Positions 1 through 64,000 of a DNA stretch of 64,000 nucleotides are shown one piece after another; the first letter of the stretch is position 1; every line of letters begins with the position of its first letter. The notes beneath the pieces are model-generated. The model searched no databases and was not told the origin of the DNA. It was given only the letters and a program-made list of their open reading frames with translations. Made by a program: the position numbers and the translations under genes. The DNA is from Pseudomonas sp. Irchel s3f7 (GTDB lineage Bacteria > Pseudomonadota > Gammaproteobacteria > Pseudomonadales > Pseudomonadaceae): positions 1-64,000 of the forward strand of contig NZ_FYDO01000029.1 of the NCBI RefSeq assembly GCF_900187615.1. The letters run 5' to 3'.

Positions 1-120
1 AAAGGGACCGAGGCGCTGGTGATACTTGCCAGAAAACTGGCTCGGGTACTGTTTGCCTTGATGAAAAACCAAAGTGAATACAAGCCTATTTCTATGTTTG
101 GGGGTTCCCCCCAAACATAG
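1..120 (+). CDS. IS110-family transposase, C-terminal fragment (cut by window edge)
   Basis: The first 40 codons are open in frame 1 and end at the TAG at 118-120. The peptide begins KGTEALVILARKLARVLFAL and continues MKNQSEYKP, the ending typical of IS110/IS116/IS902 transposases (DEDD/Transposase_20 type). Only the last 40 residues are inside the window, so neither the catalytic domains nor the intactness of the element can be judged. The last codons lie inside a perfect hairpin. IS110 elements insert without terminal inverted repeats, so the right end cannot be placed exactly from sequence alone. Confidence 0.75.
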   Translation, partial: KGTEALVILARKLARVLFALMKNQSEYKPISMFGGSPQT

Positions 121-122
121 AA
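90..122. repeat. 15-bp perfect hairpin at the end of the IS110 gene
   Basis: Bases 90-104 pair perfectly with 108-122 around a 3-nt loop (TTC). It includes the transposase stop codon. There is no T-run on either side, so it is probably not an ordinary intrinsic terminator. It may be an end structure of the insertion sequence or a transcription-blocking hairpin. Confidence 0.7.
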
Positions 123-172
123 TCTCCCACAGGGTTATTTGTTGAACACAGATGTTGTGTACGACATCGATC

Positions 173-200
173 ACTGTCAGAGCTTGCTCGCAATGGGCCC
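173..200. repeat. Partial REP sequence beside the IS110 end
   Basis: The string GAGCTTGCTCGCAATGG resembles one half of the REP elements found elsewhere in the window (GAGCTTGCTCGCGATGG), but its partner half is missing or displaced. A second REP-like tail (CTCCCACAGGG) lies at 124-134. This may be a REP disrupted by the insertion sequence. Confidence 0.4.
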
Positions 201-235
201 GGAACGGACGACACAAAGAACTCCGGCCGAATGAC

Positions 236-1621
236 TTAACCCAAAACCTCCCCCGCCACCTGATCAATTGCGTCCTTGGTGATGCCAACAATCAGGTCCG
301 CCTCTGCCTCGGTCAAGACCAACGGCGGCGCGAAGCCAAGAATGTCGCCATGGGGCATCGCCCGGGCAATCATGCCGCGCTCAAGACAAGCCGCCGAGAC
401 TTTCGGGCCGACTTTCAGTGCTGCATCGAACGGTGTGCGTTGTTCGCGATCAGCCATGAACTCAACCGCTGCGAGCATGCCGTCGCCGCGCACCTCGCCC
501 ACCAGCGGATGCCCTTCCAGGGTTTCACGCAGTCGACGATTGAGATAGCCGCCAACCTTCTCGGCATTGGCCGTGAGGTTTTCCCGCTCCAGAATATCGA
601 GGTTGGCCAGCGCCGCTGCGGCACAGATCGGGTGTCCGGAATAGGTCCAGCCATGGCCCATGGCACCTTGGGATTCGGAGGCCTTTTCGATGACATCCCA
701 AACCTTTTCACCGACGATCACTGCCGACAATGGTGCATAGGCGCTGGTCAGGCCTTTGGCAGTGGTTATCAGGTCCGGACGCATGCCGTATCGTTGGCTG
801 CCCATCTTCGAGCCGAGGCGACCAAAAGCGCAGACCACTTCGTCGGCGATCAGCAACACATCGTATTTATTCAGCACGGCTTGAATTGCAGCCCAGTAAC
901 CCGCTGGCGGCACGATGATGCCGCCCGTCCCCATCAACGGCTCGCCGATAAACGCCGCCACGGTGTCGGGGCCTTCGGCAAGGATCATTTTCTCCAGTTC
1001 GTCGGCGCAGTAATGTACGAACGCGGCCTCATCCATGCCAGTCGGCGCCTTGCGGTACCAGTGGGGGCACACGGTGTGCTTGATGCCTTCGGCCGGCAGG
1101 TCGAAATGTTGATGGAAGGTTGGCAGGCCGGTCAGGCTGCCGGTCATGATGCCCGAGCCGTGATAACCGCGGTCTCGGGAGATGATTTTCTTTTTCTGTG
1201 GACGACCCAGTACGTTGTTGTAGTAGCGCACCAGCTTGATCTGGGTTTCGTTGGCGTCGGAACCTGAGAGGCCGTAGTAGACCTTCTTCATGCCTTGCGG
1301 TGCCCAGTCGATTATGCGGTTCGACAGTTCGATGATCGCTTCGGTCGAATGCCCCACGTAGGTATGGTAATAGGCCAGTTCCTTGGCCTGCTTGTAGATG
1401 GCCTCGGCGACTTCGGTGCGACCATAGCCGATGTTCACGCAATACAGGCCAGCGAAGGCGTCGATGAATTCGCGGCCTTCGTGGTCGCGAATGCGGATGC
1501 CTGATGCGCTCTTGATGATGCGTCCCTTGAGTGCTCCGCTGGCGTGGTCATGGGCATGGGTCGAAGGGTGCATGAAATGCGCACGGTCTTGCTCGAACAG
1601 GGTATCGAATTCTTGGCTCAT
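236..1621 (-). CDS. doeD: Class III aminotransferase, probable L-2,4-diaminobutyrate transaminase (ectoine catabolism)
   Basis: PLP-dependent fold-type I class III aminotransferase of 461 residues, a normal family length. The Schiff-base lysine is K289 in TTAKGLTSAYAP, with the cofactor aspartate D260 in IADEVV and the GEPLMGTGG segment at 227-234. Sequence alone would allow several omega-amino acid:pyruvate or 2-oxoglutarate transaminases. Position as last gene of the eutBC-doeAB-doeX-doeC cluster makes DoeD (Atf) most likely: removal of the gamma-amino group of 2,4-diaminobutyrate to give aspartate semialdehyde, which doeC next door would oxidise. The start is supported by GAGGAG 8 nt upstream, and the gap to doeC is 11 nt, so the two are co-transcribed. 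The exact amino acceptor is not visible. Confidence 0.85.
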   Translation of the reverse strand: MSQEFDTLFEQDRAHFMHPSTHAHDHASGALKGRIIKSASGIRIRDHEGREFIDAFAGLYCVNIGYGRTEVAEAIYKQAKELAYYHTYVGHSTEAIIELSNRIIDWAPQGMKKVYYGLSGSDANETQIKLVRYYNNVLGRPQKKKIISRDRGYHGSGIMTGSLTGLPTFHQHFDLPAEGIKHTVCPHWYRKAPTGMDEAAFVHYCADELEKMILAEGPDTVAAFIGEPLMGTGGIIVPPAGYWAAIQAVLNKYDVLLIADEVVCAFGRLGSKMGSQRYGMRPDLITTAKGLTSAYAPLSAVIVGEKVWDVIEKASESQGAMGHGWTYSGHPICAAAALANLDILERENLTANAEKVGGYLNRRLRETLEGHPLVGEVRGDGMLAAVEFMADREQRTPFDAALKVGPKVSAACLERGMIARAMPHGDILGFAPPLVLTEAEADLIVGITKDAIDQVAGEVLG

Positions 1622-1632
1622 GGTAGATCTCC

Positions 1633-3105
1633 TCAGAACTGGCCTTGATGGTGCAGGCAGAAGTATTTGGTTTCGACAAAGGCTTCAAAGCCCTCGGTGC
1701 CGCCTTCACGGCCCAGCCCCGAGGCTTTCATGCCCCCGAACGGAATCGGATGGCCGGTGAACTTGACGCCGTTGACCGCGACCATGGCGTGGTCGAGACG
1801 ACGAATCAGCGGGTAGATCAGGTCCAGGCGATTGGAGCAAATGTAGGCGGCCAGACCGTATTCGGTGTCGTTGGCCATCTCAATGGCATGATCAAGGCTG
1901 TCGAACGGCATCACTCCGGCAATCGGCGCAAAGTTCTCTTCGCGGTAAATGCGCATTTGCGGTGTGACGTCTGCCAACACTGTGGGCTGATAGAACAGGC
2001 CACCAAGCGCATGCGCTTCGCCACCCACCAGTCGGTGCGCCCCCTGTTGCAAGGCATCGGCCACACGCTCGGCGGTGACATCAAAGGCGGCCTGATGCAT
2101 CAACGGGCCGATATCGACGCTCTGCTCCCGATCGCCGAGCATCGCCGGGCCGACCCGCAGTTCACGCACCGCCGAGGCAAAACCCTTGAGAAATTCCGGG
2201 TAGATCGAGCGATCGACCATGATGCGGTTGGCCGCACAGCAATCCTGGCCGGAGGTCTGGAACTTGGCGACGACCGCGACTTTTACTGCCAGCCCGAGAT
2301 CGGCATCGGCGCAGACAATGAACGGTGCGTTACCGCCCAGTTCCAGCGATACCTTCTTTACATCCGCAGCCGCCGCTTGCAGCACCAACTTACCCACACG
2401 GGTCGAGCCGGTGAAACTCACCGAGCGCACGCGACGGTCCTGCACCAGGGTTTGCATGGCCATTTGCGGTTCGCCCAGCACCACGTTGAACACACCGGCC
2501 GGGAAACCCGCTTCCTCCGCCAGTTGCGCCAGGGCAAACGCGGAGTACGGTGTTTCATGGGCGGGCTTGATCACCACGGTACAACCGGCTGCCAAGGCGG
2601 CCGCCGCTTTGCGGGTGATCATGGCCGAGGGAAAATTCCACGGGGTCAGCAGCGCACAGACACCGACCGGTTCCTTGAGCGTGCCCAGGTGCGCACCGGG
2701 TATGTGGCTGGGAATGTTCTGCCCATAAAGGCGCCGCGCCTCCTCGGCGAACCAGGGAATGAAGCTGACCGCATAGGCGATTTCACCGCGGGACTCGGCC
2801 AGGGACTTGCCCTGCTCCAGGCTGAGAATCCGCGCGAGGTCTTCCTGATGCTCAAGAATCAGTGCCGCCCAGCGTCGCAGAATCAACCCGCGTGCCTCCA
2901 GGCTTTGTTCGCGCCAGCCGGTAAACGCACGGTGGGCCGCGTCGATGGCCGCGACAATTTGCGGCTGATCGAGCATCGGCACATGGCCGATGAGTTTTTG
3001 ATCGGCCGGGTTATGCACGGCGATACTGTGACCGCTGTCGCTGTGGACCCAATGGCCGTCAACGTAGCAAAGGGCCTTGAACAGCAGTGGATGTTTATAG
3101 GTCAT
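1633..3105 (-). CDS. doeC: NAD(P)-dependent semialdehyde dehydrogenase, probable aspartate-semialdehyde dehydrogenase of ectoine catabolism
   Basis: Aldehyde dehydrogenase superfamily protein of 490 residues, closest in look to succinate-semialdehyde dehydrogenases (GabD). Visible motifs are the TPWNFP segment (154-159), general base E255 in LELGG, and catalytic Cys C289 in GQDCCAANR. The reading frame extends further upstream, but ATG 3105 has GGAG 9 nt ahead and begins at the family-typical N terminus, so it is preferred. In the ectoine pathway this enzyme (DoeC, Ssd) oxidises aspartate semialdehyde to L-aspartate, the point of entry to central metabolism. A degenerate REPIN separates it from doeX. 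A role in GABA or putrescine use cannot be excluded from sequence alone. Confidence 0.85.
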   Translation of the reverse strand: MTYKHPLLFKALCYVDGHWVHSDSGHSIAVHNPADQKLIGHVPMLDQPQIVAAIDAAHRAFTGWREQSLEARGLILRRWAALILEHQEDLARILSLEQGKSLAESRGEIAYAVSFIPWFAEEARRLYGQNIPSHIPGAHLGTLKEPVGVCALLTPWNFPSAMITRKAAAALAAGCTVVIKPAHETPYSAFALAQLAEEAGFPAGVFNVVLGEPQMAMQTLVQDRRVRSVSFTGSTRVGKLVLQAAAADVKKVSLELGGNAPFIVCADADLGLAVKVAVVAKFQTSGQDCCAANRIMVDRSIYPEFLKGFASAVRELRVGPAMLGDREQSVDIGPLMHQAAFDVTAERVADALQQGAHRLVGGEAHALGGLFYQPTVLADVTPQMRIYREENFAPIAGVMPFDSLDHAIEMANDTEYGLAAYICSNRLDLIYPLIRRLDHAMVAVNGVKFTGHPIPFGGMKASGLGREGGTEGFEAFVETKYFCLHHQGQF

Positions 3106-3241
3106 GGCGTTCACTCCAATCCGTGTGCGTAGAACCATGCTAGGGCAGCAAGACCTCGGGGATTTGGCGTTTGAACGGGGTGCGGCAGGTGGTTTTTTCT
3201 GATTGAGCGGGGGTAAATCGGGGATTTTTGCGGTGTGAATA

Positions 3242-3320
3242 CTGCTCACGATGGCGGGACACCCGTCAATGCAGGGTTGAATGTAAGGGCGCTATCGCGA
3301 GCAGGCTCGCTCCCACAGGG
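3242..3320. repeat. REPIN (degenerate pair of inverted REPs)
   Basis: A degenerate left REP (CTGCTCACGATGGCGG) and a good right REP (CGCGAGCAGGCTCGCTCCCACAG) face each other between doeX and doeC. Such elements can form stem-loops that stabilise upstream mRNA or end transcription. Confidence 0.65.
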
Positions 3321-3332
3321 AATAGCGTGTTT

Positions 3333-3812
3333 TCAAAGCTCCTGCGCCACTTCGGCCGGCAACGCGCCGCCGGTCTTGATGGTCTTGGTGACGATGTAGG
3401 TGAAGTAGCGTTCGATGCCCAGGTCGTCGAGCAACAACTGGTCGATGAAGCGCTGGTAATGGTCAATGTCCGGTGCCTGGATCATCGCCATGTAATCGAC
3501 GCCACCACCGGTGGCGTAACAGAACGCCACTTCCGCAGCCTCGTTCATGCGCTGTTCGAAACGCCGCATGTCCTGCGCGGTGTGTCGAGCCAAGGTGATT
3601 TCCACCAGCACCTGTTGGCTTTTGAACACCGCGTTCCAGTCGATCTGCGCCCGGTAGCCCTTGATCAAGCCCAGGCTTTCGAGTTTGCGCACCCGCTCCC
3701 ACGCAGGCGTTACCGACAGGTTGATCGCCTCAGCCAGGCTCGATTTGGTGATACGCCCGTCTTCAGCGAGGATTCGCAGGATTTTCAGGTCATAGCGATC
3801 GAGTTTGTGCAT
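3333..3812 (-). CDS. doeX: Lrp/AsnC-family transcriptional regulator of the ectoine cluster
   Basis: 159 residues with the standard Lrp/AsnC layout. An N-terminal winged HTH (about 1-60, LDRYDLKILRILAEDGRITK then SLAEAINLSVTPAWERVRKL) precedes an alpha-beta RAM ligand-binding domain (about 68-145). Proteins of this type are part of ectoine-degradation clusters (DoeX in Halomonas, AsnC in Ruegeria) and act as feast/famine activators or repressors of the degradation genes. AGGAG lies 11 nt before the start. It sits inside the catabolic gene run but is flanked on both sides by REPINs, which may uncouple its transcript level from doeB and doeC. Its effector is not predictable from the sequence. 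Confidence 0.85.
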   Translation of the reverse strand: MHKLDRYDLKILRILAEDGRITKSSLAEAINLSVTPAWERVRKLESLGLIKGYRAQIDWNAVFKSQQVLVEITLARHTAQDMRRFEQRMNEAAEVAFCYATGGGVDYMAMIQAPDIDHYQRFIDQLLLDDLGIERYFTYIVTKTIKTGGALPAEVAQEL

Positions 3813-3845
3813 GGGCCGAGAATCTCCTGAATGGATGAGAAACCC

Positions 3846-3935
3846 TGTAGGAGCGAGCTTGCTCGCGATGGCGGCATGTCAGTCACGTCTTTATTGGATG
3901 AGCTGGCGCTATCGCGAGCAGGCTCGCTCCCACAT
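3846..3935. repeat. REPIN between doeB and doeX
   Basis: Left half TGTAGGAGCGAGCTTGCTCG and right half CGAGCAGGCTCGCTCCCACA are inverted around about 40 nt. It fills most of the 134-nt gap between doeB and doeX. Confidence 0.85.
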
Positions 3936-3946
3936 GGGGTTTTGGG

Positions 3947-4948
3947 TTAGTTCAATACATCCGCGATTACCGCAATGGTATCGCCACAGCGCACCAGTCC
4001 CGGAAAATGCCGCGCCGCCAGCAGACCGCTGCGCGCCGCACGATATTCAACCGACGCCGCGCCGCTTCGGGTAGCGTCGTACACCCGGGCAATCACTTCA
4101 CCTTGCTCCACGTTGTCCCCCAGATCACGGCACATTTCCAGCAGACCGTCGTGCTCGCTGGCGATGAAGCAATCGCCGTCGGGCATGTCGAGCATGATCG
4201 ACGGTGCGAGCTGCACCTCGCCGTCAAGGATCCCGGCATGCACCAGCAAATTGCGCACACCGCGTTCGGCAATCGCCACGCTGCGCGCCGTGGAAGAGCC
4301 GCCGCCGCCCAGTTCGGTGGTGACGAAGACTTTGCCCTGGCGTTCGGCGGCGGTGTCGTACATCGCCCCGGCATCGAGTTCCAGCATGCGCATGCTGTAC
4401 GGTGCATTGAAGGCACGCATCCCGGCCTCGCATTGCGCCTGCTGCTGTTTATCCGGCAGCACATGACAAGCGGCGAACGGCAGGAAATCCAGGGTGCGTC
4501 CGCCGGAGTGAATGTCCAGCACGATATCGGCCAATGGCAGCAAGGTACGCGTGAAGTAGTCGGCGATTTTCTCGGTCACCGTACCGTCCGGCTTGCCGGG
4601 AAAACTGCGGTTGAGATTGCCCTTGTCGATCGGTGACGTACGTCGCCCGGCATGGAACGCCGGGGTGTTCATGAACGGCACGATAATCAATCGCCCGCTC
4701 ACGTCTTTGGCCGACAGGCTTTGCGCCAGTTTGCTCAGTGCTACCGGCCCTTCGTATTCGTCGCCATGGTTGCCACCGGTGAGCAGCGCGGTCCGCCCCT
4801 CACCGCGTTGAATCACCGTGACCGGAATCATCACCGCCCCCCAGGCCGAGTCGTCCCGGGAATACGGCAGTTTGAGAAAACCGTGCTGCACGCCTTCACG
4901 GGCGAAATCCACCGTGGCGCTGATTGGGTTGTCCGGCAATTCGCTCAT
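3947..4948 (-). CDS. doeB: N-alpha-acetyl-L-2,4-diaminobutyrate deacetylase
   Basis: 333-residue member of the succinylglutamate desuccinylase/aspartoacylase (AstE/AspA, M14-like) zinc hydrolases. Predicted zinc ligands are H61 and E64 in GGNHGDEYEGP and H147 in DIHSGG; the catalytic Glu is E212 in TTELGGGG. In the ectoine pathway DoeB (EutE) removes the acetyl group from the ring-opened product of DoeA, giving 2,4-diaminobutyrate; published work describes a DoeA-DoeB hydrolase-deacetylase complex. AAGGA 7 nt upstream supports the start, and only 3 nt separate it from the doeA stop, consistent with coupled synthesis of the two partners. Confidence 0.93.
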   Translation of the reverse strand: MSELPDNPISATVDFAREGVQHGFLKLPYSRDDSAWGAVMIPVTVIQRGEGRTALLTGGNHGDEYEGPVALSKLAQSLSAKDVSGRLIIVPFMNTPAFHAGRRTSPIDKGNLNRSFPGKPDGTVTEKIADYFTRTLLPLADIVLDIHSGGRTLDFLPFAACHVLPDKQQQAQCEAGMRAFNAPYSMRMLELDAGAMYDTAAERQGKVFVTTELGGGGSSTARSVAIAERGVRNLLVHAGILDGEVQLAPSIMLDMPDGDCFIASEHDGLLEMCRDLGDNVEQGEVIARVYDATRSGAASVEYRAARSGLLAARHFPGLVRCGDTIAVIADVLN

Positions 4949-4951
4949 GAT

Positions 4952-6142
4952 TCAATCCTTCACGAACAGTTGGCGTGGCACGTTGCACAAGGTTTCGACG
5001 CCGGTTTCAGTGATCAGAATGCTCTCGGTGATCTCCAGCCCCCAGTCGTCCATCCACAGGCCCGGCATGAAGTGGAAGGTCATGCCCGGTTGCAACACGC
5101 TGGTGTCGCCGGGACGCAGGCTCATGGTGCGCTCGCCCCAATCCGGTGGATAACTGATGCCGATCGGGTAGCCGCAACGGCTGTCCTTGTGGATGCCGAA
5201 TTTCTCCAGCACCTTGAAAAACGCCGTCGCGATGTCGCCGGTGGTGTTGCCCGGTTTGGCCGCTTCAAGCCCGGCGGCGATGCCTTCGACCACGGCTTTT
5301 TCACCGTCGAGAAAATGCTGCGGCGGCTTGCCCAGGTAAATGGTGCGCGACAACGGGCAATGGTAACGCTTGTAGCAACCGGCGATTTCAAAGAAGGTGC
5401 CGGCGCCCTTTTCGAACGGCGTATCGTCCCAGGTCAGGTGCGGCGCGCTGGCATCGGCACCGGTCGGCAACAGAGGCACGATGGCCGGGTAATCACCGCC
5501 ATGGCCGTCGGCGCCGAGGATGCCGCTGCTGTAGATCTCGGCCACCAATTCATTCTTGCGCATGCCCGGCTCGATCCGTTCGAGGATCCGCCCGTGCATG
5601 TTTTCAACGATGCGAGCGGCGATGCGCATGTAGGCGATTTCCTGCGGCGACTTGATCGCCCGTTGCCAGTTCACCAGGCCGACCGCATCCACCAACGTGG
5701 CACTCGGCAAGTGTTTTTTCAGCGACAGGTAAGCCGCAGCGCTGAAGTAATAGTTGTCCATCTCCACACCGATGGTCAGCGCGTCCCAACCACGGGCGCT
5801 GATGACTTCCCGCGACAGGTAATCCATCGGGTGACGTTCCCGGGACTGCACGTAGATGTCCGGATAACCAACGATGTTCTCCTGCCGCATGAACACCGTG
5901 CGCCTGGCGCCATTGGCATCCTGCCCGCGACCGAACCACACGGGCTCGCCGTCGAGCGCCAGCAGCACGCACTGATGGACATAAAACGACCAACCGTCGT
6001 AGCCGGTCAGCCAGGCCATGTTCGACGGATCGGTGACCAGCAACAACTCGATGCCCTGCGCCTGCATGGCCGCTCGAACCTTGGCCAGACGCTGGGCATA
6101 TTCCCCCCGTTCGAACGGGAGATTGACGACTATCTGAGACAT
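4952..6142 (-). CDS. doeA: Ectoine hydrolase (M24/creatinase-like)
   Basis: 396 residues with an N-terminal creatinase domain (about 1-150) and a C-terminal pita-bread M24 domain. The metal-ligand Asp positions of aminopeptidase P/prolidase appear replaced: the stretch TFFEIAGCYKRYHCPLSRT has no DxxxxY..D pattern, as in metal-free creatinase-type hydrolases. DoeA (EutD) opens the ectoine ring to N-acetyl-2,4-diaminobutyrate, the first committed step. GAGG lies 8 nt before ATG 6142. It sits between eutC and doeB in the canonical order. Residue-level substrate specificity cannot be proven from sequence, but this context is hard to explain otherwise. Confidence 0.93.
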   Translation of the reverse strand: MSQIVVNLPFERGEYAQRLAKVRAAMQAQGIELLLVTDPSNMAWLTGYDGWSFYVHQCVLLALDGEPVWFGRGQDANGARRTVFMRQENIVGYPDIYVQSRERHPMDYLSREVISARGWDALTIGVEMDNYYFSAAAYLSLKKHLPSATLVDAVGLVNWQRAIKSPQEIAYMRIAARIVENMHGRILERIEPGMRKNELVAEIYSSGILGADGHGGDYPAIVPLLPTGADASAPHLTWDDTPFEKGAGTFFEIAGCYKRYHCPLSRTIYLGKPPQHFLDGEKAVVEGIAAGLEAAKPGNTTGDIATAFFKVLEKFGIHKDSRCGYPIGISYPPDWGERTMSLRPGDTSVLQPGMTFHFMPGLWMDDWGLEITESILITETGVETLCNVPRQLFVKD

Positions 6143-6184
6143 GCACCTGCCCTCTGATAAATGACACGCGGATGAAAAAACCGG

Positions 6185-7177
6185 TTAACTGCCGAACTGG
6201 AATCCCTTGCCTGCCGAACGCGCGCGCTCGAATGCCAGGTTGGCCATGGCCGTGTCCTGAGCACCGGTGCCGGTGAGGTCGCACAAAGTGATTTGTGTTT
6301 CATTTGTGCGACCGGGACACTGCCCGGCCAGCACCTGCCCCAACTCTGCGAAGTCGGACTCGTCGCTGAGGACGCCAGCTTCCAGGGCGTGATGCAACTC
6401 GCCGAGAATGCGGGTCTGGCTCAAGCGATCCGCCACGTAGCAATCGACCTGAGCCAGGGCTTTGGGGGCAATTTCGTTTTTGTGCTCGGCATCTGAACCC
6501 ATGGCCGTGATGTGCAGGCCAGGCTGCAAATGCCGCACGTCAATCAAGGGCTCGCGGCTCGGCGTGCAAGTGATGGCGATGTCCACGCCATCCATGGCCT
6601 CGTCGATACTTGCGCACAGCCTGACCGCCAGCCCGCTGTCACGCGCCAGATCGACACTGAAGGCTTCGGCCTTGGCGTAGTCGCGAGCCCAAACCCGCAC
6701 GCTCTCGATCGGCCGTACCAGCCGCAAAGCCTGAAGTTGCAACGCCGCCTGCTCGCCGGCCCCGATCAGCGCCACGCTGCGACTGTCGGACCGCGACAAT
6801 GCACGTGCGGCCACGGCGCCCGCCGCCGCCGTGCGCACGGCTGTCAGGTAGCCGTTATCCAGCAACAAGGCATCGAGCAAACCGGTGCGTGCTGACAGCA
6901 GCATCATCATGCCGTTGAGGCTCGGCAGACCGAGTTTCGGGTTGTCGAAAAATCCCGGACTGACCTTGATTGCGAAGCGCTCCAGTCCGGGTAGATACGC
7001 CGTCTTCACGTCCACTTCGCCGTTATGCTCGGGGATGTCCAGGCGCAGGATCGGCGGCATGTCCACGGCGGCGGTGGCCAGCAGCAGGAAGGCTTGCTCG
7101 ATGGCTTCGATACTCGGCAGATCAAGGGCCACGCAGGCTCGCAGATCCGCTTCGCTCAACAGGGTGATTTCACTCAT
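6185..7177 (-). CDS. eutC: Ornithine cyclodeaminase/mu-crystallin-like protein of ectoine utilisation
   Basis: 330-residue ornithine cyclodeaminase/mu-crystallin family protein. It has a Rossmann NAD-binding segment beginning SVALIGAGEQAALQLQAL and the substrate-side block VKTAYLPGLERFAIKVSPGF. The open frame runs further upstream, but ATG 7177 follows a GGAG and matches the family N terminus (MSEITLLSEADL). EutC occurs with EutB in ectoine/hydroxyectoine clusters and is thought to help convert 5-hydroxyectoine to ectoine; the exact reaction is not settled. It lies 34 nt after eutB and 42 nt before doeA. Confidence 0.85.
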   Translation of the reverse strand: MSEITLLSEADLRACVALDLPSIEAIEQAFLLLATAAVDMPPILRLDIPEHNGEVDVKTAYLPGLERFAIKVSPGFFDNPKLGLPSLNGMMMLLSARTGLLDALLLDNGYLTAVRTAAAGAVAARALSRSDSRSVALIGAGEQAALQLQALRLVRPIESVRVWARDYAKAEAFSVDLARDSGLAVRLCASIDEAMDGVDIAITCTPSREPLIDVRHLQPGLHITAMGSDAEHKNEIAPKALAQVDCYVADRLSQTRILGELHHALEAGVLSDESDFAELGQVLAGQCPGRTNETQITLCDLTGTGAQDTAMANLAFERARSAGKGFQFGS

Positions 7178-7211
7178 CAACGCTGCACTCCAGTCTGATT
7201 TTTGATTGAGT

Positions 7212-8180
7212 TCACGCATCCGCGCCGGCCAGCACACGCAGATGCTGGTCGACGTCGACATTGCGACCGCTGACCACCACCACGATCGGCCCACGCGGTT
7301 CGATCAAACCATCAAGCACAGCGCCAATTCCCACCGCCGCCGCGCCTTCGAGTACCAGGCGCTCTTCGCGATAGGCATGGCGCAAGGCATGGGCGATGGA
7401 AGCTTCGCTGAGCAGATGCAGGTGGTCGCAGGTGTCGCGGGTCATGTTGAAGGTGTAACGGTTGTCCAGGCCGATGCCGCCGCCGAGGGAGTCGGCGAGG
7501 GTCGGCAGTTCCTCGACTTCCACGGGATGTCCGGTGGACAGGCTGGCGTGCATGGCCGCGCCGCGCTGCATGCTGATGCCATGCGTAACGATCTGCGGGT
7601 TGGCGCTTTTGAGGGCCAGTGCCACGCCGGCAAACAGACCACCGCCGGACAACGGCACCAGTACTTGAGCGACATCCGGCAGTTGTTCAAGGATCTCCAG
7701 CCCCAGTGTGCCCTGGCCGGCGATGACGGCAGGGTGATCGAATGGAGGTAGCAGAGTGGCGCCCTGCTCGCGGGCAATACGCTCGGCTTCGCACTGGGCA
7801 TCGTCCTGGGACTGGCCGACGATGCGCACTTGCGCACCGAGATCACGAATGGCCTGAACTTTATTTCCCGGCACCAGATGCGATAGACAAATCGTCGCCT
7901 TCACACCTTGCTGCGATGCGGCATAGGCCAGTGCCCGCCCATGATTGCCCGTCGACGCGGCGACCACGCCACACGCCTTTTGCTCGGCATTGAGTTGGGC
8001 CACGGCATTGCTCGCGCCACGCAACTTGAAGCTGCCGGTGATTTGCTGGGATTCGAGCTTGAGGTACACCGGCACGCCCAACCGCCGGGACAGGCTGGGC
8101 GAATGTTCCATGGGCGTGCACCGGACCAGCGATTGAATACGTTGGCGGGCGAGGTAGATATCGTTTAGCAGCACTGACAT
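7212..8180 (-). CDS. eutB: Threonine dehydratase-like PLP enzyme, probable hydroxyectoine utilisation dehydratase
   Basis: 322-residue fold-type II PLP enzyme resembling threonine/serine dehydratases. The PLP lysine is K52 in GSFKLRGA; the substrate loop is STGNHGRA (76-83) and the phosphate loop SGGGLFAG (178-185). The family name EutB comes from hydroxyectoine clusters, where it is predicted to act with EutC on the hydroxylated ring. It is the first gene of the catabolic transcript; its upstream region holds a motif shared with the ehuB promoter. A general serine/threonine dehydratase would look similar, so the specific role rests on context. GGGA about 7 nt upstream supports the start. Confidence 0.85.
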   Translation of the reverse strand: MSVLLNDIYLARQRIQSLVRCTPMEHSPSLSRRLGVPVYLKLESQQITGSFKLRGASNAVAQLNAEQKACGVVAASTGNHGRALAYAASQQGVKATICLSHLVPGNKVQAIRDLGAQVRIVGQSQDDAQCEAERIAREQGATLLPPFDHPAVIAGQGTLGLEILEQLPDVAQVLVPLSGGGLFAGVALALKSANPQIVTHGISMQRGAAMHASLSTGHPVEVEELPTLADSLGGGIGLDNRYTFNMTRDTCDHLHLLSEASIAHALRHAYREERLVLEGAAAVGIGAVLDGLIEPRGPIVVVVSGRNVDVDQHLRVLAGADA

Positions 8181-8239
8181 GACCGCGTCCCAAGTGAGGT
8201 GTTGGGCGCAGTCTAAGAGGGCTGGATTGTCGTGATGAA

Positions 8240-8254
8240 TGTACTAGGGCAATT
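8240..8254 (-). promoter_or_regulatory. Candidate EnuR operator in the eutB promoter
   Basis: On the minus strand this reads AATTGCCCTAGTACA, matching 13 of 15 bases of the site at 9743-9757 (AATTGTCCTAGTGCA) in front of ehuB. Both copies read toward the gene they would control. It lies 60 nt upstream of the eutB start. Binding is inferred, not shown. Confidence 0.5.
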
Positions 8255-8287
8255 TAGTCGACAAACTTTTTGGCACCGGTTGCCCGC

Positions 8288-9682
8288 TCAAAAATCATGG
8301 ATCTGCGGGTACTGACCGAAGATTTCGCGCATGCCCATCAGCGCATCGCGCATTTCGTCGTCGCTGCATTCGGCACCGACACACACCCGGACTGCCCGGG
8401 GCCTGGGCGTGCCACGCACCGTGAACGGGTCGGGCGAAGTGACCGCAATGTGCTTGTGGCGCAGCGCCCGCACCAGGCTGTCGACTTCCCAATGAGGGGG
8501 AATGCCGATCCAGGCATTCAATGCATAGGGATGCTGGCCAAGCAGGTACTCGTCCAGGTACTCGCTGACCATTGCTTGCCGACCGGACAGGAGTTTGCGT
8601 TGCAGGTCCACCAGGGTGTCGGCGCGCCCGTCGCGAATCCAGCGCGTGGCGATCTCCGCGACCATAGGCGTTGCCATCCAGCTATTGACCCGCAAAATAC
8701 TTTCGGTGCGCAATGCCAGCCGCTTTGGCATCACCAGATATCCGACGCGCAAACCCGTGAGCACCGACTTGGTCATGCTGGTGCAATAAAACGACAGTTC
8801 CGGCAAATAGTGGCTGATCGGTGGTGCCCGGCGCTCGTCCAGCAGAGGGCCATATACATCGTCTTCGATAATGTGCACGCCAAACCGCCGAGCGATCTCG
8901 GCAATTTCCCGTCGACGGCTGTCCGGCATCAGGCTGGTGGTCGGGTTGTTCAGGTTTGGCGTACAGACCAGAGCGGTGATGCGCTCGTTGCTGCACATGT
9001 CCTCGAAATGCTCGGGGTCGATGCCATGTCGGTCCATCTCCAGACCCTTGAGGGTAAACCCGAGCACCTGGGAATTGCCGATCACACCGTGGTCGGTCAA
9101 CCCTTCGCAAAGCACTACATCATCCGGGCCGGCAAGGGATGCCAAGGCCAGAAAAATGGCGTGGGCAGCGCCGTTGGTGATCAGAATGTCGTCGCGCTCG
9201 ACCCGCAGGCCTTGCCGCGCGATCCAGTGCATCGCCGCTTCACGGTGCGACTCGAAACCGGCAATCGGGCGAAACGCGTGAATCCAGGGCTGATCCTCTT
9301 CGGTGCTGAGTTCGCGACAGGTTTCGCGCCAGAACTGGTCATGCTCACGGGTGTGCATGATCCGCGTGATGGAAAAATCCACCAGCGCTCGTTCGGGGCT
9401 GTCGAGAATATACGTGGCAACCCGGTCGCTCATGCGCCGCGAGACAAAACTGCCGCGCCCCACCTCGCACCTCACCAGGCCCTGGCGCTCGAGTTCCTTG
9501 TAGGCATTAGTGACGGTTTGCACACTGATGCCCATGGCATCGGCGACATTACGTTGCGGCGGCAGCCGCTGATCATTGGCCAGCACGCCCTGCTCGATAT
9601 CGTCGGCAATCGACTGAACGAGGATCTTGTATTTCGACTCGCCACTACGGGCGATTTCCAGTGCTGCTTTCCACTTGTCCAT
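8288..9682 (-). CDS. enuR: MocR/GabR-type regulator (GntR HTH fused to aminotransferase fold), probable EnuR
   Basis: 464 residues. An N-terminal GntR winged HTH (about 16-82: LPPQRNVADAMGISVQTVTNAYKEL then GRGSFVSRR) is joined to a type-I aminotransferase-like domain with the DD pair in IIEDDVYG (near 274) and PLP lysine K305 in TSMTKSVLTGLRVGY. In other bacteria EnuR represses ectoine genes until PLP-bound protein senses pathway intermediates (acetyl-diaminobutyrate or diaminobutyrate). It converges on nothing else here: it lies between the catabolic genes and the divergent importer. ATG 9682 is preferred because the conserved domain begins there; ATG 9703 is possible, and neither has a strong ribosome-binding site. 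Confidence 0.88.
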   Translation of the reverse strand: MDKWKAALEIARSGESKYKILVQSIADDIEQGVLANDQRLPPQRNVADAMGISVQTVTNAYKELERQGLVRCEVGRGSFVSRRMSDRVATYILDSPERALVDFSITRIMHTREHDQFWRETCRELSTEEDQPWIHAFRPIAGFESHREAAMHWIARQGLRVERDDILITNGAAHAIFLALASLAGPDDVVLCEGLTDHGVIGNSQVLGFTLKGLEMDRHGIDPEHFEDMCSNERITALVCTPNLNNPTTSLMPDSRRREIAEIARRFGVHIIEDDVYGPLLDERRAPPISHYLPELSFYCTSMTKSVLTGLRVGYLVMPKRLALRTESILRVNSWMATPMVAEIATRWIRDGRADTLVDLQRKLLSGRQAMVSEYLDEYLLGQHPYALNAWIGIPPHWEVDSLVRALRHKHIAVTSPDPFTVRGTPRPRAVRVCVGAECSDDEMRDALMGMREIFGQYPQIHDF

Positions 9683-9742
9683 CGGCGTTCGACCCGCGTG
9701 CATGCCAGTGGCCACAGCATCCCGCGAGAATCCACGCAAAGC

Positions 9743-9776
9743 AATTGTCCTAGTGCAATGCAATCCTGCACAGTGC
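9743..9776 (+). promoter_or_regulatory. Candidate EnuR operator region of the enuR-ehuB intergenic
   Basis: It contains AATTGTCCTAGTGCA (9743-9757), shared with the eutB promoter, three GCAAT direct repeats (starting 9741, 9755, 9760) and an inverted pair GTGCA/TGCAC (9753-9757, 9767-9771). A possible ehuB -10 (TATGCT, 9782-9787) follows. MocR proteins often bind direct repeats near promoters. Function is inferred. Confidence 0.45.
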
Positions 9777-9974
9777 TTTTGTATGCTCGGTACAAGGTCG
9801 ATGCCCAGGCTGCCGAACCAGCCACCAACAACAACCAATCGATCTGTACCGGAACTGTCTCCCCACGCTTCGGCTCAACAGGTGGACCAGCCCTCGTACG
9901 CTTTGCTCTTGTCACACTGCCTCCTACCACAGAACCGTCAAAGACGGATCCACAAGAAACAGGAGATTTTATCG

Positions 9975-10829
9975 ATGAGCAATTCCATTCCCCGCACTCC
10001 CCATGTCTTGCGCCACCTGTTCGTCGCTTGCGCGATATTCGGCCTGGCCACCAGCGCCTACGCCACGACGCTGGAAACCATCACGAAGAACAGCAGCATC
10101 CGCATTGGTTATGCAAACGAAACCCCGTTCGCCTTCACTGAAACCGACGGCAGAGTCACCGGTGAATCACCGGAAATCGCCAAGGTCATCTTTGAAAAAA
10201 TGGGCATCAAGACAGTCGACGGCGTACTGACCGAATGGGGCTCGTTGATCCCCGGCCTGCGCGCCGGACGTTTCGACGTGATTGCCGCAGGCATGTACAT
10301 CACGCCCGAGCGCTGCAAGCAGGTCATCTTCACCGATCCGCAATACCAGTTGCCCGACGCACTCCTGACAGCCAAAGGCAACCCGAAAAATCTGCACAGC
10401 TATGAAGACATCGCCAAAAACCCGGATGTGAAACTGGCGATCATGGCCGGCACGGTCAACCTGAAATACGCGCGGGATTCTGGCGTGAAGGACGCGCAGA
10501 TCCTCCAGGTACCGGACACCACCGCGCAGTTGCAAGCCGTGCGCGCCGGGCGTGCCGATGCGGCCGTCGGCACCCAGCTGACCATGAAAGGCCTGGCCAG
10601 CAAAGGCGGCGACAAGGTCGAAGCGGTCACCGAGTTCAAGGATGACCCCTCGCACACAGGTTATGGCGCCCTCGCCTTCCGCCCGGAAGACAAGGACCTG
10701 CGTGATGCGGTCAACGCCGAACTGAAAAAGTGGCTGGGTTCCGAAGAACATCTCAAGACGGTTGCCCCTTTCGGCTTCGACAAATCCAACGTGACAAGCA
10801 AAACGGCTGCCGAGCTCTGCGCTCAATAG
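9975..10829 (+). CDS. ehuB: Ectoine/hydroxyectoine ABC transporter, periplasmic binding protein
   Basis: 284 residues with a Sec signal peptide (about 1-30, cleavage after AYA) and a family 3 solute-binding domain. Recognisable blocks are IRIGYANETPFAFTETDGRV and the ligand-anion segment LRAGRFDVIAAGMYITPERC. EhuB captures ectoine or 5-hydroxyectoine in the periplasm and delivers it to EhuCD. AGGAG 9 nt upstream fixes the start, and an A-rich ACAAGAAACA stretch just before it could be a weak Hfq/Crc target. It is the first gene of the ehuBCDA operon. Polar amino acid binding proteins look similar; the neighbouring catabolic genes decide the call. Confidence 0.9.
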   Translation: MSNSIPRTPHVLRHLFVACAIFGLATSAYATTLETITKNSSIRIGYANETPFAFTETDGRVTGESPEIAKVIFEKMGIKTVDGVLTEWGSLIPGLRAGRFDVIAAGMYITPERCKQVIFTDPQYQLPDALLTAKGNPKNLHSYEDIAKNPDVKLAIMAGTVNLKYARDSGVKDAQILQVPDTTAQLQAVRAGRADAAVGTQLTMKGLASKGGDKVEAVTEFKDDPSHTGYGALAFRPEDKDLRDAVNAELKKWLGSEEHLKTVAPFGFDKSNVTSKTAAELCAQ

Positions 10830-10906
10830 TCGAAACGGGCATGGCGCCCTGGCGCGATGCCTATTTCCCTGCTGACTCCGGATGTTGAACCACGCAGGTG
10901 TGAACA

Positions 10907-11566
10907 ATGGGTGAGTTACTTCCGCTTTTGATACAAGGCGCCTGGGTCACGCTCCAGGTGACCTTCTTGGGCTCGATCCTGGCGATTGTCGCGGCCATTC
11001 TGGCGGCGCTGGGGCGCATGTCGCCGTGGCGGCCGCTGAGCTGGTTCTCGGTCGCCTACATTGAAGTGTTCCGCGGCACGTCGTTGCTGGTGCAATTGTT
11101 CTGGTTGTTTTTCGTGTTGCCGCTGCCACCGTTCAATCTCGAACTGAGCCCCTACAGCGTGGCCATTGTCGGCCTTGGCTTACACATCGGTGCTTACGGC
11201 GCGGAGGTGATGCGCGGTGCGATCAGCTCCGTTGCCAAAGGTCAGTACGAAGCGGCGACTGCATTGAACTTCAGCGGCTACAAGCGCCTTCGGCGAATCA
11301 TTTTGCCCCAGGCGTTGCTGGCGGCCATTCCACCGGGCACCAACCTGCTGATCGAGTTGCTGAAAAATACGTCGCTGGTCTCGCTGATCACCCTGTCGGA
11401 CCTCAGCTTCCGGGCCCGACAACTGGACCAGGCCACTTTCCAGACCCTGGAAATCTTCAGCCTGGCTCTGGTGATGTACTTCGTTCTGGCTCAAGCGATC
11501 AACCTCGGCATGCGCAGCGTTGAGCGACGTTTGGCTCGCGGCCGGATGCGTGGAGGTCTGTCATGA
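10907..11566 (+). CDS. ehuC: Ectoine/hydroxyectoine ABC transporter permease
   Basis: 219-residue inner-membrane permease of the HisM/GlnP type with several hydrophobic helices. It carries an EAA loop at about 115-140 (EAATALNFSGYKRLRRIILP), which contacts the ATPase. It would pair with EhuD to form the channel. A 77-nt gap follows ehuB, long enough for partial transcript attenuation, and the end overlaps ehuD by 4 nt (ATGA), indicating translational coupling. Confidence 0.9.
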   Translation: MGELLPLLIQGAWVTLQVTFLGSILAIVAAILAALGRMSPWRPLSWFSVAYIEVFRGTSLLVQLFWLFFVLPLPPFNLELSPYSVAIVGLGLHIGAYGAEVMRGAISSVAKGQYEAATALNFSGYKRLRRIILPQALLAAIPPGTNLLIELLKNTSLVSLITLSDLSFRARQLDQATFQTLEIFSLALVMYFVLAQAINLGMRSVERRLARGRMRGGLS

Positions 11567-12219
11567 CCCTGTTCGACTGGACATATGCCTGGCAGATCCT
11601 GCCCGATTTGCTGCGGGCATCGCTGAACACCGTGGGCATTACCCTGCTCGGTTTCCTGATCGCCATTGTACTGGGGTTGTTTCTGGCCATCGGCCGACGC
11701 AGTCGCCTGTTCTGGTTATCGTGGCCAACCGCCGGGGTGATCGAATTCATCCGCAGCACGCCGTTGTTGATCCAGGTGTATTTCCTCTATTACGTGCTGC
11801 CCAATTACGGCGTGAGCATGACAGCCATGCAGGTGGGGGTGATCGGCATTGGTGTGCATTACGCCTGCTACATCGCCGAGGTGTATCGCGGTGGCCTCGA
11901 CGCCGTGCCGCGGGCGCAGTGGGAGGCCGTTACGGCGTTGAACATCGCGCCTTATAGCGCGTACCGCAACATCATCCTCCCCCAGGCCCTTCGGCCGATC
12001 CTGCCGCCGCTGGGCAATTACCTGGTGGCCATGCTCAAGGACACGCCGGTGCTGTCGGCCATTACCGTGGTCGAGATCATGCAGCAAGCCAAGAACATTG
12101 GTTCCGAGAACTTCCGCTACCTGGAGCCGATCACCATGGTCGGTCTGTTTTTCCTCGCCCTGAGCATCGCTTTGGCTTATCTGGTACGGCGCCTTGAACT
12201 GCGCCTGGAGCTACGCTAA
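11563..12219 (+). CDS. ehuD: Ectoine/hydroxyectoine ABC transporter permease
   Basis: 218-residue second permease of the HisM/GlnP type. The EAA loop EAVTALNIAPYSAYRNIILP is followed by the ALRPILPPLGNYLV segment. Start and stop overlap with ehuC (4 nt) and ehuA (1 nt), so all three are translated as a unit. It would form the membrane heterodimer with EhuC. Confidence 0.9.
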   Translation: MTLFDWTYAWQILPDLLRASLNTVGITLLGFLIAIVLGLFLAIGRRSRLFWLSWPTAGVIEFIRSTPLLIQVYFLYYVLPNYGVSMTAMQVGVIGIGVHYACYIAEVYRGGLDAVPRAQWEAVTALNIAPYSAYRNIILPQALRPILPPLGNYLVAMLKDTPVLSAITVVEIMQQAKNIGSENFRYLEPITMVGLFFLALSIALAYLVRRLELRLELR

Positions 12220-13094
12220 TGACTTCTCCTATCTCGACCTCCGACGACCTTTCCCGACACGGCACCCTGACATCACTGCACCCGCAAGAGGCCTGTGCCA
12301 TGCCTGAATCGAAACCGGTCAAGCCGATTGTCAGCTTCCAGGACGTCACTAAGAGCTACGGCAATTTCACGGTGCTCGACCACTTGAACCTGGATGTCAC
12401 GTCGGGAGAAAAAGTAGCGATCATCGGCCCAAGCGGCTCGGGAAAATCCACGCTGTTGCGGGTGTTGATGACGCTTGAGGGGATTGATGACGGATTGATC
12501 CGCATCGAGGACGACTTGTTGACCCATATGCCCAATCGCAACGGCGTGCTGGTGCCTGCAAACGACCGGCATATCCGTCGCGTTCGCGGCAAGATCGGCA
12601 TGGTGTTCCAGAGCTTCAACCTGTTTCCGCACATGACGGCCTTACAAAACGTCATTGAAGCGCCAGTGCAGGTGCTGGGCATGAAACCCGCCGAAGCACG
12701 CGAACGAGCAGCGGATTTGCTGGAGCTGGTGGGCCTGGGCAACAAACTGGGGCACTACCCTTCGCAGCTGTCCGGTGGACAGCAACAACGGGTGGCCATA
12801 GCCCGCGCGTTGGCCATGCGTCCCAAAGTCATGCTTTTTGACGAAGTGACCTCGGCACTCGATCCGGAGCTGTGCGGCGAAGTGCTCAACGTTATCCGCA
12901 AGCTAGGTGCCGAACATAACCTGACCATGCTGATGGTCACGCACCAGATGGGATTTGCCCGGGAGTTCGCCGATCGCGTGTGTTTCTTCTACAAGGGGCA
13001 GATTCACGAGCAGGGATCACCGGCGCAGATCTTCGAACATCCACAGCAGGAACGTACCCGCGCGTTTCTCAGTGCGGTAAAAGAAGCCAACTAG
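12219..13094 (+). CDS. ehuA: Ectoine/hydroxyectoine ABC transporter ATPase
   Basis: 291-residue ABC ATPase. Walker A GPSGSGKST lies at 70-78, signature LSGGQQQR follows, then Walker B VMLFDEVTSALD and the H-loop in MVTHQMGFA. It energises EhuBCD. The start at 12219 overlaps the ehuD stop by one base and has GGAG about 9 nt upstream; an internal ATG at 12300 would give the more usual family N terminus and cannot be excluded. The 27-residue N-terminal extension is otherwise unremarkable. Confidence 0.9.
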   Translation: MTSPISTSDDLSRHGTLTSLHPQEACAMPESKPVKPIVSFQDVTKSYGNFTVLDHLNLDVTSGEKVAIIGPSGSGKSTLLRVLMTLEGIDDGLIRIEDDLLTHMPNRNGVLVPANDRHIRRVRGKIGMVFQSFNLFPHMTALQNVIEAPVQVLGMKPAEARERAADLLELVGLGNKLGHYPSQLSGGQQQRVAIARALAMRPKVMLFDEVTSALDPELCGEVLNVIRKLGAEHNLTMLMVTHQMGFAREFADRVCFFYKGQIHEQGSPAQIFEHPQQERTRAFLSAVKEAN

Positions 13095-13102
13095 AAACGC
13101 AA

Positions 13103-13191
13103 TGTGGGAGCGAACCTGCTCGCGAAGAGGTTGTACCAGTCGACTGTGTTGCTGACTGACATACCGCTTCGCGAGCAGGCTCGCCCACAGG
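13103..13191. repeat. REPIN after ehuA
   Basis: Inverted REP halves TGTGGGAGCGAACCTGCTCG and CGAGCAGGCTCGCCCACA enclose about 50 nt. It separates the ehu operon from the convergent OmpA-like gene. Confidence 0.8.
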
Positions 13192-13217
13192 TTTACTGCG
13201 TTAAGCCTGAAAAGTGC

Positions 13218-13928
13218 TTACTGCTGAGCACCATACTGCTGACCAGGAATCGCCTTGAGGTTGACCTCGACACGGCGGTTCTGTGCACGGCCGTTGGTGT
13301 CACCGTTGCTGGCTACCGGATTATCCGGGCCGGCGCCACGGGCGCTCAGGTTGGTACCGCTGACACCTTGCGACGTCAGGTAGGTCGCTACGCTCTGGGC
13401 GCGACGCTGGGACAGGTCCATGTTGTGCTGGCGGCTGCCGGTGCTGTCGGTGTAGCCAACGATTTCGATCTGGTTCTGGTTGAACTCTTTGAGGGAGCCA
13501 GCCAGGTTGTTCAGTGGCTGATAGAAGCTTGGTGCGATGTTCGCCGAGTCGGTGGCGAACGTAATGTTGCCCGGCATGATCAGTTTGATCTGGTCGCCTT
13601 GGCGCTGCACTTCAACACCGGTGTTGGCCATGCTGGCGCGCAGTTTTTTCTCTTGCTGATCGGCGTAGTAGCCATAACCGGCAGCGGAAGCACCGACAAC
13701 TGCGGCACCGATCAACGCGCCCTTGCCACGGTTATCGTGGTTGATGGCGGCACCGGCCAGAGCACCGGCCAACGCACCGAGACCACCGTATTTGGCGGTT
13801 TTGCTCATGCCTTGGGAGCCGGTATCCGTCTGGCCCTGCGGCTGACCGTCATAAGGGTTGGGCGAAGCACAGCCGGACAGTACGGCCACGGCAGTAGCGA
13901 CAATCATCAAACGACGAGTGGTGAACAT
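13218..13928 (-). CDS. OmpA-family lipoprotein (YiaD-like)
   Basis: 236 residues. A lipoprotein signal ends in VLSGC (Cys about residue 20). A glycine-rich stretch (GGLGALAGALAGAAINHDNR) of the glycine-zipper type follows, and the C-terminal OmpA peptidoglycan-binding domain spans about 110-230, with IEIVGYTDSTG, RAQSVATYL and NRRVEVNL. It is expected to anchor the outer membrane to peptidoglycan. It is transcribed alone between a REPIN and the MBL hydrolase gene, with GGAGC ahead of the start. Confidence 0.88.
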   Translation of the reverse strand: MFTTRRLMIVATAVAVLSGCASPNPYDGQPQGQTDTGSQGMSKTAKYGGLGALAGALAGAAINHDNRGKGALIGAAVVGASAAGYGYYADQQEKKLRASMANTGVEVQRQGDQIKLIMPGNITFATDSANIAPSFYQPLNNLAGSLKEFNQNQIEIVGYTDSTGSRQHNMDLSQRRAQSVATYLTSQGVSGTNLSARGAGPDNPVASNGDTNGRAQNRRVEVNLKAIPGQQYGAQQ

Positions 13929-14040
13929 GTAAAGCTCCTACGTTTTGCATTCTGTGGCGCAACGGGCCAAGGCATCGGCCTTTGCGGGCGTTGGATCATT
14001 AATGTGGATAAAAATTCCGCCTTGCTTTCACAACGGCAAA

Positions 14041-14682
14041 TCAGGCTCGCACAAAAGGATTTTCGCGCATTTCATCGCCCAGTCGGGTATCCGGACCATG
14101 CCCGGTTACCACCGTTGCGTCTTCATCGAGTGTGTACAGCCGCTGCTTGATCGAACGCACAATGGTCGCCTGATCGCCCCCCCATAAATCCGTGCGCCCG
14201 ACACCGCGACGAAACAGCGTGTCACCGGCAATCAGCAGCTTGGCGTCTGCAAACCAGAAACTCATGGACCCCGGCGTATGACCCGGCGTGTGCAGTGCGA
14301 CACCGCAGCCGCAGTCCAACGCTTCATCATCGGCCAGCCAGCGATCCGGCGATGGCACCGGAGTGTAAGGCACACCGAACATCTGGCACTGCATTTCAAG
14401 ATTGTCCCAAAGGAACTGGTCTTCTTTGTGCAAATGCAGCGTCGCGCCGGTTTTTTCTTTCAACTGGCCGGAAGCCAGGAAATGGTCCAGGTGCGCATGG
14501 GTGTGGATGATACTGACCACTTTCAGACCCAGGGCGTCGAGCCGCGCCAGGATCAGCTCATGATTGCCACCCGGATCGACAACTATCGCCTTTTTCGTTA
14601 CCGGATCACCGATGATCGTGCAGTTGCACTGCAACGGGCCGACGGGGAAGGTTTCGCGGATCAAGGTGGGGTGCTGTGACAT
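14041..14682 (-). CDS. MBL-fold hydrolase, glyoxalase II-like (YcbL type)
   Basis: 213 residues of the metallo-beta-lactamase fold. The zinc motif HTHAHLDHF is followed by the downstream His in HTPGHTPGS, the Asp in AGDTLF, and a C-terminal His (GHGPDT). The compact length without the glyoxalase II C-terminal helical domain fits YcbL-type enzymes, which hydrolyse glutathione thioesters or related esters. The frame is open further upstream, but ATG 14682 begins the family-like N terminus (MSQHPTLIRETF) after an AGG. No operon partner. Confidence 0.88.
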   Translation of the reverse strand: MSQHPTLIRETFPVGPLQCNCTIIGDPVTKKAIVVDPGGNHELILARLDALGLKVVSIIHTHAHLDHFLASGQLKEKTGATLHLHKEDQFLWDNLEMQCQMFGVPYTPVPSPDRWLADDEALDCGCGVALHTPGHTPGSMSFWFADAKLLIAGDTLFRRGVGRTDLWGGDQATIVRSIKQRLYTLDEDATVVTGHGPDTRLGDEMRENPFVRA

Positions 14683-14768
14683 CGGAGCCTGCTCGATAAA
14701 CGGGGACGGGGGATTTTCGCACAATTGTGGATCGAAGCATTTACCCGGATGTGTAACGTGAAAACTTC

Positions 14769-17507
14769 TTAACCCAGCATCCCCAACGCCTTGGCCCGCG
14801 CCACCGCTTGTGTACGTCGCTCAACCCCGAGTTTGCTGTTGATATGGCTGGCATGCGTCTTGACCGTGTGCAGGGAAATGAACAACTGGTCGCTGATTTC
14901 CTGGTTCGAACAGCCTTGGGCGATCAATCGCAGGACGGCCAGTTCCCGTGCACTGAGTTGTTCCGCCGCCGCACAGGGCTCCAGATCGGAGCGAGCCACC
15001 GAGGCCGGCAACTTTTCGATAAGGCTCTGTGAAACGGGCGTCGACGGGTTGAGTTGAAGCTGCGCGCGCAACCAGTCCGGATGCTCGGCCAACAAGCCTT
15101 CGAACGATTGCAAAACACCGCCACCGGCAGCGTCCAGTGCTTGCACCAGTGCCTTGCGTGCTTCCGGCTCGCGCCCATTCCCCAGCAACAACGTGATTTT
15201 TTGAGTCAGCGCCATGGCACTGAGCATCTGTCGCCCTGATTGCTGACCATGCTCGATCAGCGTGTTCAAACGCCCCTCGGCCAGCATCGGCTGGCCCTGA
15301 ATGGACTCGAGCAACGCTTGTTGCAATTCAATGTGCAGCGGCAGTTGCGGGTGAAACTCCGGCGGTGCCGCGGCGTGTTCGCCGTTGTAAGTCTGCCCCA
15401 GTCGCGCCAGCCAGGCTTCGGCCAGGTCGGTACGTCCCTGCGCCAGCCAAAGCTCACATTTGACCAGCGTGATCATTGCCAGATAGTAGATCGGCGGCAC
15501 ATCCCAGATGTGCATCAAACGTTCGGCTTCGGCGAGCTCGGCAAAGGCTTTGGCGAATTCGCCACTGCTGCCGTCGAGCCTGGCAATCACGCAATGACCG
15601 ATCAATACGCTGATATCGCGGCAGGCGCGGGCTTCACTCAAGCCAGCCTGCAATCGTACCCGCGCCGCTTGGGGTTGCAGGCGCAGAGCCAGTAACAAAC
15701 CCTCGTACAAGGTCAGTCGGGCACGAACGGCATAGAGTCGTTGCGAGGACAACCCTTGCAGGCGCTGCAACCCCTGACGAACTTCTTCAAGTGACCGACA
15801 GACCTCCCCGCGTGCTTGCAGGACCCGGGCACGATCGTAATGGGCCAATGCTTCAAACAAAGGGTTGCCGACGCGTTGCGCCAACTCCAGCGAGTCGCGG
15901 TTCAGCCCTCGAGCGCGCCACAAATCCCCATCGGCTATGGCCAGGTTGGACAAGGTCGAAAGGCACATCAGACGTTGCCCGTAACGCTTGGACGGAAGGC
16001 TTTCCAGCGCTTCCCGGCAATACTGTAGCGTGAGCTCACGATTGCCCCGGCCACGCGCGATGATGCCGCTCAACGCCAGCCACTGGGCCAGCATGGATTT
16101 CTGCGCGGTGGCCGAGGGCGCCGGCAGGAAGCGACTCAAATGACTCGCCAGCTCCTCGGCAGCATCCAGCTGACAAGCCATCCCCAACGCCCAGCTGTAC
16201 AGCACGATCAAGCGTGGCGTGCTGATCAGCAGGCTGTCGGGCAAGTCCATTTTCCAGCGCAGCAACATGCCGACGTTCTGCTCGGCCAGCAGTTGCTCTT
16301 CGGAAAGGTTTTGCACCAGGTTCGCCGCGACATCCAGGTGACCGGCACGCAAGGCCTGTTCCACCGCCTCGTCGAGCAGGCCCTGGGCGTTGAACCAGCG
16401 GCACGCACGCAGGTGCAGGCTCGCCGCCGGCACCATCGACTGAGCGGCGGGCCGAGTGCGCAACAGATCGGAAAACAGATGGTGATAACGATACCAGTGC
16501 CCGTGCTCGTCGAGCGGTACCAAAAACACCTGATGGGCCAGCAGAAAGCGCAGGATCTCCGCGCTGTCATGGGCATCGCGAACGGCGTCGCACAGTTCGC
16601 TGCAAAAGCGCTCCTGGGGCGCCGTATCGTAGAGGAACGATTGCACTTCGGCGGGCAGGCAATCGATGACTTCTTCGAGCAGGTAATCGCGGATCAGCCC
16701 TTCCCCACCGTGCAGCGATTGAGGCAATGCGCCCTCGGTGCCCGCCTCTGTCGCGGCCAGCAACCAGAAACGCAATCCCGCAACCCAGCCCTCGCTGCGC
16801 TGGATCAGGCTTTCCAGCGCTTCGCCACGCAGGGACGTGCTGTGGCGAGCAAGCAGGCTCAAGGCTTCATCGCGAGTCAGACGCAAGTCTTGTTCATGTA
16901 ACTCAAGCAGTTGGCGTGACAGCCGCAGCCGCGCCAGATGCCAGTCCGGGCGCTGGCGACTGGTGACCATCACCAGTAAGCCGTCGGGAAGGTGATTGAG
17001 GAAAAATTGCAGGCAACGATCCAGAACCGGGCCTTGGGCCAGATGATAATCATCCAGCACCAGCAGCAGCGGCGAAGCCGTAGACAGGTGCTCGGCCAAC
17101 TCGTCGAGCAAGCCGTCCAGCCACTCTTCGAAGGCAAACGGCTGATGGCGCTGACGCATTTTCAGCAGTCCGAGAGACTGCCGACCAAGCTGCGGAAAAT
17201 AGTCCTGCAGACCTTCCAGCAAACGCTCGAGAAATCGACCGGGATCACTGTCCCGAGGGCTCAGCCCCAACCAGAGGCTACGCCAGTGATTCGGCAACGC
17301 CTGACAGAACTCCACCGCTAACGAACTTTTGCCAAACCCCGCCGGTGCACTGACGAGCAATAACCGTCCTTCAAGACCGGCGCTCAGTCGCTCGCACAAA
17401 CGCGGTCGCAGGACATGACCGTCGGGCAATGGCGGACGAAAGAATCGCCCGTCCAGTGTCGCGACAGCAGCAGTTGCAGAACCTTTGGGTGTAGACAAAT
17501 CAGTCAT
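14769..17507 (-). CDS. LuxR-family regulator of MalT type (ATP-dependent, LAL class)
   Basis: 912 residues with MalT-like architecture: N-terminal STAND ATPase with Walker A APAGFGKSS (54-62) and Walker B LLLVLDDYH (about 145-153), a long helical TPR-like middle, and a C-terminal LuxR HTH (about 845-905, LSARELAVLRLIAQGCSNQE). Such proteins activate transcription when bound to ATP and a small inducer. It lies downstream of the DUF1302-DUF1329 operon on the same strand but behind a strong terminator, so it has its own promoter. The acyl-CoA ligase and envelope genes next to it are the likely targets. The inducer is unknown. Confidence 0.85.
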   Translation of the reverse strand: MTDLSTPKGSATAAVATLDGRFFRPPLPDGHVLRPRLCERLSAGLEGRLLLVSAPAGFGKSSLAVEFCQALPNHWRSLWLGLSPRDSDPGRFLERLLEGLQDYFPQLGRQSLGLLKMRQRHQPFAFEEWLDGLLDELAEHLSTASPLLLVLDDYHLAQGPVLDRCLQFFLNHLPDGLLVMVTSRQRPDWHLARLRLSRQLLELHEQDLRLTRDEALSLLARHSTSLRGEALESLIQRSEGWVAGLRFWLLAATEAGTEGALPQSLHGGEGLIRDYLLEEVIDCLPAEVQSFLYDTAPQERFCSELCDAVRDAHDSAEILRFLLAHQVFLVPLDEHGHWYRYHHLFSDLLRTRPAAQSMVPAASLHLRACRWFNAQGLLDEAVEQALRAGHLDVAANLVQNLSEEQLLAEQNVGMLLRWKMDLPDSLLISTPRLIVLYSWALGMACQLDAAEELASHLSRFLPAPSATAQKSMLAQWLALSGIIARGRGNRELTLQYCREALESLPSKRYGQRLMCLSTLSNLAIADGDLWRARGLNRDSLELAQRVGNPLFEALAHYDRARVLQARGEVCRSLEEVRQGLQRLQGLSSQRLYAVRARLTLYEGLLLALRLQPQAARVRLQAGLSEARACRDISVLIGHCVIARLDGSSGEFAKAFAELAEAERLMHIWDVPPIYYLAMITLVKCELWLAQGRTDLAEAWLARLGQTYNGEHAAAPPEFHPQLPLHIELQQALLESIQGQPMLAEGRLNTLIEHGQQSGRQMLSAMALTQKITLLLGNGREPEARKALVQALDAAGGGVLQSFEGLLAEHPDWLRAQLQLNPSTPVSQSLIEKLPASVARSDLEPCAAAEQLSARELAVLRLIAQGCSNQEISDQLFISLHTVKTHASHINSKLGVERRTQAVARAKALGMLG

Positions 17508-17617
17508 AGCCGGCTCTTGTTTGAATTGCGGGTGGCGGCGTGCAGATGTCCGCAGACTAGCCGTAATCGGCTAGGGAATGAAGGTAATTGCTACAAATGG
17601 CTACAAAAAGTCTACGA

Positions 17618-17652
17618 ACAAAAAAAAACGCCCCGAACCAGTCGGGGCGTTT
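17618..17652 (-). terminator. Rho-independent terminator after the DUF1329 gene
   Basis: On the minus strand the stem CGCCCCGA/TCGGGGCG (17642-17649 with 17629-17636) is followed by eight T residues (17628-17621). It closes the DUF1302-DUF1329 transcript before the LuxR gene. Confidence 0.9.
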
Positions 17653-17686
17653 CTCTAGAGAGGATGCGGCCTCTGCTCAGCTCACC

Positions 17687-19051
17687 TTAGCGAACACCTT
17701 CCTGGCGCAAGGCGGCCGGAGTGAAGTCGCTGGTGGTCGCCGTGAAGCCGAAGTCATACGCGGACTTCTCTTCGTTTTTCATGCCCAGCGCCAGGTAACG
17801 GCCCGATTGCAGGTCGTACAGCGCTTCGAGGGCGTACCACGGCACTTGCTTGTCGTAGTAGTTCTCGGCATGAGCCTCGGCGACGCGCCACAGTTGACCA
17901 CGACCGTCGTAATGGTCGATGACCGCTGCTTGCCAGGTGTCTTCGTCGATGTAGAAGTCACGCTTGGCGTAGATGTGACGCTGACCTTCCTTCAGGGTTG
18001 CAACCACATGCCAGACCCGGCGCAGCTCGTAACGAGCCAGGTCCTGGTTGATGTGACCGGCCTTGATGATGTCGGCGTACTTGAGCTTCGGATCGTCGAG
18101 TTTGTAGGCGTCGGAGGCGATGTACATCTCTTTCTTGCCTTCGAGCTTCCAGTCGTAACGATCCGGTGCACCGTTGAACATGTCCAGGTTATCGGAAGTA
18201 CGCAGGCCGTCGGCAGCGGTACCCGGGCCGTCATAGGACACTTGTGGCGCACGACGCACACGGCGCTGACCGGCGTTGTAGACCCACGCCGAACGTGGTT
18301 CCTTCACTTGGTCGAGGGTCTCGTGCACCAGCAGCACACCACCGGCCAGACGTGCCGGGGCAGTCACTTTCTGCTTGAAGTAAAACAGGATGTTGCCCGG
18401 GTTCGCCGGATCGTAATCCTTCATTTTGTCGCGGAACACGAACTGATCCTGGAAGTACACCAGGCTGAACGAGCCGTTCGGCTGTGGCGTCGCCTGGGTT
18501 ACCAGACGGGTCACGCTACCACCGCGATAGCGGGTGATATGGTTCCAGATGACTTCAACACCGGTTTTCGGGATCGGGAATGGAACGGCAGTTTCGAAGT
18601 TTTCCAAACCGTTGCCGCCGGACACCAGCTTGGTGTTGGTGGCATTCTTCTTGATCGCCGCGAACACGTCATCCGGCACGGTGGCACCGCGATGCGAGGT
18701 GTAGACCGGCATCTTGAAGGTTTCCGGGTAGCGCTTGAACATCGCGTACTGGCCCGGGGCAAGCTTTTCCTTGTATTGGTCGACGTTCTGCGCCGTGATG
18801 GTGAACAGCGGTTTTTCACTGGCGTAAGGGTTGGACAGGAAGCCCTTGCTGTCGACAGTGCCGGCGTTCTTCGGCAACGGTTTCCAGGCCGGGATCGAGC
18901 CGTCGGCGTTGCCCGACATTTCGGCACCCATCGGGGTCAGGCTTTTGCCCAGCTTGTCCGCCTCGGCCGCAGGGACCGCCGCCATGACGCTGGTCGCGAG
19001 CAGAGAAAACCCGAGGACACCGGCGTGGAACAGACTCTTGGTCATTTTCAT
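17687..19051 (-). CDS. DUF1329 envelope protein
   Basis: 454 residues with an N-terminal signal peptide (about 1-25, cleavage near VMAAVPA) and the full DUF1329 domain, predicted LolB/LppX-like beta sheet in the periplasm or at the outer membrane. The family is almost always encoded next to DUF1302, as here (28-nt gap). It is often found near acyl-CoA ligases, esterases or RND-type exporters, suggesting handling of hydrophobic compounds. No catalytic motif is evident. AGGA lies about 10 nt before the start. The biochemical role is not known to me. Confidence 0.85.
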   Translation of the reverse strand: MKMTKSLFHAGVLGFSLLATSVMAAVPAAEADKLGKSLTPMGAEMSGNADGSIPAWKPLPKNAGTVDSKGFLSNPYASEKPLFTITAQNVDQYKEKLAPGQYAMFKRYPETFKMPVYTSHRGATVPDDVFAAIKKNATNTKLVSGGNGLENFETAVPFPIPKTGVEVIWNHITRYRGGSVTRLVTQATPQPNGSFSLVYFQDQFVFRDKMKDYDPANPGNILFYFKQKVTAPARLAGGVLLVHETLDQVKEPRSAWVYNAGQRRVRRAPQVSYDGPGTAADGLRTSDNLDMFNGAPDRYDWKLEGKKEMYIASDAYKLDDPKLKYADIIKAGHINQDLARYELRRVWHVVATLKEGQRHIYAKRDFYIDEDTWQAAVIDHYDGRGQLWRVAEAHAENYYDKQVPWYALEALYDLQSGRYLALGMKNEEKSAYDFGFTATTSDFTPAALRQEGVR

Positions 19052-19079
19052 ATGTGCGTTCGTCCTGAAAATACAGTGC

Positions 19080-21017
19080 TTAGAAGTTCACGCCGAGGCT
19101 GAGCGCAACGAAGTCGCGATCATCCACAGTGGTGTACTTGCCATCGAAGAAGTTGGTGTACGCCAGGCTCGCGGTGTAGGTGTTCTGGTACTCGGCATCG
19201 ACGCCCAGGCTGACCGCTTTGCGACCTTCCTCGAAGTTGGCACCTGGGCCTGGGGAGTAACCTTCGACGTCATGGGACCAGGCCACGTTCGGCTTGAGGT
19301 TCACACCGGCGAACACGTCGTTGTATTCCCAGATGGCGCGGCCGCGGTAGCCCCAGGAGTTAGCGGTCGTAAACCCGTCGTTTTCGCAGTAGCGACTGAC
19401 GTTGTTTTGCGCCCCACCCGCCAGGGTGCCGGTGTTCAACGTGACACACTGGTTGTTCGGCAACGGGCCAGGGCCGTAGCTCGGGTCACGGCCGTAACGC
19501 GCTTCGGAGCTGTCTTCCAGGCCACCGACGTGGGTCCAGCCAACCTCACCAACCAGGGTCAGTCGCTCGGCACCCATCACCTGATCGAAAAAGTGGGTAA
19601 GCGTCGTCTGGAGCTGGGTCACTTCCTTGCGGCGATAACCTTGCTGATCCTGACCTGGTGTACCCGAGAGCACGGAAACGCTAGGGTTAAGCGGAGTCAG
19701 ACCGGAGAAGAGAATGTCGGTGGTGTTGAGTTGAACCGGAGCATTCGGACGGTAGCTGAGCTCGCCACTCCACGCGGTACCGGTAGGCAACGTGGTAGAG
19801 AAACTCAGACCATACAGACGGATATCTTCAGGGTATTCGACGTAGTAGCTGGAGTTGCCCGCCACTTGCAATGGCAGCAACGTCGGGGCTAGACCTGCCG
19901 CGACATTGGCCGGAATACCTGCGCCCCTCAACGCGCCCACCAGACCCGCCGGGCTGTAAGCACTTGCCGGCGCACCATGTCCGCTGAAGATCGGCGCACG
20001 GCTGTGGTAGTTCATGAAATAAGCACCGAACTCGGTGTCCAGCGGATCGAACATGTACTTGAACGACACGCCGAACTGACCGCTGTCGCGGGCATCGCGA
20101 TCCGGGCCGCGACGAACGATCACGCCTTCGTCCGGATCACCCCAGGACACGCCTCGTGCGGCAAGCGTGTTGATGGCGGCATTGCGCAGGCTCGCTGGCA
20201 ACCCAGCTCCTGCCAGTGCGCTGTTCAGCCCGTTTTTGGTCCGAAGTACTGCCAGGTTGTTGTCGCAACCATCGGAGATCACGTCGGGTTGCGAGAAGAA
20301 TGTGCCGCAGTTGTCGGCAACGGTCTGGTCCCATTCGATCTGATAGAAAGCCTCGGTCGAGAGGTTTTCGGTCAGGCTTTGGGACACATAGAACATGTTG
20401 ACCGGGATCAGGCCTTCCTTGATCTCGGCACCCGGACGACGGAACGCGGACACATCGATCGGGTTGATCGAGTTGATGCCGCCGCCGATGAAGGTACTTT
20501 CACCCCAGCTCACCACCTGCTTGCCAAGACGCACGGAGCCCGGCTGATCGGCGATGGCGTAGTTGTGGTAAACGAAGGCGTCGAGGATCTGGCCGCCGGA
20601 CGACTTGGCGCCCTCTTTGCGGTTGTCGTCGCTGATGTCCTTGAACTCACGGCTTTCGTCTTTCAGCTCGAAGTCATACCAGTATTTGCCACGGACGAAG
20701 ATGCCGGTGTCGCCGTATTTCAATTCAAGGTCGTGAATGCCTTTGAAGATCTTCGAGAAGGTTTCACCGCTCTTGAAGTTCAGGTGACCGTCATCGGAGG
20801 TTTGGGACAGGCCTCGGCCGCCGTTGTTGACACCGATGAGGTTCTTGTTGGCACTTTCGGTAGACCAACTGGCACCGACCGACAGGGATGAATCGAACTG
20901 ACCTTCGATTTCACCAACGTTGAAACTGACGCCGAATGCTGGCCCGGCGAGCGTAGAGGCAAGACTGACAGCCAGAGGCAGTTTCGCCCGGCGCCAGAGC
21001 TGGTTTACTGATGTCAT
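19080..21017 (-). CDS. DUF1302 outer-membrane protein
   Basis: 645 residues. A signal peptide (about 1-29, cleavage after AFG) is followed by a repetitive, aromatic- and glycine-rich beta-strand pattern and a C-terminal Phe (ALSLGVNF), the usual BAM-recognised end of an outer-membrane barrel. DUF1302 pairs with DUF1329; the pair probably moves or binds hydrophobic substrates at the outer membrane. It is the first gene of a two-gene operon ending at the terminator near 17630. Its leader carries a perfect AANAANAA stretch at 21039-21046 (minus strand), a typical Hfq/Crc catabolite-repression site. Confidence 0.85.
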   Translation of the reverse strand: MTSVNQLWRRAKLPLAVSLASTLAGPAFGVSFNVGEIEGQFDSSLSVGASWSTESANKNLIGVNNGGRGLSQTSDDGHLNFKSGETFSKIFKGIHDLELKYGDTGIFVRGKYWYDFELKDESREFKDISDDNRKEGAKSSGGQILDAFVYHNYAIADQPGSVRLGKQVVSWGESTFIGGGINSINPIDVSAFRRPGAEIKEGLIPVNMFYVSQSLTENLSTEAFYQIEWDQTVADNCGTFFSQPDVISDGCDNNLAVLRTKNGLNSALAGAGLPASLRNAAINTLAARGVSWGDPDEGVIVRRGPDRDARDSGQFGVSFKYMFDPLDTEFGAYFMNYHSRAPIFSGHGAPASAYSPAGLVGALRGAGIPANVAAGLAPTLLPLQVAGNSSYYVEYPEDIRLYGLSFSTTLPTGTAWSGELSYRPNAPVQLNTTDILFSGLTPLNPSVSVLSGTPGQDQQGYRRKEVTQLQTTLTHFFDQVMGAERLTLVGEVGWTHVGGLEDSSEARYGRDPSYGPGPLPNNQCVTLNTGTLAGGAQNNVSRYCENDGFTTANSWGYRGRAIWEYNDVFAGVNLKPNVAWSHDVEGYSPGPGANFEEGRKAVSLGVDAEYQNTYTASLAYTNFFDGKYTTVDDRDFVALSLGVNF

Positions 21018-21038
21018 CGACGCTTCTCCATGTGCATT

Positions 21039-21046
21039 TTATTGTT
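21039..21046 (-). promoter_or_regulatory. Candidate Hfq/Crc CA-motif in the DUF1302 leader
   Basis: The minus strand reads AACAATAA, matching AANAANAA, 21 nt upstream of the DUF1302 start codon. In pseudomonads such sites let Hfq-Crc block translation during growth on preferred carbon sources. Inference from motif and position only. Confidence 0.4.
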
Positions 21047-21166
21047 ATGGCATTAGCACTTCTAAAAACGCTGTGGATAACCGGGAGCCATGGCATCCCA
21101 AAGTCATTCCAAAGTTGCATCGCCCCTGTTTGTGCGTGTGCTCCGTTTCTAAAAATCCTTGAACGG

Positions 21167-21172
21167 ACTATA
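21167..21172 (-). promoter_or_regulatory. Possible -10 element of the DUF1302 operon
   Basis: The minus strand reads TATAGT, 150 nt upstream of DUF1302. No good -35 lies 16-18 nt further up, as would be expected for a promoter needing an activator such as the nearby LuxR/MalT-like protein. The rest of the 336-nt gap (21018-21353) shows only hairpins and no gene. Confidence 0.3.
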
Positions 21173-21323
21173 GCCAGCAGGTAGTAGTGCTTGATCCCTC
21201 TAAAGTGTGATTTGCACCTGCCAACCACTCTGGAACAGTCCTTTCGCCAGTCCGACACTGTCGGCATGGCAAGGATGGCTGAATTTATGAATTTGACAAG
21301 CCAAGCGCTTGCTTGGTGGGGCT

Positions 21324-21344
21324 GGCGTGCCTTTTGGGCACGCC
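21324..21344. terminator. Hairpin after the acyl-CoA ligase gene
   Basis: GGCGTGCC (21324-21331) pairs with GGCACGCC (21337-21344). It lies just beyond the ligase stop codon, but no T-run follows on the minus strand, so termination would be weak or factor-assisted. A second small palindrome CCAAGCGCTTGCTTGG (21301-21316) lies next to it. Confidence 0.45.
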
Positions 21345-21353
21345 GGCAGACGC

Positions 21354-23036
21354 TTAAAGCGTCGAGAGAAAGGTGCTGTTGGTGGCTTGCCATTCGGTGA
21401 TGTCGACGCGAATTTTCTTCTTGTCGAGTTTACCGACGCTGGTCTTGGGAATTTCAGTAACAAGGGCGATCTGACTCGGAATCGCCCACTTGCTCAGGTG
21501 CCCCAATTCCACAAACGGCTTGAGATGCTCCTTGAGCTCACGGGCCCCGATTTGTTGCCCTTCACGAAGCACGAGCAAGGCAAACGGCCGCTCACCCCAC
21601 TGCGGATCGGCGATGCCTACCACTGCTACTTCGCGTACCGCTGGATGACGACTGATCAGGTCTTCCAGGTCCAGGGAGGAAACCCACTCACCTCCGGTCT
21701 TGATCACATCCTTGATCCGGTCCCGTATGTCGATCACGCCCATGCTGTCCAGGGTCGCCACATCACCGGTGTGCAGCCAGCCCCCGGCCCAGAGCTCTGC
21801 GCCTTTTTGCGGTTCGTTGTAATAGCCCTCGGTGAGCCACGGCGCACGCAACACCAATTCGCCCTGGGTCTCGCCATCGGCCGGCAGGAAGTTACCCTCG
21901 GCATCGACAATCGCCGCTTCCACCAAAGGCCCTGGCACGCCAGCCTTGATCCGGTAGGTGGTGCGTTCGTCTTCGCTGCCGGCCATCAATTCATCGTTGA
22001 GGTGCGCGCATGACACCAGCGGTCCGGTTTCCGACATGCCATAGGCGGCGGTCAGCTGGATACCCTTGACCTTGGCGGCTTCGTACAGCGAGCGGTTCAG
22101 TGCGCTGCCACCGATGACAATCTTCCAGCCGCCGAAATCGGTGTTTTGCGCAGCCTTGGCATTGAGGAGCATCTGCAGGATGGTCGGGACGCAATGGGAG
22201 AAAGTGACCTTCTCTTTGCGCCATAGCTCCACCAGGTATTCCGGGTCATAGCGGCCGGGGTACACCTGCTTGAGGCCGAGCATGGTCGCCACATACGGCA
22301 GGCCCCAGGCGTGCACGTGGAACATCGGGGTGATCGGCATGTACACATCGTTGGTGCCCAACAGACGCACGCTGTCGATCGAACCCATGATGGTCGACAC
22401 GCCAATGGTGTGCAGCACCAGTTGCCGATGGGTGAAGTACACGCCTTTGGGGTTGCCCGTGGTGCCGGTGGTATAGAACGTGGTCGCGACGGAATTCTCG
22501 TCGAAATCCTGGAAGTCGTACTGCGGGCTCGCGGCAGCCAGAAGCTGTTCGTATTCGCCGATGAGGTTCGGCAGGTCGGCGGTCTTTTCCGGCAGGTCGG
22601 TCAGCAGCAGGGTTTTCTCGACCGTGGTCAGGTGACCGGCAATCGCGTTGTACAACCCGGTGAACTCGCTGTTGACCAGCACGAAGCGGTCCTCGGCATG
22701 GTTCATGGTGTAGAGGATCTGTTCCGGCGACAGACGCACGTTGATGGTGTGGATGACGGCGCCGATCATCGGGATGGCAAACATGCATTCCAGATAACGA
22801 TGGCTGTCCCAGTCCATGACCGCCACGGTATCCCCGGCTTTGACACCGGCCGCCGTGAGCACGTTGGCCAGACGGGCGACCCGTTCAATCAGGGTCGGAT
22901 AGCTGTACCGCAACTGGTCGCGGTAGATGATCTCGCGGGTTTTCTCATAACGAGCGCCGGACATCAGCAGCCGTTTGATCAGCAGCGGATACTGGTAAGC
23001 GCCTTCGGCTGGGGGGATAACGCGAGTCTGCAACAT
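21354..23036 (-). CDS. AMP-binding fatty acyl-CoA ligase (AlkK-like)
   Basis: 560 residues of the acyl-adenylate synthetase superfamily. The P-loop TTFYTTGTTGNPKG, the AYGMSETGP motif, the hinge DRIKDVIKTGGEW and the C-terminal lysine segment KTSVGKLDKKKIR are all present. It activates medium- or long-chain fatty acids to CoA thioesters. The sequence type resembles AlkK ligases of pseudomonads, which act on medium-chain alkanoates. ATG 23036 follows AGGGA and is preferred over an upstream in-frame ATG at 23060. It lies upstream of the DUF1302-DUF1329-LuxR genes, and the set probably forms one uptake and activation unit for a hydrophobic acid. Confidence 0.88.
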   Translation of the reverse strand: MLQTRVIPPAEGAYQYPLLIKRLLMSGARYEKTREIIYRDQLRYSYPTLIERVARLANVLTAAGVKAGDTVAVMDWDSHRYLECMFAIPMIGAVIHTINVRLSPEQILYTMNHAEDRFVLVNSEFTGLYNAIAGHLTTVEKTLLLTDLPEKTADLPNLIGEYEQLLAAASPQYDFQDFDENSVATTFYTTGTTGNPKGVYFTHRQLVLHTIGVSTIMGSIDSVRLLGTNDVYMPITPMFHVHAWGLPYVATMLGLKQVYPGRYDPEYLVELWRKEKVTFSHCVPTILQMLLNAKAAQNTDFGGWKIVIGGSALNRSLYEAAKVKGIQLTAAYGMSETGPLVSCAHLNDELMAGSEDERTTYRIKAGVPGPLVEAAIVDAEGNFLPADGETQGELVLRAPWLTEGYYNEPQKGAELWAGGWLHTGDVATLDSMGVIDIRDRIKDVIKTGGEWVSSLDLEDLISRHPAVREVAVVGIADPQWGERPFALLVLREGQQIGARELKEHLKPFVELGHLSKWAIPSQIALVTEIPKTSVGKLDKKKIRVDITEWQATNSTFLSTL

Positions 23037-23196
23037 AAGAATCCCTTTTTCTGACTGCACGGTCTTGGCTGAAAGTACGCACTGTAGTGCGCTTGTTCGC
23101 CAGCCAAATCAGCCAAAGGAATGATTTGCAGAACCGCGCAAATGCTAGCGTTGCGCCAGCATTCGTGGGCTTTCATCGTAGGGGATGTGTGATTGA

Positions 23197-23826
23197 TCAG
23201 TGCATCTCGGTGAACGCGAGCTTCACGCCAATCGCGATCAGCACCGCGCCCATGGTGCGGTCGAACCAGTGGCCCATACGGGCGAAACCGGCGCGCACGC
23301 GCTGTTGGCTGAACAGCATGGCCACCAGGCAGAACCAGGCTGCCGTCGCCACCGCCAGATAAACGCCGTAGCCAGCCTGCACCGCCAGCGGTGTGTGGGG
23401 ATTGATCACCACGGTGAACAGCGAAAGGAAAAACAGCGTGGCTTTCGGGTTCAGACCGTTGGTAACAAAACCGGAGGTGAAGGCCCCACGAGCAGTGCGC
23501 TCACCAGCCTCCTTGTGCAAATCGTCCGCCACAGGCGTGGCCGGTTTCGCGCGCAGCGCCTTGTAGCCGATGTACAGCAGGTAAGCGGCAGCGGCCCATT
23601 TCAGCGCATTGAACAGCACAATCGACTGGGACACGATCAAACCAATGCCCAGCAGCGAATAGCCCACATGCAGGAAAATCGCTGTGCCCACACCCAGCGC
23701 AGTCCACGTACCCGCGCGCCGACCGTGGGTAACACTTTCACGTACCACCACGGCAAAGTCCGGGCCGGGGCTGGCTACAGCCAGCAAGTGAATCAGGGCA
23801 ACGGTCAAGAACTCTGTCCAGTACAT
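23197..23826 (-). CDS. LysE/RhtB-family amino acid exporter
   Basis: 209 residues with about six hydrophobic helices and the N-terminal LysE signature ASPGPDFAVVVRESVTHGRR. Family members export amino acids or derivatives from the cytoplasm by proton exchange; the substrate is not predictable. AAGGAG lies 8 nt before the start. It is divergent from the dehydrogenase at 23919. Confidence 0.88.
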   Translation of the reverse strand: MYWTEFLTVALIHLLAVASPGPDFAVVVRESVTHGRRAGTWTALGVGTAIFLHVGYSLLGIGLIVSQSIVLFNALKWAAAAYLLYIGYKALRAKPATPVADDLHKEAGERTARGAFTSGFVTNGLNPKATLFFLSLFTVVINPHTPLAVQAGYGVYLAVATAAWFCLVAMLFSQQRVRAGFARMGHWFDRTMGAVLIAIGVKLAFTEMH

Positions 23827-23918
23827 GTGGGGCTCCTTTAGGCCAAGCGTAACTATTTATTTCATCTGGTAGGCTCGGCAGATTACGCCTTCAGTTCAAT
23901 GCACAAAAGGTACAGTTG

Positions 23919-24884
23919 ATGACGAACACTCGCCGCGCCGTTTTCCTCGACCACCCCTCCCTGGACCTCGGAGACCTTGATCTCAGCCCGTTGCACCAGT
24001 GCTTCAGCGAATTGCAGCTGTTCGCCCAGACCCTGCCGGATCAAGTGATCGATCACCTCAAGGGCGCCACCGTCGCCATCAGCAACAAAATTGCCATCGA
24101 TGCCGCCGCCATGGCCGCCAGCCCCGATCTCAAGCTGATCCTGATCACGGCCACCGGCACCAATAACGTCGACCTCGCCGCCGCCCGCGCCCATGGGATT
24201 ACCGTGTGCAACTGCCAGGGCTACGGCACGCCGTCGGTGGCGCAGCACACGATCATGCTGTTGCTCAACCTCGCCACGCGCCTGGCCGATTATCAAAAAG
24301 CGGTCGGCGAAGGGCGCTGGCAGCAGGCAAAACAGTTCTGTTTATTGGACTTCCCGATTGTCGAACTGGAAGGCAAAACCCTCGGCCTGCTGGGACACGG
24401 CGAACTGGGTGGTGCAGTCGCGCGACTGGCCGAAGCGTTCGGCATGCGTGTGCTACTCGGCCAGATCCCGGGGCGCCCTGCCCGGCCCGACCGTTTGCCG
24501 CTGGAAGAACTGCTGCCGCAAATTGACGCACTGACCTTGCACTGCCCGCTCAACGAACACACTCGACACTTCATCGGCGCCCGTGAGCTGGCGTCCATGA
24601 AGCCCGGCGCTTTCGTGGTCAACACCGCACGCGGCGGCCTGATCGACGAACAAGCCCTGGCCGACGCCTTGCGCAACGGTCATTTGGGCGGCGCAGCCAC
24701 AGACGTATTAAGTGTCGAGCCTCCCATCAACGGCAATCCGCTGCTGGCCAACGACATCCCGCGCCTGATCGTTACCCCGCACAACGCCTGGGGCAGTCGC
24801 GAAGCGCGGCAGCGAATCGTGGGCCAAGTCACCGAAAACGCCTTGGGATACTTCAGCGGTAAGGCGCTGCGGGTCGTCAGTTGA
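23919..24884 (+). CDS. D-2-hydroxyacid dehydrogenase (hydroxypyruvate/glycerate dehydrogenase type)
   Basis: 321 residues. The catalytic triad is visible as R238 (NTARGGLID), E267 (LSVEPP) and H288 (TPHNAWGS), and the NAD(P)-binding loop is LGHGELGG at about 158-165. It would reduce hydroxypyruvate or glyoxylate, or oxidise a D-2-hydroxyacid. ATG 23919 is preferred to the adjacent TTG at 23916; AAGG lies about 8 nt upstream. The gap to rsmC is 33 nt, so the two may be co-transcribed. Confidence 0.88.
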   Translation: MTNTRRAVFLDHPSLDLGDLDLSPLHQCFSELQLFAQTLPDQVIDHLKGATVAISNKIAIDAAAMAASPDLKLILITATGTNNVDLAAARAHGITVCNCQGYGTPSVAQHTIMLLLNLATRLADYQKAVGEGRWQQAKQFCLLDFPIVELEGKTLGLLGHGELGGAVARLAEAFGMRVLLGQIPGRPARPDRLPLEELLPQIDALTLHCPLNEHTRHFIGARELASMKPGAFVVNTARGGLIDEQALADALRNGHLGGAATDVLSVEPPINGNPLLANDIPRLIVTPHNAWGSREARQRIVGQVTENALGYFSGKALRVVS

Positions 24885-24917
24885 TAAACTGCGGCACTTT
24901 TTTCCACAGGAGCAGTT

Positions 24918-25916
24918 ATGGATCCGCGCAGTGAAGTACTGCTTCGTCAGGCTGAGTTATTCCAGGGTTCGGTGCTATTGGCCGGTTTGCCCGCCGATGA
25001 TTTGCTCGGTCGCCTGCCAGGCGCTCACGGTTGGTGCTGGCATGCCGGTGATCAGGCCGGACTGGATGCGCGCTTTGCCGAGCGCAGCCATTTTGGCGTG
25101 AATGCACCTGAACGCGAGTTTGATAGCGCCGTGGTGTTTTTGCCCAAGTCCAAGGATCTGACCGACTACATCCTCAACGCCCTCGCCTCACGCCTGGCCG
25201 GGCGTGAGCTGTACCTGGTCGGCGAGAAAAAAAGCGGCATCGAAGGCGCGGCCAAGCAACTCAACCCGTTCGGCAAGCCACGCAAGCTCGACAGTGCGCG
25301 GCATTGCCAGCTATGGCTGGTCACTGTGGCCAACGCGCCTGCAGCCAAGCCGTTGGAAAGCCTGGCCCAGACCTATGAATTGCCACTGGCCGAAGGTCCG
25401 TTGAAAGTCATCAGCCTGCCGGGCGTGTTCAGCCACGGTCGCCTGGATCGCGGTAGCGCATTGTTGCTGGAACACTTGGACAAACTGCCCAGCGGCCATT
25501 TGCTGGACTTCGGTTGCGGTGCGGGCGTTCTGGGCGCCGTCGTGAAGCGTCGTTACCCGCACAATCAGGTCACTTTGCTGGACGTTGATGCCTTTGCCGC
25601 CGCCAGCAGTCGCCTGACACTGGCTGCCAACGGTCTGGAAGCAGACGTGATTACCGGCGACGGTATCGATGCGGCGCCCATGGGTTTGAGCGCCATTCTG
25701 AGCAACCCGCCGTTCCATGTCGGCGTGCACACCGATTATTTCGCGACCGAGAACTTGCTGCGAAAAGCCGCCAAACATCTGAAAAACGGTGGAGAACTGC
25801 GCTTGGTTGCGAACAGTTTCCTGAAATACCAGCCGTTGATCGAGGAGCACCTTGGCGTGTGTGCGATCAAGGCCGAAGGGCAGGGTTTCCGAATCTACCG
25901 AGCCAAGCGCGGCTAG
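24918..25916 (+). CDS. rsmC: 16S rRNA m2G1207 methyltransferase
   Basis: 332 residues with the duplicated RsmC layout: a degenerate N-terminal methyltransferase-like domain and a catalytic C-terminal domain with SAM motif [13 protein letters not shown] (about 195-207) and the NPPFHVG motif of base-N methyltransferases. It methylates G1207 in 30S subunits. AGGAG precedes the start. Confidence 0.93.
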
Positions 25917-25964
25917 AAATTTGTTCTTGCCGAATGGATTTTGCGTAGGCAGAATCCGCTCCGT

Positions 25965-26159
25965 CCTAGGGGAGTAGTCTCCCACGAGCGCCATGCTCGT
26001 CCGGCATACGTCAACATACTTGGTCCTCAGACCATGGCGTATGCGACCCAAGCGACCGCATCAGACGGTTCGCAGGGTTTGACAAGACCTATGACACGCA
26101 CACCTTACCCGGGGCGGGAAGGCTGTACGTGTCATAGCCGTGTCGACCCGCCCCTTAGG
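25965..26159 (+). ncRNA. yybP-ykoY manganese riboswitch
   Basis: The leader begins with CCTAGGGGAGTAGTC, containing the hallmark GGGGAGTAG of the yybP-ykoY aptamer. CCTAGGGG (25965-25972) can pair with CCCCTTAGG (26151-26159) as the closing P1 helix. A long internal hairpin is formed by CTATGACACG (26089-26098) and CGTGTCATAG (26128-26137). It lies directly in front of a TMEM165/GDT1 manganese exporter gene, the classical partner of this riboswitch. The ribosome-binding AGGA (26157-26160) overlaps the 3' strand of P1. Confidence 0.9.
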
Positions 26160-26169
26160 AAAACCCCTG

Positions 26170-26754
26170 ATGCTGGATTCATTACTCGTCCCCACCGCAA
26201 TCGTTGCCTTGGCCGAAATCGGCGACAAGACGCAACTGCTCGCGCTCATTCTCGCTGCCCGCTTCCGCAAACCGTGGCCGATCATCGCCGGCATCGTCGC
26301 CGCGACCCTGGCCAACCACGCGGCCGCCGGTGCGGTCGGCGCCTGGGTTGGCAGTTTCTTCTCGGACGCGATGCTGCACTGGATTCTCGCTGCGAGCTTC
26401 GCCGCCACCGCGCTGTGGACCCTGGTGCCGGACAAGATGGATGACGATGAAGCCAGCACCGCGCGCAAGTTCGGGCCATTCCTGACCACGCTGATCGCGT
26501 TTTTCCTCGCGGAGATCGGTGACAAGACCCAAATCGCGACGGTGATGCTGGCCGCGCAATATCCAGAACTGTGGCTGGTGATCATCGGCACCACCCTCGG
26601 CATGCTGATCGCCAACGTGCCGGTGGTACTGGCGGGTAACTTCGCCGCGGACAAACTGCCATTGACGCTGATCCGTCGACTGGCGGCGTCGGCGTTCTTC
26701 ATCCTGGCGATTGTTGCGGTGTACAAGGCGATGCAGAGCAGCGGGTGGATTTGA
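26170..26754 (+). CDS. TMEM165/GDT1-family (UPF0016) manganese exporter, MneA-like
   Basis: 194 residues, six predicted membrane helices in two repeats, each with the signature EIGDKTQ (near residues 15-21 and again in the second half). These acidic motifs bind Mn2+ or Ca2+ in the family. Bacterial members export manganese. The manganese riboswitch immediately upstream supports that substrate. ATG 26170 is chosen over an upstream GTG at 26140 because AGGA is 9 nt before it and the GTG lies inside the riboswitch. Confidence 0.92.
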   Translation: MLDSLLVPTAIVALAEIGDKTQLLALILAARFRKPWPIIAGIVAATLANHAAAGAVGAWVGSFFSDAMLHWILAASFAATALWTLVPDKMDDDEASTARKFGPFLTTLIAFFLAEIGDKTQIATVMLAAQYPELWLVIIGTTLGMLIANVPVVLAGNFAADKLPLTLIRRLAASAFFILAIVAVYKAMQSSGWI

Positions 26755-26773
26755 CCCGGGGACTGAAATCAAT

Positions 26774-26804
26774 CTGTGGCGAGGGGGCTTGCCCCTCACC
26801 ACAT
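26774..26804. repeat. Single REP-like element
   Basis: TGTGGCGAGGGGGCTTGCCCCTCACCACA forms a short hairpin between the convergent exporter and protease genes. Confidence 0.7.
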
Positions 26805-26820
26805 TTTCAGCGCCTGATCG

Positions 26821-27639
26821 TCAGAATTTTTTGGCCCGCTCATAAAAAGGCATAACCTTCGGAATGGCCGCCTGCAACGCCTCGATACGACTCGACGACG
26901 CCGGGTGAGTACTCATGAACTCCGGCGGTGAACCTTGCGAGACTTTGCTCATTTTGTTCCACAGGGTGATCGCGGCATTCGGGTTGTAACCGGCGCGGGC
27001 TGCCAGTTCGAGGCCAATCAGGTCCGCTTCGTTTTCATTGGCGCGACTGTTGGGCAAGGTCATGCCGTAGTTGGCCACGGCGTCTGCCAGGGCCAGGCTG
27101 TCCTGTCCCAATCCCAGGAGAGTGCCCGCGCCCTGCTTGGCCATTTCGATGCCATAGGCCTTGGACATCGCTTCACGACCGTGCTCACGCAAGGCGTGGG
27201 CGATTTCATGGCCGATGATGGCGGCGATTTCATCGTCCGTCAGTTGCAGCTTGTCGATCAACCCGGTGTAAACAATGATCTTGCCGCCAGGACCACAGTT
27301 GGCGTTGAGTTCATCACTCTTGATCAGATTGACTTCCCACTTCCACTGGGCCGCATCTGGACGGAAGGTCGGTGCCTGAGCAATCAGTCGGTCAGCAATC
27401 AGCTGTACGCGCTGGGCTTCATTGCTGGTCTTGTCCAGCACACCTTTGTTCGACGCTTCGCCCACAGTCTTCTGATAGGACTGTGCATACATCTGGTCGA
27501 CTTCTTGCGCGGACAGCATGCTGAACATGTATTGCTTGCGTTCAATGCCCACCGCACCGCCGCTGGTGGTATTGACCGACTGACAGCCAACGAGCAGCAG
27601 CGCTACGCTCAGCGCACTTACAACCAACGTTTTGTTCAT
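26821..27639 (-). CDS. M48-family metalloprotease lipoprotein
   Basis: 272 residues. Lipobox LLVGC near residue 18 predicts a lipid-anchored periplasmic protein. The zinc motif HEIAH (in IGHEIAHALREHGREA) and the third-ligand segment NENEADLIGLELAARAGYNP place it in peptidase family M48 (LoiP/YcaL/BepA-like), which trims misassembled outer-membrane proteins. ATG 27639 follows GGGAG, and an open frame further upstream is ignored. Monocistronic. Confidence 0.9.
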   Translation of the reverse strand: MNKTLVVSALSVALLLVGCQSVNTTSGGAVGIERKQYMFSMLSAQEVDQMYAQSYQKTVGEASNKGVLDKTSNEAQRVQLIADRLIAQAPTFRPDAAQWKWEVNLIKSDELNANCGPGGKIIVYTGLIDKLQLTDDEIAAIIGHEIAHALREHGREAMSKAYGIEMAKQGAGTLLGLGQDSLALADAVANYGMTLPNSRANENEADLIGLELAARAGYNPNAAITLWNKMSKVSQGSPPEFMSTHPASSSRIEALQAAIPKVMPFYERAKKF

Positions 27640-27813
27640 TGAAAAACTCCCTGAAAAACATGCCGCGTATCCTAGGCGTGGAAATGTATCCACGCCAGAT
27701 ACTATGGACGTAAGACGCGTAACTCAGGCAAATCTCTCATGGCGGTAGAAAAAATAATCCCCGTCGGTCGGCGCGCCGCAGGCTGATGTCACGACCTTAT
27801 TGCGGGCAACGCC

Positions 27814-28437
27814 TCAACCCGGCGTCAAACACTCCGGTCCGTTGAGCTTCGGATCGTTCACCAGATTGGCCAGTACCCGCTCGCGCAACGCCGCCGGCTC
27901 GCTGGCCAACAAGGCTTGCAATGTGTGCAGCGGCGTCTCGGGATCAAGCCACGCCGCCTGCCCGGCCTCGTCGAGAATCAACGGGCGGCGCTGACTCGCC
28001 GCTGGTTGCGTAATCACCGCCGTGCTCAGCCAGACTTGTTCCTGCACCGGATACGCCTCCCAGATCGCGGCGAAAAACAGCGACGAACCTTCCCCCGGCG
28101 TCAACCAGAATGGCCGTTTGCGCGTAGTACCGCGCCACTCGTAGAAACCGTTGGCCGGCAGCAGGCAGCGACGCTCGCGCAAGGCCTGGCGAAACATCGG
28201 TTGTTCGGCAACGGTTTCGGCACGCGCATGAGCCGGGGTGCGCGACAGATCCGTCAGCCACGGCGGTGTCAGGCCCCAACGGGCGCGGGCCAGTTCACGC
28301 TGGCCGTCGAGACCTGCGCGCAGCATCAACACCGAATCATTGGGGGAAATGTTCCACTGCGCCTGCTGATCGGCGGGAAAACCTGGCAGGGTCGCGAAGT
28401 CGCGGTTCCAGCGAAACAGGGCATAACGTCCACACAT
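27814..28437 (-). CDS. YedK/HMCES-family SRAP protein (divergent active site)
   Basis: 207 residues beginning MCGRYALF, so removal of Met exposes the catalytic Cys2 that crosslinks abasic sites in single-stranded DNA. The GFYEW motif (E100) is intact. Two family positions look altered: the Asn of the NARAET block is His (HARAET, H70), and the HDRMP motif near 150 is replaced by QRRPL, removing the usual His. ATG 28437 is required to place Cys at position 2; an in-frame ATG 12 nt upstream is rejected for that reason. Function as an abasic-site shield is likely but may be modified. Confidence 0.85.
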   Translation of the reverse strand: MCGRYALFRWNRDFATLPGFPADQQAQWNISPNDSVLMLRAGLDGQRELARARWGLTPPWLTDLSRTPAHARAETVAEQPMFRQALRERRCLLPANGFYEWRGTTRKRPFWLTPGEGSSLFFAAIWEAYPVQEQVWLSTAVITQPAASQRRPLILDEAGQAAWLDPETPLHTLQALLASEPAALRERVLANLVNDPKLNGPECLTPG

Positions 28438-28472
28438 GGGGCAGCACAACTCTTGATCAAACGAACGCCAGC

Positions 28473-28733
28473 CTAACAGACCAGCGTGCCGGGGAAGCTC
28501 TCCGGTTCATCGCCGGACAGGGGCAGCGCGGCATTGTACGCGGTGATCAGCTCCCGGGCGTATTCGGCCTGATCGTTATCCACCGCGAGGCCCAACAGGC
28601 CGAATATCGGCAGTTCACCCGTGGCGCCCACCAGATCGCGACCCACCAGATGCGCCTCGACGCCCTCGCTGGCGAGCATGCCTTGCAGCAATTCGCCTTC
28701 CATCAGGTTTTCCGGTTCGTAAATACGCTGCAT
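28473..28733 (-). CDS. DUF2007 putative signal-transducing protein
   Basis: 86 residues, MQRIYEPENLMEGELLQGML onward, a DUF2007 domain (a small fold related to the ACT/PII-like group) covering residues about 3-70. Role unknown. It lies 9 nt after the CPXCG gene on the same strand, so the two are co-transcribed. Confidence 0.82.
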   Translation of the reverse strand: MQRIYEPENLMEGELLQGMLASEGVEAHLVGRDLVGATGELPIFGLLGLAVDNDQAEYARELITAYNAALPLSGDEPESFPGTLVC

Positions 28734-28742
28734 ACATGCCCC

Positions 28743-28925
28743 TCATTCGTTTTCACTGAAAACTTCGAGATGCCATTCCTCTTCATAAACCTGCAGCACG
28801 AATGTTATCGGCCGACAACACACCTGACAGTCTTCAATATAGGTCTGATCGCCACCGGACAAGTCCAACGTCGTCTCGACCTCTTCACCACAATACGGAC
28901 ATTCATACTGCGTAGTTTCCAGCAT
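28743..28925 (-). CDS. CPXCG-motif cysteine-rich small protein
   Basis: 60 residues with ECPYCGEEVE and DCQVCCRPI, two Cys pairs forming a probable zinc ribbon. This is a conserved small protein of gamma-proteobacteria with no known function. It is first in a two-gene unit with the DUF2007 gene. Confidence 0.85.
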   Translation of the reverse strand: MLETTQYECPYCGEEVETTLDLSGGDQTYIEDCQVCCRPITFVLQVYEEEWHLEVFSENE

Positions 28926-29064
28926 CGCGGTCTCCCAGGTGACTTGTGCGTATAATCGCCGGTCTATTTGCAGGGCTATTTTTGTCTGGCTAACTTTTCA
29001 GACCGTACCCCGCCGGTTTTCGATCAGAACCTTTACTTACCCTAGCCGTTTCTAACAAGAGAGC

Positions 29065-30231
29065 ATGATGGGCGAATTCGATGCCATCCGACCTTACGAC
29101 GACAGCGAAGTCCCAGCGGTGCTGGACCGGCTGCTCGGCGACAAGGCGTTTCTAGATATCCTCACCCACTTTCGCTTCCCGCGTTTTGCCGGCACTTTGG
29201 GCTGGGCGCTCAAACCTCTTATAGCTCATCGCTTGCGCCGTGAGTTCGCCGGCGTCCATTCGGTCGCCACGCTGCAGGACAAAGTCGAGGTTTACGTCGA
29301 CCACACCATCGAGCGCGCTACGGACGGTGTCACGTATACCGGCGTCGAGCAGTTCAAGTCCGGCAGCGCTTATCTGTTTATCGCCAATCACCGCGACATC
29401 GTGATGGACCCGGCCTTCGTCAACTATGCCGTGTACCACGCCGGCCTGCCGACGCCGCGCATCGCCATTGGCGACAACCTGCTGCAAAAGCCGTTTGTCA
29501 GCGACTTGATGCGCTTGAACAAGAGTTTCATCGTGCACCGCTCGATCACCGGTCGTCGCGAGAAAATGGCGGCGTATCAGTTGCTGTCGGCGTACATCAA
29601 CCACTCGATCCGCAACGATTGCGCATCGATCTGGATCGCCCAGGCTGAAGGTCGTGCGAAGGACGGCGACGACCGTACCGAGTCGGCGATCCTCAAGATG
29701 TTCCACATGAGCCGCAAGGACGAGCCGTTCGGCGAGGTCATCCGTTCGCTGAACCTCACCCCGGTGTCGATCAGCTACGAATACGACCCGTGCGATCAGG
29801 CCAAGGCCCGCGAGCTCTACATCCGCGCCACCACCGGCAGCTACACCAAGGTGCCGGGCGAGGATGATGTGAGCATTGCCAAAGGCATCACCGGCTACAA
29901 GGGCCGGGTGCATGTGAACTTTGCCGCGCCGATTACCGAACTGTTCGATGACACCAAGCAATTGGCGGTCGAGATGGACAAGCAGATCCTCGGTGGGTAT
30001 CGCCTGTTCCCGGTGCACTACCTGGCTTACGCCATGTGGAAAGACGCCGATCCGCAGTTGTCGGTACCAAAAGCCGCAGAGGTATTTGCCGCCGACGAGC
30101 TGGCCAAGGCTCAGGAAGAATGGCAGCAGCGCCTGGACGCTTGCCCCGAGGAACATCGTCCGTTCCTGGTGCTGCAATATGCGACGCCGGTGCGCAATCA
30201 ATATCGGGTCAAGGCTGGACTGCCGCTGTAA
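29065..30231 (+). CDS. PlsC-type glycerolipid acyltransferase
   Basis: 388 residues. The catalytic HxxxxD motif is NHRDIVMD (about 112-119), with the later EGRAKDG block resembling the family's EGTR. It transfers acyl chains to a glycerol-phosphate-like acceptor at the membrane. It is longer than PlsC of E. coli, with a C-terminal extension of about 100 residues. Two adjacent ATGs (29065 and 29068) follow AGAG; the first is taken. Substrate not predictable. Confidence 0.82.
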   Translation: MMGEFDAIRPYDDSEVPAVLDRLLGDKAFLDILTHFRFPRFAGTLGWALKPLIAHRLRREFAGVHSVATLQDKVEVYVDHTIERATDGVTYTGVEQFKSGSAYLFIANHRDIVMDPAFVNYAVYHAGLPTPRIAIGDNLLQKPFVSDLMRLNKSFIVHRSITGRREKMAAYQLLSAYINHSIRNDCASIWIAQAEGRAKDGDDRTESAILKMFHMSRKDEPFGEVIRSLNLTPVSISYEYDPCDQAKARELYIRATTGSYTKVPGEDDVSIAKGITGYKGRVHVNFAAPITELFDDTKQLAVEMDKQILGGYRLFPVHYLAYAMWKDADPQLSVPKAAEVFAADELAKAQEEWQQRLDACPEEHRPFLVLQYATPVRNQYRVKAGLPL

Positions 30232-30240
30232 GCAAAAAAA

Positions 30241-30290
30241 ATCGCAGCCTGCGCAAGCTTCTGTAGGAGCTGCCGCAGGCTGCGATCTTT
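30241..30290. repeat. REP hairpin (GATCGCAGCCTGC type)
   Basis: ATCGCAGCCTGCG and CGCAGGCTGCGAT are inverted around 24 nt. It sits between the convergent acyltransferase and small membrane protein genes and may end both transcripts. Confidence 0.8.
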
Positions 30291-30302
30291 TGCTTCAAAA
30301 AT

Positions 30303-30581
30303 TTAAACTTGCGTGCTGATCCACGACACCAAAAGTGCCAGCGCCATGCAGGCAAAACCGAAGATGTAGAAAAACCGGTTCTTGCGCAGGGTTGCCCAAT
30401 CCAGAACCGGCTCTGCGTTGGGGCTGCTTTGGCGTTGCGCCTGAAGGCTCGCCATCGCGCGTTGTTCGCGGCGACGGGTGGCGTGCAGCAACCAGCCGCC
30501 AGGAAAGGCGAAGAGCAAGGCCAGCAGATTGATCAGTTTGGCGGGATGGGCGGTAAACAGCGTCATCAAATGCAGCGACAT
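30303..30581 (-). CDS. Small two-helix membrane protein, unknown
   Basis: 92 residues with two hydrophobic stretches, LINLLALLFAFPGGWLL near the N terminus and FYIFGFACMALALLVSWI at the C terminus, joined by a charged loop rich in Arg and Gln. ATG 30581 follows GAGG and is preferred over an ATG 12 nt upstream. I do not recognise the family. Confidence 0.65.
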   Translation of the reverse strand: MSLHLMTLFTAHPAKLINLLALLFAFPGGWLLHATRRREQRAMASLQAQRQSSPNAEPVLDWATLRKNRFFYIFGFACMALALLVSWISTQV

Positions 30582-30724
30582 CTCAAACCTCAAGCGAAAA
30601 CAGATAGCGCAGGCGCCAGACCGGCGACGGCGGCGCGGATTCTACCCAAAGCCCTCACGCCTGCCCTCCACTTTGCGACAAATAACGAAACAATTGACCA
30701 ATGGCAGTCCAATCGCAATTGAAC

Positions 30725-30804
30725 GTAGGCGCGCCGAAGGCTGCGATCTTTTGATCTTTTTTTAAAAACAAAATCAAAGGATCGCAGCCTGCGGCAGCTC
30801 CTAC
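30725..30804. repeat. REPIN (GATCGCAGCCTGC type)
   Basis: GGCGCGCCGAAGGCTGCGAT and ATCGCAGCCTGCGGCAGCTC face each other around an AT-rich centre with a run of seven T. It lies just downstream of the YajG-like gene. Confidence 0.8.
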
Positions 30805-30814
30805 GGGGCTCGCA

Positions 30815-31399
30815 TTACTCGCCGAGAACCTGACCCACGGTCGGGTCCTTGAACAGACGGGTCAACGCATCGCTCAACACGTCGCCGACCAGTTTGGTGT
30901 TGGTTTCCTGGTTCGGCGCCATACCGAAACGCTGGTCCAGGGACGCACCATAACGACCGCTGTAACGGCGGTTGGCGTTCTGTACATCGGAGCGGAACGT
31001 CGCGCCAATGGTCGCCTCGGTCACGTACATGCCTTCTTTGGGCGATTGATACTTCAATTCAGCCAGGGTCACGGTGATTTGCGGGGCATTCGCTGCATTG
31101 GTCGTCGGGGTAAAGCCCAACAGGCGCACGGCCGCTTCAGCCTGAGCCTGCAACTTCGGCAGAATCTGCGCGCCCTGCACGGTGATCGCGCTGGTTTCCG
31201 GATACAGGCCACCGCGGGTCCCCAATGTCGGCGACGGGCGACCGTCTACCACACGCACCACGACAGGCTGACCATGGCCGACAGGGGCCAATTGAGCGGT
31301 CAGTTTTGGCTCCGGGTTCAGTTGTTGCGGGCTGTGGGCGCAGCCGACCAGCGTCAAACTGGTCACAGTGATCAAACCGAACAACAGGCGTTGCAACAT
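30815..31399 (-). CDS. YajG-family lipoprotein
   Basis: 194 residues. Lipobox TLVGC near residue 19, then an alpha/beta domain resembling E. coli YajG (uncharacterised lipoprotein). ATG 31399 follows GGAGAG at a spacing of 6 and sits just ahead of the signal peptide; the longer open frame is rejected. Function unknown, probably outer-membrane-associated. Confidence 0.8.
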   Translation of the reverse strand: MLQRLLFGLITVTSLTLVGCAHSPQQLNPEPKLTAQLAPVGHGQPVVVRVVDGRPSPTLGTRGGLYPETSAITVQGAQILPKLQAQAEAAVRLLGFTPTTNAANAPQITVTLAELKYQSPKEGMYVTEATIGATFRSDVQNANRRYSGRYGASLDQRFGMAPNQETNTKLVGDVLSDALTRLFKDPTVGQVLGE

Positions 31400-31603
31400 G
31401 CGCTTCTCTCCAGATTCAGGCACAAACAGGCCGGCAGTATAACGGTGCGCCACTGCGGGGAACCAGCGCCCCACTGTGATTGCGGAAATATCTGACAAAA
31501 CCTTGGGAACGCGGTTCCTGTCACACAGATGTCACCGCCCTTAAACTTGCACGTAACGGCTTGCGCTTATTATTTTTTTCAGAAACCCAAAAGGTACTTC
31601 GCC

Positions 31604-31837
31604 ATGCGCTATCTGATCTCGTTGTTCGCACCACGCCCGCTGCATCGCTGTTTCGCCCTGCTCGACCGTAACGGCCACTGCCAGGCATTCAAGCAGTGCA
31701 GCCTGCAACCGATGGGTAATGGTTGGGTCGAAATCGAAGAAATCCGACTTAACTGGCTGCATCAGCCTTTGCCTGCCAGCGCCCGCGTCGTTCAGCACCA
31801 AACGCGGTCACGGGAGCAGCATCTGCTGACCACCTGA
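31604..31837 (+). CDS. Conserved small hypothetical protein
   Basis: 77 residues starting MRYLISLFAPRPLHRCFALL, basic and rich in His, Gln and Trp. AAGG lies 9 nt upstream of ATG 31604. The N terminus is weakly hydrophobic but not a clear signal. I do not recognise a domain; codon use fits a real Pseudomonas gene. Confidence 0.6.
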   Translation: MRYLISLFAPRPLHRCFALLDRNGHCQAFKQCSLQPMGNGWVEIEEIRLNWLHQPLPASARVVQHQTRSREQHLLTT

Positions 31838-32578
31838 CCGAACGCCTAATAAAAGTCATTAAACACGACCATTTCCCTGCGTTTCTTAGATACAATCTCC
31901 CCCCGATTATAAGGACGTCTCCTGATCGGGCCTCGCAGCATCGTCAATGCGCTTGTATTGACACCCCGCACCGCCCACAGAGAGCCGCCCACACAGATCG
32001 AGTGAAGCTGGCGCGCTTGCTGTTTTGTTGAGCAAAACCTCCACTTTTCGCGAATCTGCAGAGCTGTCATTACGCTCGGTCACTGAGCTGTTTGCCCGTT
32101 TTGCCTGCCCTGTATCCCATGGCGGCGATCCATCCGGGCACGGTGCCAGGCTGGGACAGCCCTTTTTTGAGGTTCACGTCTTCAAAAGAGCGTGAAAAAA
32201 ACGGGTTTTCACAACTTCACAAGAGTGTGGCGAGCAAATGAATAGTTTTGCGTCTGAACATGCACCATTAGCGTCTAGAGCAGCCCAACGACACAGGACC
32301 GAGTATTGCGCGAACACCGGAGCCTGAAGCCTGTCCGCTACGGATTTGGTTGCACAAACGGATGTATCGACCATAAGTCGAATTGCCCGCCGCCCGTTGA
32401 AATGAGTTCATGTGACTCTTATTAGACCCGGCAGGTAGCGTCCGTCGAAGTTGCAAAAAATTGCGAAGATTCGGACATGGCGATCCTGCCATGGGTACCT
32501 GGGGCATCACTGACACGCCCCGTCACTCCTGGCAGCCATGCCGTCAATTTGGTGCTGCAGATTTTGGAGACGCGTTAA
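31838..32578 (+). other. 740-nt gene-free leader upstream of mqo
   Basis: No convincing gene lies here. Features seen: a TACAAT -10-like hexamer at 31891-31896, a TTGACA at 31958-31963, a GC hairpin followed by six T at 32149-32168, and a hairpin GTGAAAA/TTTTCAC at 32192-32212. A 29-codon frame beginning ATG 32238 (MNSFASEHAPLASR) has no good ribosome-binding site. The layout allows a small RNA or an attenuated leader ahead of mqo. Confidence 0.5.
32149..32168 (+). terminator. Candidate intrinsic terminator in the mqo leader
   Basis: GGCTG (32149-32153) pairs with CAGCC (32157-32161), followed by C and six T. The stem is short. It could end a small RNA or attenuate mqo transcription. Confidence 0.4.
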
Positions 32579-34087
32579 ATGGCGCATAACGAAGCAGTCG
32601 ACGTAGTACTGGTTGGGGCCGGCATCATGAGTGCCACCCTTGCAGTACTGCTCAAAGAACTCGACCCCGCGATCAAGCTGGAAGTCGTCGAGCTGATGGA
32701 TTCCGGTGCTGCGGAGAGTTCGAACCCGTGGAACAACGCCGGTACCGGTCACGCCGGGCTGTGTGAGCTCAATTACACGCCGCAGGCCGCCGATGGCGCC
32801 GTCGACATCAAGAAAGCCGTGCACATCAACACCCAGTTCGAGGTGTCGAAGCAGTTTTGGTCGTACCTGACCAAGAAAGGCACGTTCGGCTCGTGCAAAT
32901 CGTTTATCAGCCCGGTGCCACACCTGAGTTTCGTGCAGGGCGACAGCGGCGTTTCCTTCCTCAAGGAACGCTTCAAGGTGCTGAGCAAGCACCACGCCTT
33001 CACCGACATGGAATACACCGAAGACAAGGCAACAATGGCAGAGTGGATGCCATTGATGATGCCTGGTCGCGACCCTGGCGAAACCCTGGCCGCCACCCGC
33101 GTGATCAATGGCACCGACGTCAACTTCGGCGCCCTGACCAACCAGTTGCTCAAGCACCTGACCAGCGCACCCGATGCCCAGGTCAAGTACTGCAAGCGCG
33201 TGACCGGCCTCAAGCGCAACAATGGCGGCTGGACGGTCAGCATCAAGGACGTCAACAGCGGCAACACCCGTGAAGTCGACGCCAAGTTCGTCTTCCTCGG
33301 TGCTGGCGGCGCGGCTCTGCCATTGCTGCAAGCGTCGGGCATCGAAGAGAGCAAAGGCTTCGGTGGCTTCCCGATCAGCGGCCAATGGCTGCGTTGCGAC
33401 AATCCGGAAGTGGTCAAGCACCACCAGGCCAAGGTCTATAGCCAGGCCGCCGTGGGTTCGCCGCCAATGTCCGTGCCGCACCTGGACACCCGTGTGGTCG
33501 AAGGCAAGAAGTCCCTGCTGTTCGGGCCTTACGCCGGTTTCACCACCAAGTTCCTCAAGCACGGTTCCTTCATGGACCTGCCGATGTCGGTTCGTGCCGG
33601 CAACATCGGCCCGATGCTGTCCGTGGCGAAAAACAACATGGACCTGACCAAGTACCTGGTCAGCGAAGTGATGCAGTCGATGGAGCAGCGCCTGGAATCC
33701 CTGCGTCGCTTCTACCCTGAGGCGAAAGCCGAAGACTGGCGCCTGGAAGTGGCCGGCCAACGGGTGCAGATCATCAAGAAAGACCCGAAAAAAGGCGGCA
33801 TCCTGCAGTTCGGCACCGAACTCGTTGCGGCCAAGGACGGCTCCCTTGCCGCCCTGCTCGGTGCTTCGCCTGGTGCCTCGGTGACCGTTTCGATCATGCT
33901 GGAACTGATCGAAAAATGCTTCCCGAGCCAAACCAAAGGCGAATGGGCCACCAAACTGGCAGAAATCTTCCCGGCCCGGGAAAAGGTTCTGGAAGCCGAC
34001 GCTGCGCTGTATCACAAGATCAACACGCAGAACAACGTTGCCCTGGAACTGGTTGAAGCCAGCAGCGAGACCGAAAGCTACGCTTGA
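32579..34087 (+). CDS. mqo: Malate:quinone oxidoreductase
   Basis: 502 residues. The FAD-binding N terminus [21 protein letters not shown] and the block [21 protein letters not shown] are diagnostic of Mqo. It oxidises malate to oxaloacetate at the inner face of the membrane and passes electrons to quinone, replacing or backing up NAD-malate dehydrogenase in the TCA cycle. GGAG lies about 10 nt before ATG. The transcript ends at a strong terminator at 34101-34136. Its long leader suggests extra regulation. Confidence 0.95.
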
Positions 34088-34100
34088 TTCGCTCGCATGA

Positions 34101-34138
34101 AAAACGCCCCGTTCTCATTGAGAGCGGGGCGTTTTTTA
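34101..34138 (+). terminator. Rho-independent terminator of mqo
   Basis: AAAACGCCCCG (34101-34111) pairs with CGGGGCGTTTT, followed by more T. The inner bases extend the stem to about 16 bp. Confidence 0.95.
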
Positions 34139-34149
34139 TGCCTTTGAAA

Positions 34150-34229
34150 GATCGCAGCCTCGCTTCGTTCGATAGCTCCTACAGATCCAGGCGACCCATT
34201 TGCAGGAGCTGCCGAAGGCTGCGATCTTT
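34150..34229. repeat. REPIN (GATCGCAGCC type)
   Basis: ATCGCAGCCTCGCTTCGTTC on the left and GGAGCTGCCGAAGGCTGCGAT on the right, inverted, between convergent mqo and the gene at 34236. Confidence 0.75.
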
Positions 34230-34235
34230 TGATCT

Positions 34236-34523
34236 TTAACCGCGAGCCTTTTCGATCAGTTCGATGTATTCAGGTGCGTTGCGCTGATCCTTGATCAGGG
34301 CAACGAAGTCATTGCCGTGCTCGTCCTTGCCGTTGACATCAAAACCGGCCTCGACGAAGAACGTCAGGAAACGCTCGAAGTCGTCGATGCGCAGGCCACG
34401 GTAGGCCTTGATCAGTTTGTGCAGCGATGGAGAAGTGGCGTCGACCGGCTCGAAATCGAGGAACAGCTTGATCTGATCATCGCCGATCTCATCACCAATC
34501 ACTTGTTTCTTATCTTTACGCAT
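34236..34523 (-). CDS. Conserved Pseudomonas protein of unknown function (PA4642-like)
   Basis: 95 residues, acidic and helical: MRKDKKQVIGDEIGDDQIKL, then two ankyrin-like or helical segments (FERFLTFFVEAGFDVNGKDEHGNDFVALI). The phrase GFDVNGKDEHGND resembles an ankyrin turn but only one unit is visible. ATG 34523 with GGAG 7 nt upstream. No known function. Confidence 0.7.
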   Translation of the reverse strand: MRKDKKQVIGDEIGDDQIKLFLDFEPVDATSPSLHKLIKAYRGLRIDDFERFLTFFVEAGFDVNGKDEHGNDFVALIKDQRNAPEYIELIEKARG

Positions 34524-34586
34524 TGCCGACTCCAACTCGCAGACATTACACGGGGCGGGCAGTTTACCCCTGCGCGGGCCCGGCAC

Positions 34587-35072
34587 TCAACGCGAACGAA
34601 CGCTACCGGTATGCAGATCCGCCCAGACATGGCCGTTGGCATAGCTGAGGAACTGGCAATACACCGTATCGTTACGCAACAAGTCGATCACCACGCGGTA
34701 CTGAGCCATCGGGTAATACAGCGTCAGGGTTTTGCTCTTGGCGTCGTAGACCGGTTTTTTCAGGCTTTTGCTTTCGCCATCGAAATTGACCAGCACCTGA
34801 TTGATCGTCGCGCCCTTGCTCAAGGATTTTCCCTTGAGGCGGATCAGGATTGGCGAAGTCACTGGAATCGGTTGCTGATTGGACTGTCGCTGACTGCCGA
34901 CCACCACCGAGTATTCGGTGACTTGCAGCAACTGTTGCTGCTCTGGCTCGCTGTCACGCAAGTTCAGGTCATCAGGCGGAAGAAACTGAGCATGCATGGG
35001 CGCCGGGGCGGCGGCCAAGGGCAAACTGAGAGTCAGCAACAAGGCGGCGCAGCTGCGGATCAAAAGGCTCAT
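34587..35072 (-). CDS. Periplasmic hypothetical protein
   Basis: 161 residues with a signal peptide (about 1-22, ending LPLAAAPA), followed by a beta-rich domain with no recognised motif. ATG 35072 with GGAG 7 nt upstream is preferred over a far longer open frame that runs through the REPIN. It lies downstream of hpt behind that REPIN. Confidence 0.7.
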   Translation of the reverse strand: MSLLIRSCAALLLTLSLPLAAAPAPMHAQFLPPDDLNLRDSEPEQQQLLQVTEYSVVVGSQRQSNQQPIPVTSPILIRLKGKSLSKGATINQVLVNFDGESKSLKKPVYDAKSKTLTLYYPMAQYRVVIDLLRNDTVYCQFLSYANGHVWADLHTGSVRSR

Positions 35073-35092
35073 GACAGGCTCCGGAGGGCGGG

Positions 35093-35175
35093 TGTAGGAG
35101 CGAGCTTGCTCGCGATGGTGTGTCAGACGACGCCAATGTACCTGACAAAACATCGCGAGCAAGCTCGCTCCTACA
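35093..35175. repeat. REPIN between hpt and the periplasmic protein gene
   Basis: TGTAGGAGCGAGCTTGCTCG and CGAGCAAGCTCGCTCCTACA are perfectly inverted around a 43-nt centre. Confidence 0.9.
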
Positions 35176-35193
35176 TGGAGCCGTGCAGGATGC

Positions 35194-35751
35194 TTACATG
35201 CCTTTAACGGCGAAGATCCCGTTGGCGTTACGCCAGTAGCCTTTGTAGTCCATGCCATAGCCGAAGATGTAACGGTCAATGCACGGCAGACCGACGAAAT
35301 CAGCCTTCAAGTCCGGACGGGCCTTGCGGTCGTGGTCTTTGTCGATCAGCACGGCGGTGTGAACTTTGCGGGCACCGGCGTGTTTGCAGAAGTCGATGAT
35401 CGCGCCCAGGGTGTGACCTTCGTCGAGGATGTCGTCGATGATCAGCACGTCACGGTCGATGAACGAGACTTCCGGCTTGGCTTTCCAGAACAGGTCGCCG
35501 CCGCTGGTTTCGTTGCGATAACGGGTGGCGTGCAGGTAGGACGCTTCCAGCGGGAAGTTCAGATAGGTCAGCAGCTTGCCGGAGAAAATCAGCCCGCCGT
35601 TCATCACACAGAACACCACCGGGTTGCTGTCGGCCATTTGTTCGTTGATTTGCGCACCGACGCGAGCGATGGCCGCCTCGACTTCAGCTTCGGTGTACAG
35701 GCAGTCAGCCTCTCGCATGATTTGACGGATATGCTCGAGATCAGCGGACAT
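35194..35751 (-). CDS. hpt: Hypoxanthine-guanine phosphoribosyltransferase
   Basis: 185 residues. The PRPP-binding motif is VLIIDDILDEGHTL (about 101-114), and the C-terminal base-recognition block FGYGMDYKGYWRN is present. It salvages hypoxanthine and guanine to IMP and GMP. It is divergent from upp, so purine and pyrimidine salvage genes share an intergenic region (35752-35915). Confidence 0.93.
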   Translation of the reverse strand: MSADLEHIRQIMREADCLYTEAEVEAAIARVGAQINEQMADSNPVVFCVMNGGLIFSGKLLTYLNFPLEASYLHATRYRNETSGGDLFWKAKPEVSFIDRDVLIIDDILDEGHTLGAIIDFCKHAGARKVHTAVLIDKDHDRKARPDLKADFVGLPCIDRYIFGYGMDYKGYWRNANGIFAVKGM

Positions 35752-35915
35752 GGCGCTCTCCAGGGGGTGGCGGATTCGGAAAAGCGGGCAAAGGTACGCA
35801 TCAACCGAGGCCAGATCAAGCGTTTGTGGACTAACGTACTCTATGTCTATAGGACAACACCCCGGGATAGATTAATCTACGCCGGTTTTTTTGCCCGCCG
35901 CCGGAGCCTTTCCCC

Positions 35916-36554
35916 ATGCCCATCCATGAGATCCGCCACCCGCTGATCCGTCATAAACTTGGCCTGATGCGCCGCGCAGACATCAGCACCAAGAATTTCC
36001 GTGAGCTCGCACAGGAAGTCGGCGCCCTGCTGACCTATGAAGCCACCAAAGACCTGCCGCTTGAGTCCTACGATATCGAAGGCTGGTGCGGCACCGTATC
36101 AGTCGAGAAAATCGCCGGCAAGAAAATCACTGTAGTCCCGATTTTGCGTGCCGGCATCGGCATGCTTGAAGGCGTGCTCAGCCTGATTCCGGGCGCCAAG
36201 GTCAGCGCCGTGGGTGTTGCCCGCAACGAAGAGACCCTGCAGGCCCACACCTACCTGGAAAAACTGGTCCCGGAAATCGACGAACGCCTGGCGATGATCA
36301 TCGACCCGATGCTCGCGACCGGCAGCTCCATGGTTGCCACCATCGATCTGCTGAAAAAAGCCGGCTGCCGCGAGATCCGCGCCATGGTGTTGGTGGCGGC
36401 CCCAGAAGGTATCGCGGCGGTAGAGAAAGCTCACCCTGACGTGATCATCTACACCGCGTCCATCGACCAGAAACTCAACGAACACGGTTACATCATCCCT
36501 GGACTTGGCGATGCCGGCGACAAGATCTTCGGCACCAAGCAGAAGGACGCGTGA
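35916..36554 (+). CDS. upp: Uracil phosphoribosyltransferase
   Basis: 212 residues. PRPP site [17 protein letters not shown] and the uracil-binding C-terminal block [18 protein letters not shown] identify Upp, which makes UMP from uracil and PRPP. It is followed directly by a uracil permease gene, a classic operon. Confidence 0.95.
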
Positions 36555-36556
36555 CC

Positions 36557-37831
36557 ATGCAGCAAGAGTTCAACGATCCGCTCTGGCGCACGGTGCTGTC
36601 GGGTGCACAGATGCTGTTCGTGGCCTTCGGCGCCTTGGTGTTGATGCCGCTGATTACCGGCCTTGACCCGAACGTGGCGCTGTTCACGGCCGGTTTGGGG
36701 ACGATCCTCTTCCAGATCGTTACCGGACGCCAGGTGCCAGTATTCCTGGCATCGAGCTTTGCCTTCATCACCCCGATCATTCTCGCCAAGGGCCAGTTCG
36801 GCCTGGCCGCGACGATGGGCGGTGTGATGGCGGCAGGTTTCGTCTACACCTTCCTCGGCCTGGCCGTGAAGATCAAAGGCACCGGTTTCATCGATCGCCT
36901 GCTGCCACCCGTGGTGATTGGCCCGGTGATCATTTCGATCGGCCTGGCCATGGCACCGATTGCCGCCAACATGGCGATGGGCAAGGCCGGTGACGGTAGC
37001 GAGCTGATTCATTACCAGACGGCGATGATGATCTCGATGCCGGCGCTGCTGACCACCCTGATCGTCGCCGTGTTCGGTAAAGGCATTTTCCGCCTGGTGC
37101 CTATCATCTCCGGTGTGCTGGTCGGTTTTGGCATGGCGTTCTACTTCGGCGTGGTCGACACGGCGAAGATTGCCGCGGCACCGTGGTTCGCGATTCCGCA
37201 TTTCACTGCGCCGGAATTCAACTGGCAGGCGATTCTGTTCATCGTGCCCGTGGCCCTGGCGCCGGCCATCGAGCACATCGGCGGTGTGATTGCCGTGGGC
37301 AGCGTGACCGGTCGCGATTACCTGAAGAAGCCCGGCCTGCACCGCACCTTGCTCGGCGATGGTATTGCCACCACCGCGGCAGGCCTGTTTGGCGGCCCAC
37401 CCAACACCACCTACGCCGAAGTCACCGGCGCGGTGATGCTGACCAAGAACTACAACCCGAAAATCATGACCTGGGCAGCGATCTTCGCCATCAGCCTGGC
37501 GTTCGTCGGCAAATTCGGCGCACTGCTGCAGAGCATCCCGGTGCCGGTGATGGGCGGGATTCTGTGCCTGTTGTTCGGTTCGATTGCGGCGGTGGGCATG
37601 AACACGCTGATTCGCCACAAGATCGATCTGGGCGAGGCGCGCAATCTGGTGATTGTGTCGGTGACCCTGGTGTTCGGGATCGGCGGTGTGCTGATCGGCA
37701 CCGGCACCGGCCCTGACGACTTCGGCCTCAAAGGCATCGCGCTGTGTGCGGTGGTGGCGATTGGTTTGAATCTTTTGTTGCCGGGCAATGACAGCTGGAA
37801 GCACAAGAAGGCGGATGAGCCGCTGATCTAA
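36557..37831 (+). CDS. uraA: Uracil permease (NCS2/UraA family)
   Basis: 424 residues with about 12-14 hydrophobic helices and the NCS2 signatures FITPIILAKGQFG, ALAPAIEHIGGVIAVG (with the substrate Glu) and GLFGGPPNTTYAEVTGAV. It imports uracil by proton symport. ATG 36557 follows AAGGA (36543-36547) at a spacing of 9; a GTG at 36551 overlapping the upp stop is an alternative. Co-transcribed with upp, which supports uracil rather than xanthine as substrate. Confidence 0.9.
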   Translation: MQQEFNDPLWRTVLSGAQMLFVAFGALVLMPLITGLDPNVALFTAGLGTILFQIVTGRQVPVFLASSFAFITPIILAKGQFGLAATMGGVMAAGFVYTFLGLAVKIKGTGFIDRLLPPVVIGPVIISIGLAMAPIAANMAMGKAGDGSELIHYQTAMMISMPALLTTLIVAVFGKGIFRLVPIISGVLVGFGMAFYFGVVDTAKIAAAPWFAIPHFTAPEFNWQAILFIVPVALAPAIEHIGGVIAVGSVTGRDYLKKPGLHRTLLGDGIATTAAGLFGGPPNTTYAEVTGAVMLTKNYNPKIMTWAAIFAISLAFVGKFGALLQSIPVPVMGGILCLLFGSIAAVGMNTLIRHKIDLGEARNLVIVSVTLVFGIGGVLIGTGTGPDDFGLKGIALCAVVAIGLNLLLPGNDSWKHKKADEPLI

Positions 37832-37848
37832 ACATCACGCGATACATT

Positions 37849-37961
37849 TGTGGCGAGGGAGCTTGCTCCCGCTGGGTTGCGAAGCGACCCCAATTTTTCT
37901 GCAGGCAATGCAAATTTTGTGAGCGCTACGCGCTCAAGCGGGAGCAAGCTCCCTCGCCACA
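37849..37961. repeat. REPIN (TGTGGCGAGGGAGC type)
   Basis: TGTGGCGAGGGAGCTTGCTC and GAGCAAGCTCCCTCGCCACA are perfectly inverted around about 70 nt, between convergent uraA and hemH. Confidence 0.9.
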
Positions 37962-37971
37962 GGTTGCGGTT

Positions 37972-38994
37972 TTACAGCACCAACGGTGCTCGCTCGCACA
38001 ACGTGCTCAACGCCTGCGCCCACTGCGGGTCATCATTGAGGCACGGTACCAGCACCAACTCCTCGCCTCCCGCTTCGCGGAACTGTTCCTTGCCGCGATC
38101 ACCGATTTCTTCCAGTGTCTCGATGCAATCGGCGACGAACGCCGGGCACATCACCAGAATCTTTTTCACGCCGCTCTTGGCCAACTCATCAAGGCGCGCT
38201 TCGGTGTAGGGCTCGATCCATTTGGCCCGCCCCAGTCGCGACTGAAACGACACCGACCACTTACCGTCCGGCAAGCCCATCCGTTTGGCAAACCCCGCTG
38301 CGGTGCGCAAGCACTGGCCGCGATAGCAGGTGGCGACCACATCCGGTGGCGCACCCGCACAACAATCGCCGCCACCCTCGAAGCAATGACCCGGATTGAG
38401 CTTCTTCAGATGCCGCTCCGGCAAGCCGTGAAAGCTCAGCAGCAAGTGATCGAAATCCTGTTCCAGATGAGGTTTGGCCGAGGCCACCAGCGCATCGATG
38501 TATTCCGGCTGGTCGTAGAACGGTTGCAGCACCGACAGCTGCAAGTCGAGCTTGTGCTCCCGCAGAACGCGCTTCGCTTCTTCAATCACGGTGGTGGTGG
38601 TGCTGTCGGCGAACTGTGGATAAAGCGGCGCCAGGGTGATGCGCTTGTGGCCGGCGGCTGCCATGCGCACCAGCGTCGTCTCGATCGACGGTTCGCCGTA
38701 GCGCATCGCCAACTCGACCGGGCCGTGATGCCACTTGGCGGTCATCGCCTGCTGCAATCTGCGACTGAGAACGACCAACGGCGAGCCCTCGTCCCACCAG
38801 ATCGATGCGTAGGCATGGGCCGACTGTTCGGGACGCTTGATCAGAATCAGTGACACCAGCAACCGTCGAACCGGCCATGGCAGGTCGATCACGTACGGAT
38901 CCATCAGAAACTGATTGAGGTAGCTACGCACGTCCGCCACCGAGGTGGAGGCAGGTGAACCCAGATTGACCAGAAGCAACGCGTGATCGGTCAT
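37972..38994 (-). CDS. hemH: Ferrochelatase
   Basis: 340 residues. The active-site His lies in [14 protein letters not shown] and the conserved block [16 protein letters not shown] follows. HemH inserts Fe2+ into protoporphyrin IX, the last step of haem synthesis. ATG 38994 with AGGA 7 nt upstream is chosen; the open frame continues upstream into the next gene. It lies 13 nt after the epimerase-like gene, so the two are co-transcribed. Confidence 0.95.
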
Positions 38995-39007
38995 GCAACG
39001 TCCTATT

Positions 39008-39910
39008 TCAAAGGCGACTGGACAACTCGTCCAAAGCCGCACGCAAATCCGTGAACTGAAAAGTGAAACCCGCTTCCAACAGGCGAACCGGGGTGGCCCG
39101 CTGGCCACCCAGCAACAACGAAGACAACTCGCCCAGGCCGACCTTCAAGGCCAGGGTCGGCATCGGCATGAACACCGGGCGATGCAGCGCGCTGCCCAGT
39201 GTTTTGGCAAACTCGCGATTGCGCACGGGTTCGGGTGCGCACGCATTATAAGGACCGCTAGCGTCACTGCGATGCAGAAGAAAATCAATCAAGGCGATTT
39301 GATCGTTGATGTGAATCCACGGCATCCACTGCCGACCATTGCCAATCGGCCCTCCCAGGCCTAATTTGAAAGGCAGTATCAGCCGCGACAAAAAGCCGCC
39401 CTCAGCCGATAGAACCAGCCCGGTCCGGATAAGGATGACGCGAATGCCCAACGCTTCGGCCCGCTGCGCGGTTTCTTCCCAGGCGATGCATAACTGACTG
39501 GCGAAATCATCGATGACCGGAGGCGACTCCTCGGTCAACTCACGCTCGCCGCCGTCGCCATACCAACCGATTGCAGAACCGGAGATCAGCACCTGCGGTT
39601 TCTGCCCGCGGCTTTCCAGCCAGGCCAGCAAGCTTTCGGTCAGGGTGATGCGGCTGCTCCACAACAGGGTTTTGCGTTTGTGGGTCCAGAGCCGGTCGGC
39701 AATCGGTGCACCGGCAAGGTTGATAATCGCATCGACCGGTTCCTGCCCGATATCCTCCAGACGGGCGACTCCACGCACTTGAGGACCACAGATTTTCGCG
39801 ACTTTTTCAGGTGTGCGACTCCAGACGGTCAGGCGATGTCCCTGACTCAACCAGCGTCGGCAAAGCTGACGTCCTATCAAACCAGTACCGCCGGTCAGCA
39901 ATATGTGCAT
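39008..39910 (-). CDS. TIGR01777-family NAD-dependent epimerase-like protein (YfcH type)
   Basis: 300 residues. Extended SDR fold with nucleotide-binding GGTGLIGR (7-14) at the very N terminus, a [16 protein letters not shown] block with the Tyr of the active site, and the C-terminal DUF1731 region. The family is sometimes called a cell-division inhibitor (SulA-like by name only). Function unproven. It is divergent from the FAD oxidoreductase, so the LitR-like site at 40036-40059 could affect it too. Confidence 0.85.
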
Positions 39911-40031
39911 GACTTCTTCCTCGCGTGGCGTTTTACCTTGTCCATTAGTCTATTTTTATAAGCAGGGATCTTTGGTATCGAGCAGGCTCTATGTTTAACA
40001 ATAGGCCAAGCTGTCAGAACGAGAACGCTAA

Positions 40032-41093
<1,062 letters not shown>

Positions 41094-41115
41094 GGAGCAT
41101 CACACCGAAAAAACT

Positions 41116-41139
41116 TATACATAAAGTTTGACTTGTACA
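41116..41139 (+). promoter_or_regulatory. Candidate LitR/PplR operator and promoter of the photolyase operon
   Basis: TATACA-N12-TGTACA is an exact match to T(G/A)TACA-N12-TGTA(C/T)A. It covers the -35 of a good sigma-70 promoter: TTGACT (41128-41133), 16-nt spacer, TAAGAT (41150-41155). A second, N13-spaced pair TGTACA/TGTATA lies at 41166-41190. Confidence 0.65.
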
Positions 41140-41143
41140 GCTT

Positions 41144-41202
41144 CGAATCTAAGATGAAGGTATGTTGTACAGACATAGAGCGTCTGTATAGGTTTAGATT
41201 CG
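41144..41202 (+). repeat. Nested inverted repeat in the leader of the DUF523 gene
   Basis: Outer arms CGAATCTAA (41144-41152) and TTAGATTCG (41194-41202); inner arms TACAGAC (41168-41174) and GTCTGTA (41182-41188). It spans the second LitR-like site and ends next to the GAGG ribosome-binding site, so it may act as a DNA operator, an mRNA hairpin, or both. Confidence 0.6.
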
Positions 41203-41212
41203 AGGTGCTCCG

Positions 41213-42172
41213 ATGCTGCCCACTCCCGCCAAACCGAAAATCGCCATCAGCGCTTGCCTGATGGGTTTCGACGTGCGCTACAACGGCGGGCACAAGGAGT
41301 CGCGGCTGTGCAGCCGCACGCTCGCGGAATATTTCGAGTTTGTCCCGGTCTGCCCGGAAGTCGCCATCGGCCTGGGCATTCCACGCCAACCGATCCGGCT
41401 GGTTGGCGATGCAACGCAACCCCAAGCCGTCGGCACACTTGATCACACCTTCAATGTCACGCAGCCGCTGGCCGACTATGGTCAGAAAATGGCGGGGGAA
41501 CTGAGCGATGTCTGCGGTTACATCTTCATGCAGAAATCCCCGTCCTGCGGCCTGGAGCGGGTCAAGGTCTATCACGCCAACGGTGCGCCGCTGGATGGCG
41601 GTGGCCGGGGAATTTACGCCCAGGCGTTTTGCTTGCAGCACCCGGATCTGCCAGTGGAAGAGGACGGCCGACTCAACGATCCGGTGCTGCGGGAAAACTT
41701 TCTCACTCGAGTATTCGCTTACAACGCCTGGCAGCAGTTGCTGCAAGAAGGCCTGACCCGGCGCGCGCTCACGGAATTTCACTCACGCTACAAATACCTG
41801 CTGATGGCGCACAACCCGGTGCAATACAAAACCTTGGGCAATCTGCTCGGCACCATGGGCCATACCGATCCGCAAGAACTTGGCCCCCGCTATTTCAGCG
41901 AGCTGATGGCGGCCCTGAAAAAATGTGCCACACGCCGGACCCACACCAACGTGTTGCAACACCTCAGCGGCTATCTGAAGCGGGCCATCAGTGGCGAAGA
42001 CAAACAAGAGATGCAACACCTGATCAGCCAGTATCACCAAGGCATCGTGCCTCTGGTGGTGCCGCTGACACTGCTCAAACATCACTTGCGCCAACACCCC
42101 GATCCCTACCTCGCGCAGCAGGTCTACCTGCAACCGCACCCCGAAAACCTCAGCCTGCGAAACGCCCTCTAA
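41213..42172 (+). CDS. DUF523-DUF1722 protein (YbgA-like fused)
   Basis: 319 residues. N-terminal DUF523 (about 8-155; IAISACLMGFDVRYNGGHK, PVCPEVAIGLGIPRQPIRL, and KSPSCGL with paired Cys) is joined to C-terminal DUF1722 (about 190-305; YKYLLMAHNPVQYKTLGNLL). E. coli YbgA, a DUF1722 protein, is encoded next to the photolyase gene, as here. Biochemical role unknown; the conserved Cys may bind metal. It overlaps the regulator gene by one base. Confidence 0.88.
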   Translation: MLPTPAKPKIAISACLMGFDVRYNGGHKESRLCSRTLAEYFEFVPVCPEVAIGLGIPRQPIRLVGDATQPQAVGTLDHTFNVTQPLADYGQKMAGELSDVCGYIFMQKSPSCGLERVKVYHANGAPLDGGGRGIYAQAFCLQHPDLPVEEDGRLNDPVLRENFLTRVFAYNAWQQLLQEGLTRRALTEFHSRYKYLLMAHNPVQYKTLGNLLGTMGHTDPQELGPRYFSELMAALKKCATRRTHTNVLQHLSGYLKRAISGEDKQEMQHLISQYHQGIVPLVVPLTLLKHHLRQHPDPYLAQQVYLQPHPENLSLRNAL

Positions 42173-43113
42173 TGAAAGCCCCGCTCGACACCAGCGCCAG
42201 CGAAGACTTCGGCGACGACTTTAAAAAAGCCTTGGATGAAGGCTGGCTGCCGATCCGTGAAGTGTCACGCCAGACCGGTGTCAATGCTGTGACCTTACGA
42301 GCCTGGGAACGGCGCTACGGCCTCATCGTGCCCCAACGCACACCCAAGGGGCACCGCCTGTTCTCTGCCGAACATGTGCAGCGTATCCAGGCCATTGTTA
42401 CCTGGCTCAACCGTGGGGTGGCCGTCAGCCAGGTCAAGCAATTGCTCGATACGCCGCAGACGTTGAGCGAAGCCGTGGACAACGACTGGCACGCGCTGTT
42501 GCAGACGCTGGTGCACGCGGTCACCCGGCTCAACGAGCGCACCCTTGATGACACTGTTAATCAGGCAATGGCGCTGTATCCGCCGCGCACGTTATGTGAG
42601 CAACTGCTGATGCCGTTGCTGGTCGTTCTGGAGCAGCGCTGGCAAGGCCAGTTCGGTGAGCAGATGGAGCGCACGTTTTTTTGTTCCTGGCTCCGCAGCA
42701 AATTCGGCGCACGCATCTACCATAACAATCGTCAGTTGCGCACCGCGCCGCTGCTGCTGATCAATCAGTCTGACCTGCCGCTGGAACCGAACCTGTGGCT
42801 GACGGCCTGGTTGATCAGCAGCGTCGATTGCCCGGTGGAAGTATTCGACTGGCCGCTGCCGGTCGGTGAACTCGCCCTGGCGGTTGACCATCTGCAAGCC
42901 CGTGGCGTCCTGCTGTATTCCAGCAAGGCCATGAACCTGGGGCAGTTGCCGAAACTTTTCAAAGGTGTCGGCTGCCCAAAAATGATTGCCGGACCAACGG
43001 TGTGCATCCACCACGCCGAGTTGTCAGCAAGACTTACCGATATCGCTCATTTGTACCTGGCCGAAGATCCCTTGGCGGCACATCAGGTACTGGTTCAGCG
43101 TGGGTTGATTTAA
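42172..43113 (+). CDS. MerR-family regulator, class II LitR-like (PplR-type)
   Basis: 313 residues. A MerR HTH occupies about 24-90 (LPIREVSRQTGVNAVTLRAW, then ERRYGLIVPQRTPKGHRLFS), followed by a helical domain and a C-terminal Rossmann-like domain of the cobalamin-binding type. I see no DxHxxG cobalamin motif, as in class II LitR proteins, which respond to light through other photoreceptors. In P. putida a homologue is encoded next to phrB and represses light-induced genes. Operators matching its published consensus precede this operon, implying autoregulation. Start overlaps the previous stop (TAATG). Confidence 0.85.
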   Translation: MKAPLDTSASEDFGDDFKKALDEGWLPIREVSRQTGVNAVTLRAWERRYGLIVPQRTPKGHRLFSAEHVQRIQAIVTWLNRGVAVSQVKQLLDTPQTLSEAVDNDWHALLQTLVHAVTRLNERTLDDTVNQAMALYPPRTLCEQLLMPLLVVLEQRWQGQFGEQMERTFFCSWLRSKFGARIYHNNRQLRTAPLLLINQSDLPLEPNLWLTAWLISSVDCPVEVFDWPLPVGELALAVDHLQARGVLLYSSKAMNLGQLPKLFKGVGCPKMIAGPTVCIHHAELSARLTDIAHLYLAEDPLAAHQVLVQRGLI

Positions 43114-44589
43114 ATGAACAGCGTGAATAAGACGATGCAATTGATCTGGCTGCGCAGCGACTTGCGCCTGCATGACAACACCGCCCTCTCGGCCGCCGCC
43201 GCTCGCGGACCGAGTGTGGCGGTGTATCTGCTGAGTCCCCAGCAATGGCTGGAGCATGACGACGCCCCCTGCAAAGTGGATTTCTGGCTGCGCAATCTGG
43301 CGCAGTTGAGCCATGCACTGGGTCAACTGAATATCCCCCTGCTGATCCGCACCGCCCCGCGCTGGGATGAGGCGCCAGCGGTATTACTCGACTTGTGCCG
43401 TCAGTTGCAGATCGACGCACTGCACCTCAACGACGAATACGGCGTCCATGAAACCAGGCGGGATGCCGCGGTCGCCAGCGCCCTGAAAGCCGAAGGCATC
43501 GAAGTACACCGCTACCTCGATCAACTGCTGTTTCAGCCCGGCAGCGTACTGACCAAAACCGGCAGCTACTTTCAGGTCTTCAGCCAGTTCCGCAAAGTCT
43601 GTTATGAACGGCTGCATCATTCGCTGCCCCATCTCGTGCACGCGCCAAATGCACAAACGCCGCTGGACATCACCAGCGACGCTGTTCCCTCAACCATCAC
43701 AGGATTCCCCACACCCAGCGCCAGCCTGCACAACCTGTGGCCCGCCGGTGAGACCGAAGCCCGCCGTCGCCTCGACATCTTTACCGATGCGCAGATCGAT
43801 CACTACGAAAGCGAACGGGACTTCCCGGCGAAACCCGGCACCAGCCAACTCTCGCCCTACCTCGCCGCCGGAGTGATTTCTCCCCGCCAATGCCTGCACG
43901 CAGCACTGCAAAGCAATCGGGGTGAGTTTGAGAGCGGAAGTGCCGGTGCAGTGACCTGGATCAACGAACTGCTGTGGCGCGAGTTCTATAAACACATTCT
44001 GGTGGGTTATCCACGGGTTTCCCGACACCGGGCGTTTCGCCCCGAAACCGAAGCCCTGGCGTGGCGCGACGCCCCCGATGACCTCGCCGCCTGGCAAGAA
44101 GCACGTACCGGTCTGCCGATTATTGACGCCGCCATGCGCCAACTGCTGGAAACCGGCTGGATGCACAACCGACTGCGCATGGTGGTGGCAATGTTTCTGA
44201 GCAAAAACCTGTTGATCGACTGGCGTGAAGGCGAGCGCTTTTTCATGCGTCACCTGATCGATGGCGACCTGGCCGCGAACAATGGCGGCTGGCAGTGGAG
44301 TTCGTCCACTGGTACGGACTCAGCGCCTTACTTCCGGATTTTCAACCCGCTGAGCCAGTCGGAAAAATTCGATCCGCAGGGCGTGTTCATCAAGCACTGG
44401 CTGCCGGCGTTGGCTGATCTGAATAAAAAAGAGGTGCATAACCCTGCCAATGTTGGCGGTTTGTTCGGTGCGGTCGACTACCCGACACCCATCGTCGATT
44501 TGGGCGCTTCCCGCAACCGCGCACTGACCGCGTTCAAGAACCTGCCAGCACGAACACCGGTTACTGAACCGTTTGGGGAGCGCGCTTGA
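43114..44589 (+). CDS. phrB: Deoxyribodipyrimidine photolyase
   Basis: 491 residues. N-terminal photolyase alpha/beta domain (LIWLRSDLRLHDNTALSAAA) and C-terminal FAD domain with the INELLWREFYKHIL, MRQLLETGWMHNRLRMVVAM and NNGGWQWSSSTGTD blocks, typical of class I CPD photolyases. It splits UV-induced pyrimidine dimers using blue light. The start directly abuts the regulator's stop; a second ATG at 43135 (MQLIWLRSDL) gives the more usual N terminus and may be the true start. Co-transcribed with the regulator gene. Confidence 0.93.
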   Translation: MNSVNKTMQLIWLRSDLRLHDNTALSAAAARGPSVAVYLLSPQQWLEHDDAPCKVDFWLRNLAQLSHALGQLNIPLLIRTAPRWDEAPAVLLDLCRQLQIDALHLNDEYGVHETRRDAAVASALKAEGIEVHRYLDQLLFQPGSVLTKTGSYFQVFSQFRKVCYERLHHSLPHLVHAPNAQTPLDITSDAVPSTITGFPTPSASLHNLWPAGETEARRRLDIFTDAQIDHYESERDFPAKPGTSQLSPYLAAGVISPRQCLHAALQSNRGEFESGSAGAVTWINELLWREFYKHILVGYPRVSRHRAFRPETEALAWRDAPDDLAAWQEARTGLPIIDAAMRQLLETGWMHNRLRMVVAMFLSKNLLIDWREGERFFMRHLIDGDLAANNGGWQWSSSTGTDSAPYFRIFNPLSQSEKFDPQGVFIKHWLPALADLNKKEVHNPANVGGLFGAVDYPTPIVDLGASRNRALTAFKNLPARTPVTEPFGERA

Positions 44590-44668
44590 GTAATTCCCCG
44601 CGGCGATCCGTAGAGATGAGCAAAAAACAATTGGACTCGGCCGATGCCTGGCTGAACAGGAGATTGGG

Positions 44669-45445
44669 ATGAGTCGTACACCTCCACGGCGATATTGGCT
44701 GACGGGCGCCAGCAACGGAATTGGCGCCGCACTGGCTGAGGAAATCTTGAAAACCGGCGCGCACCTGGCCTTCAGTTCACGCTCTGCAACATCGCTGAAA
44801 GTCATGTCGCAACGATATCCCGGACAAGTGCTGGCGCTGGCCGCAGATCTGACCAACAGTCAGACCGTGCGCGAGATCGGCGAGCAAATTGCCGAAGACT
44901 GGGGCTCGCTGGACACAGTCATCCTCAATGCCGGTACCTGCGAATATGTGGACGCCCGGCAGTTCGACGCGACAATCGTCGAGCATGTGGTAAGGACCAA
45001 TCTGCTTGCCAGCAGCTATTGCATCGAAACCGCCTTGCCACTCTTGCGCGCCGGCACCGCCCCACATCTGGTGGCGATGGCCAGTGCCGTGACGTACCTG
45101 CCACTGCCCCGAGCCGAAGCAAATGGCACCTCGAAGGCAGGTTTACGTCACCTTTTTGAGTCCCGGCGCATTGATCTCGCCCCTGAAGGCATCGAAGTCA
45201 CCGTGATCAACCCCGGATTCGTCGAACCATCGCAGACGGGTAAAAGTGACTTCTCCATGCCGCTCAGTTGGCCCGTGGAAAAAGCCGCGCGGCACATTCT
45301 CGAACAGCTCAAGGATCGCCCGCTGGAAATCACTTTTCCCGCGGCATTCATGGCGACTCTGTGGCCACTGTCCAGATTGCCTGACACGGTGAAACTGGAC
45401 ATCGGCAAGCGCATGGTGCGCAGCAACCCGCCGATCAAGGATTAG
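44669..45445 (+). CDS. SDR-family protein with missing catalytic Tyr
   Basis: 258 residues of classical SDR length. The cofactor loop TGASNGIG (12-19), the LNAG strand (87-90), Ser139 and Lys156 are present. The YxxxK motif reads NGTSK (152-156), so Asn replaces the catalytic Tyr; the codon AAT is one base from TAT. The protein may therefore be a non-catalytic NAD(P)-binding relative, or recently inactivated. It follows phrB by 79 nt on the same strand, with GGAG absent but GGAGATTGGG ahead of the start. Confidence 0.82.
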   Translation: MSRTPPRRYWLTGASNGIGAALAEEILKTGAHLAFSSRSATSLKVMSQRYPGQVLALAADLTNSQTVREIGEQIAEDWGSLDTVILNAGTCEYVDARQFDATIVEHVVRTNLLASSYCIETALPLLRAGTAPHLVAMASAVTYLPLPRAEANGTSKAGLRHLFESRRIDLAPEGIEVTVINPGFVEPSQTGKSDFSMPLSWPVEKAARHILEQLKDRPLEITFPAAFMATLWPLSRLPDTVKLDIGKRMVRSNPPIKD

Positions 45446-45524
45446 CGGCCGGGTCATCACTTGCGAAGTCGGCGTCCGTCAGAGCTTTCACACAGTTCAG
45501 GGGGACTGGCTTACACTGCGCGCC

Positions 45525-45830
45525 ATGAAAACCATCCCCCACACGCAAATCGCGGAACCCGCGGTCACCTGCTCGACCTGCGCAGCCTGCTGCTGCCAGC
45601 TCGAAGTCATGTTGATCACCGACACGGGTGTGCCTGAACGGTTCATCGATACCGATGACTGGGGCGGGGAAGTCATGCTGCGTCTGGACGACGGCTGGTG
45701 CGCTGCGCTCGATCGCAACACGATGATGTGCACCATCTACGAAAAACGCCCGCTGATCTGCCGGGAATTCGAGATGGGTGCACCGGAATGCATTGAGGAA
45801 CGCCAAGGAATTTCCACAGCGTATCGCTGA
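45525..45830 (+). CDS. YkgJ-family cysteine cluster protein
   Basis: 101 residues. CSTCAACCCQLEV near the N terminus, then CAALDRNTMMCTIYEKRPLIC with further Cys, match the YkgJ/CxxCxxCC putative metal or Fe-S cluster family. Function unknown. Last gene before a REPIN. Confidence 0.85.
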   Translation: MKTIPHTQIAEPAVTCSTCAACCCQLEVMLITDTGVPERFIDTDDWGGEVMLRLDDGWCAALDRNTMMCTIYEKRPLICREFEMGAPECIEERQGISTAYR

Positions 45831-45853
45831 AAGCTCAGTCACAGCAGAACGAT

Positions 45854-45943
45854 TGTAGGAGCGAGCTTGCTCGCGATAGCAATGCGTCAGTCAGCATCAA
45901 TGCCGAATCTGAAATCGCCATCGCGAGCAAGCTCGTTCCTACA
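45854..45943. repeat. REPIN between ykgJ-like gene and pagL
   Basis: TGTAGGAGCGAGCTTGCTCG and CGAGCAAGCTCGTTCCTACA inverted around 50 nt, with one mismatch. Confidence 0.88.
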
Positions 45944-45972
45944 GGGGGTCATACCATTTTTTGGCCCGGTGC

Positions 45973-46491
45973 CTACAACGGCATCGTGTAATGCAATGCG
46001 TAACTTTCTACACCATCGTTCGGGGTCGTGAGCCCGGCGTTGGAATAGTGCGTCGCGCGCACCCCGACTTCGTGTCCACCCGCAAAGCGCAAGCCGACAC
46101 CGAAGCGGTCTTCAAACTGGAAGGCGCTACCCAGATCGTTGCTTTCGACTTCAGTGCTGGCAAACGCCGCCACACCAATCCCAAACTCAATGTAGGGTTT
46201 GACGTTCTGTCCGGAAAATTCATAAATAAGCACAGGCGAGAACGAAAGGCTGTGGTTACTGGATGTCTCTTCACCGTCCCAATAGGTGTAGGCGCCGTCC
46301 CAATAACCGGTCAGACGACCCACGTCGCTCTGCCACCAGCTCTGATCCCAATCGAATTGCATCCCCAATCGATAGGTCATGGTCGACTCGCCGGTTTGCC
46401 CCACCGCAAACTCCACACCTGCCGCTTGAGCGGTAAAACTGTGCCCCATCAGTGCGGCCGCAATCGCGGCCAAGCAGAATAGTCGCCTCAC
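45973..46491 (-). CDS. pagL: Lipid A 3-O-deacylase (PagL)
   Basis: 172 residues with a signal peptide (about 1-24, cleavage near AQAA) and a small outer-membrane barrel. The catalytic triad fits PagL: H148 and S150 in THYSNAGL, and E162, with the same S-to-E spacing (12) as P. aeruginosa PagL. It removes the 3-O acyl chain of lipid A, lowering endotoxicity and altering membrane permeability. Monocistronic, downstream of murI. Confidence 0.9.
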   Translation of the reverse strand: MRRLFCLAAIAAALMGHSFTAQAAGVEFAVGQTGESTMTYRLGMQFDWDQSWWQSDVGRLTGYWDGAYTYWDGEETSSNHSLSFSPVLIYEFSGQNVKPYIEFGIGVAAFASTEVESNDLGSAFQFEDRFGVGLRFAGGHEVGVRATHYSNAGLTTPNDGVESYALHYTMPL

Positions 46492-46614
46492 TAGAAACTT
46501 CCTTTTCCGAACGATTTCGTATGGTTATTTTGTTGCCTGACCCTGCAAAGCTATAGAAGGCGGCGATTAATCAGAAGTTCATCCGACTTTTCGCATTCCC
46601 CCCCGGGAAACTTC

Positions 46615-47406
46615 CTACTTGTCGAAGCTTCGCACAATGCCGGACGTATTCCACAGTATCGGCAAGATATTTCTGAAATGTACCGGGTCGGCACTGGTCC
46701 AGAATTGCGCCTCGCGCGCAGGCCCGTCGGCAAGCAGTTCGCCTTCGGCCAGCAGACGCTGAAGCTGGCGCGCCACCGCAGCGCCAGTGTCGATCAGGCT
46801 GATGTCGGCGGGGATCATCTGCTTGAGCATCGGTTTCAGGAAGGGGTAATGGGTGCAACCAAGGATGAGCGTGTCAGCGCCGGCGGCGAGCAGCGGCTCG
46901 ACGTATGAGGCCAGCAACTGGCGCAGCGCCGGACTGCGCAGGTCGCCATTTTCAATCAGCTCAACGAGCCCGGGGCACGGTTGGGTAATGACCCGAACAT
47001 CGGTGGCAAAACGGTCGAGCAACGCGGCAAACTTTGCGCTTTGCAACGTCCCCGTGGTGGCCAGCACTCCGACCACGCCACTGCGGGTCGCGGCGGCGGC
47101 CGGCTTGACCGCCGGTTCCATACCGACGATGGGCCACTCGGGATAGTCGCGTCGCAAGTCGGCGACGCCGGCAACGGTTGCCGTGTTGCAGGCCAGCACC
47201 AAAGCCTTGGCACCCTGCTGCTGAAAAAATTCAGCCATCACGCTGCAACGCTGCCGGATGAATTCGGGGGTTTTTTCGCCGTAGGGAACGTTGCCGCAAT
47301 CGGCGACGTACATCAGCGTTTCGTTGGGCAGCAAGCGCTGGATCTCGGCCAGCACCGAGAGCCCACCAACGCCGGAGTCGAACACGCCAATCGGCGCTTC
47401 ACGCAT
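46615..47406 (-). CDS. murI: Glutamate racemase
   Basis: 263 residues. The two catalytic Cys are C73 (LACNTATV) and C184 (LGCTHYPF), and the N-terminal [11 protein letters not shown] block is present. It provides D-glutamate for peptidoglycan. The chosen ATG (47406) overlaps moeB by 8 nt, and the frame's longer upstream extension runs inside moeB and is rejected. Last gene of the hemA-prfA-prmC-moeB-murI run. Confidence 0.95.
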
Positions 47407-48154
47407 GTTTCGACCCACAGACGCTACACCCCGGATCACGCTTGACCCGCAACTCACGGAAGCGTGTACCCAAAGCATCAATGAGCAACAGACGCCCCAC
47501 CAACGGCTCGCCAAAACCGGCCAGCAACTTCAGTGCTTCAAGCGCTTGCAAACTGCCCACCAGCCCCACCAGAGGACCGACTACGCCGGCTTCGCTACAG
47601 GTCAATTCAGCTTCGCTGCCGTGCCCGTATAAACAGTGGTAGCACGGACTCTCGGGACGGCGCGGGTCGAACACCGAGAGTTGTCCTTCAAGACGAATCG
47701 CCGCGCCGCTGACCAGCGGTTTTACCGCGGCCACACAAGCGGCGTTGACCGCTTCGCGGGTGGAGAAATTGTCGGAACAGTCGATCACCAGATCCACCCC
47801 GGCCACGGCCGCGGCCAGCGAGTCTTCGTCGAGCGCCGTGCGATGGGCGATCAACCGGACCTCGGGATTGATCGCCGTCAGGCGCTTGATCGCCGAATCG
47901 ACTTTGCTCAGGCCAACACTGTCGGTGTCGTGAATGATCTGGCGTTGCAGGTTGGTCAGGTCGACCGTGTCGAAGTCCGCCAGGTGCATTTCACCGATGC
48001 CCGCGGCGGCCAGGTACAACGCCACCGGCGCACCGAGACCACCGAGGCCGATGATCAACAGGCGGCTGTCTTTGAGCCGCAACTGGCCATCGATGTCGAT
48101 GTGTTGCAGCAGAATCTGCCGGCTATAGCGAAGCAATTCCTGATCATTCAGCAC
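47399..48154 (-). CDS. moeB: Molybdopterin-synthase adenylyltransferase (MoeB/ThiF family)
   Basis: 251 residues. ATP-binding [19 protein letters not shown] (34-52), zinc-binding pairs CYHC (171-174) and CSVC (243-246), and Cys186 are all visible. It adenylates the C terminus of MoaD for molybdopterin synthesis; ThiF/HesA-like use for ThiS is possible. It overlaps prmC by 7 nt at its start. Confidence 0.9.
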
Positions 48155-48978
48155 GGCAGGCGCCCCAGACTGATGCGTTGATGACCGCCCAGATCGGTGC
48201 GGCTGTGGACTTCTTCAAACCCGCGGGCCAGTAGCAGATCGCGCACCGCTTCGGCTTGATCATAACCGTGTTCGAGCATCAGCCAGCCACCCGCCTCCAG
48301 ATGATCCGGTGCCTGGGCGACGATCAGACGCAGATCGTCGAGCCCATCGACACCGGCCACCAGGGCGCTTTCCGGTTCGAAGCGTACATCGCCTTCCACC
48401 AGATGCGGATCGGTCGCCGCGATGTACGGCGGATTGCTGATGATCAGTTGAAAACGCTGACCCTCCAGCGCACTGAACCAGTGACTGCTGAGCACCGTGG
48501 CGTTGTTCAGGTGCAGGCGCTGGCGATTGCGTTCGGCCAGGGCCACGGCTTCCAGCACGCGATCCACTGCCGTGACTTTCCATGCCGGACGCTCACTGGC
48601 CAGGGCCAGGGCAATTGCACCACTGCCAGTGCCGAGATCGAGTACTTTGGTTGGCGTGGCAGGTAACAGTTCCAACGCGGCTTCCACCAGCAACTCGGTG
48701 TCGGGACGCGGAATCAGCGTGTGCGGCGCCACCTCCAGATCGAGCTTCCAGAAACCCTGCTGGCCGAGAATATAGGCCACCGGCTCACCGCCGCGACGGC
48801 GTTGCAGATACTCGGCAAACGTCTGCGCCGCCTCACTCGGCACGATGCGTTCCGGCCAGGTATGTAAGAAGCTTCGGGACTTGCCCAACGCCGCCGCCAG
48901 CAACAATTCGGCGTCCAGACGCGCCGTCGGCGAGTCGGGCAAATCGGCAGCGCGCAACAGACTGGCGATGATTGTCAT
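48148..48978 (-). CDS. prmC: Release factor N5-glutamine methyltransferase
   Basis: 276 residues. SAM motif VLDLGTGSGAIALALA, catalytic NPPY (in IISNPPYIAA), and an N-terminal helical domain of the PrmC/HemK type. It methylates the Gln of the GGQ motif in RF1 and RF2. The RF1 gene it acts on is immediately upstream (prfA), with no gap. Confidence 0.95.
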   Translation of the reverse strand: MTIIASLLRAADLPDSPTARLDAELLLAAALGKSRSFLHTWPERIVPSEAAQTFAEYLQRRRGGEPVAYILGQQGFWKLDLEVAPHTLIPRPDTELLVEAALELLPATPTKVLDLGTGSGAIALALASERPAWKVTAVDRVLEAVALAERNRQRLHLNNATVLSSHWFSALEGQRFQLIISNPPYIAATDPHLVEGDVRFEPESALVAGVDGLDDLRLIVAQAPDHLEAGGWLMLEHGYDQAEAVRDLLLARGFEEVHSRTDLGGHQRISLGRLPC

Positions 48979-50061
48979 TTACTCACCTATCGCCGCCAGT
49001 TGATCGGCCTGGTATTCGGCCAGCAACGGCTCGATCACCGCATCGACGCCACCGGCGAGGATTTCGTCGAGCGAATACAGCGTCAGGTTGACCCGATGGT
49101 CGGTCACCCGGCCCTGGGCAAAGTTGTAAGTGCGGATGCGTTCGGAGCGGTCGCCGGAACCCACCAGCAACTTGCGCTCGCTGGCAATTGCATTAGCCGC
49201 AGCGCTGGTCTGCTGGTCGTTGAGCTTGGCCGACAGCCAGGACATCGCGCGGGCGCGGTTCTTGTGCTGCGAACGCTCCTCCTGACATTCGACCACGATG
49301 CCGGACGGCAAGTGCGTGATACGGATCGCCGAATCGGTCTTGTTGACGTGCTGACCACCAGCACCGGACGAACGATAGGTATCGACCCGCAGGTCCGCCG
49401 GGTTGATCTCGATCGTTTCCTGCTCGTCCGGTTCGGGAAGTACCGCCACGGTGCAGGCCGAGGTGTGAATGCGACCTTGGGACTCGGTCGCCGGAACCCG
49501 CTGCACGCGGTGCGCGCCGGATTCGAACTTCAGCTTGCCGTAGACGTTGTCGCCTTCGACCCGGGCGATGACTTCTTTATAGCCACCGTGCTCACCCTCG
49601 TTTTCCGAGAGGATCTCCACTCGCCAGCCGCGACGCTCGGCGTAACGCGAATACATGCGGAACAGGTCGCCGGAGAAAATCGCCGCCTCGTCACCGCCGG
49701 TGCCGGCGCGGATTTCGAGGAACACGTTGCGCCCGTCGTTCGGATCCTTGGGCAACAGCATGCGTTGCAGGCTGGCTTCCAGTTCGACCAGGCGTTCCTT
49801 GGCTTCGCGAACTTCTTCCACGGCCATTTCACGCATGTCCGGGTCGCTGTCCTTGAGCAGTGCCTGGGCCCCTTCGAGGTCGCCCTGCACTTTGAGCAGC
49901 TGTTTATAGGTTTCGACGATCGGCTCGACTTCCGCATATTCCTTGGAATAGGTGCGGAATTTGTTCTGATCGGAAATGACCTCGCCATCGCCAAGCAGGG
50001 CGGTCAATTCCTCGAAACGGTCCTGGAGGATGTCCAGCTTATTGAGCAGTGACGCTTTCAT
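48979..50061 (-). CDS. prfA: Peptide chain release factor 1
   Basis: 360 residues. The stop-codon-reading PAT tripeptide is at 190-192 and the GGQ motif at 235-237 ([13 protein letters not shown]). It ends translation at UAA and UAG codons. It overlaps hemA by 4 nt, and the order hemA-prfA-prmC is conserved in many gamma-proteobacteria. Confidence 0.96.
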
Positions 50062-51347
50062 TGCGGTTTCTTATCCGAAAAGCTATCCGATGAGCCCTCA
50101 CCGAGGGCAAAGAGTTCCTGGGCCATCGCCAGCGCATCCAGGCGACCTTCGGCAGAGAGCTTTTTCAACTGCACGCTCGGAGCGTGCAACAGTTTGTTGG
50201 TCAGGCCACGCGCCAGTTGCACCAGCACGTCTTCGGCGCTGCTGCCGTTGGCCAGCAAGCGCTGGGCCTTCTGCAATTCTTCGTCGCGCAGGCGTTCGCT
50301 CTGTTGACGATAGGCCTTGAGCACGTCCACCGCCGCCAGTTCACGCAGGCGCACCATGAAATCTTCGGCACCGACCGAGACCATCTCTTCCGCTGCCTGG
50401 GCTGCACCCTGGCGGCTCTTGAGGTTCTCGGCGACCACTTCATGGAGATCGTCGACGCTATAGAGGTAAACGTCGTCCAACTCGCCGACTTCCGGCTCGA
50501 TATCGCGCGGTACGGCAATGTCGACCATGAAGATCGGCTTGTGCTTGCGCAGCTTCAGCGCGCTTTCCACCGCGCCTTTGCCCAGGATCGGCAACTGACT
50601 GGCGGTGGAGCTGATGACGATGTCACTGCGTACCAGCTCCGCCGGAATGTCCGAGAGTAGCACCGCATGGGCGCCGAACTGTTCGGCCAGGATGCTGGCG
50701 CGCTCCAGGGTGCGGTTGGCGACGACAATGCGCTTCACACCCAGGTCATGCAGATGGCGGGCGACCAGCGTGATGGTCTCGCCCGCACCGATCAACAAGG
50801 CCTGGCTGCGTTGCAAATCGCTGAAAATCTGTTTCGCCAGGCTCACCGCAGCAAACGCCACGGACACCGGGTTCTCGCCGATGGCGGTGTCCGTGCGCAC
50901 TTGCTTGGCCGCATTGAACGTCGCCTGGAACAATCGCCCGAGCAACGGCCCGACCGTACCGGCCTCACGGGCCACGGCATAGGCCGACTTCATCTGACCG
51001 AGAATCTGCGGCTCGCCCAACACCAGCGAATCGAGCCCGGAGGCGACCCGCATCATGTGACGAACTGCCGCATCGTCCTCGTGCACATAAGCGCTTTGGC
51101 GCAACTCTTCGAAGCTCAAATGATGATAATCGGCCAGCCAGCGCAGAACGACGTCCGCCGACAGGTGATCCTGTTCTATATAGAGTTCACTGCGATTGCA
51201 GGTGGAGAGGATCGCAGCTTCGCGGCTGTCGGTGAGTCGGCAGAGCTGCTGCAGGGCCTCCACCAGTTGCTCAGGGGTAAAAGCCACGCGCTCGCGGACG
51301 TCTACTGAAGCAGTCTTGTGGTTAATACCGAGTGCAAGGAAGGCCAT
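50058..51347 (-). CDS. hemA: Glutamyl-tRNA reductase
   Basis: 429 residues. Nucleophilic C50 in LSTCNRSE, nucleotide-binding [16 protein letters not shown], and a C-terminal helical dimerisation domain. It reduces glutamyl-tRNA to glutamate-1-semialdehyde, the first committed step of haem synthesis in this lineage. First gene of the five-gene minus-strand run; the promoter must lie in 51348-51670. Confidence 0.95.
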
Positions 51348-51483
51348 TCAAAGTCGCTGATGGTGACGTGAAGCCGGCAATTGTCCTACTTCGACGGAAA
51401 CAGAACAACTACTCGATCTCTATCGTCTTGGTAGACAACGTCGACGTTGCGAGCCGTTCTCGTTTACCCGAACGACAGGGCTT

Positions 51484-51574
51484 CTGTAGTGCTGCCGTAG
51501 GCTGCGATCTTTTGATCCTGATTTCGGCGTACTTGAAGACGCCAAAAGATCGCAGCCTACCGCAGCGCCTACAT
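51484..51574. repeat. REPIN (GATCGCAGCC type) between hemA and the TPR gene
   Basis: CTGTAGTGCTGCCGTAGGCT and AGCCTACCGCAGCGCCTACA are inverted, with GCTGCGATCTTTTG and its partner in the centre. The rest of the 323-nt gap 51348-51670 must hold the divergent promoters of hemA and the TPR gene, but no strong consensus is seen. Confidence 0.8.
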
Positions 51575-51670
51575 GGGACCTGTAACATCGGGAAAATGCC
51601 GGGGCGGTTATGTTTGGCCGAAAGCTTGTGTCATGATGATCCGACCGCAGGTTAGTCGTCCTCTTCCTAT

Positions 51671-53395
51671 ATGAATAGATCCTCCGCGTTGCTCCTCGCT
51701 CTTGTCTTCCTCAGCGGCTGCCAGGCCTTGGCTCCCGTTTCGTCCGACGGTACGCCGCCGGCTGAAGACAGCGCGCCGGCCCCTGAAAAGCCCAAGGTCT
51801 ACAGCTCGTTCAGCGAAGACACCGTCTTCAGCCTGCTGAGCGCGGAGCTGGCTGGCCAGCGCAATCGTTTCGACATTGCCCTGGACAACTATGTGACCCA
51901 GGCCATCAAAACCCAGGATCCGGGCGTTTCCGAGCGGGCATTTCGCATTGCCGAGTACCTTGGCGCCGATCAGGCAGCCCTCGATACCGCGCTGATCTGG
52001 GCCAAAAACGCCCCGAACGACCTCGAGGCGCAACGCGCTGCGGCCGTACAACTGGCTCGCGCCGGGCGTTATGACGACTCCATGGTCTATATGGAGAAAG
52101 TCCTGCTGGGCAAGGGCGATACCCATTTCGACTTCCTCGCGCTTGCGGCGGCCGACACCGATCAGGATACCCGCACCGGTCTGAAGAACAGCTTCGACCG
52201 ACTGCTGCTGCGTCATCCGAACAACAGCCAGCTGATTTTCGGCAAGGCCTTGCTGATGCAGCAAGATGGCGACGCCAAAGGCGCATTGACCCTGCTCGAA
52301 GACAACCCGCCGGACGATGGCGAAATCGCCCCGATCCTGCTGCGCGCACGCCTGCTGCAGACCATGGGTCGCGGCGACGAAGCCCTGCCGCTGCTGAAAA
52401 AAAGCATCAAGAAGTACCCGGACGACAAACGCTTGCGCCTGACTTACGCACGCATGCTGGTCGAACAGGACCGCATGGACGACGCCAAAGCCGAATTCTC
52501 CAGCCTGGTTCAGCAATACCCGGACGACGACGATTTGCGTTATTCGCTGGCGCTGGTTTGCCTCGAAGCCAAGGCATGGGAAGAAGCCAAAGGCTACCTG
52601 GAAGACTTGATTGCCCGGGACAGCCACGTCGACTCCGCACACCTGAACCTCGGTCGCATCGCTGAAGAGCGCAACGACCCGCAAGGTGCACTGATCGAGT
52701 ACGACCAGGTCGGCCCGGGCAACGATTACCTGCCGGCACAATTGCGCCAGGCGGATATCCTGATGAACAACGGCAGGACCGCCGAAGCCCAACGCAAGCT
52801 GGCAGCGGAGCGCGACGAACAACCGGATTACGTGATCCAGTTGTACCTGATCGAAGCTGAAACCCTGTCCGCCAACAATCAGGGCGACAAGGCCTGGAAC
52901 GTGTTGCAACAAGCCCTGGAGAAATACCCGGACGATTTGAATCTGCTCTATACCCGGGCCATGCAGGCGGAAAAACGCAACGACCTGGCGCAGATGGAAA
53001 AGGACCTGCGGCAGATCATCAAACGCGACCCGGACAACGCCATGGCGCTGAACGCTCTCGGTTACACCCTGTCTGACAGGACGACGCGTTACGCCGAAGC
53101 CAAGGCCCTGATCGAACAGGCCCACAAAATCAATCCCGAAGACCCGGCGGTCCTCGACAGCCTCGGCTGGGTCAATTTCCGCCTGGGCAATTACGACGAA
53201 GCCGAGCGCCTGTTACGCCAAGCGCTGGAGCGCTTCCCCGATCAGGAAGTCGCCGCTCACCTGGGTGAAGTCCTGTGGGCCAATGGCAAGCAACGCGAAG
53301 CCAAACAGGTCTGGAGCAAATTCCTCAAGGAACAACCCGACAGCCCAACCCTGCGCGGTACCATCAAGCGCCTGACCGGATCAGAGACTCTTTAA
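51671..53395 (+). CDS. TPR-repeat lipoprotein
   Basis: 574 residues. Lipobox FLSGC near residue 17 predicts an outer-membrane-anchored protein. Most of the rest is tetratricopeptide repeats, with clear units such as [20 protein letters not shown] and [20 protein letters not shown], and a final block matching PF13432-like repeats. It is probably a protein-interaction scaffold. It lies 4 nt ahead of lolB, so it is in the same transcript. Confidence 0.88.
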
Positions 53396-53399
53396 AATC

Positions 53400-54017
53400 A
53401 TGTTTTTGCGCCACTTCATCGTTATCAGCTTCATCGCCCTGCTTGCCGGTTGCGCGGGTATCGGTCCACGCGAATCGGTCGAGGGTCACGGCGACCCGGC
53501 CCTTTGGCGCGAGCACAAACAGCAACTGACCAGCCTCGACGGCTGGCAGATCGACGGCAAGATCGGCATTCGCGCCCCCAAGGATTCAGGCAGCGGCACG
53601 CTGTTCTGGTTGCAGCGCCAGGATTACTACGACATCCGCCTCTCCGGCCCGCTGGGTCGCGGCGCGGCACGCCTGACCGGGCGCCCGGGAAAAGTGTCGC
53701 TGGAAGTCGCCAATCAGGGGCGCTACGAGGCGCCGAACCCGGAAATCCTGCTTGAAGAACAGATGGGCTGGAAATTGCCGGTGTCCAACCTGGCCTGGTG
53801 GGTGCGTGGGCTCCCCGCTCCCGACAGCAAAAGTCGCCTGACACTGGATGCCGACAGTCGCCTGGCCAGCCTCGAACAGGATGGCTGGAAGGTCCAATAC
53901 ACCTCGTACACGCAACAAAACGGTTTCTGGCTGCCCGAGCGCATCAAGCTGAGCGGCACCGACCTTGATGTCACGTTGGTGGTCAAGGTCTGGCAACCGC
54001 GCAAACTGGGGCAATGA
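53400..54017 (+). CDS. lolB: Outer-membrane lipoprotein receptor LolB
   Basis: 205 residues. Lipobox LLAGC (Cys18), the LolB-type core [20 protein letters not shown] and an exposed-loop region. LolB receives lipoproteins from LolA and inserts them into the outer membrane. Gene order TPR-lolB-ispE-tRNA-prs is standard for Pseudomonas. The stop is one base from the ispE start codon. Confidence 0.95.
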
Positions 54018-54018
54018 C

Positions 54019-54870
54019 ATGCCGGCCAACCGCCTGACCCTGCCCTCCCCGGCCAAACTCAATTTGATGCTGCACATTCTCGGTCGCCGTGAAGACGGCT
54101 ACCACGAATTGCAGACAATGTTTCAGTTCCTCGATTACGGTGACGAAATCACCTACGCACGACGCGATGACGGTGTCATTCAACTGCACACCGAATTCGA
54201 GGGCGTCCCCCACGACAGCAACCTGATCGTCAAAGCGGCCAGACAACTTCAGGAACAATCCGGTTGCTCGCTGGGCGTCGACATCTGGATCGAGAAAATC
54301 CTGCCCATGGGCGGCGGCATCGGTGGCGGCAGTTCGAATGCGGCAACGACGCTGCTCGGACTCAATCATCTCTGGCACCTGGGCTGGGACGAGGACCGGC
54401 TGGCCGCACTGGGTTTGACACTGGGCGCCGACGTTCCGGTTTTCGTGCGTGGCCATGCGGCTTTCGCCGAAGGTGTTGGCGAGAAACTGACCCCTGTTGA
54501 CCCGGAAGAACCGTGGTATCTCGTGCTCGTACCGCAAGTCTCTGTTAGTACGGCAGAAATTTTTTCAGATCCGTTGTTGACACGTAACACTCCTCCCATT
54601 AAAGTGCGCCCCGTTCCCAAGGGAAACAGTCGAAATGACTGCTTGCCGGTGGTAACAAGGCGTTATCCAGAAGTACGTAACGCTTTGAATTTGTTAGGTA
54701 AATTTACCGAAGCAAAACTCACCGGAACTGGAAGTTGTGTGTTTGGGGGCTTCCCAAGCAAAGCTGAAGCTGATAAAGTCTCGGCCCTTCTTACAGAGAC
54801 CCTTACAGGGTTTGTAGCAAAAGGAAGCAACGTTTCGATGTTGCATCGCAAGCTGCAAAGTCTGCTCTAA
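54019..54870 (+). CDS. ispE: 4-diphosphocytidyl-2-C-methyl-D-erythritol kinase
   Basis: 283 residues of the GHMP kinase family. The ATP loop [18 protein letters not shown] and the N-terminal [17 protein letters not shown] block identify IspE of the non-mevalonate isoprenoid pathway. ATG 54019 fits the family N terminus. The last third (from about 54541) is visibly richer in A and T than neighbouring genes and contains a promoter-like TTGACA-N17-TAAAGT. Confidence 0.94.
54577..54605 (+). promoter_or_regulatory. Sigma-70 promoter inside ispE, probably for tRNA-Gln and prs
   Basis: TTGACA (54577-54582), 17-nt spacer, TAAAGT (54600-54605), then a GC-rich discriminator GCGCCCC, typical of growth-rate-controlled tRNA promoters. 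It lies about 300 nt before the tRNA. Confidence 0.55.
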
Positions 54871-54906
54871 AGGAACCGATTACTGGGTAATCGTTGCAAC
54901 AGATAC

Positions 54907-54981
54907 AGGGGCGTCGCCAAGCGGTAAGGCAGCAGGTTTTGATCCTGCCATGCGTTGGTTCGAATCCAGCCGCCCCTGCCA
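54907..54981 (+). tRNA. tRNA-Gln (anticodon TTG)
   Basis: 75 nt including the encoded CCA. Acceptor stem AGGGGCG/CGCCCCT, anticodon stem GCAGG/CCTGC with loop TTTTGAT and anticodon TTG at 54939-54941, and T-loop TTCGAAT. It lies between ispE and prs, as in other pseudomonads. Confidence 0.97.
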
Positions 54982-55026
54982 TTTTCTATACTCATCCAGG
55001 TTACCCTCAGCCTCTAGGTACTGCGC

Positions 55027-55968
55027 GTGTCCAAGATGATGGTCTTTACGGGGAACGCTAACCCCGATCTGGCTCGACGTGTCGTACGTCAGCTGCATAT
55101 CCCTCTCGGTGACATCTCTGTCGGTAAGTTTTCCGACGGCGAAATCACAGCCGAGATCAATGAAAACGTCCGCGGTAAAGACGTCTTCATTATTCAGCCG
55201 ACTTGCGCTCCGACCAACGATAACCTGATGGAACTGGTAGTGATGGCTGATGCCTTCCGCCGCTCCTCGGCTACTCGTATCACTGCTGTTATTCCTTACT
55301 TTGGTTATGCCCGTCAGGATCGCCGTCCGCGTTCCGCACGTGTGGCTATCAGCGCGAAAGTCGTTGCTGACATGCTTACCGTAGTCGGCATCGACCGTGT
55401 TCTCACGGTTGATCTGCATGCTGACCAAATCCAGGGTTTCTTCGATATTCCGGTAGATAACATCTACGGCTCCCCGGTTCTGGTGGATGACATTGAAGAT
55501 CAGCGCTTCGAAAACCTGATGATCGTATCCCCGGACATTGGTGGCGTCGTGCGTGCACGTGCCGTTGCCAAATCCCTGGGCGTAGATCTCGGGATCATCG
55601 ACAAACGCCGTGAGAAAGCCAATCACTCTGAAGTGATGCATATCATCGGTGATGTCGAAGGGCGTACCTGTATTCTGGTCGATGACATGGTCGATACCGC
55701 CGGCACTTTGTGCCACGCGGCAAAGGCCTTGAAAGAGCATGGCGCTGCCAAGGTTTTCGCTTACTGCACGCACCCTGTGCTGTCCGGTCGGGCGATCGAA
55801 AACATTGAAAATTCCGTGCTGGACGAGCTGGTGGTGACCAACACCATCCCGCTGTCCGCTGCAGCACAAGCCTGTGCGCGTATCCGCCAACTGGATATCG
55901 CACCGGTAGTTGCCGAGGCGGTCCGCCGCATCAGCAATGAAGAATCGATCAGTGCGATGTTCCGCTAA
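55027..55968 (+). CDS. prs: Ribose-phosphate pyrophosphokinase
   Basis: 313 residues. N-terminal [20 protein letters not shown] and the PRPP-binding [16 protein letters not shown] (about 215-230). It makes PRPP for nucleotides, His and Trp. The start is GTG at 55027, with AGG about 10 nt ahead. It ends at a strong terminator. Confidence 0.96.
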
Positions 55969-56000
55969 GGGCCCTGCCCTTCTCGAAATGTCTCGTTGAC

Positions 56001-56045
56001 GAAAAGCGCCCCGCCCCGGCATTCCTGTCGGGGCGGGGCTTTTTT
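56001..56045 (+). terminator. Rho-independent terminator of prs
   Basis: CCCCGCCCCG (56009-56018) pairs with CGGGGCGGGG (56029-56038), followed by CTTTTTT. Confidence 0.95.
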
Positions 56046-56110
56046 GCCCATATCGCCTTTAGCGCTGGTCGCAAACGCTGGGGCGAGTGTGGTTATTTTG
56101 GAGATACAAC

Positions 56111-56710
56111 ATGAACGATTTTACCCTGAATGCTGAAGTGCGTTCCGACCTGGGGAAAGGTGCGAGCCGCCGCCTGCGTCGTCTCGCCGCCCTGGTTCCA
56201 GCTGTAGTTTACGGTGGCGAAAAAGCCCCTGAATCCATCAGCATGCTGGCCAAAGAAGTTGCCAAACTGCTCGAAAACGAAGCGGCTTACAGCCACATCA
56301 TCGAGCTGAACGTTGGTGGCACCAAGCAGAACGTCGTGATCAAAGCCCTGCAGCGTCACCCGGCCAAAGGCCACGTGATGCACGCTGACTTCGTACGCGT
56401 AGTCGCTGGCCAGAAACTGACCGCTATCGTTCCAGTGCACTTCATCAACGAAGAAGCACCGACCAAGAAAGGCGGCGAAATCTCGCACGTTGTTGCAGAG
56501 ATCGAAGTTTCCTGCCTGCCGAAAGATCTGCCTGAGTTCATCGAAGTCGACCTGGCTAACGCTGAAATCGGTTCGATCATTCACCTGTCGGACCTCAAAG
56601 CCCCTAAAGGCGTTGAGTTTGTTGCTCTGGCACACGGCGATGACAAGGCTGTTGCCAACGTCCACGCTCCACGTGTTGCTCCAGAAGCTGCAGAAGGCGC
56701 TGCAGAGTAA
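56111..56710 (+). CDS. rplY: 50S ribosomal protein L25 (Ctc form)
   Basis: 199 residues: N-terminal L25 domain ([20 protein letters not shown]) plus the C-terminal TL5/Ctc domain, as usual in Pseudomonas. It binds 5S rRNA. ATG 56111 with GGAG at a spacing of 8. It stands between two terminators or gaps, and its own promoter lies in 56046-56110. Confidence 0.95.
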
Positions 56711-56879
56711 TTTTACTCTGTACGCCGGAGTGATCGGAAACATCGCGGACTAGAGCGTAGCGAGAAAGCGGGCGAGAACGCGGAGTTTACATCATGGTAA
56801 ATGAGCAATTTTCGTCCACTTTCGCCGCTCTCCCTAATTGCGGCGATGTTATCCACCACTCCAAGGAAGGGCCCCTATC

Positions 56880-57464
56880 GTGACTGCCATCAAACTGATC
56901 GTTGGCCTGGGTAATCCAGGTGCTGAATACGAACAGACCCGGCATAACGCAGGGGCCCTTTTTGTTGAGCGCATCGCGAACGCACAAGGCGTAAACCTTG
57001 TGGCGGACCGCAAATATTTTGGCCTGACCGGGCGCTACTCGCACCAGGGTCAGGATGTTCGTCTGCTGATTCCCACCACGTACATGAACCGCAGCGGCCA
57101 GGCCGTCGCGGCACTCGCCGGTTTCTTCCGCATCAAGCCTGAAGAAATCCTCGTGGCACATGACGAACTCGACCTGCCACCCGGCGTTGCCAAGCTCAAG
57201 CAGGGCGGCGGCCATGGCGGTCATAACGGGTTGCGCGACATCATTGCGCAACTGGGCAATCAGAATACGTTCTACCGTCTGCGGCTTGGCATCGGCCACC
57301 CGGGCGTCGCCAGTATGGTTTCAAATTTCGTCCTGGGTCGTGCGCCACGCGCCGAACAGGAAAAACTCGATGCCAGCATCGACTTTGCCCTCGGCGTGCT
57401 GCCGGATATCCTCGCCGGGGAATGGAACCGCGCGATGAAAAACCTGCACAGCCAGAAGGCCTGA
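56880..57464 (+). CDS. pth: Peptidyl-tRNA hydrolase
   Basis: 194 residues. The catalytic His lies in TRHNAG near residue 20; the [11 protein letters not shown] and [12 protein letters not shown] blocks are diagnostic. It recycles tRNA from stalled peptidyl-tRNA. The start is GTG 56880 after AAGGAAGGG; the open frame extends upstream without a family match. It is followed by ychF 22 nt later, the common pth-ychF pair. Confidence 0.95.
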
Positions 57465-57486
57465 CTCTTATCCGAGGGGAAACACC

Positions 57487-58587
57487 ATGGGATTCAATTG
57501 CGGCATCGTCGGCCTGCCTAACGTCGGCAAGTCCACCCTGTTCAACGCCCTGACCAAATCCGGTATCGCGGCCGAGAACTTCCCCTTCTGCACCATCGAG
57601 CCGAACAGCGGCATCGTGCCGATGCCGGATCCGCGCCTGGAAGCCTTGGCAGCCATCGTCAATCCGAAGCGCATCCTGCCGACCACCATGGAATTCGTCG
57701 ATATCGCGGGCCTGGTTGCCGGCGCGTCGAAAGGTGAAGGCCTGGGCAACAAGTTTTTGGCCAACATCCGTGAAACCGATGCCATCGCCCATGTGGTCCG
57801 CTGCTTCGAAGACGAGAACGTGATTCACGTCTCCAACAGCGTCGATCCGAAACGCGACATCGAAATCATCGACCTGGAACTGATCTTCGCCGACCTCGAC
57901 AGCTGCGAGAAGCAACTGCAGAAAGTCGCGCGCAATGCCAAGGGCGGTGACAAGGATGCAGTGGTCCAGAAAGGCCTGCTGGAGCAATTGATCGCTCACT
58001 TCACCGAAGGCAAGCCTGCGCGCAGCCTGATGAAGAACCTGAGCACCGACGAGAAAGCGGTGATCAAGGGTTTCCACCTGCTGACCACCAAACCGGTCAT
58101 GTACATCGCCAACGTCGCTGAAGACGGTTTCGAGAACAACCCGCACCTGGACGTTGTTCGCGCCATCGCCGAAGAAGAAGGCGCCGTGGTTGTACCCGTG
58201 TGCAACAAGATCGAAGCGGAAATCGCCGAGCTCGATGACGGCGAAGAGAAAGACATGTTCCTCGAAGCCCTGGGCCTCGAAGAGCCTGGCCTGAACCGCG
58301 TGATCCGCGCCGGTTACGAAATGCTGCACCTGCAAACCTACTTCACCGCCGGTGTCGAAGAAGTCCGCGCCTGGACCGTCCGCGTCGGTGCCACCGCACC
58401 ACAAGCCGCTGGCGTGATCCACACCGACTTCGAAAAAGGCTTCATCCGCGCCGAAGTGATCGCCTACAACGACTTCATCCAGTACAAGGGCGAAGCCGGT
58501 ACCAAAGAAGCCGGTAAATGGCGTCTGGAAGGCAAGGACTACATCGTTAAAGACGGCGACGTGATGCACTTCCGTTTCAACGTGTAA
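57487..58587 (+). CDS. ychF: Redox-regulated Obg-like ATPase YchF
   Basis: 366 residues. G1 GLPNVGKST (9-17), the switch block [16 protein letters not shown], and the C-terminal TGS domain ([16 protein letters not shown]) define YchF/OLA1, an ATP- rather than GTP-hydrolysing Obg-family protein linked to oxidative stress and translation. Transcription ends at the terminator near 58600. Confidence 0.95.
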
Positions 58588-58598
58588 GCCACACGCCC

Positions 58599-58633
58599 AA
58601 GAAAAAGCCGCGTTTGATACGCGGCTTTTTCTT
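58599..58633 (+). terminator. Rho-independent terminator of ychF
   Basis: AAGAAAAAGCCGCG pairs with CGCGGCTTTTTCTT around a 7-nt loop; T-runs on both strands allow bidirectional action. Confidence 0.93.
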
Positions 58634-58645
58634 GCATGGAATTCC

Positions 58646-58731
58646 TGTAGGAGCCGGCTTGCTGGCGAAGAACGATAACGCGGTATCAGGTAGACCGCAG
58701 CGCAGCTATCGCCAGCAAGCCGGCTCCTACA
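58646..58731. repeat. REPIN (GCCGGCTTGCTGGC type)
   Basis: TGTAGGAGCCGGCTTGCTGG and CCAGCAAGCCGGCTCCTACA are perfectly inverted around about 46 nt. A distinct REP subtype from those elsewhere in the window. Confidence 0.9.
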
Positions 58732-58738
58732 GGGTGAT

Positions 58739-59956
58739 TCAGGCTTTTTTTGTTCTAGGCAGGAAAATCGCCAGCACGCCCAGCAACGGCAAAAACGAAC
58801 ACAGGAAATACACGTACTCGATGCCGTGAATATCCGCCAGATGCCCCAGCAACGCCGCGCCAATCCCGCCAAAACCAAACATCAAACCGAAGAATATCCC
58901 GGCAATCATCCCGACATTGCCCGGCACCAGTTCCTGGGCGTACACAACAATCGCCGAGAACGCCGAGGCGAGGATGAAGCCGATGACCACGCTCAGAACA
59001 CTGGTCCAGAACAGGTCGACATGGGGCAGCAACAACGTGAATGGCGCGACGCCGAGGATCGAGAACCAGATCACCGCCTTACGCCCGATCTTGTCGCCGA
59101 TCGGCCCACCGAAGAAGGTCCCCGCCGCCACCGCGCCGAGAAACAGGAACAGATGCAATTGCGAACTGGCCACCGACAGATCGAACTTCTCGATCAGGTA
59201 AAAGGTGAAATAACTGGTGAGGCTGGACATGTAGAAGTACTTGGAGAACACCAGCAACCCGAGCACCACCAGCGCACTGGTCACGCGCCCCTTGGACAAG
59301 CCGTGAGTCGCCGCCTGGCCCTGCTTTAGCTTGAACAGGTTCAAGTGATCGGCGTACCAGCGACTGATGCGGTACAGCACGAACAGCGCAAACACCGCGA
59401 ACAACCCGAACCACGCCACATGACCCTGGCCGTAAGGAATGATGATCGCCGCCGCCAGCAATGGACCGAGTGCCGACCCCGCGTTACCGCCCACCTGAAA
59501 AGTCGATTGCGCCAACCCGAAGCGCCCGCCCGAGGCCAGTCGCGCCACACGGGACGCTTCCGGGTGAAAGGTCGACGAGCCGATGCCGATCAACCCTGCC
59601 GCGAGCAGGATCATCGGGAAGCTGCCCACCACCGACATCATCACAATCCCGACCAAAGTGCAGACGGTCCCGGCCGGCAGTAGCCACGGCTTGGGATGGC
59701 GGTCGGTGTGGTAGCCCACCCAAGGCTGCAGCAGCGAGGCGGTCAGTTGAAACGTCAGGGTGATCAGCCCGACCTGGGTGAACGTCAGGCCGTAGTTGGC
59801 TTTGAGCATTGGATAGATCGACGGCAGCACTGACTGAATCAAGTCGTTGATCAAATGCGCCAGCGCCACCGCGCCGATGATGCGCATGACCAAAGGGCTG
59901 CTTTGAGGAGAAGCGGACGCCGGCACTGAACCGGTCTGGGCATTGCTGATAGCCAT
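58739..59956 (-). CDS. MFS exporter, fosmidomycin-resistance (Fsr)-like
   Basis: 405 residues, 12 hydrophobic helices. Early segment AHLINDLIQSVLPSIYPMLK and the loop GYHTDRHPKPWLLPAG resemble Fsr-type drug/proton antiporters. It probably exports a hydrophilic antibiotic or metabolite; the substrate is unproven. ATG 59956 after GGAAA is preferred over an upstream in-frame ATG. It stands alone, convergent with ychF across a REPIN. Confidence 0.85.
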   Translation of the reverse strand: MAISNAQTGSVPASASPQSSPLVMRIIGAVALAHLINDLIQSVLPSIYPMLKANYGLTFTQVGLITLTFQLTASLLQPWVGYHTDRHPKPWLLPAGTVCTLVGIVMMSVVGSFPMILLAAGLIGIGSSTFHPEASRVARLASGGRFGLAQSTFQVGGNAGSALGPLLAAAIIIPYGQGHVAWFGLFAVFALFVLYRISRWYADHLNLFKLKQGQAATHGLSKGRVTSALVVLGLLVFSKYFYMSSLTSYFTFYLIEKFDLSVASSQLHLFLFLGAVAAGTFFGGPIGDKIGRKAVIWFSILGVAPFTLLLPHVDLFWTSVLSVVIGFILASAFSAIVVYAQELVPGNVGMIAGIFFGLMFGFGGIGAALLGHLADIHGIEYVYFLCSFLPLLGVLAIFLPRTKKA

Positions 59957-60288
59957 GAAAGTTTCCAAACAACAGAGGGGTGCAAACGGGCAGGTCGCCA
60001 ATGTGCCATTTTTCAGTGCAGCAACGCCATCCCCTTAGCCTGCTAACGACCTTGTATTTCACTTCGCAATAGCTAGTAGCGCAGTGCCATGGTCTGAATC
60101 TTGCCTTGCTTGTCTGCTTCAACGCGGCCTCCTTACAAAGGGGGCCGAGAATGGGAAGTTTCGCCACAGAGTCGGCCTACAGAGCTGGCGAGGGTGAACT
60201 TTCGAGGCCTTTTAAAGGGCACTAGCCGGGGATCGCAATGACCACGGCGCACGCCAATGGTGCGTGGTGTCCAGAGGAGTCATGGGGC

Positions 60289-62346
60289 ATGCAGGCTTTT
60301 TTATCACCGGGGATCGGGCTGCTGGGGCGGTTTGGCTTCGCACGCAAATTTCAGCTGTTGTTTCTACTGTTTATCCTGCCACTGGCCGGCAGCCTGTGGA
60401 TGATCGGCCTGGACTACCGCGACAAACTGAACCTGATCAGCGGCGAACGCGCCGGGGTACGCCAGCTGCTCGCGCTCGATGCGCTGGACAATCTGCTCTC
60501 CGCCCAACGCGATCGTGCCGCCCGTTGGCGCGCGACTGAAACCAATCGCCAACCAACGCCCGCGACACTCGCTGCGATGGCCGCGTTTGATGCCGTTCAG
60601 CCCGCTGTCACTCAAGCCACCTCGGAGCTGGGCAGCACCTTGCAAACAGAAGGTGCCGAAAACGAAATCCTGACCCGCTACCAAACCCTGCAAACCGCCC
60701 TCGCCGGCCTCGACTCGAAAAGCCTCGGCAGCGTGGGTTGGTGGCCGGACGGTTATGATCGCTTCACCCGCGCCTTGAGCGCCCTGCAAGCATTGCGCGA
60801 ACAGATCGTGATGGATAACCGCCTGACGCTCGCGCCGTGGCTGGAAACGTATTTGCTGACGCAGATTTCCACCCAGCACGCACCGGACCTGATCGAGCGT
60901 GTCGGTCGCTTGGCAGCGGTGGGCCAGGCGTCAGTGGTGTCCGGGCAGTTCACCCTGCAAAGTCGTTTGCAATTGCGCGACTTGCGCAGCCGCATTGGCG
61001 ACGCACGGGAACAGCTGGTCAAAACGGCGGGGTTGCTCGAAGCGCGGTTGCCTGACGAGCTGCAAACCTGGAGCGGGCAGTATCAGGACAGTCTCAAACA
61101 CCTTGATGCAGGCCTGAAGGTTCTTGATGACGGCGTCTTCGGCGGCAGCATCACCCTCAAGCCCGACGACTTCGAGCGCAGTCTCGATGCGTTGCTCGCT
61201 GACCTCGCCTCGCTACGCCAGCAGTCGCTGGTGTCGCTGGATCAACGCCTGGATTTTTACCATGACTCGGCGATCCGTCAGTTCATCGTTGTGGCGACCA
61301 CGTTAGGCTGCCTGCTGCTGGCAGCGCTGTATCTGTTCATCTGCTTGCAGGCGTCGATCCGGCGCAGCGCCAGCGGCATCACCGTGCTCGCTGAAGCCTT
61401 GCGCGACGGCAATCTGAGCGTGCAGGTGCCCGTTCAGGGCCGGGACGAACTGGCGGCCATCAGCACCGCCCTGAACGTCGCCGTGGTGCAACTTCGTACC
61501 AGTCTGCAAGGGGTGGATCACGAAACCCTGCAATTGAGCAACGCGGTGCAAACCCTCAATCATCATTCCAGCGATGCTTTGGGTGAAGTCGAAGCCCAGC
61601 AATTGCAGATCAGCCAGATTGCCGCTGCAGCAACGCAATTGGCCGCGACCTCTCAAGGCGTGGCGCACAGTTGTGAACAGGCCTCCGGCAGCGCTCAGAA
61701 TACCCGCCGCATTGCCGCTGACAGCAGCCGAGACAGTCAACGCACTACCGCGAGCATCCAGCAGCTCAATCAACGCCTGAGCGAAACGGCGGCGGCGCTC
61801 GGCCGGGTCAGTGAGCAAGGGCAACAGATTCAACTGGTGGTCGACACCATTCGCGGCGTCGCCGAGCAGACCAATCTGCTGGCGTTGAACGCCGCTATTG
61901 AAGCGGCACGCGCTGGTGAACAGGGTCGCGGTTTTGCGGTGGTGGCCGATGAAGTGCGCAGCCTGTCGCAACGTACGCAATCGTCGACCGCGCAGATTGC
62001 CGGCACCGTAGATAGCCTGCGCAACACGGTGAACGAAGCCGTCAGCCTGATGGAAGCCGCTTGTGGCCAGGCACAATCCGATGCACAAGCGGTGACCGGT
62101 CTTGGCGAACGTTTGGGGGAAATCGCCAGCGCCGTGCAGAGCGTCACCGACACCCTGGCGCAGATCGCCACGGCGGTAGAGGAACAAGCCAGCACGGCCG
62201 ATGAGGTCAGCAGCAACATCCAGCAAGTCGATCAAGCGGCGCTACGTCTGCTCGAAGGTGCGCGTGCGGTGAACCAGGCAGCGGATACGTTGAGCCATGG
62301 CAGCAAGGCCTTGAGTGCCAATACGGGGAGATTTCAGCTCAATTGA
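60289..62346 (+). CDS. Methyl-accepting chemotaxis protein
   Basis: 685 residues. TM1 near residues 20-40 ([17 protein letters not shown]), a helical periplasmic ligand domain of about 250 residues that may be NIT- or HBM-like ([18 protein letters not shown]), TM2 ([20 protein letters not shown]), HAMP, then the signalling hairpin tip [20 protein letters not shown]. No C-terminal CheR-binding pentapeptide. ATG 60289 has GAGGAG 9 nt upstream; an ATG at 60238 in frame is the alternative. Ligand unknown. Confidence 0.88.
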
Positions 62347-62422
62347 TGCCCTGCTCCGAGCTGTTTTTTCGGATCAGGAGGATAAGCGGTTGAAAGCGTA
62401 GAGAAATATTTTAGATTTGTGC

Positions 62423-62451
62423 TTGACGCATCCCCGTTCCCGGTGAATAAT
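62423..62451 (+). promoter_or_regulatory. Promoter of tRNA-Met
   Basis: TTGACG (62423-62428), 17-nt spacer, AATAAT (62446-62451), then the GC discriminator GCGCGCC, 11 nt before the tRNA. Confidence 0.75.
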
Positions 62452-62462
62452 GCGCGCCACTT

Positions 62463-62539
62463 GGCTACATAGCTCAGTTGGTTAGAGCATAGCATTCATA
62501 ATGCTGGGGTCCGGGGTTCAAGTCCCTGTGTAGCCACCA
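62463..62539 (+). tRNA. tRNA-Met (anticodon CAT, elongator)
   Basis: 77 nt including CCA. Acceptor GGCTACA/TGTAGCC with A discriminator, anticodon loop TTCATAA with CAT at 62497-62499, and T-loop TTCAAGT. The paired first base G-C distinguishes it from initiator tRNA. Confidence 0.97.
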
Positions 62540-62545
62540 AGTACT

Positions 62546-62577
62546 AAAAACGGCTTACCGAAAGGTAAGCCGTTTTT
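62546..62577 (+). terminator. Rho-independent terminator of tRNA-Met
   Basis: AAAACGGCTTACC pairs with GGTAAGCCGTTTT around GAAA, followed by more T. Confidence 0.95.
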
Positions 62578-62775
62578 TTATGCCTCGAGAAAAGTACGCT
62601 GCGGCGACAGAAAATCCTGTGCCGCCGTATTGAAGTTATCGCATCGGATTTCGAATGGCTGCCAAGGCAGACAGGGGCAAGTCCCCTCCCCCCGTGGCAG
62701 CAGAAACATCATTGCCCGCGAAGGCGTTCGATAAAGCCTGCAATTCGACCGCAAGAATCGCCGCCGGCGTGATGA

Positions 62776-62806
62776 ACTGCGGTGCCAGGCAAGCCGGCAC
62801 CGCAGT
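62776..62806. terminator. Hairpin downstream of the M14-type gene
   Basis: ACTGCGGTGCC (62776-62786) and GGCACCGCAGT (62796-62806) form an 11-bp stem. No T-run follows, so termination is uncertain. The rest of 62578-62825 shows no convincing gene. Confidence 0.5.
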
Positions 62807-62825
62807 GATCGAGCCTTGAATCGAA

Positions 62826-63935
62826 TCAGCGACGGACAGTCGGCAATGCCGACAACGCCCGCTCCCAGATCTGCCAGGTCCGCAGCCAGACCATCGCCTG
62901 CCAATCGCTGTCGGCGGGATAGAACTGCTCCAACAGGTTCAGCTTGATTGCTCGCCCCACGGCGTCAGTCGGGTTGCCATGCAGATGCAGCCAGTGGTCA
63001 TCGCGCAGATGCCGGTGAACGTCCGGTCCCGGGTAGGTCCCGCACTCGATGACAAACGGCATCAGCCGCACTTGCGGCAACGCATCGAGCAGCGCCTGTG
63101 AGGTGTAACCGGTGGCTGTTGCAGCCACCCCGGTTTCGCTCGTGGTGTCGGCTCCGGTTTGCAAGCTGTAGAGCCACGGCCCGTAAATCGCCTGCGCATC
63201 CTTCAGCCCCGGATACGTGGACTCAGTGATGGTCAGCAACATCGGATGACCGTACTCACCCGCGCCCGTGTGCAAGTCGAAACACATCGCGGCCTCAGCG
63301 TGGGCCATGTGCTTTTGCATGATCTGGTGCAGCGTGCGGTTCGACCAGCTCGGCGCCAGCCCGCCGTAGAACAGGCCATCGGAATGAGCATGCTGCCCGC
63401 CCTCGACAATCGACATCACCGCCGCCCAGCCATGTTGCTGGATTTGCTCGTCAAGCAAGGCATCGACACGCTCACGCTCGGGGCCGTGCAATTGCGCGCA
63501 GGCGTAGATTTCATGCAGCGTGTTGTAGGCCTGGTTGTCCGGCAGCGGGCACTGAAAGTTCAGGTGATTGCGATTGAGGTCGATGTTGTCTTCGTTGACC
63601 CGACGCAGCCACGCCATGCCCCAAGGGTTGATCGCATGGATCATCACCACGGCGACATCCGTCGGTAAGGAACGCTTGCCCAGCTCCTGCAACCATTTGG
63701 TCTGACAGCCCGAACCGTAGAAACCTTCGACCCCGTGGGTACCGCTCAACGCGATGAGCAGCCGCTTGGCCGCTGGATCTCCCAGCACCGCGACATCGGT
63801 GCTCAAGGATTCGCCGAACGGCCCCTGGAGCGGATGGGGATACTCGGTCAGCGTCGCGCCAGCATCGGTCGCAGCCGCGAGAAACTGTTCGCGCTGGGTG
63901 CGATAGCTGGGCTGGGTTGGGAACTCGGTCTGCAT
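62826..63935 (-). CDS. M14-type metallocarboxypeptidase (DUF2817)
   Basis: 369 residues. Predicted zinc ligands are H67 and E70 (GTHGVEGFYGSG) and H222 (FDLHTGAGEYG), matching the DUF2817 branch of M14-like peptidases. There is no signal peptide, so it is probably cytoplasmic. Substrate unknown. The promoter and any upstream neighbour lie beyond the window edge. Confidence 0.85.
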   Translation of the reverse strand: MQTEFPTQPSYRTQREQFLAAATDAGATLTEYPHPLQGPFGESLSTDVAVLGDPAAKRLLIALSGTHGVEGFYGSGCQTKWLQELGKRSLPTDVAVVMIHAINPWGMAWLRRVNEDNIDLNRNHLNFQCPLPDNQAYNTLHEIYACAQLHGPERERVDALLDEQIQQHGWAAVMSIVEGGQHAHSDGLFYGGLAPSWSNRTLHQIMQKHMAHAEAAMCFDLHTGAGEYGHPMLLTITESTYPGLKDAQAIYGPWLYSLQTGADTTSETGVAATATGYTSQALLDALPQVRLMPFVIECGTYPGPDVHRHLRDDHWLHLHGNPTDAVGRAIKLNLLEQFYPADSDWQAMVWLRTWQIWERALSALPTVRR

Positions 63936-64000
63936 GTCTGCCTCTTGTTGATCTTCTGGCTGCCTGGTGCAAACGACCCTACAGAAAATCCCACCGCTCA

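Follow-up and report, generated by a model that had tools for sequence, protein, structure and literature searches.

A strongly conserved pair of putative EnuR operators on either side of the regulator gene in the ectoine uptake and breakdown cluster of Pseudomonas sp. Irchel s3f7

The ectoine gene cluster and its regulator

The stretch of Pseudomonas sp. Irchel s3f7 DNA analysed here (64 kb, hereafter the window) carries genes for ectoine uptake and breakdown on both sides of a regulatory gene, enuR (also known as ehuR or eutR; 8288..9682, minus strand), the start codon of which was chosen from reading-frame conservation. The product is a PLP-dependent regulator of the MocR/GntR type; it scored 632.6 bits against the NCBIfam model NF052286 (EhuR; cut-off 480) and joins a GntR wHTH domain (PF00392) to a fold-type I aminotransferase domain (Aminotran_1_2, PF00155); in an alignment with four homologues from outside the class, Lys305 falls on their lysine. 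On the minus strand enuR is followed, in this order, by eutB (7212..8180; TIGR02991, NF005680), eutC (6185..7177; TIGR02992), the ectoine hydrolase gene eutD/doeA (4952..6142; TIGR02993), the deacetylase gene eutE/doeB (3947..4948; TIGR02994), a gene for an Lrp-type regulator (3333..3812; AsnC_trans_reg, HTH_24) that we name doeX/asnC-like from its gene context, an aldehyde dehydrogenase gene (1633..3249; SSADH-type, below the named cut-offs and with an uncertain start; doeC/ssd by context) and a class III aminotransferase gene (236..1621; NF005684, Aminotran_3; doeD/atf by context).

Divergent from enuR, the plus strand carries ehuBCDA. The gene for the ectoine-binding protein, ehuB (9975..10829; TIGR02995), is followed by those for the permeases and the ATPase, ehuC, ehuD and ehuA (10907..13094), where ehuC and ehuD were assigned by position and open reading frame only; EhuA matched TIGR03005 over residues 38-288, and ehuA probably starts within the open reading frame at 12219. 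Thus, the neighbours of the regulator with matches to curated equivalog models are EhuB, EhuA, EutB, EutC, EutD and EutE. A search of the same genome for eutA (TIGR02990) gave no match, though eutB and eutC are present; it was run without a positive control, so the absence of eutA is not proven. An Rfam search of positions 7900-10200 gave no match at gathering scores.

Sequence and conservation of the two palindromic sites

The first-pass annotation had described a 15-nt motif shared by the upstream regions of eutB and ehuB, and both 15-mers were found where it had placed them (8254-8240, minus strand, and 9743-9757, plus strand). By shifting the frame of the 15-mer, we found the operator unit at both places to be a 16-bp imperfect palindrome: operator A, ATTGTCCTAGTGCAAT (9744..9759), lies in the divergent enuR-ehuB intergenic region, 61 nt from the enuR start and 215 nt from that of ehuB, and operator B, ATTGCCCTAGTACATT (8238..8253, minus strand), lies after the enuR stop and before the start of eutB. 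Operator A matches its own reverse complement at 12 of the 16 positions and operator B at 10, and the two are identical to each other at 13 of 16 positions in each orientation. The proposal that each site reads toward the gene it controls is therefore not supported, since the 'direction' of a near-palindromic element says little. The consensus for EutR/EnuR derived by Suvorova and Rodionov in 2016 (PMC5320631; quoted in PMC8739950) is likewise an inverted repeat, ATTGT-N6-ACAAT; of the ten positions that it specifies, one differs in operator A and two in operator B.

The two 15-mers were the only matches with at most two mismatches in the window; allowing three mismatches gave six matches against 3.0 expected, a number that was reached in 7 of 100 shuffles. 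In the 6.06-Mb genome, the 13-mer TTGYCCTAGTRCA had two perfect matches, which are just these two sites. When the two intergenic regions were dinucleotide-shuffled, 12 of 400 shuffles also gave identity at 13 of 15 positions in either orientation, so the identity alone is modest, suggestive evidence; what makes the match convincing is the conservation of the sites across loci described below. Looser searches showed little above background: the bare ATTGT-N6-ACAAT with at most two mismatches showed no enrichment in the window (13 matches against 15 expected), ATTGTNNTAGNACAAT with at most three mismatches occurred 462 times in the whole genome against 421 for the reversed control, and among the matches listed for TTGYCCTAGTRCA with at most two mismatches in the genome there was no excess that would indicate further targets (319 against 662 for the reversed control). 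At locus L009, a near-match, ATTGTTGTAGGACAAG (1501-1516), is flanked by an Lrp gene resembling bkdR and a branched-chain dehydrogenase-like gene resembling bkdA (names assigned by eye).

To place the sites in a wider context, 298 genomes of the genus were searched, of which 52 were classed as EnuR-positive by a regulator match at E <= 1e-100. Operator A was identical letter for letter in 50 of the 52 genus loci with EnuR, the two loci without the site being L049 and L067; operator B, counted over 50 loci (L045 and L067 were left out as having no usable eutB), was present as AT[TC]G[ACT]CCTAGTACATT in all 50 genus loci with eutB after enuR. Furthermore, operator B lay 56-66 nt before eutB in 50/50 loci, while the gap between enuR and eutB in them ranged from 100 to 1670 nt. 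Because the loci are related, the effective number by simple weighting is about 13 to 28 of the 50-51. The degenerate operator pattern was found in 51 of the 52 EnuR-positive genomes and in 1 of the 246 without a strong EnuR match, the former rate being partly a product of construction since the pattern was derived from the same loci, which does not apply to the low rate elsewhere; read backwards, the pattern gave five matches in the 298 genomes. The single match without a strong EnuR (G293) was flanked by unrelated genes that look surface-polysaccharide-like by eye, and no ectoine protein was matched within 3 kb of it. In this way, the conservation upstream of eutB and ehuB in related strains that the first-pass annotation had named as one of its checks was borne out, and the loss of conservation that it had taken as refuting the motif was not seen.

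The largest enuR-eutB gap (1670 nt; L062) holds a transposase-like gene by eye (6444-7568), and operator B still lies 60 nt before eutB. In L049 (G085), enuR is directly adjoined by an ehuA-like gene, and a search of 5 kb gave no ehuB match; this locus lacks operator A and keeps operator B. L067 (G211) has an orphan EnuR-like gene (69% identical) with ParA/FleN-like and CheY-like neighbours (by eye), and its 6.2-kb contig showed no eut or ehu matches and no operator.

Outside the genus, sites were read for 44 of 80 loci (L134-L177). In Burkholderiaceae, operator A was found with at most two mismatches in 35/35 loci and operator B in 33/35. In the loci that we label Stutzerimonas-type (L136-L140 and L208), operator A was identical in 6/6, and operator B was missing at up to two mismatches from the three of three that have eutB after enuR; at the same threshold, operator B was not found in L164, L171 or L197, the last of which has operator A. 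The sites in the Aromatoleum and Thauera loci (L141 and L168) were weaker and in other places.

The first-pass annotation had also pointed to a cluster of GCAAT repeats near ehuB. Three copies are indeed present, but they are not conserved as a cluster: across 51 Pseudomonadaceae loci, the copy inside the operator is invariant (51/51), the left copy occurs in 42 and the right copy in 21. Conserved head-to-tail boxes, as expected of a direct-repeat MocR operator, were therefore not found at operator A, where the right-hand GCAAT is kept in only those 21 of 51 loci. At eutB, an additional ACAAT (8226..8230, minus strand) lies between operator B and the predicted -10 box; since 41 of 51 loci keep ACAAT at this position (with TCAAT or GCAAT in nine and GCATT in one), it may be a third EnuR half-site.

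The operators resemble those predicted for EutR/EnuR (PMC5320631) in the regulator family, in the ATTGT/ACAAT-type arms 6 bp apart and in the ehu and eut targets; the 6-bp spacer here has a CTAG core, kept in 51 of 51 Pseudomonadaceae A sites. The core of the Burkholderiaceae sites counted is CTAG or CCAG. Among 20 loci with other EnuR homologues, 16 had an operator-like site with a CATG-type centre, three had a site with another centre, one had none and CTAG occurred in none. A corresponding difference was seen in the regulator: the recognition helix reads VTNAYKEL in 11/11 aligned proteins of the CTAG clade, and TNAY was present in 0/13 of the others aligned. Operator core and recognition helix thus appear to change together, a correlation that fits EnuR as the reader of the site.

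Predicted promoters next to the operators

At a distance of 22 nt from operator A on one side lies TATGCT (9782..9787, plus strand), the predicted -10 box of ehuB, and at the same distance on its other side GATGCT (9716..9721, minus strand), that predicted for enuR; TAGACT (8210..8215, minus strand), predicted for eutB, lies 22 nt from operator B. The geometry was compared in promoter groups that comprise 51 genus loci and L201 (another genus of the family) along with the relatives, with L067, L141, L168 and L197 left out. In Pseudomonadaceae, a hexamer at a gap of 22 nt was found as TATGCT at ehuB in 51/51 loci, as TA(N)ACT at eutB in 51/51 and as GATGCT or a listed variant at enuR in 45/51. 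The Burkholderiaceae gap was 23 nt at enuR (33/35), 21 or 22 nt at eutB (33/33) and 21 or 22 nt at ehuB in 17 of 28 loci, the exact hexamer being missing from the other 11; in the six Stutzerimonas-type loci it was 22 nt at enuR (6/6) and 22 or 23 nt at ehuB (4/6).

In Pseudomonadaceae, no hexamers downstream of the operator are better conserved than those at or beside this offset, and at ehuB the hexamers at gaps of 18, 19, 22 and 23 nt tie at 2.0 bits; in Burkholderiaceae, the predicted -10 is the best-conserved hexamer at enuR, and other hexamers score higher at ehuB and eutB. From this conservation we infer that the hexamers are -10 boxes, and the transcription starts are predicted on the same grounds. 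Read in this way, they predict starts near 9794 (plus strand), 9709 and 8203 (both minus strand), each of which would lie about 42-43 bp downstream of the operator centre, a distance that is characteristic of class II activator sites. A generic sigma-70 scan gave no match toward ehuB, enuR or eutB; its one match, on the plus strand at 8270, points away from eutB. Downstream of operator A, the element CTTTTGTATGCTCGG (9776-9790), which contains the predicted -10 box of ehuB, is conserved well beyond that box; it occurs once exactly in the genome and seven times with at most two mismatches, and many Burkholderiaceae loci have a similar CTTTGTATGCT or CTTTGTATTCT in the corresponding position.

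A -35 box with at least five of six matches at a spacing of 15-19 nt was present in 1 of 261 promoters. The best -35 matches were nevertheless above random in five of the six Pseudomonadaceae and Burkholderiaceae promoter groups, and four of six matches were reached at eutB in 29 of 33 Burkholderiaceae loci and at enuR in 18 of 51 Pseudomonadaceae loci. The -35 slot beside the operator, which includes one operator base, was conserved above the downstream mean in six of six groups, most clearly in Burkholderiaceae. With a 17-nt spacer, the operator touches this slot by that one base; the -35 matches are weak and the predicted -10 is left free. By contrast, in the loci outside the class, TTGAC[AT]TGA was found within 350 nt after enuR in 16/16 (TTGACA in 15, TTGACT in one), with -10 matches of three of six in 15 loci and four of six in one; these 16, part of a set of 30 loci, come from two families and are taken by inference as alphaproteobacterial. 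The box in which their TTGACA/T sits looks like one half of the operator that precedes it, as would be expected of a promoter whose -35 is covered by a repressor.

EnuR as the probable regulator and the sign of its control

The shared sites, their conservation and their specificity to EnuR-positive genomes make it very probable that both are bound by EnuR, whose gene sits between them, and the earlier suggestion that one EnuR switch serves both uptake and breakdown is well supported by this shared candidate operator. Since ehuBCDA is divergent from enuR, operator A is common to both, and because it lies so close to the enuR start, enuR itself is likely to be a third target, one that the first-pass annotation had not listed. 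Among the closest known systems are EnuR of Ruegeria pomeroyi and EhuR of Sinorhizobium meliloti (PMC8739950, PMC5924519), which, as far as these accounts describe them, resemble the system here in orthologous function, in the PLP lysine and in operators at uptake and catabolic promoters. They differ in layout: Ruegeria has two predicted operators that overlap the core promoter of a single operon located downstream of enuR, and its regulator is a repressor (PMC8739950, PMC5924519), whereas single operators stand here beside three predicted promoters, one pair of which is divergent, and a good -35 is rare. The divergons of GabR from Bacillus subtilis and of PdxR also have a MocR regulator divergent from its target with a site common to both promoters, as here; according to PMC5320631, the sites of GabR and several of those of PdxR are direct or mixed repeats, in contrast to the inverted repeat found here, and Listeria PdxR binds inverted repeats.

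For the sign of control, repression relieved by an inducer is the default by analogy with published precedent, and we regard it as reasonably probable. EnuR is described as a repressor in Ruegeria and Sinorhizobium (PMC5924519, PMC8739950), both genetically tested EnuR proteins are reported as repressors (PMC5924519, PMC13188858), and in Ruegeria alpha-ADABA and related products relieve the repression (PMC5924519, PMC8739950). It is also conceivable, at clearly lower probability, that in the Pseudomonas/Burkholderiaceae clade EnuR works as an activator, or activates ehu and eut and represses its own gene in the manner of GabR and PdxR. The 2018 review does not decide whether EnuR might activate as well (PMC5924519), and MocR genes divergent from their targets, as enuR is from ehuB, are often autorepressors with positively regulated targets (PMC5320631). 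The operator, at the class II position, might then make up for a poor or missing -35 box, a suggestion that we hold tentatively and that draws on the 22-nt distance to a -10-like hexamer at all three Pseudomonadaceae promoters and on the near-absence of good -35 boxes, as opposed to the TTGACA/T of all 16 loci outside the class. Repression, however, is also possible from a site touching the -35 region, and the -10 boxes and starts behind an activating role are themselves predictions. Moreover, poor -35 boxes are widespread among these bacteria, those found here exceed random in five of six groups and reach four of six matches at the Burkholderiaceae eutB and Pseudomonadaceae enuR frequencies given above, and the outside loci have poor -10 boxes too (three of six in 15/16). 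The Burkholderiaceae speak for activation less clearly, their -35 slot being conserved and their best hexamer at ehuB and eutB not being the predicted -10. That EnuR of gamma- and betaproteobacteria is an ectoine-responsive activator at enuR, ehuB and eutB, perhaps repressing its own gene, is thus a possibility on the doubtful side; if true, the family would have switched sign relative to the alphaproteobacterial repressors, alongside the change in operator core and recognition helix.

That a different regulator binds the sites, for instance the cluster's own Lrp-type DoeX/AsnC, is quite improbable: a doeX-like gene is present, and AsnC is described as a positive regulator of the Ruegeria ectoine operon (PMC5924519), but the sites match the EnuR consensus, their core changes along with the EnuR recognition helix, and L139 and L140 keep operator A with enuR and ehu genes and no DoeX-like match in their 6-kb flanks, the part of these genomes that was covered. 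Chance similarity of the two promoters, to which the 12 of 400 shuffled pairs at 13/15 identity would point, is refuted by the conservation of the sites, with operator B at a fixed distance from eutB in 50/50 loci, operator A in 50/52 and the pattern nearly absent from genomes without EnuR (1/246), and its probability is negligible.

Under the favoured reading, in which both sites are EnuR operators, an EnuR dimer with PLP on Lys305, as deduced from the alignment, would bind each 16-bp palindrome. Operator A would act on the divergent enuR and ehuBCDA promoters from a position halfway between them, and operator B would front eutBCDE-doeX and the genes after them. By analogy with Ruegeria, intracellular breakdown products of ectoine such as alpha-ADABA may alter the DNA binding of EnuR, which could in this manner switch uptake, breakdown and enuR together.

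The operator type is already known; in the literature searched, which covers subscription journals thinly, no experimental description of EnuR operators in Pseudomonas was found. Judged from sequence, what is placed here is a genuine, strongly conserved pair of very probable EnuR operators. Taken together, the analysis places both predicted operators of a Pseudomonas EnuR regulon to the base and adds enuR as a likely target, and it supplies a clade-specific CTAG core with a matching change in the recognition helix. Furthermore, the near-fixed geometry between operator and predicted -10 makes activation versus repression by EnuR testable.
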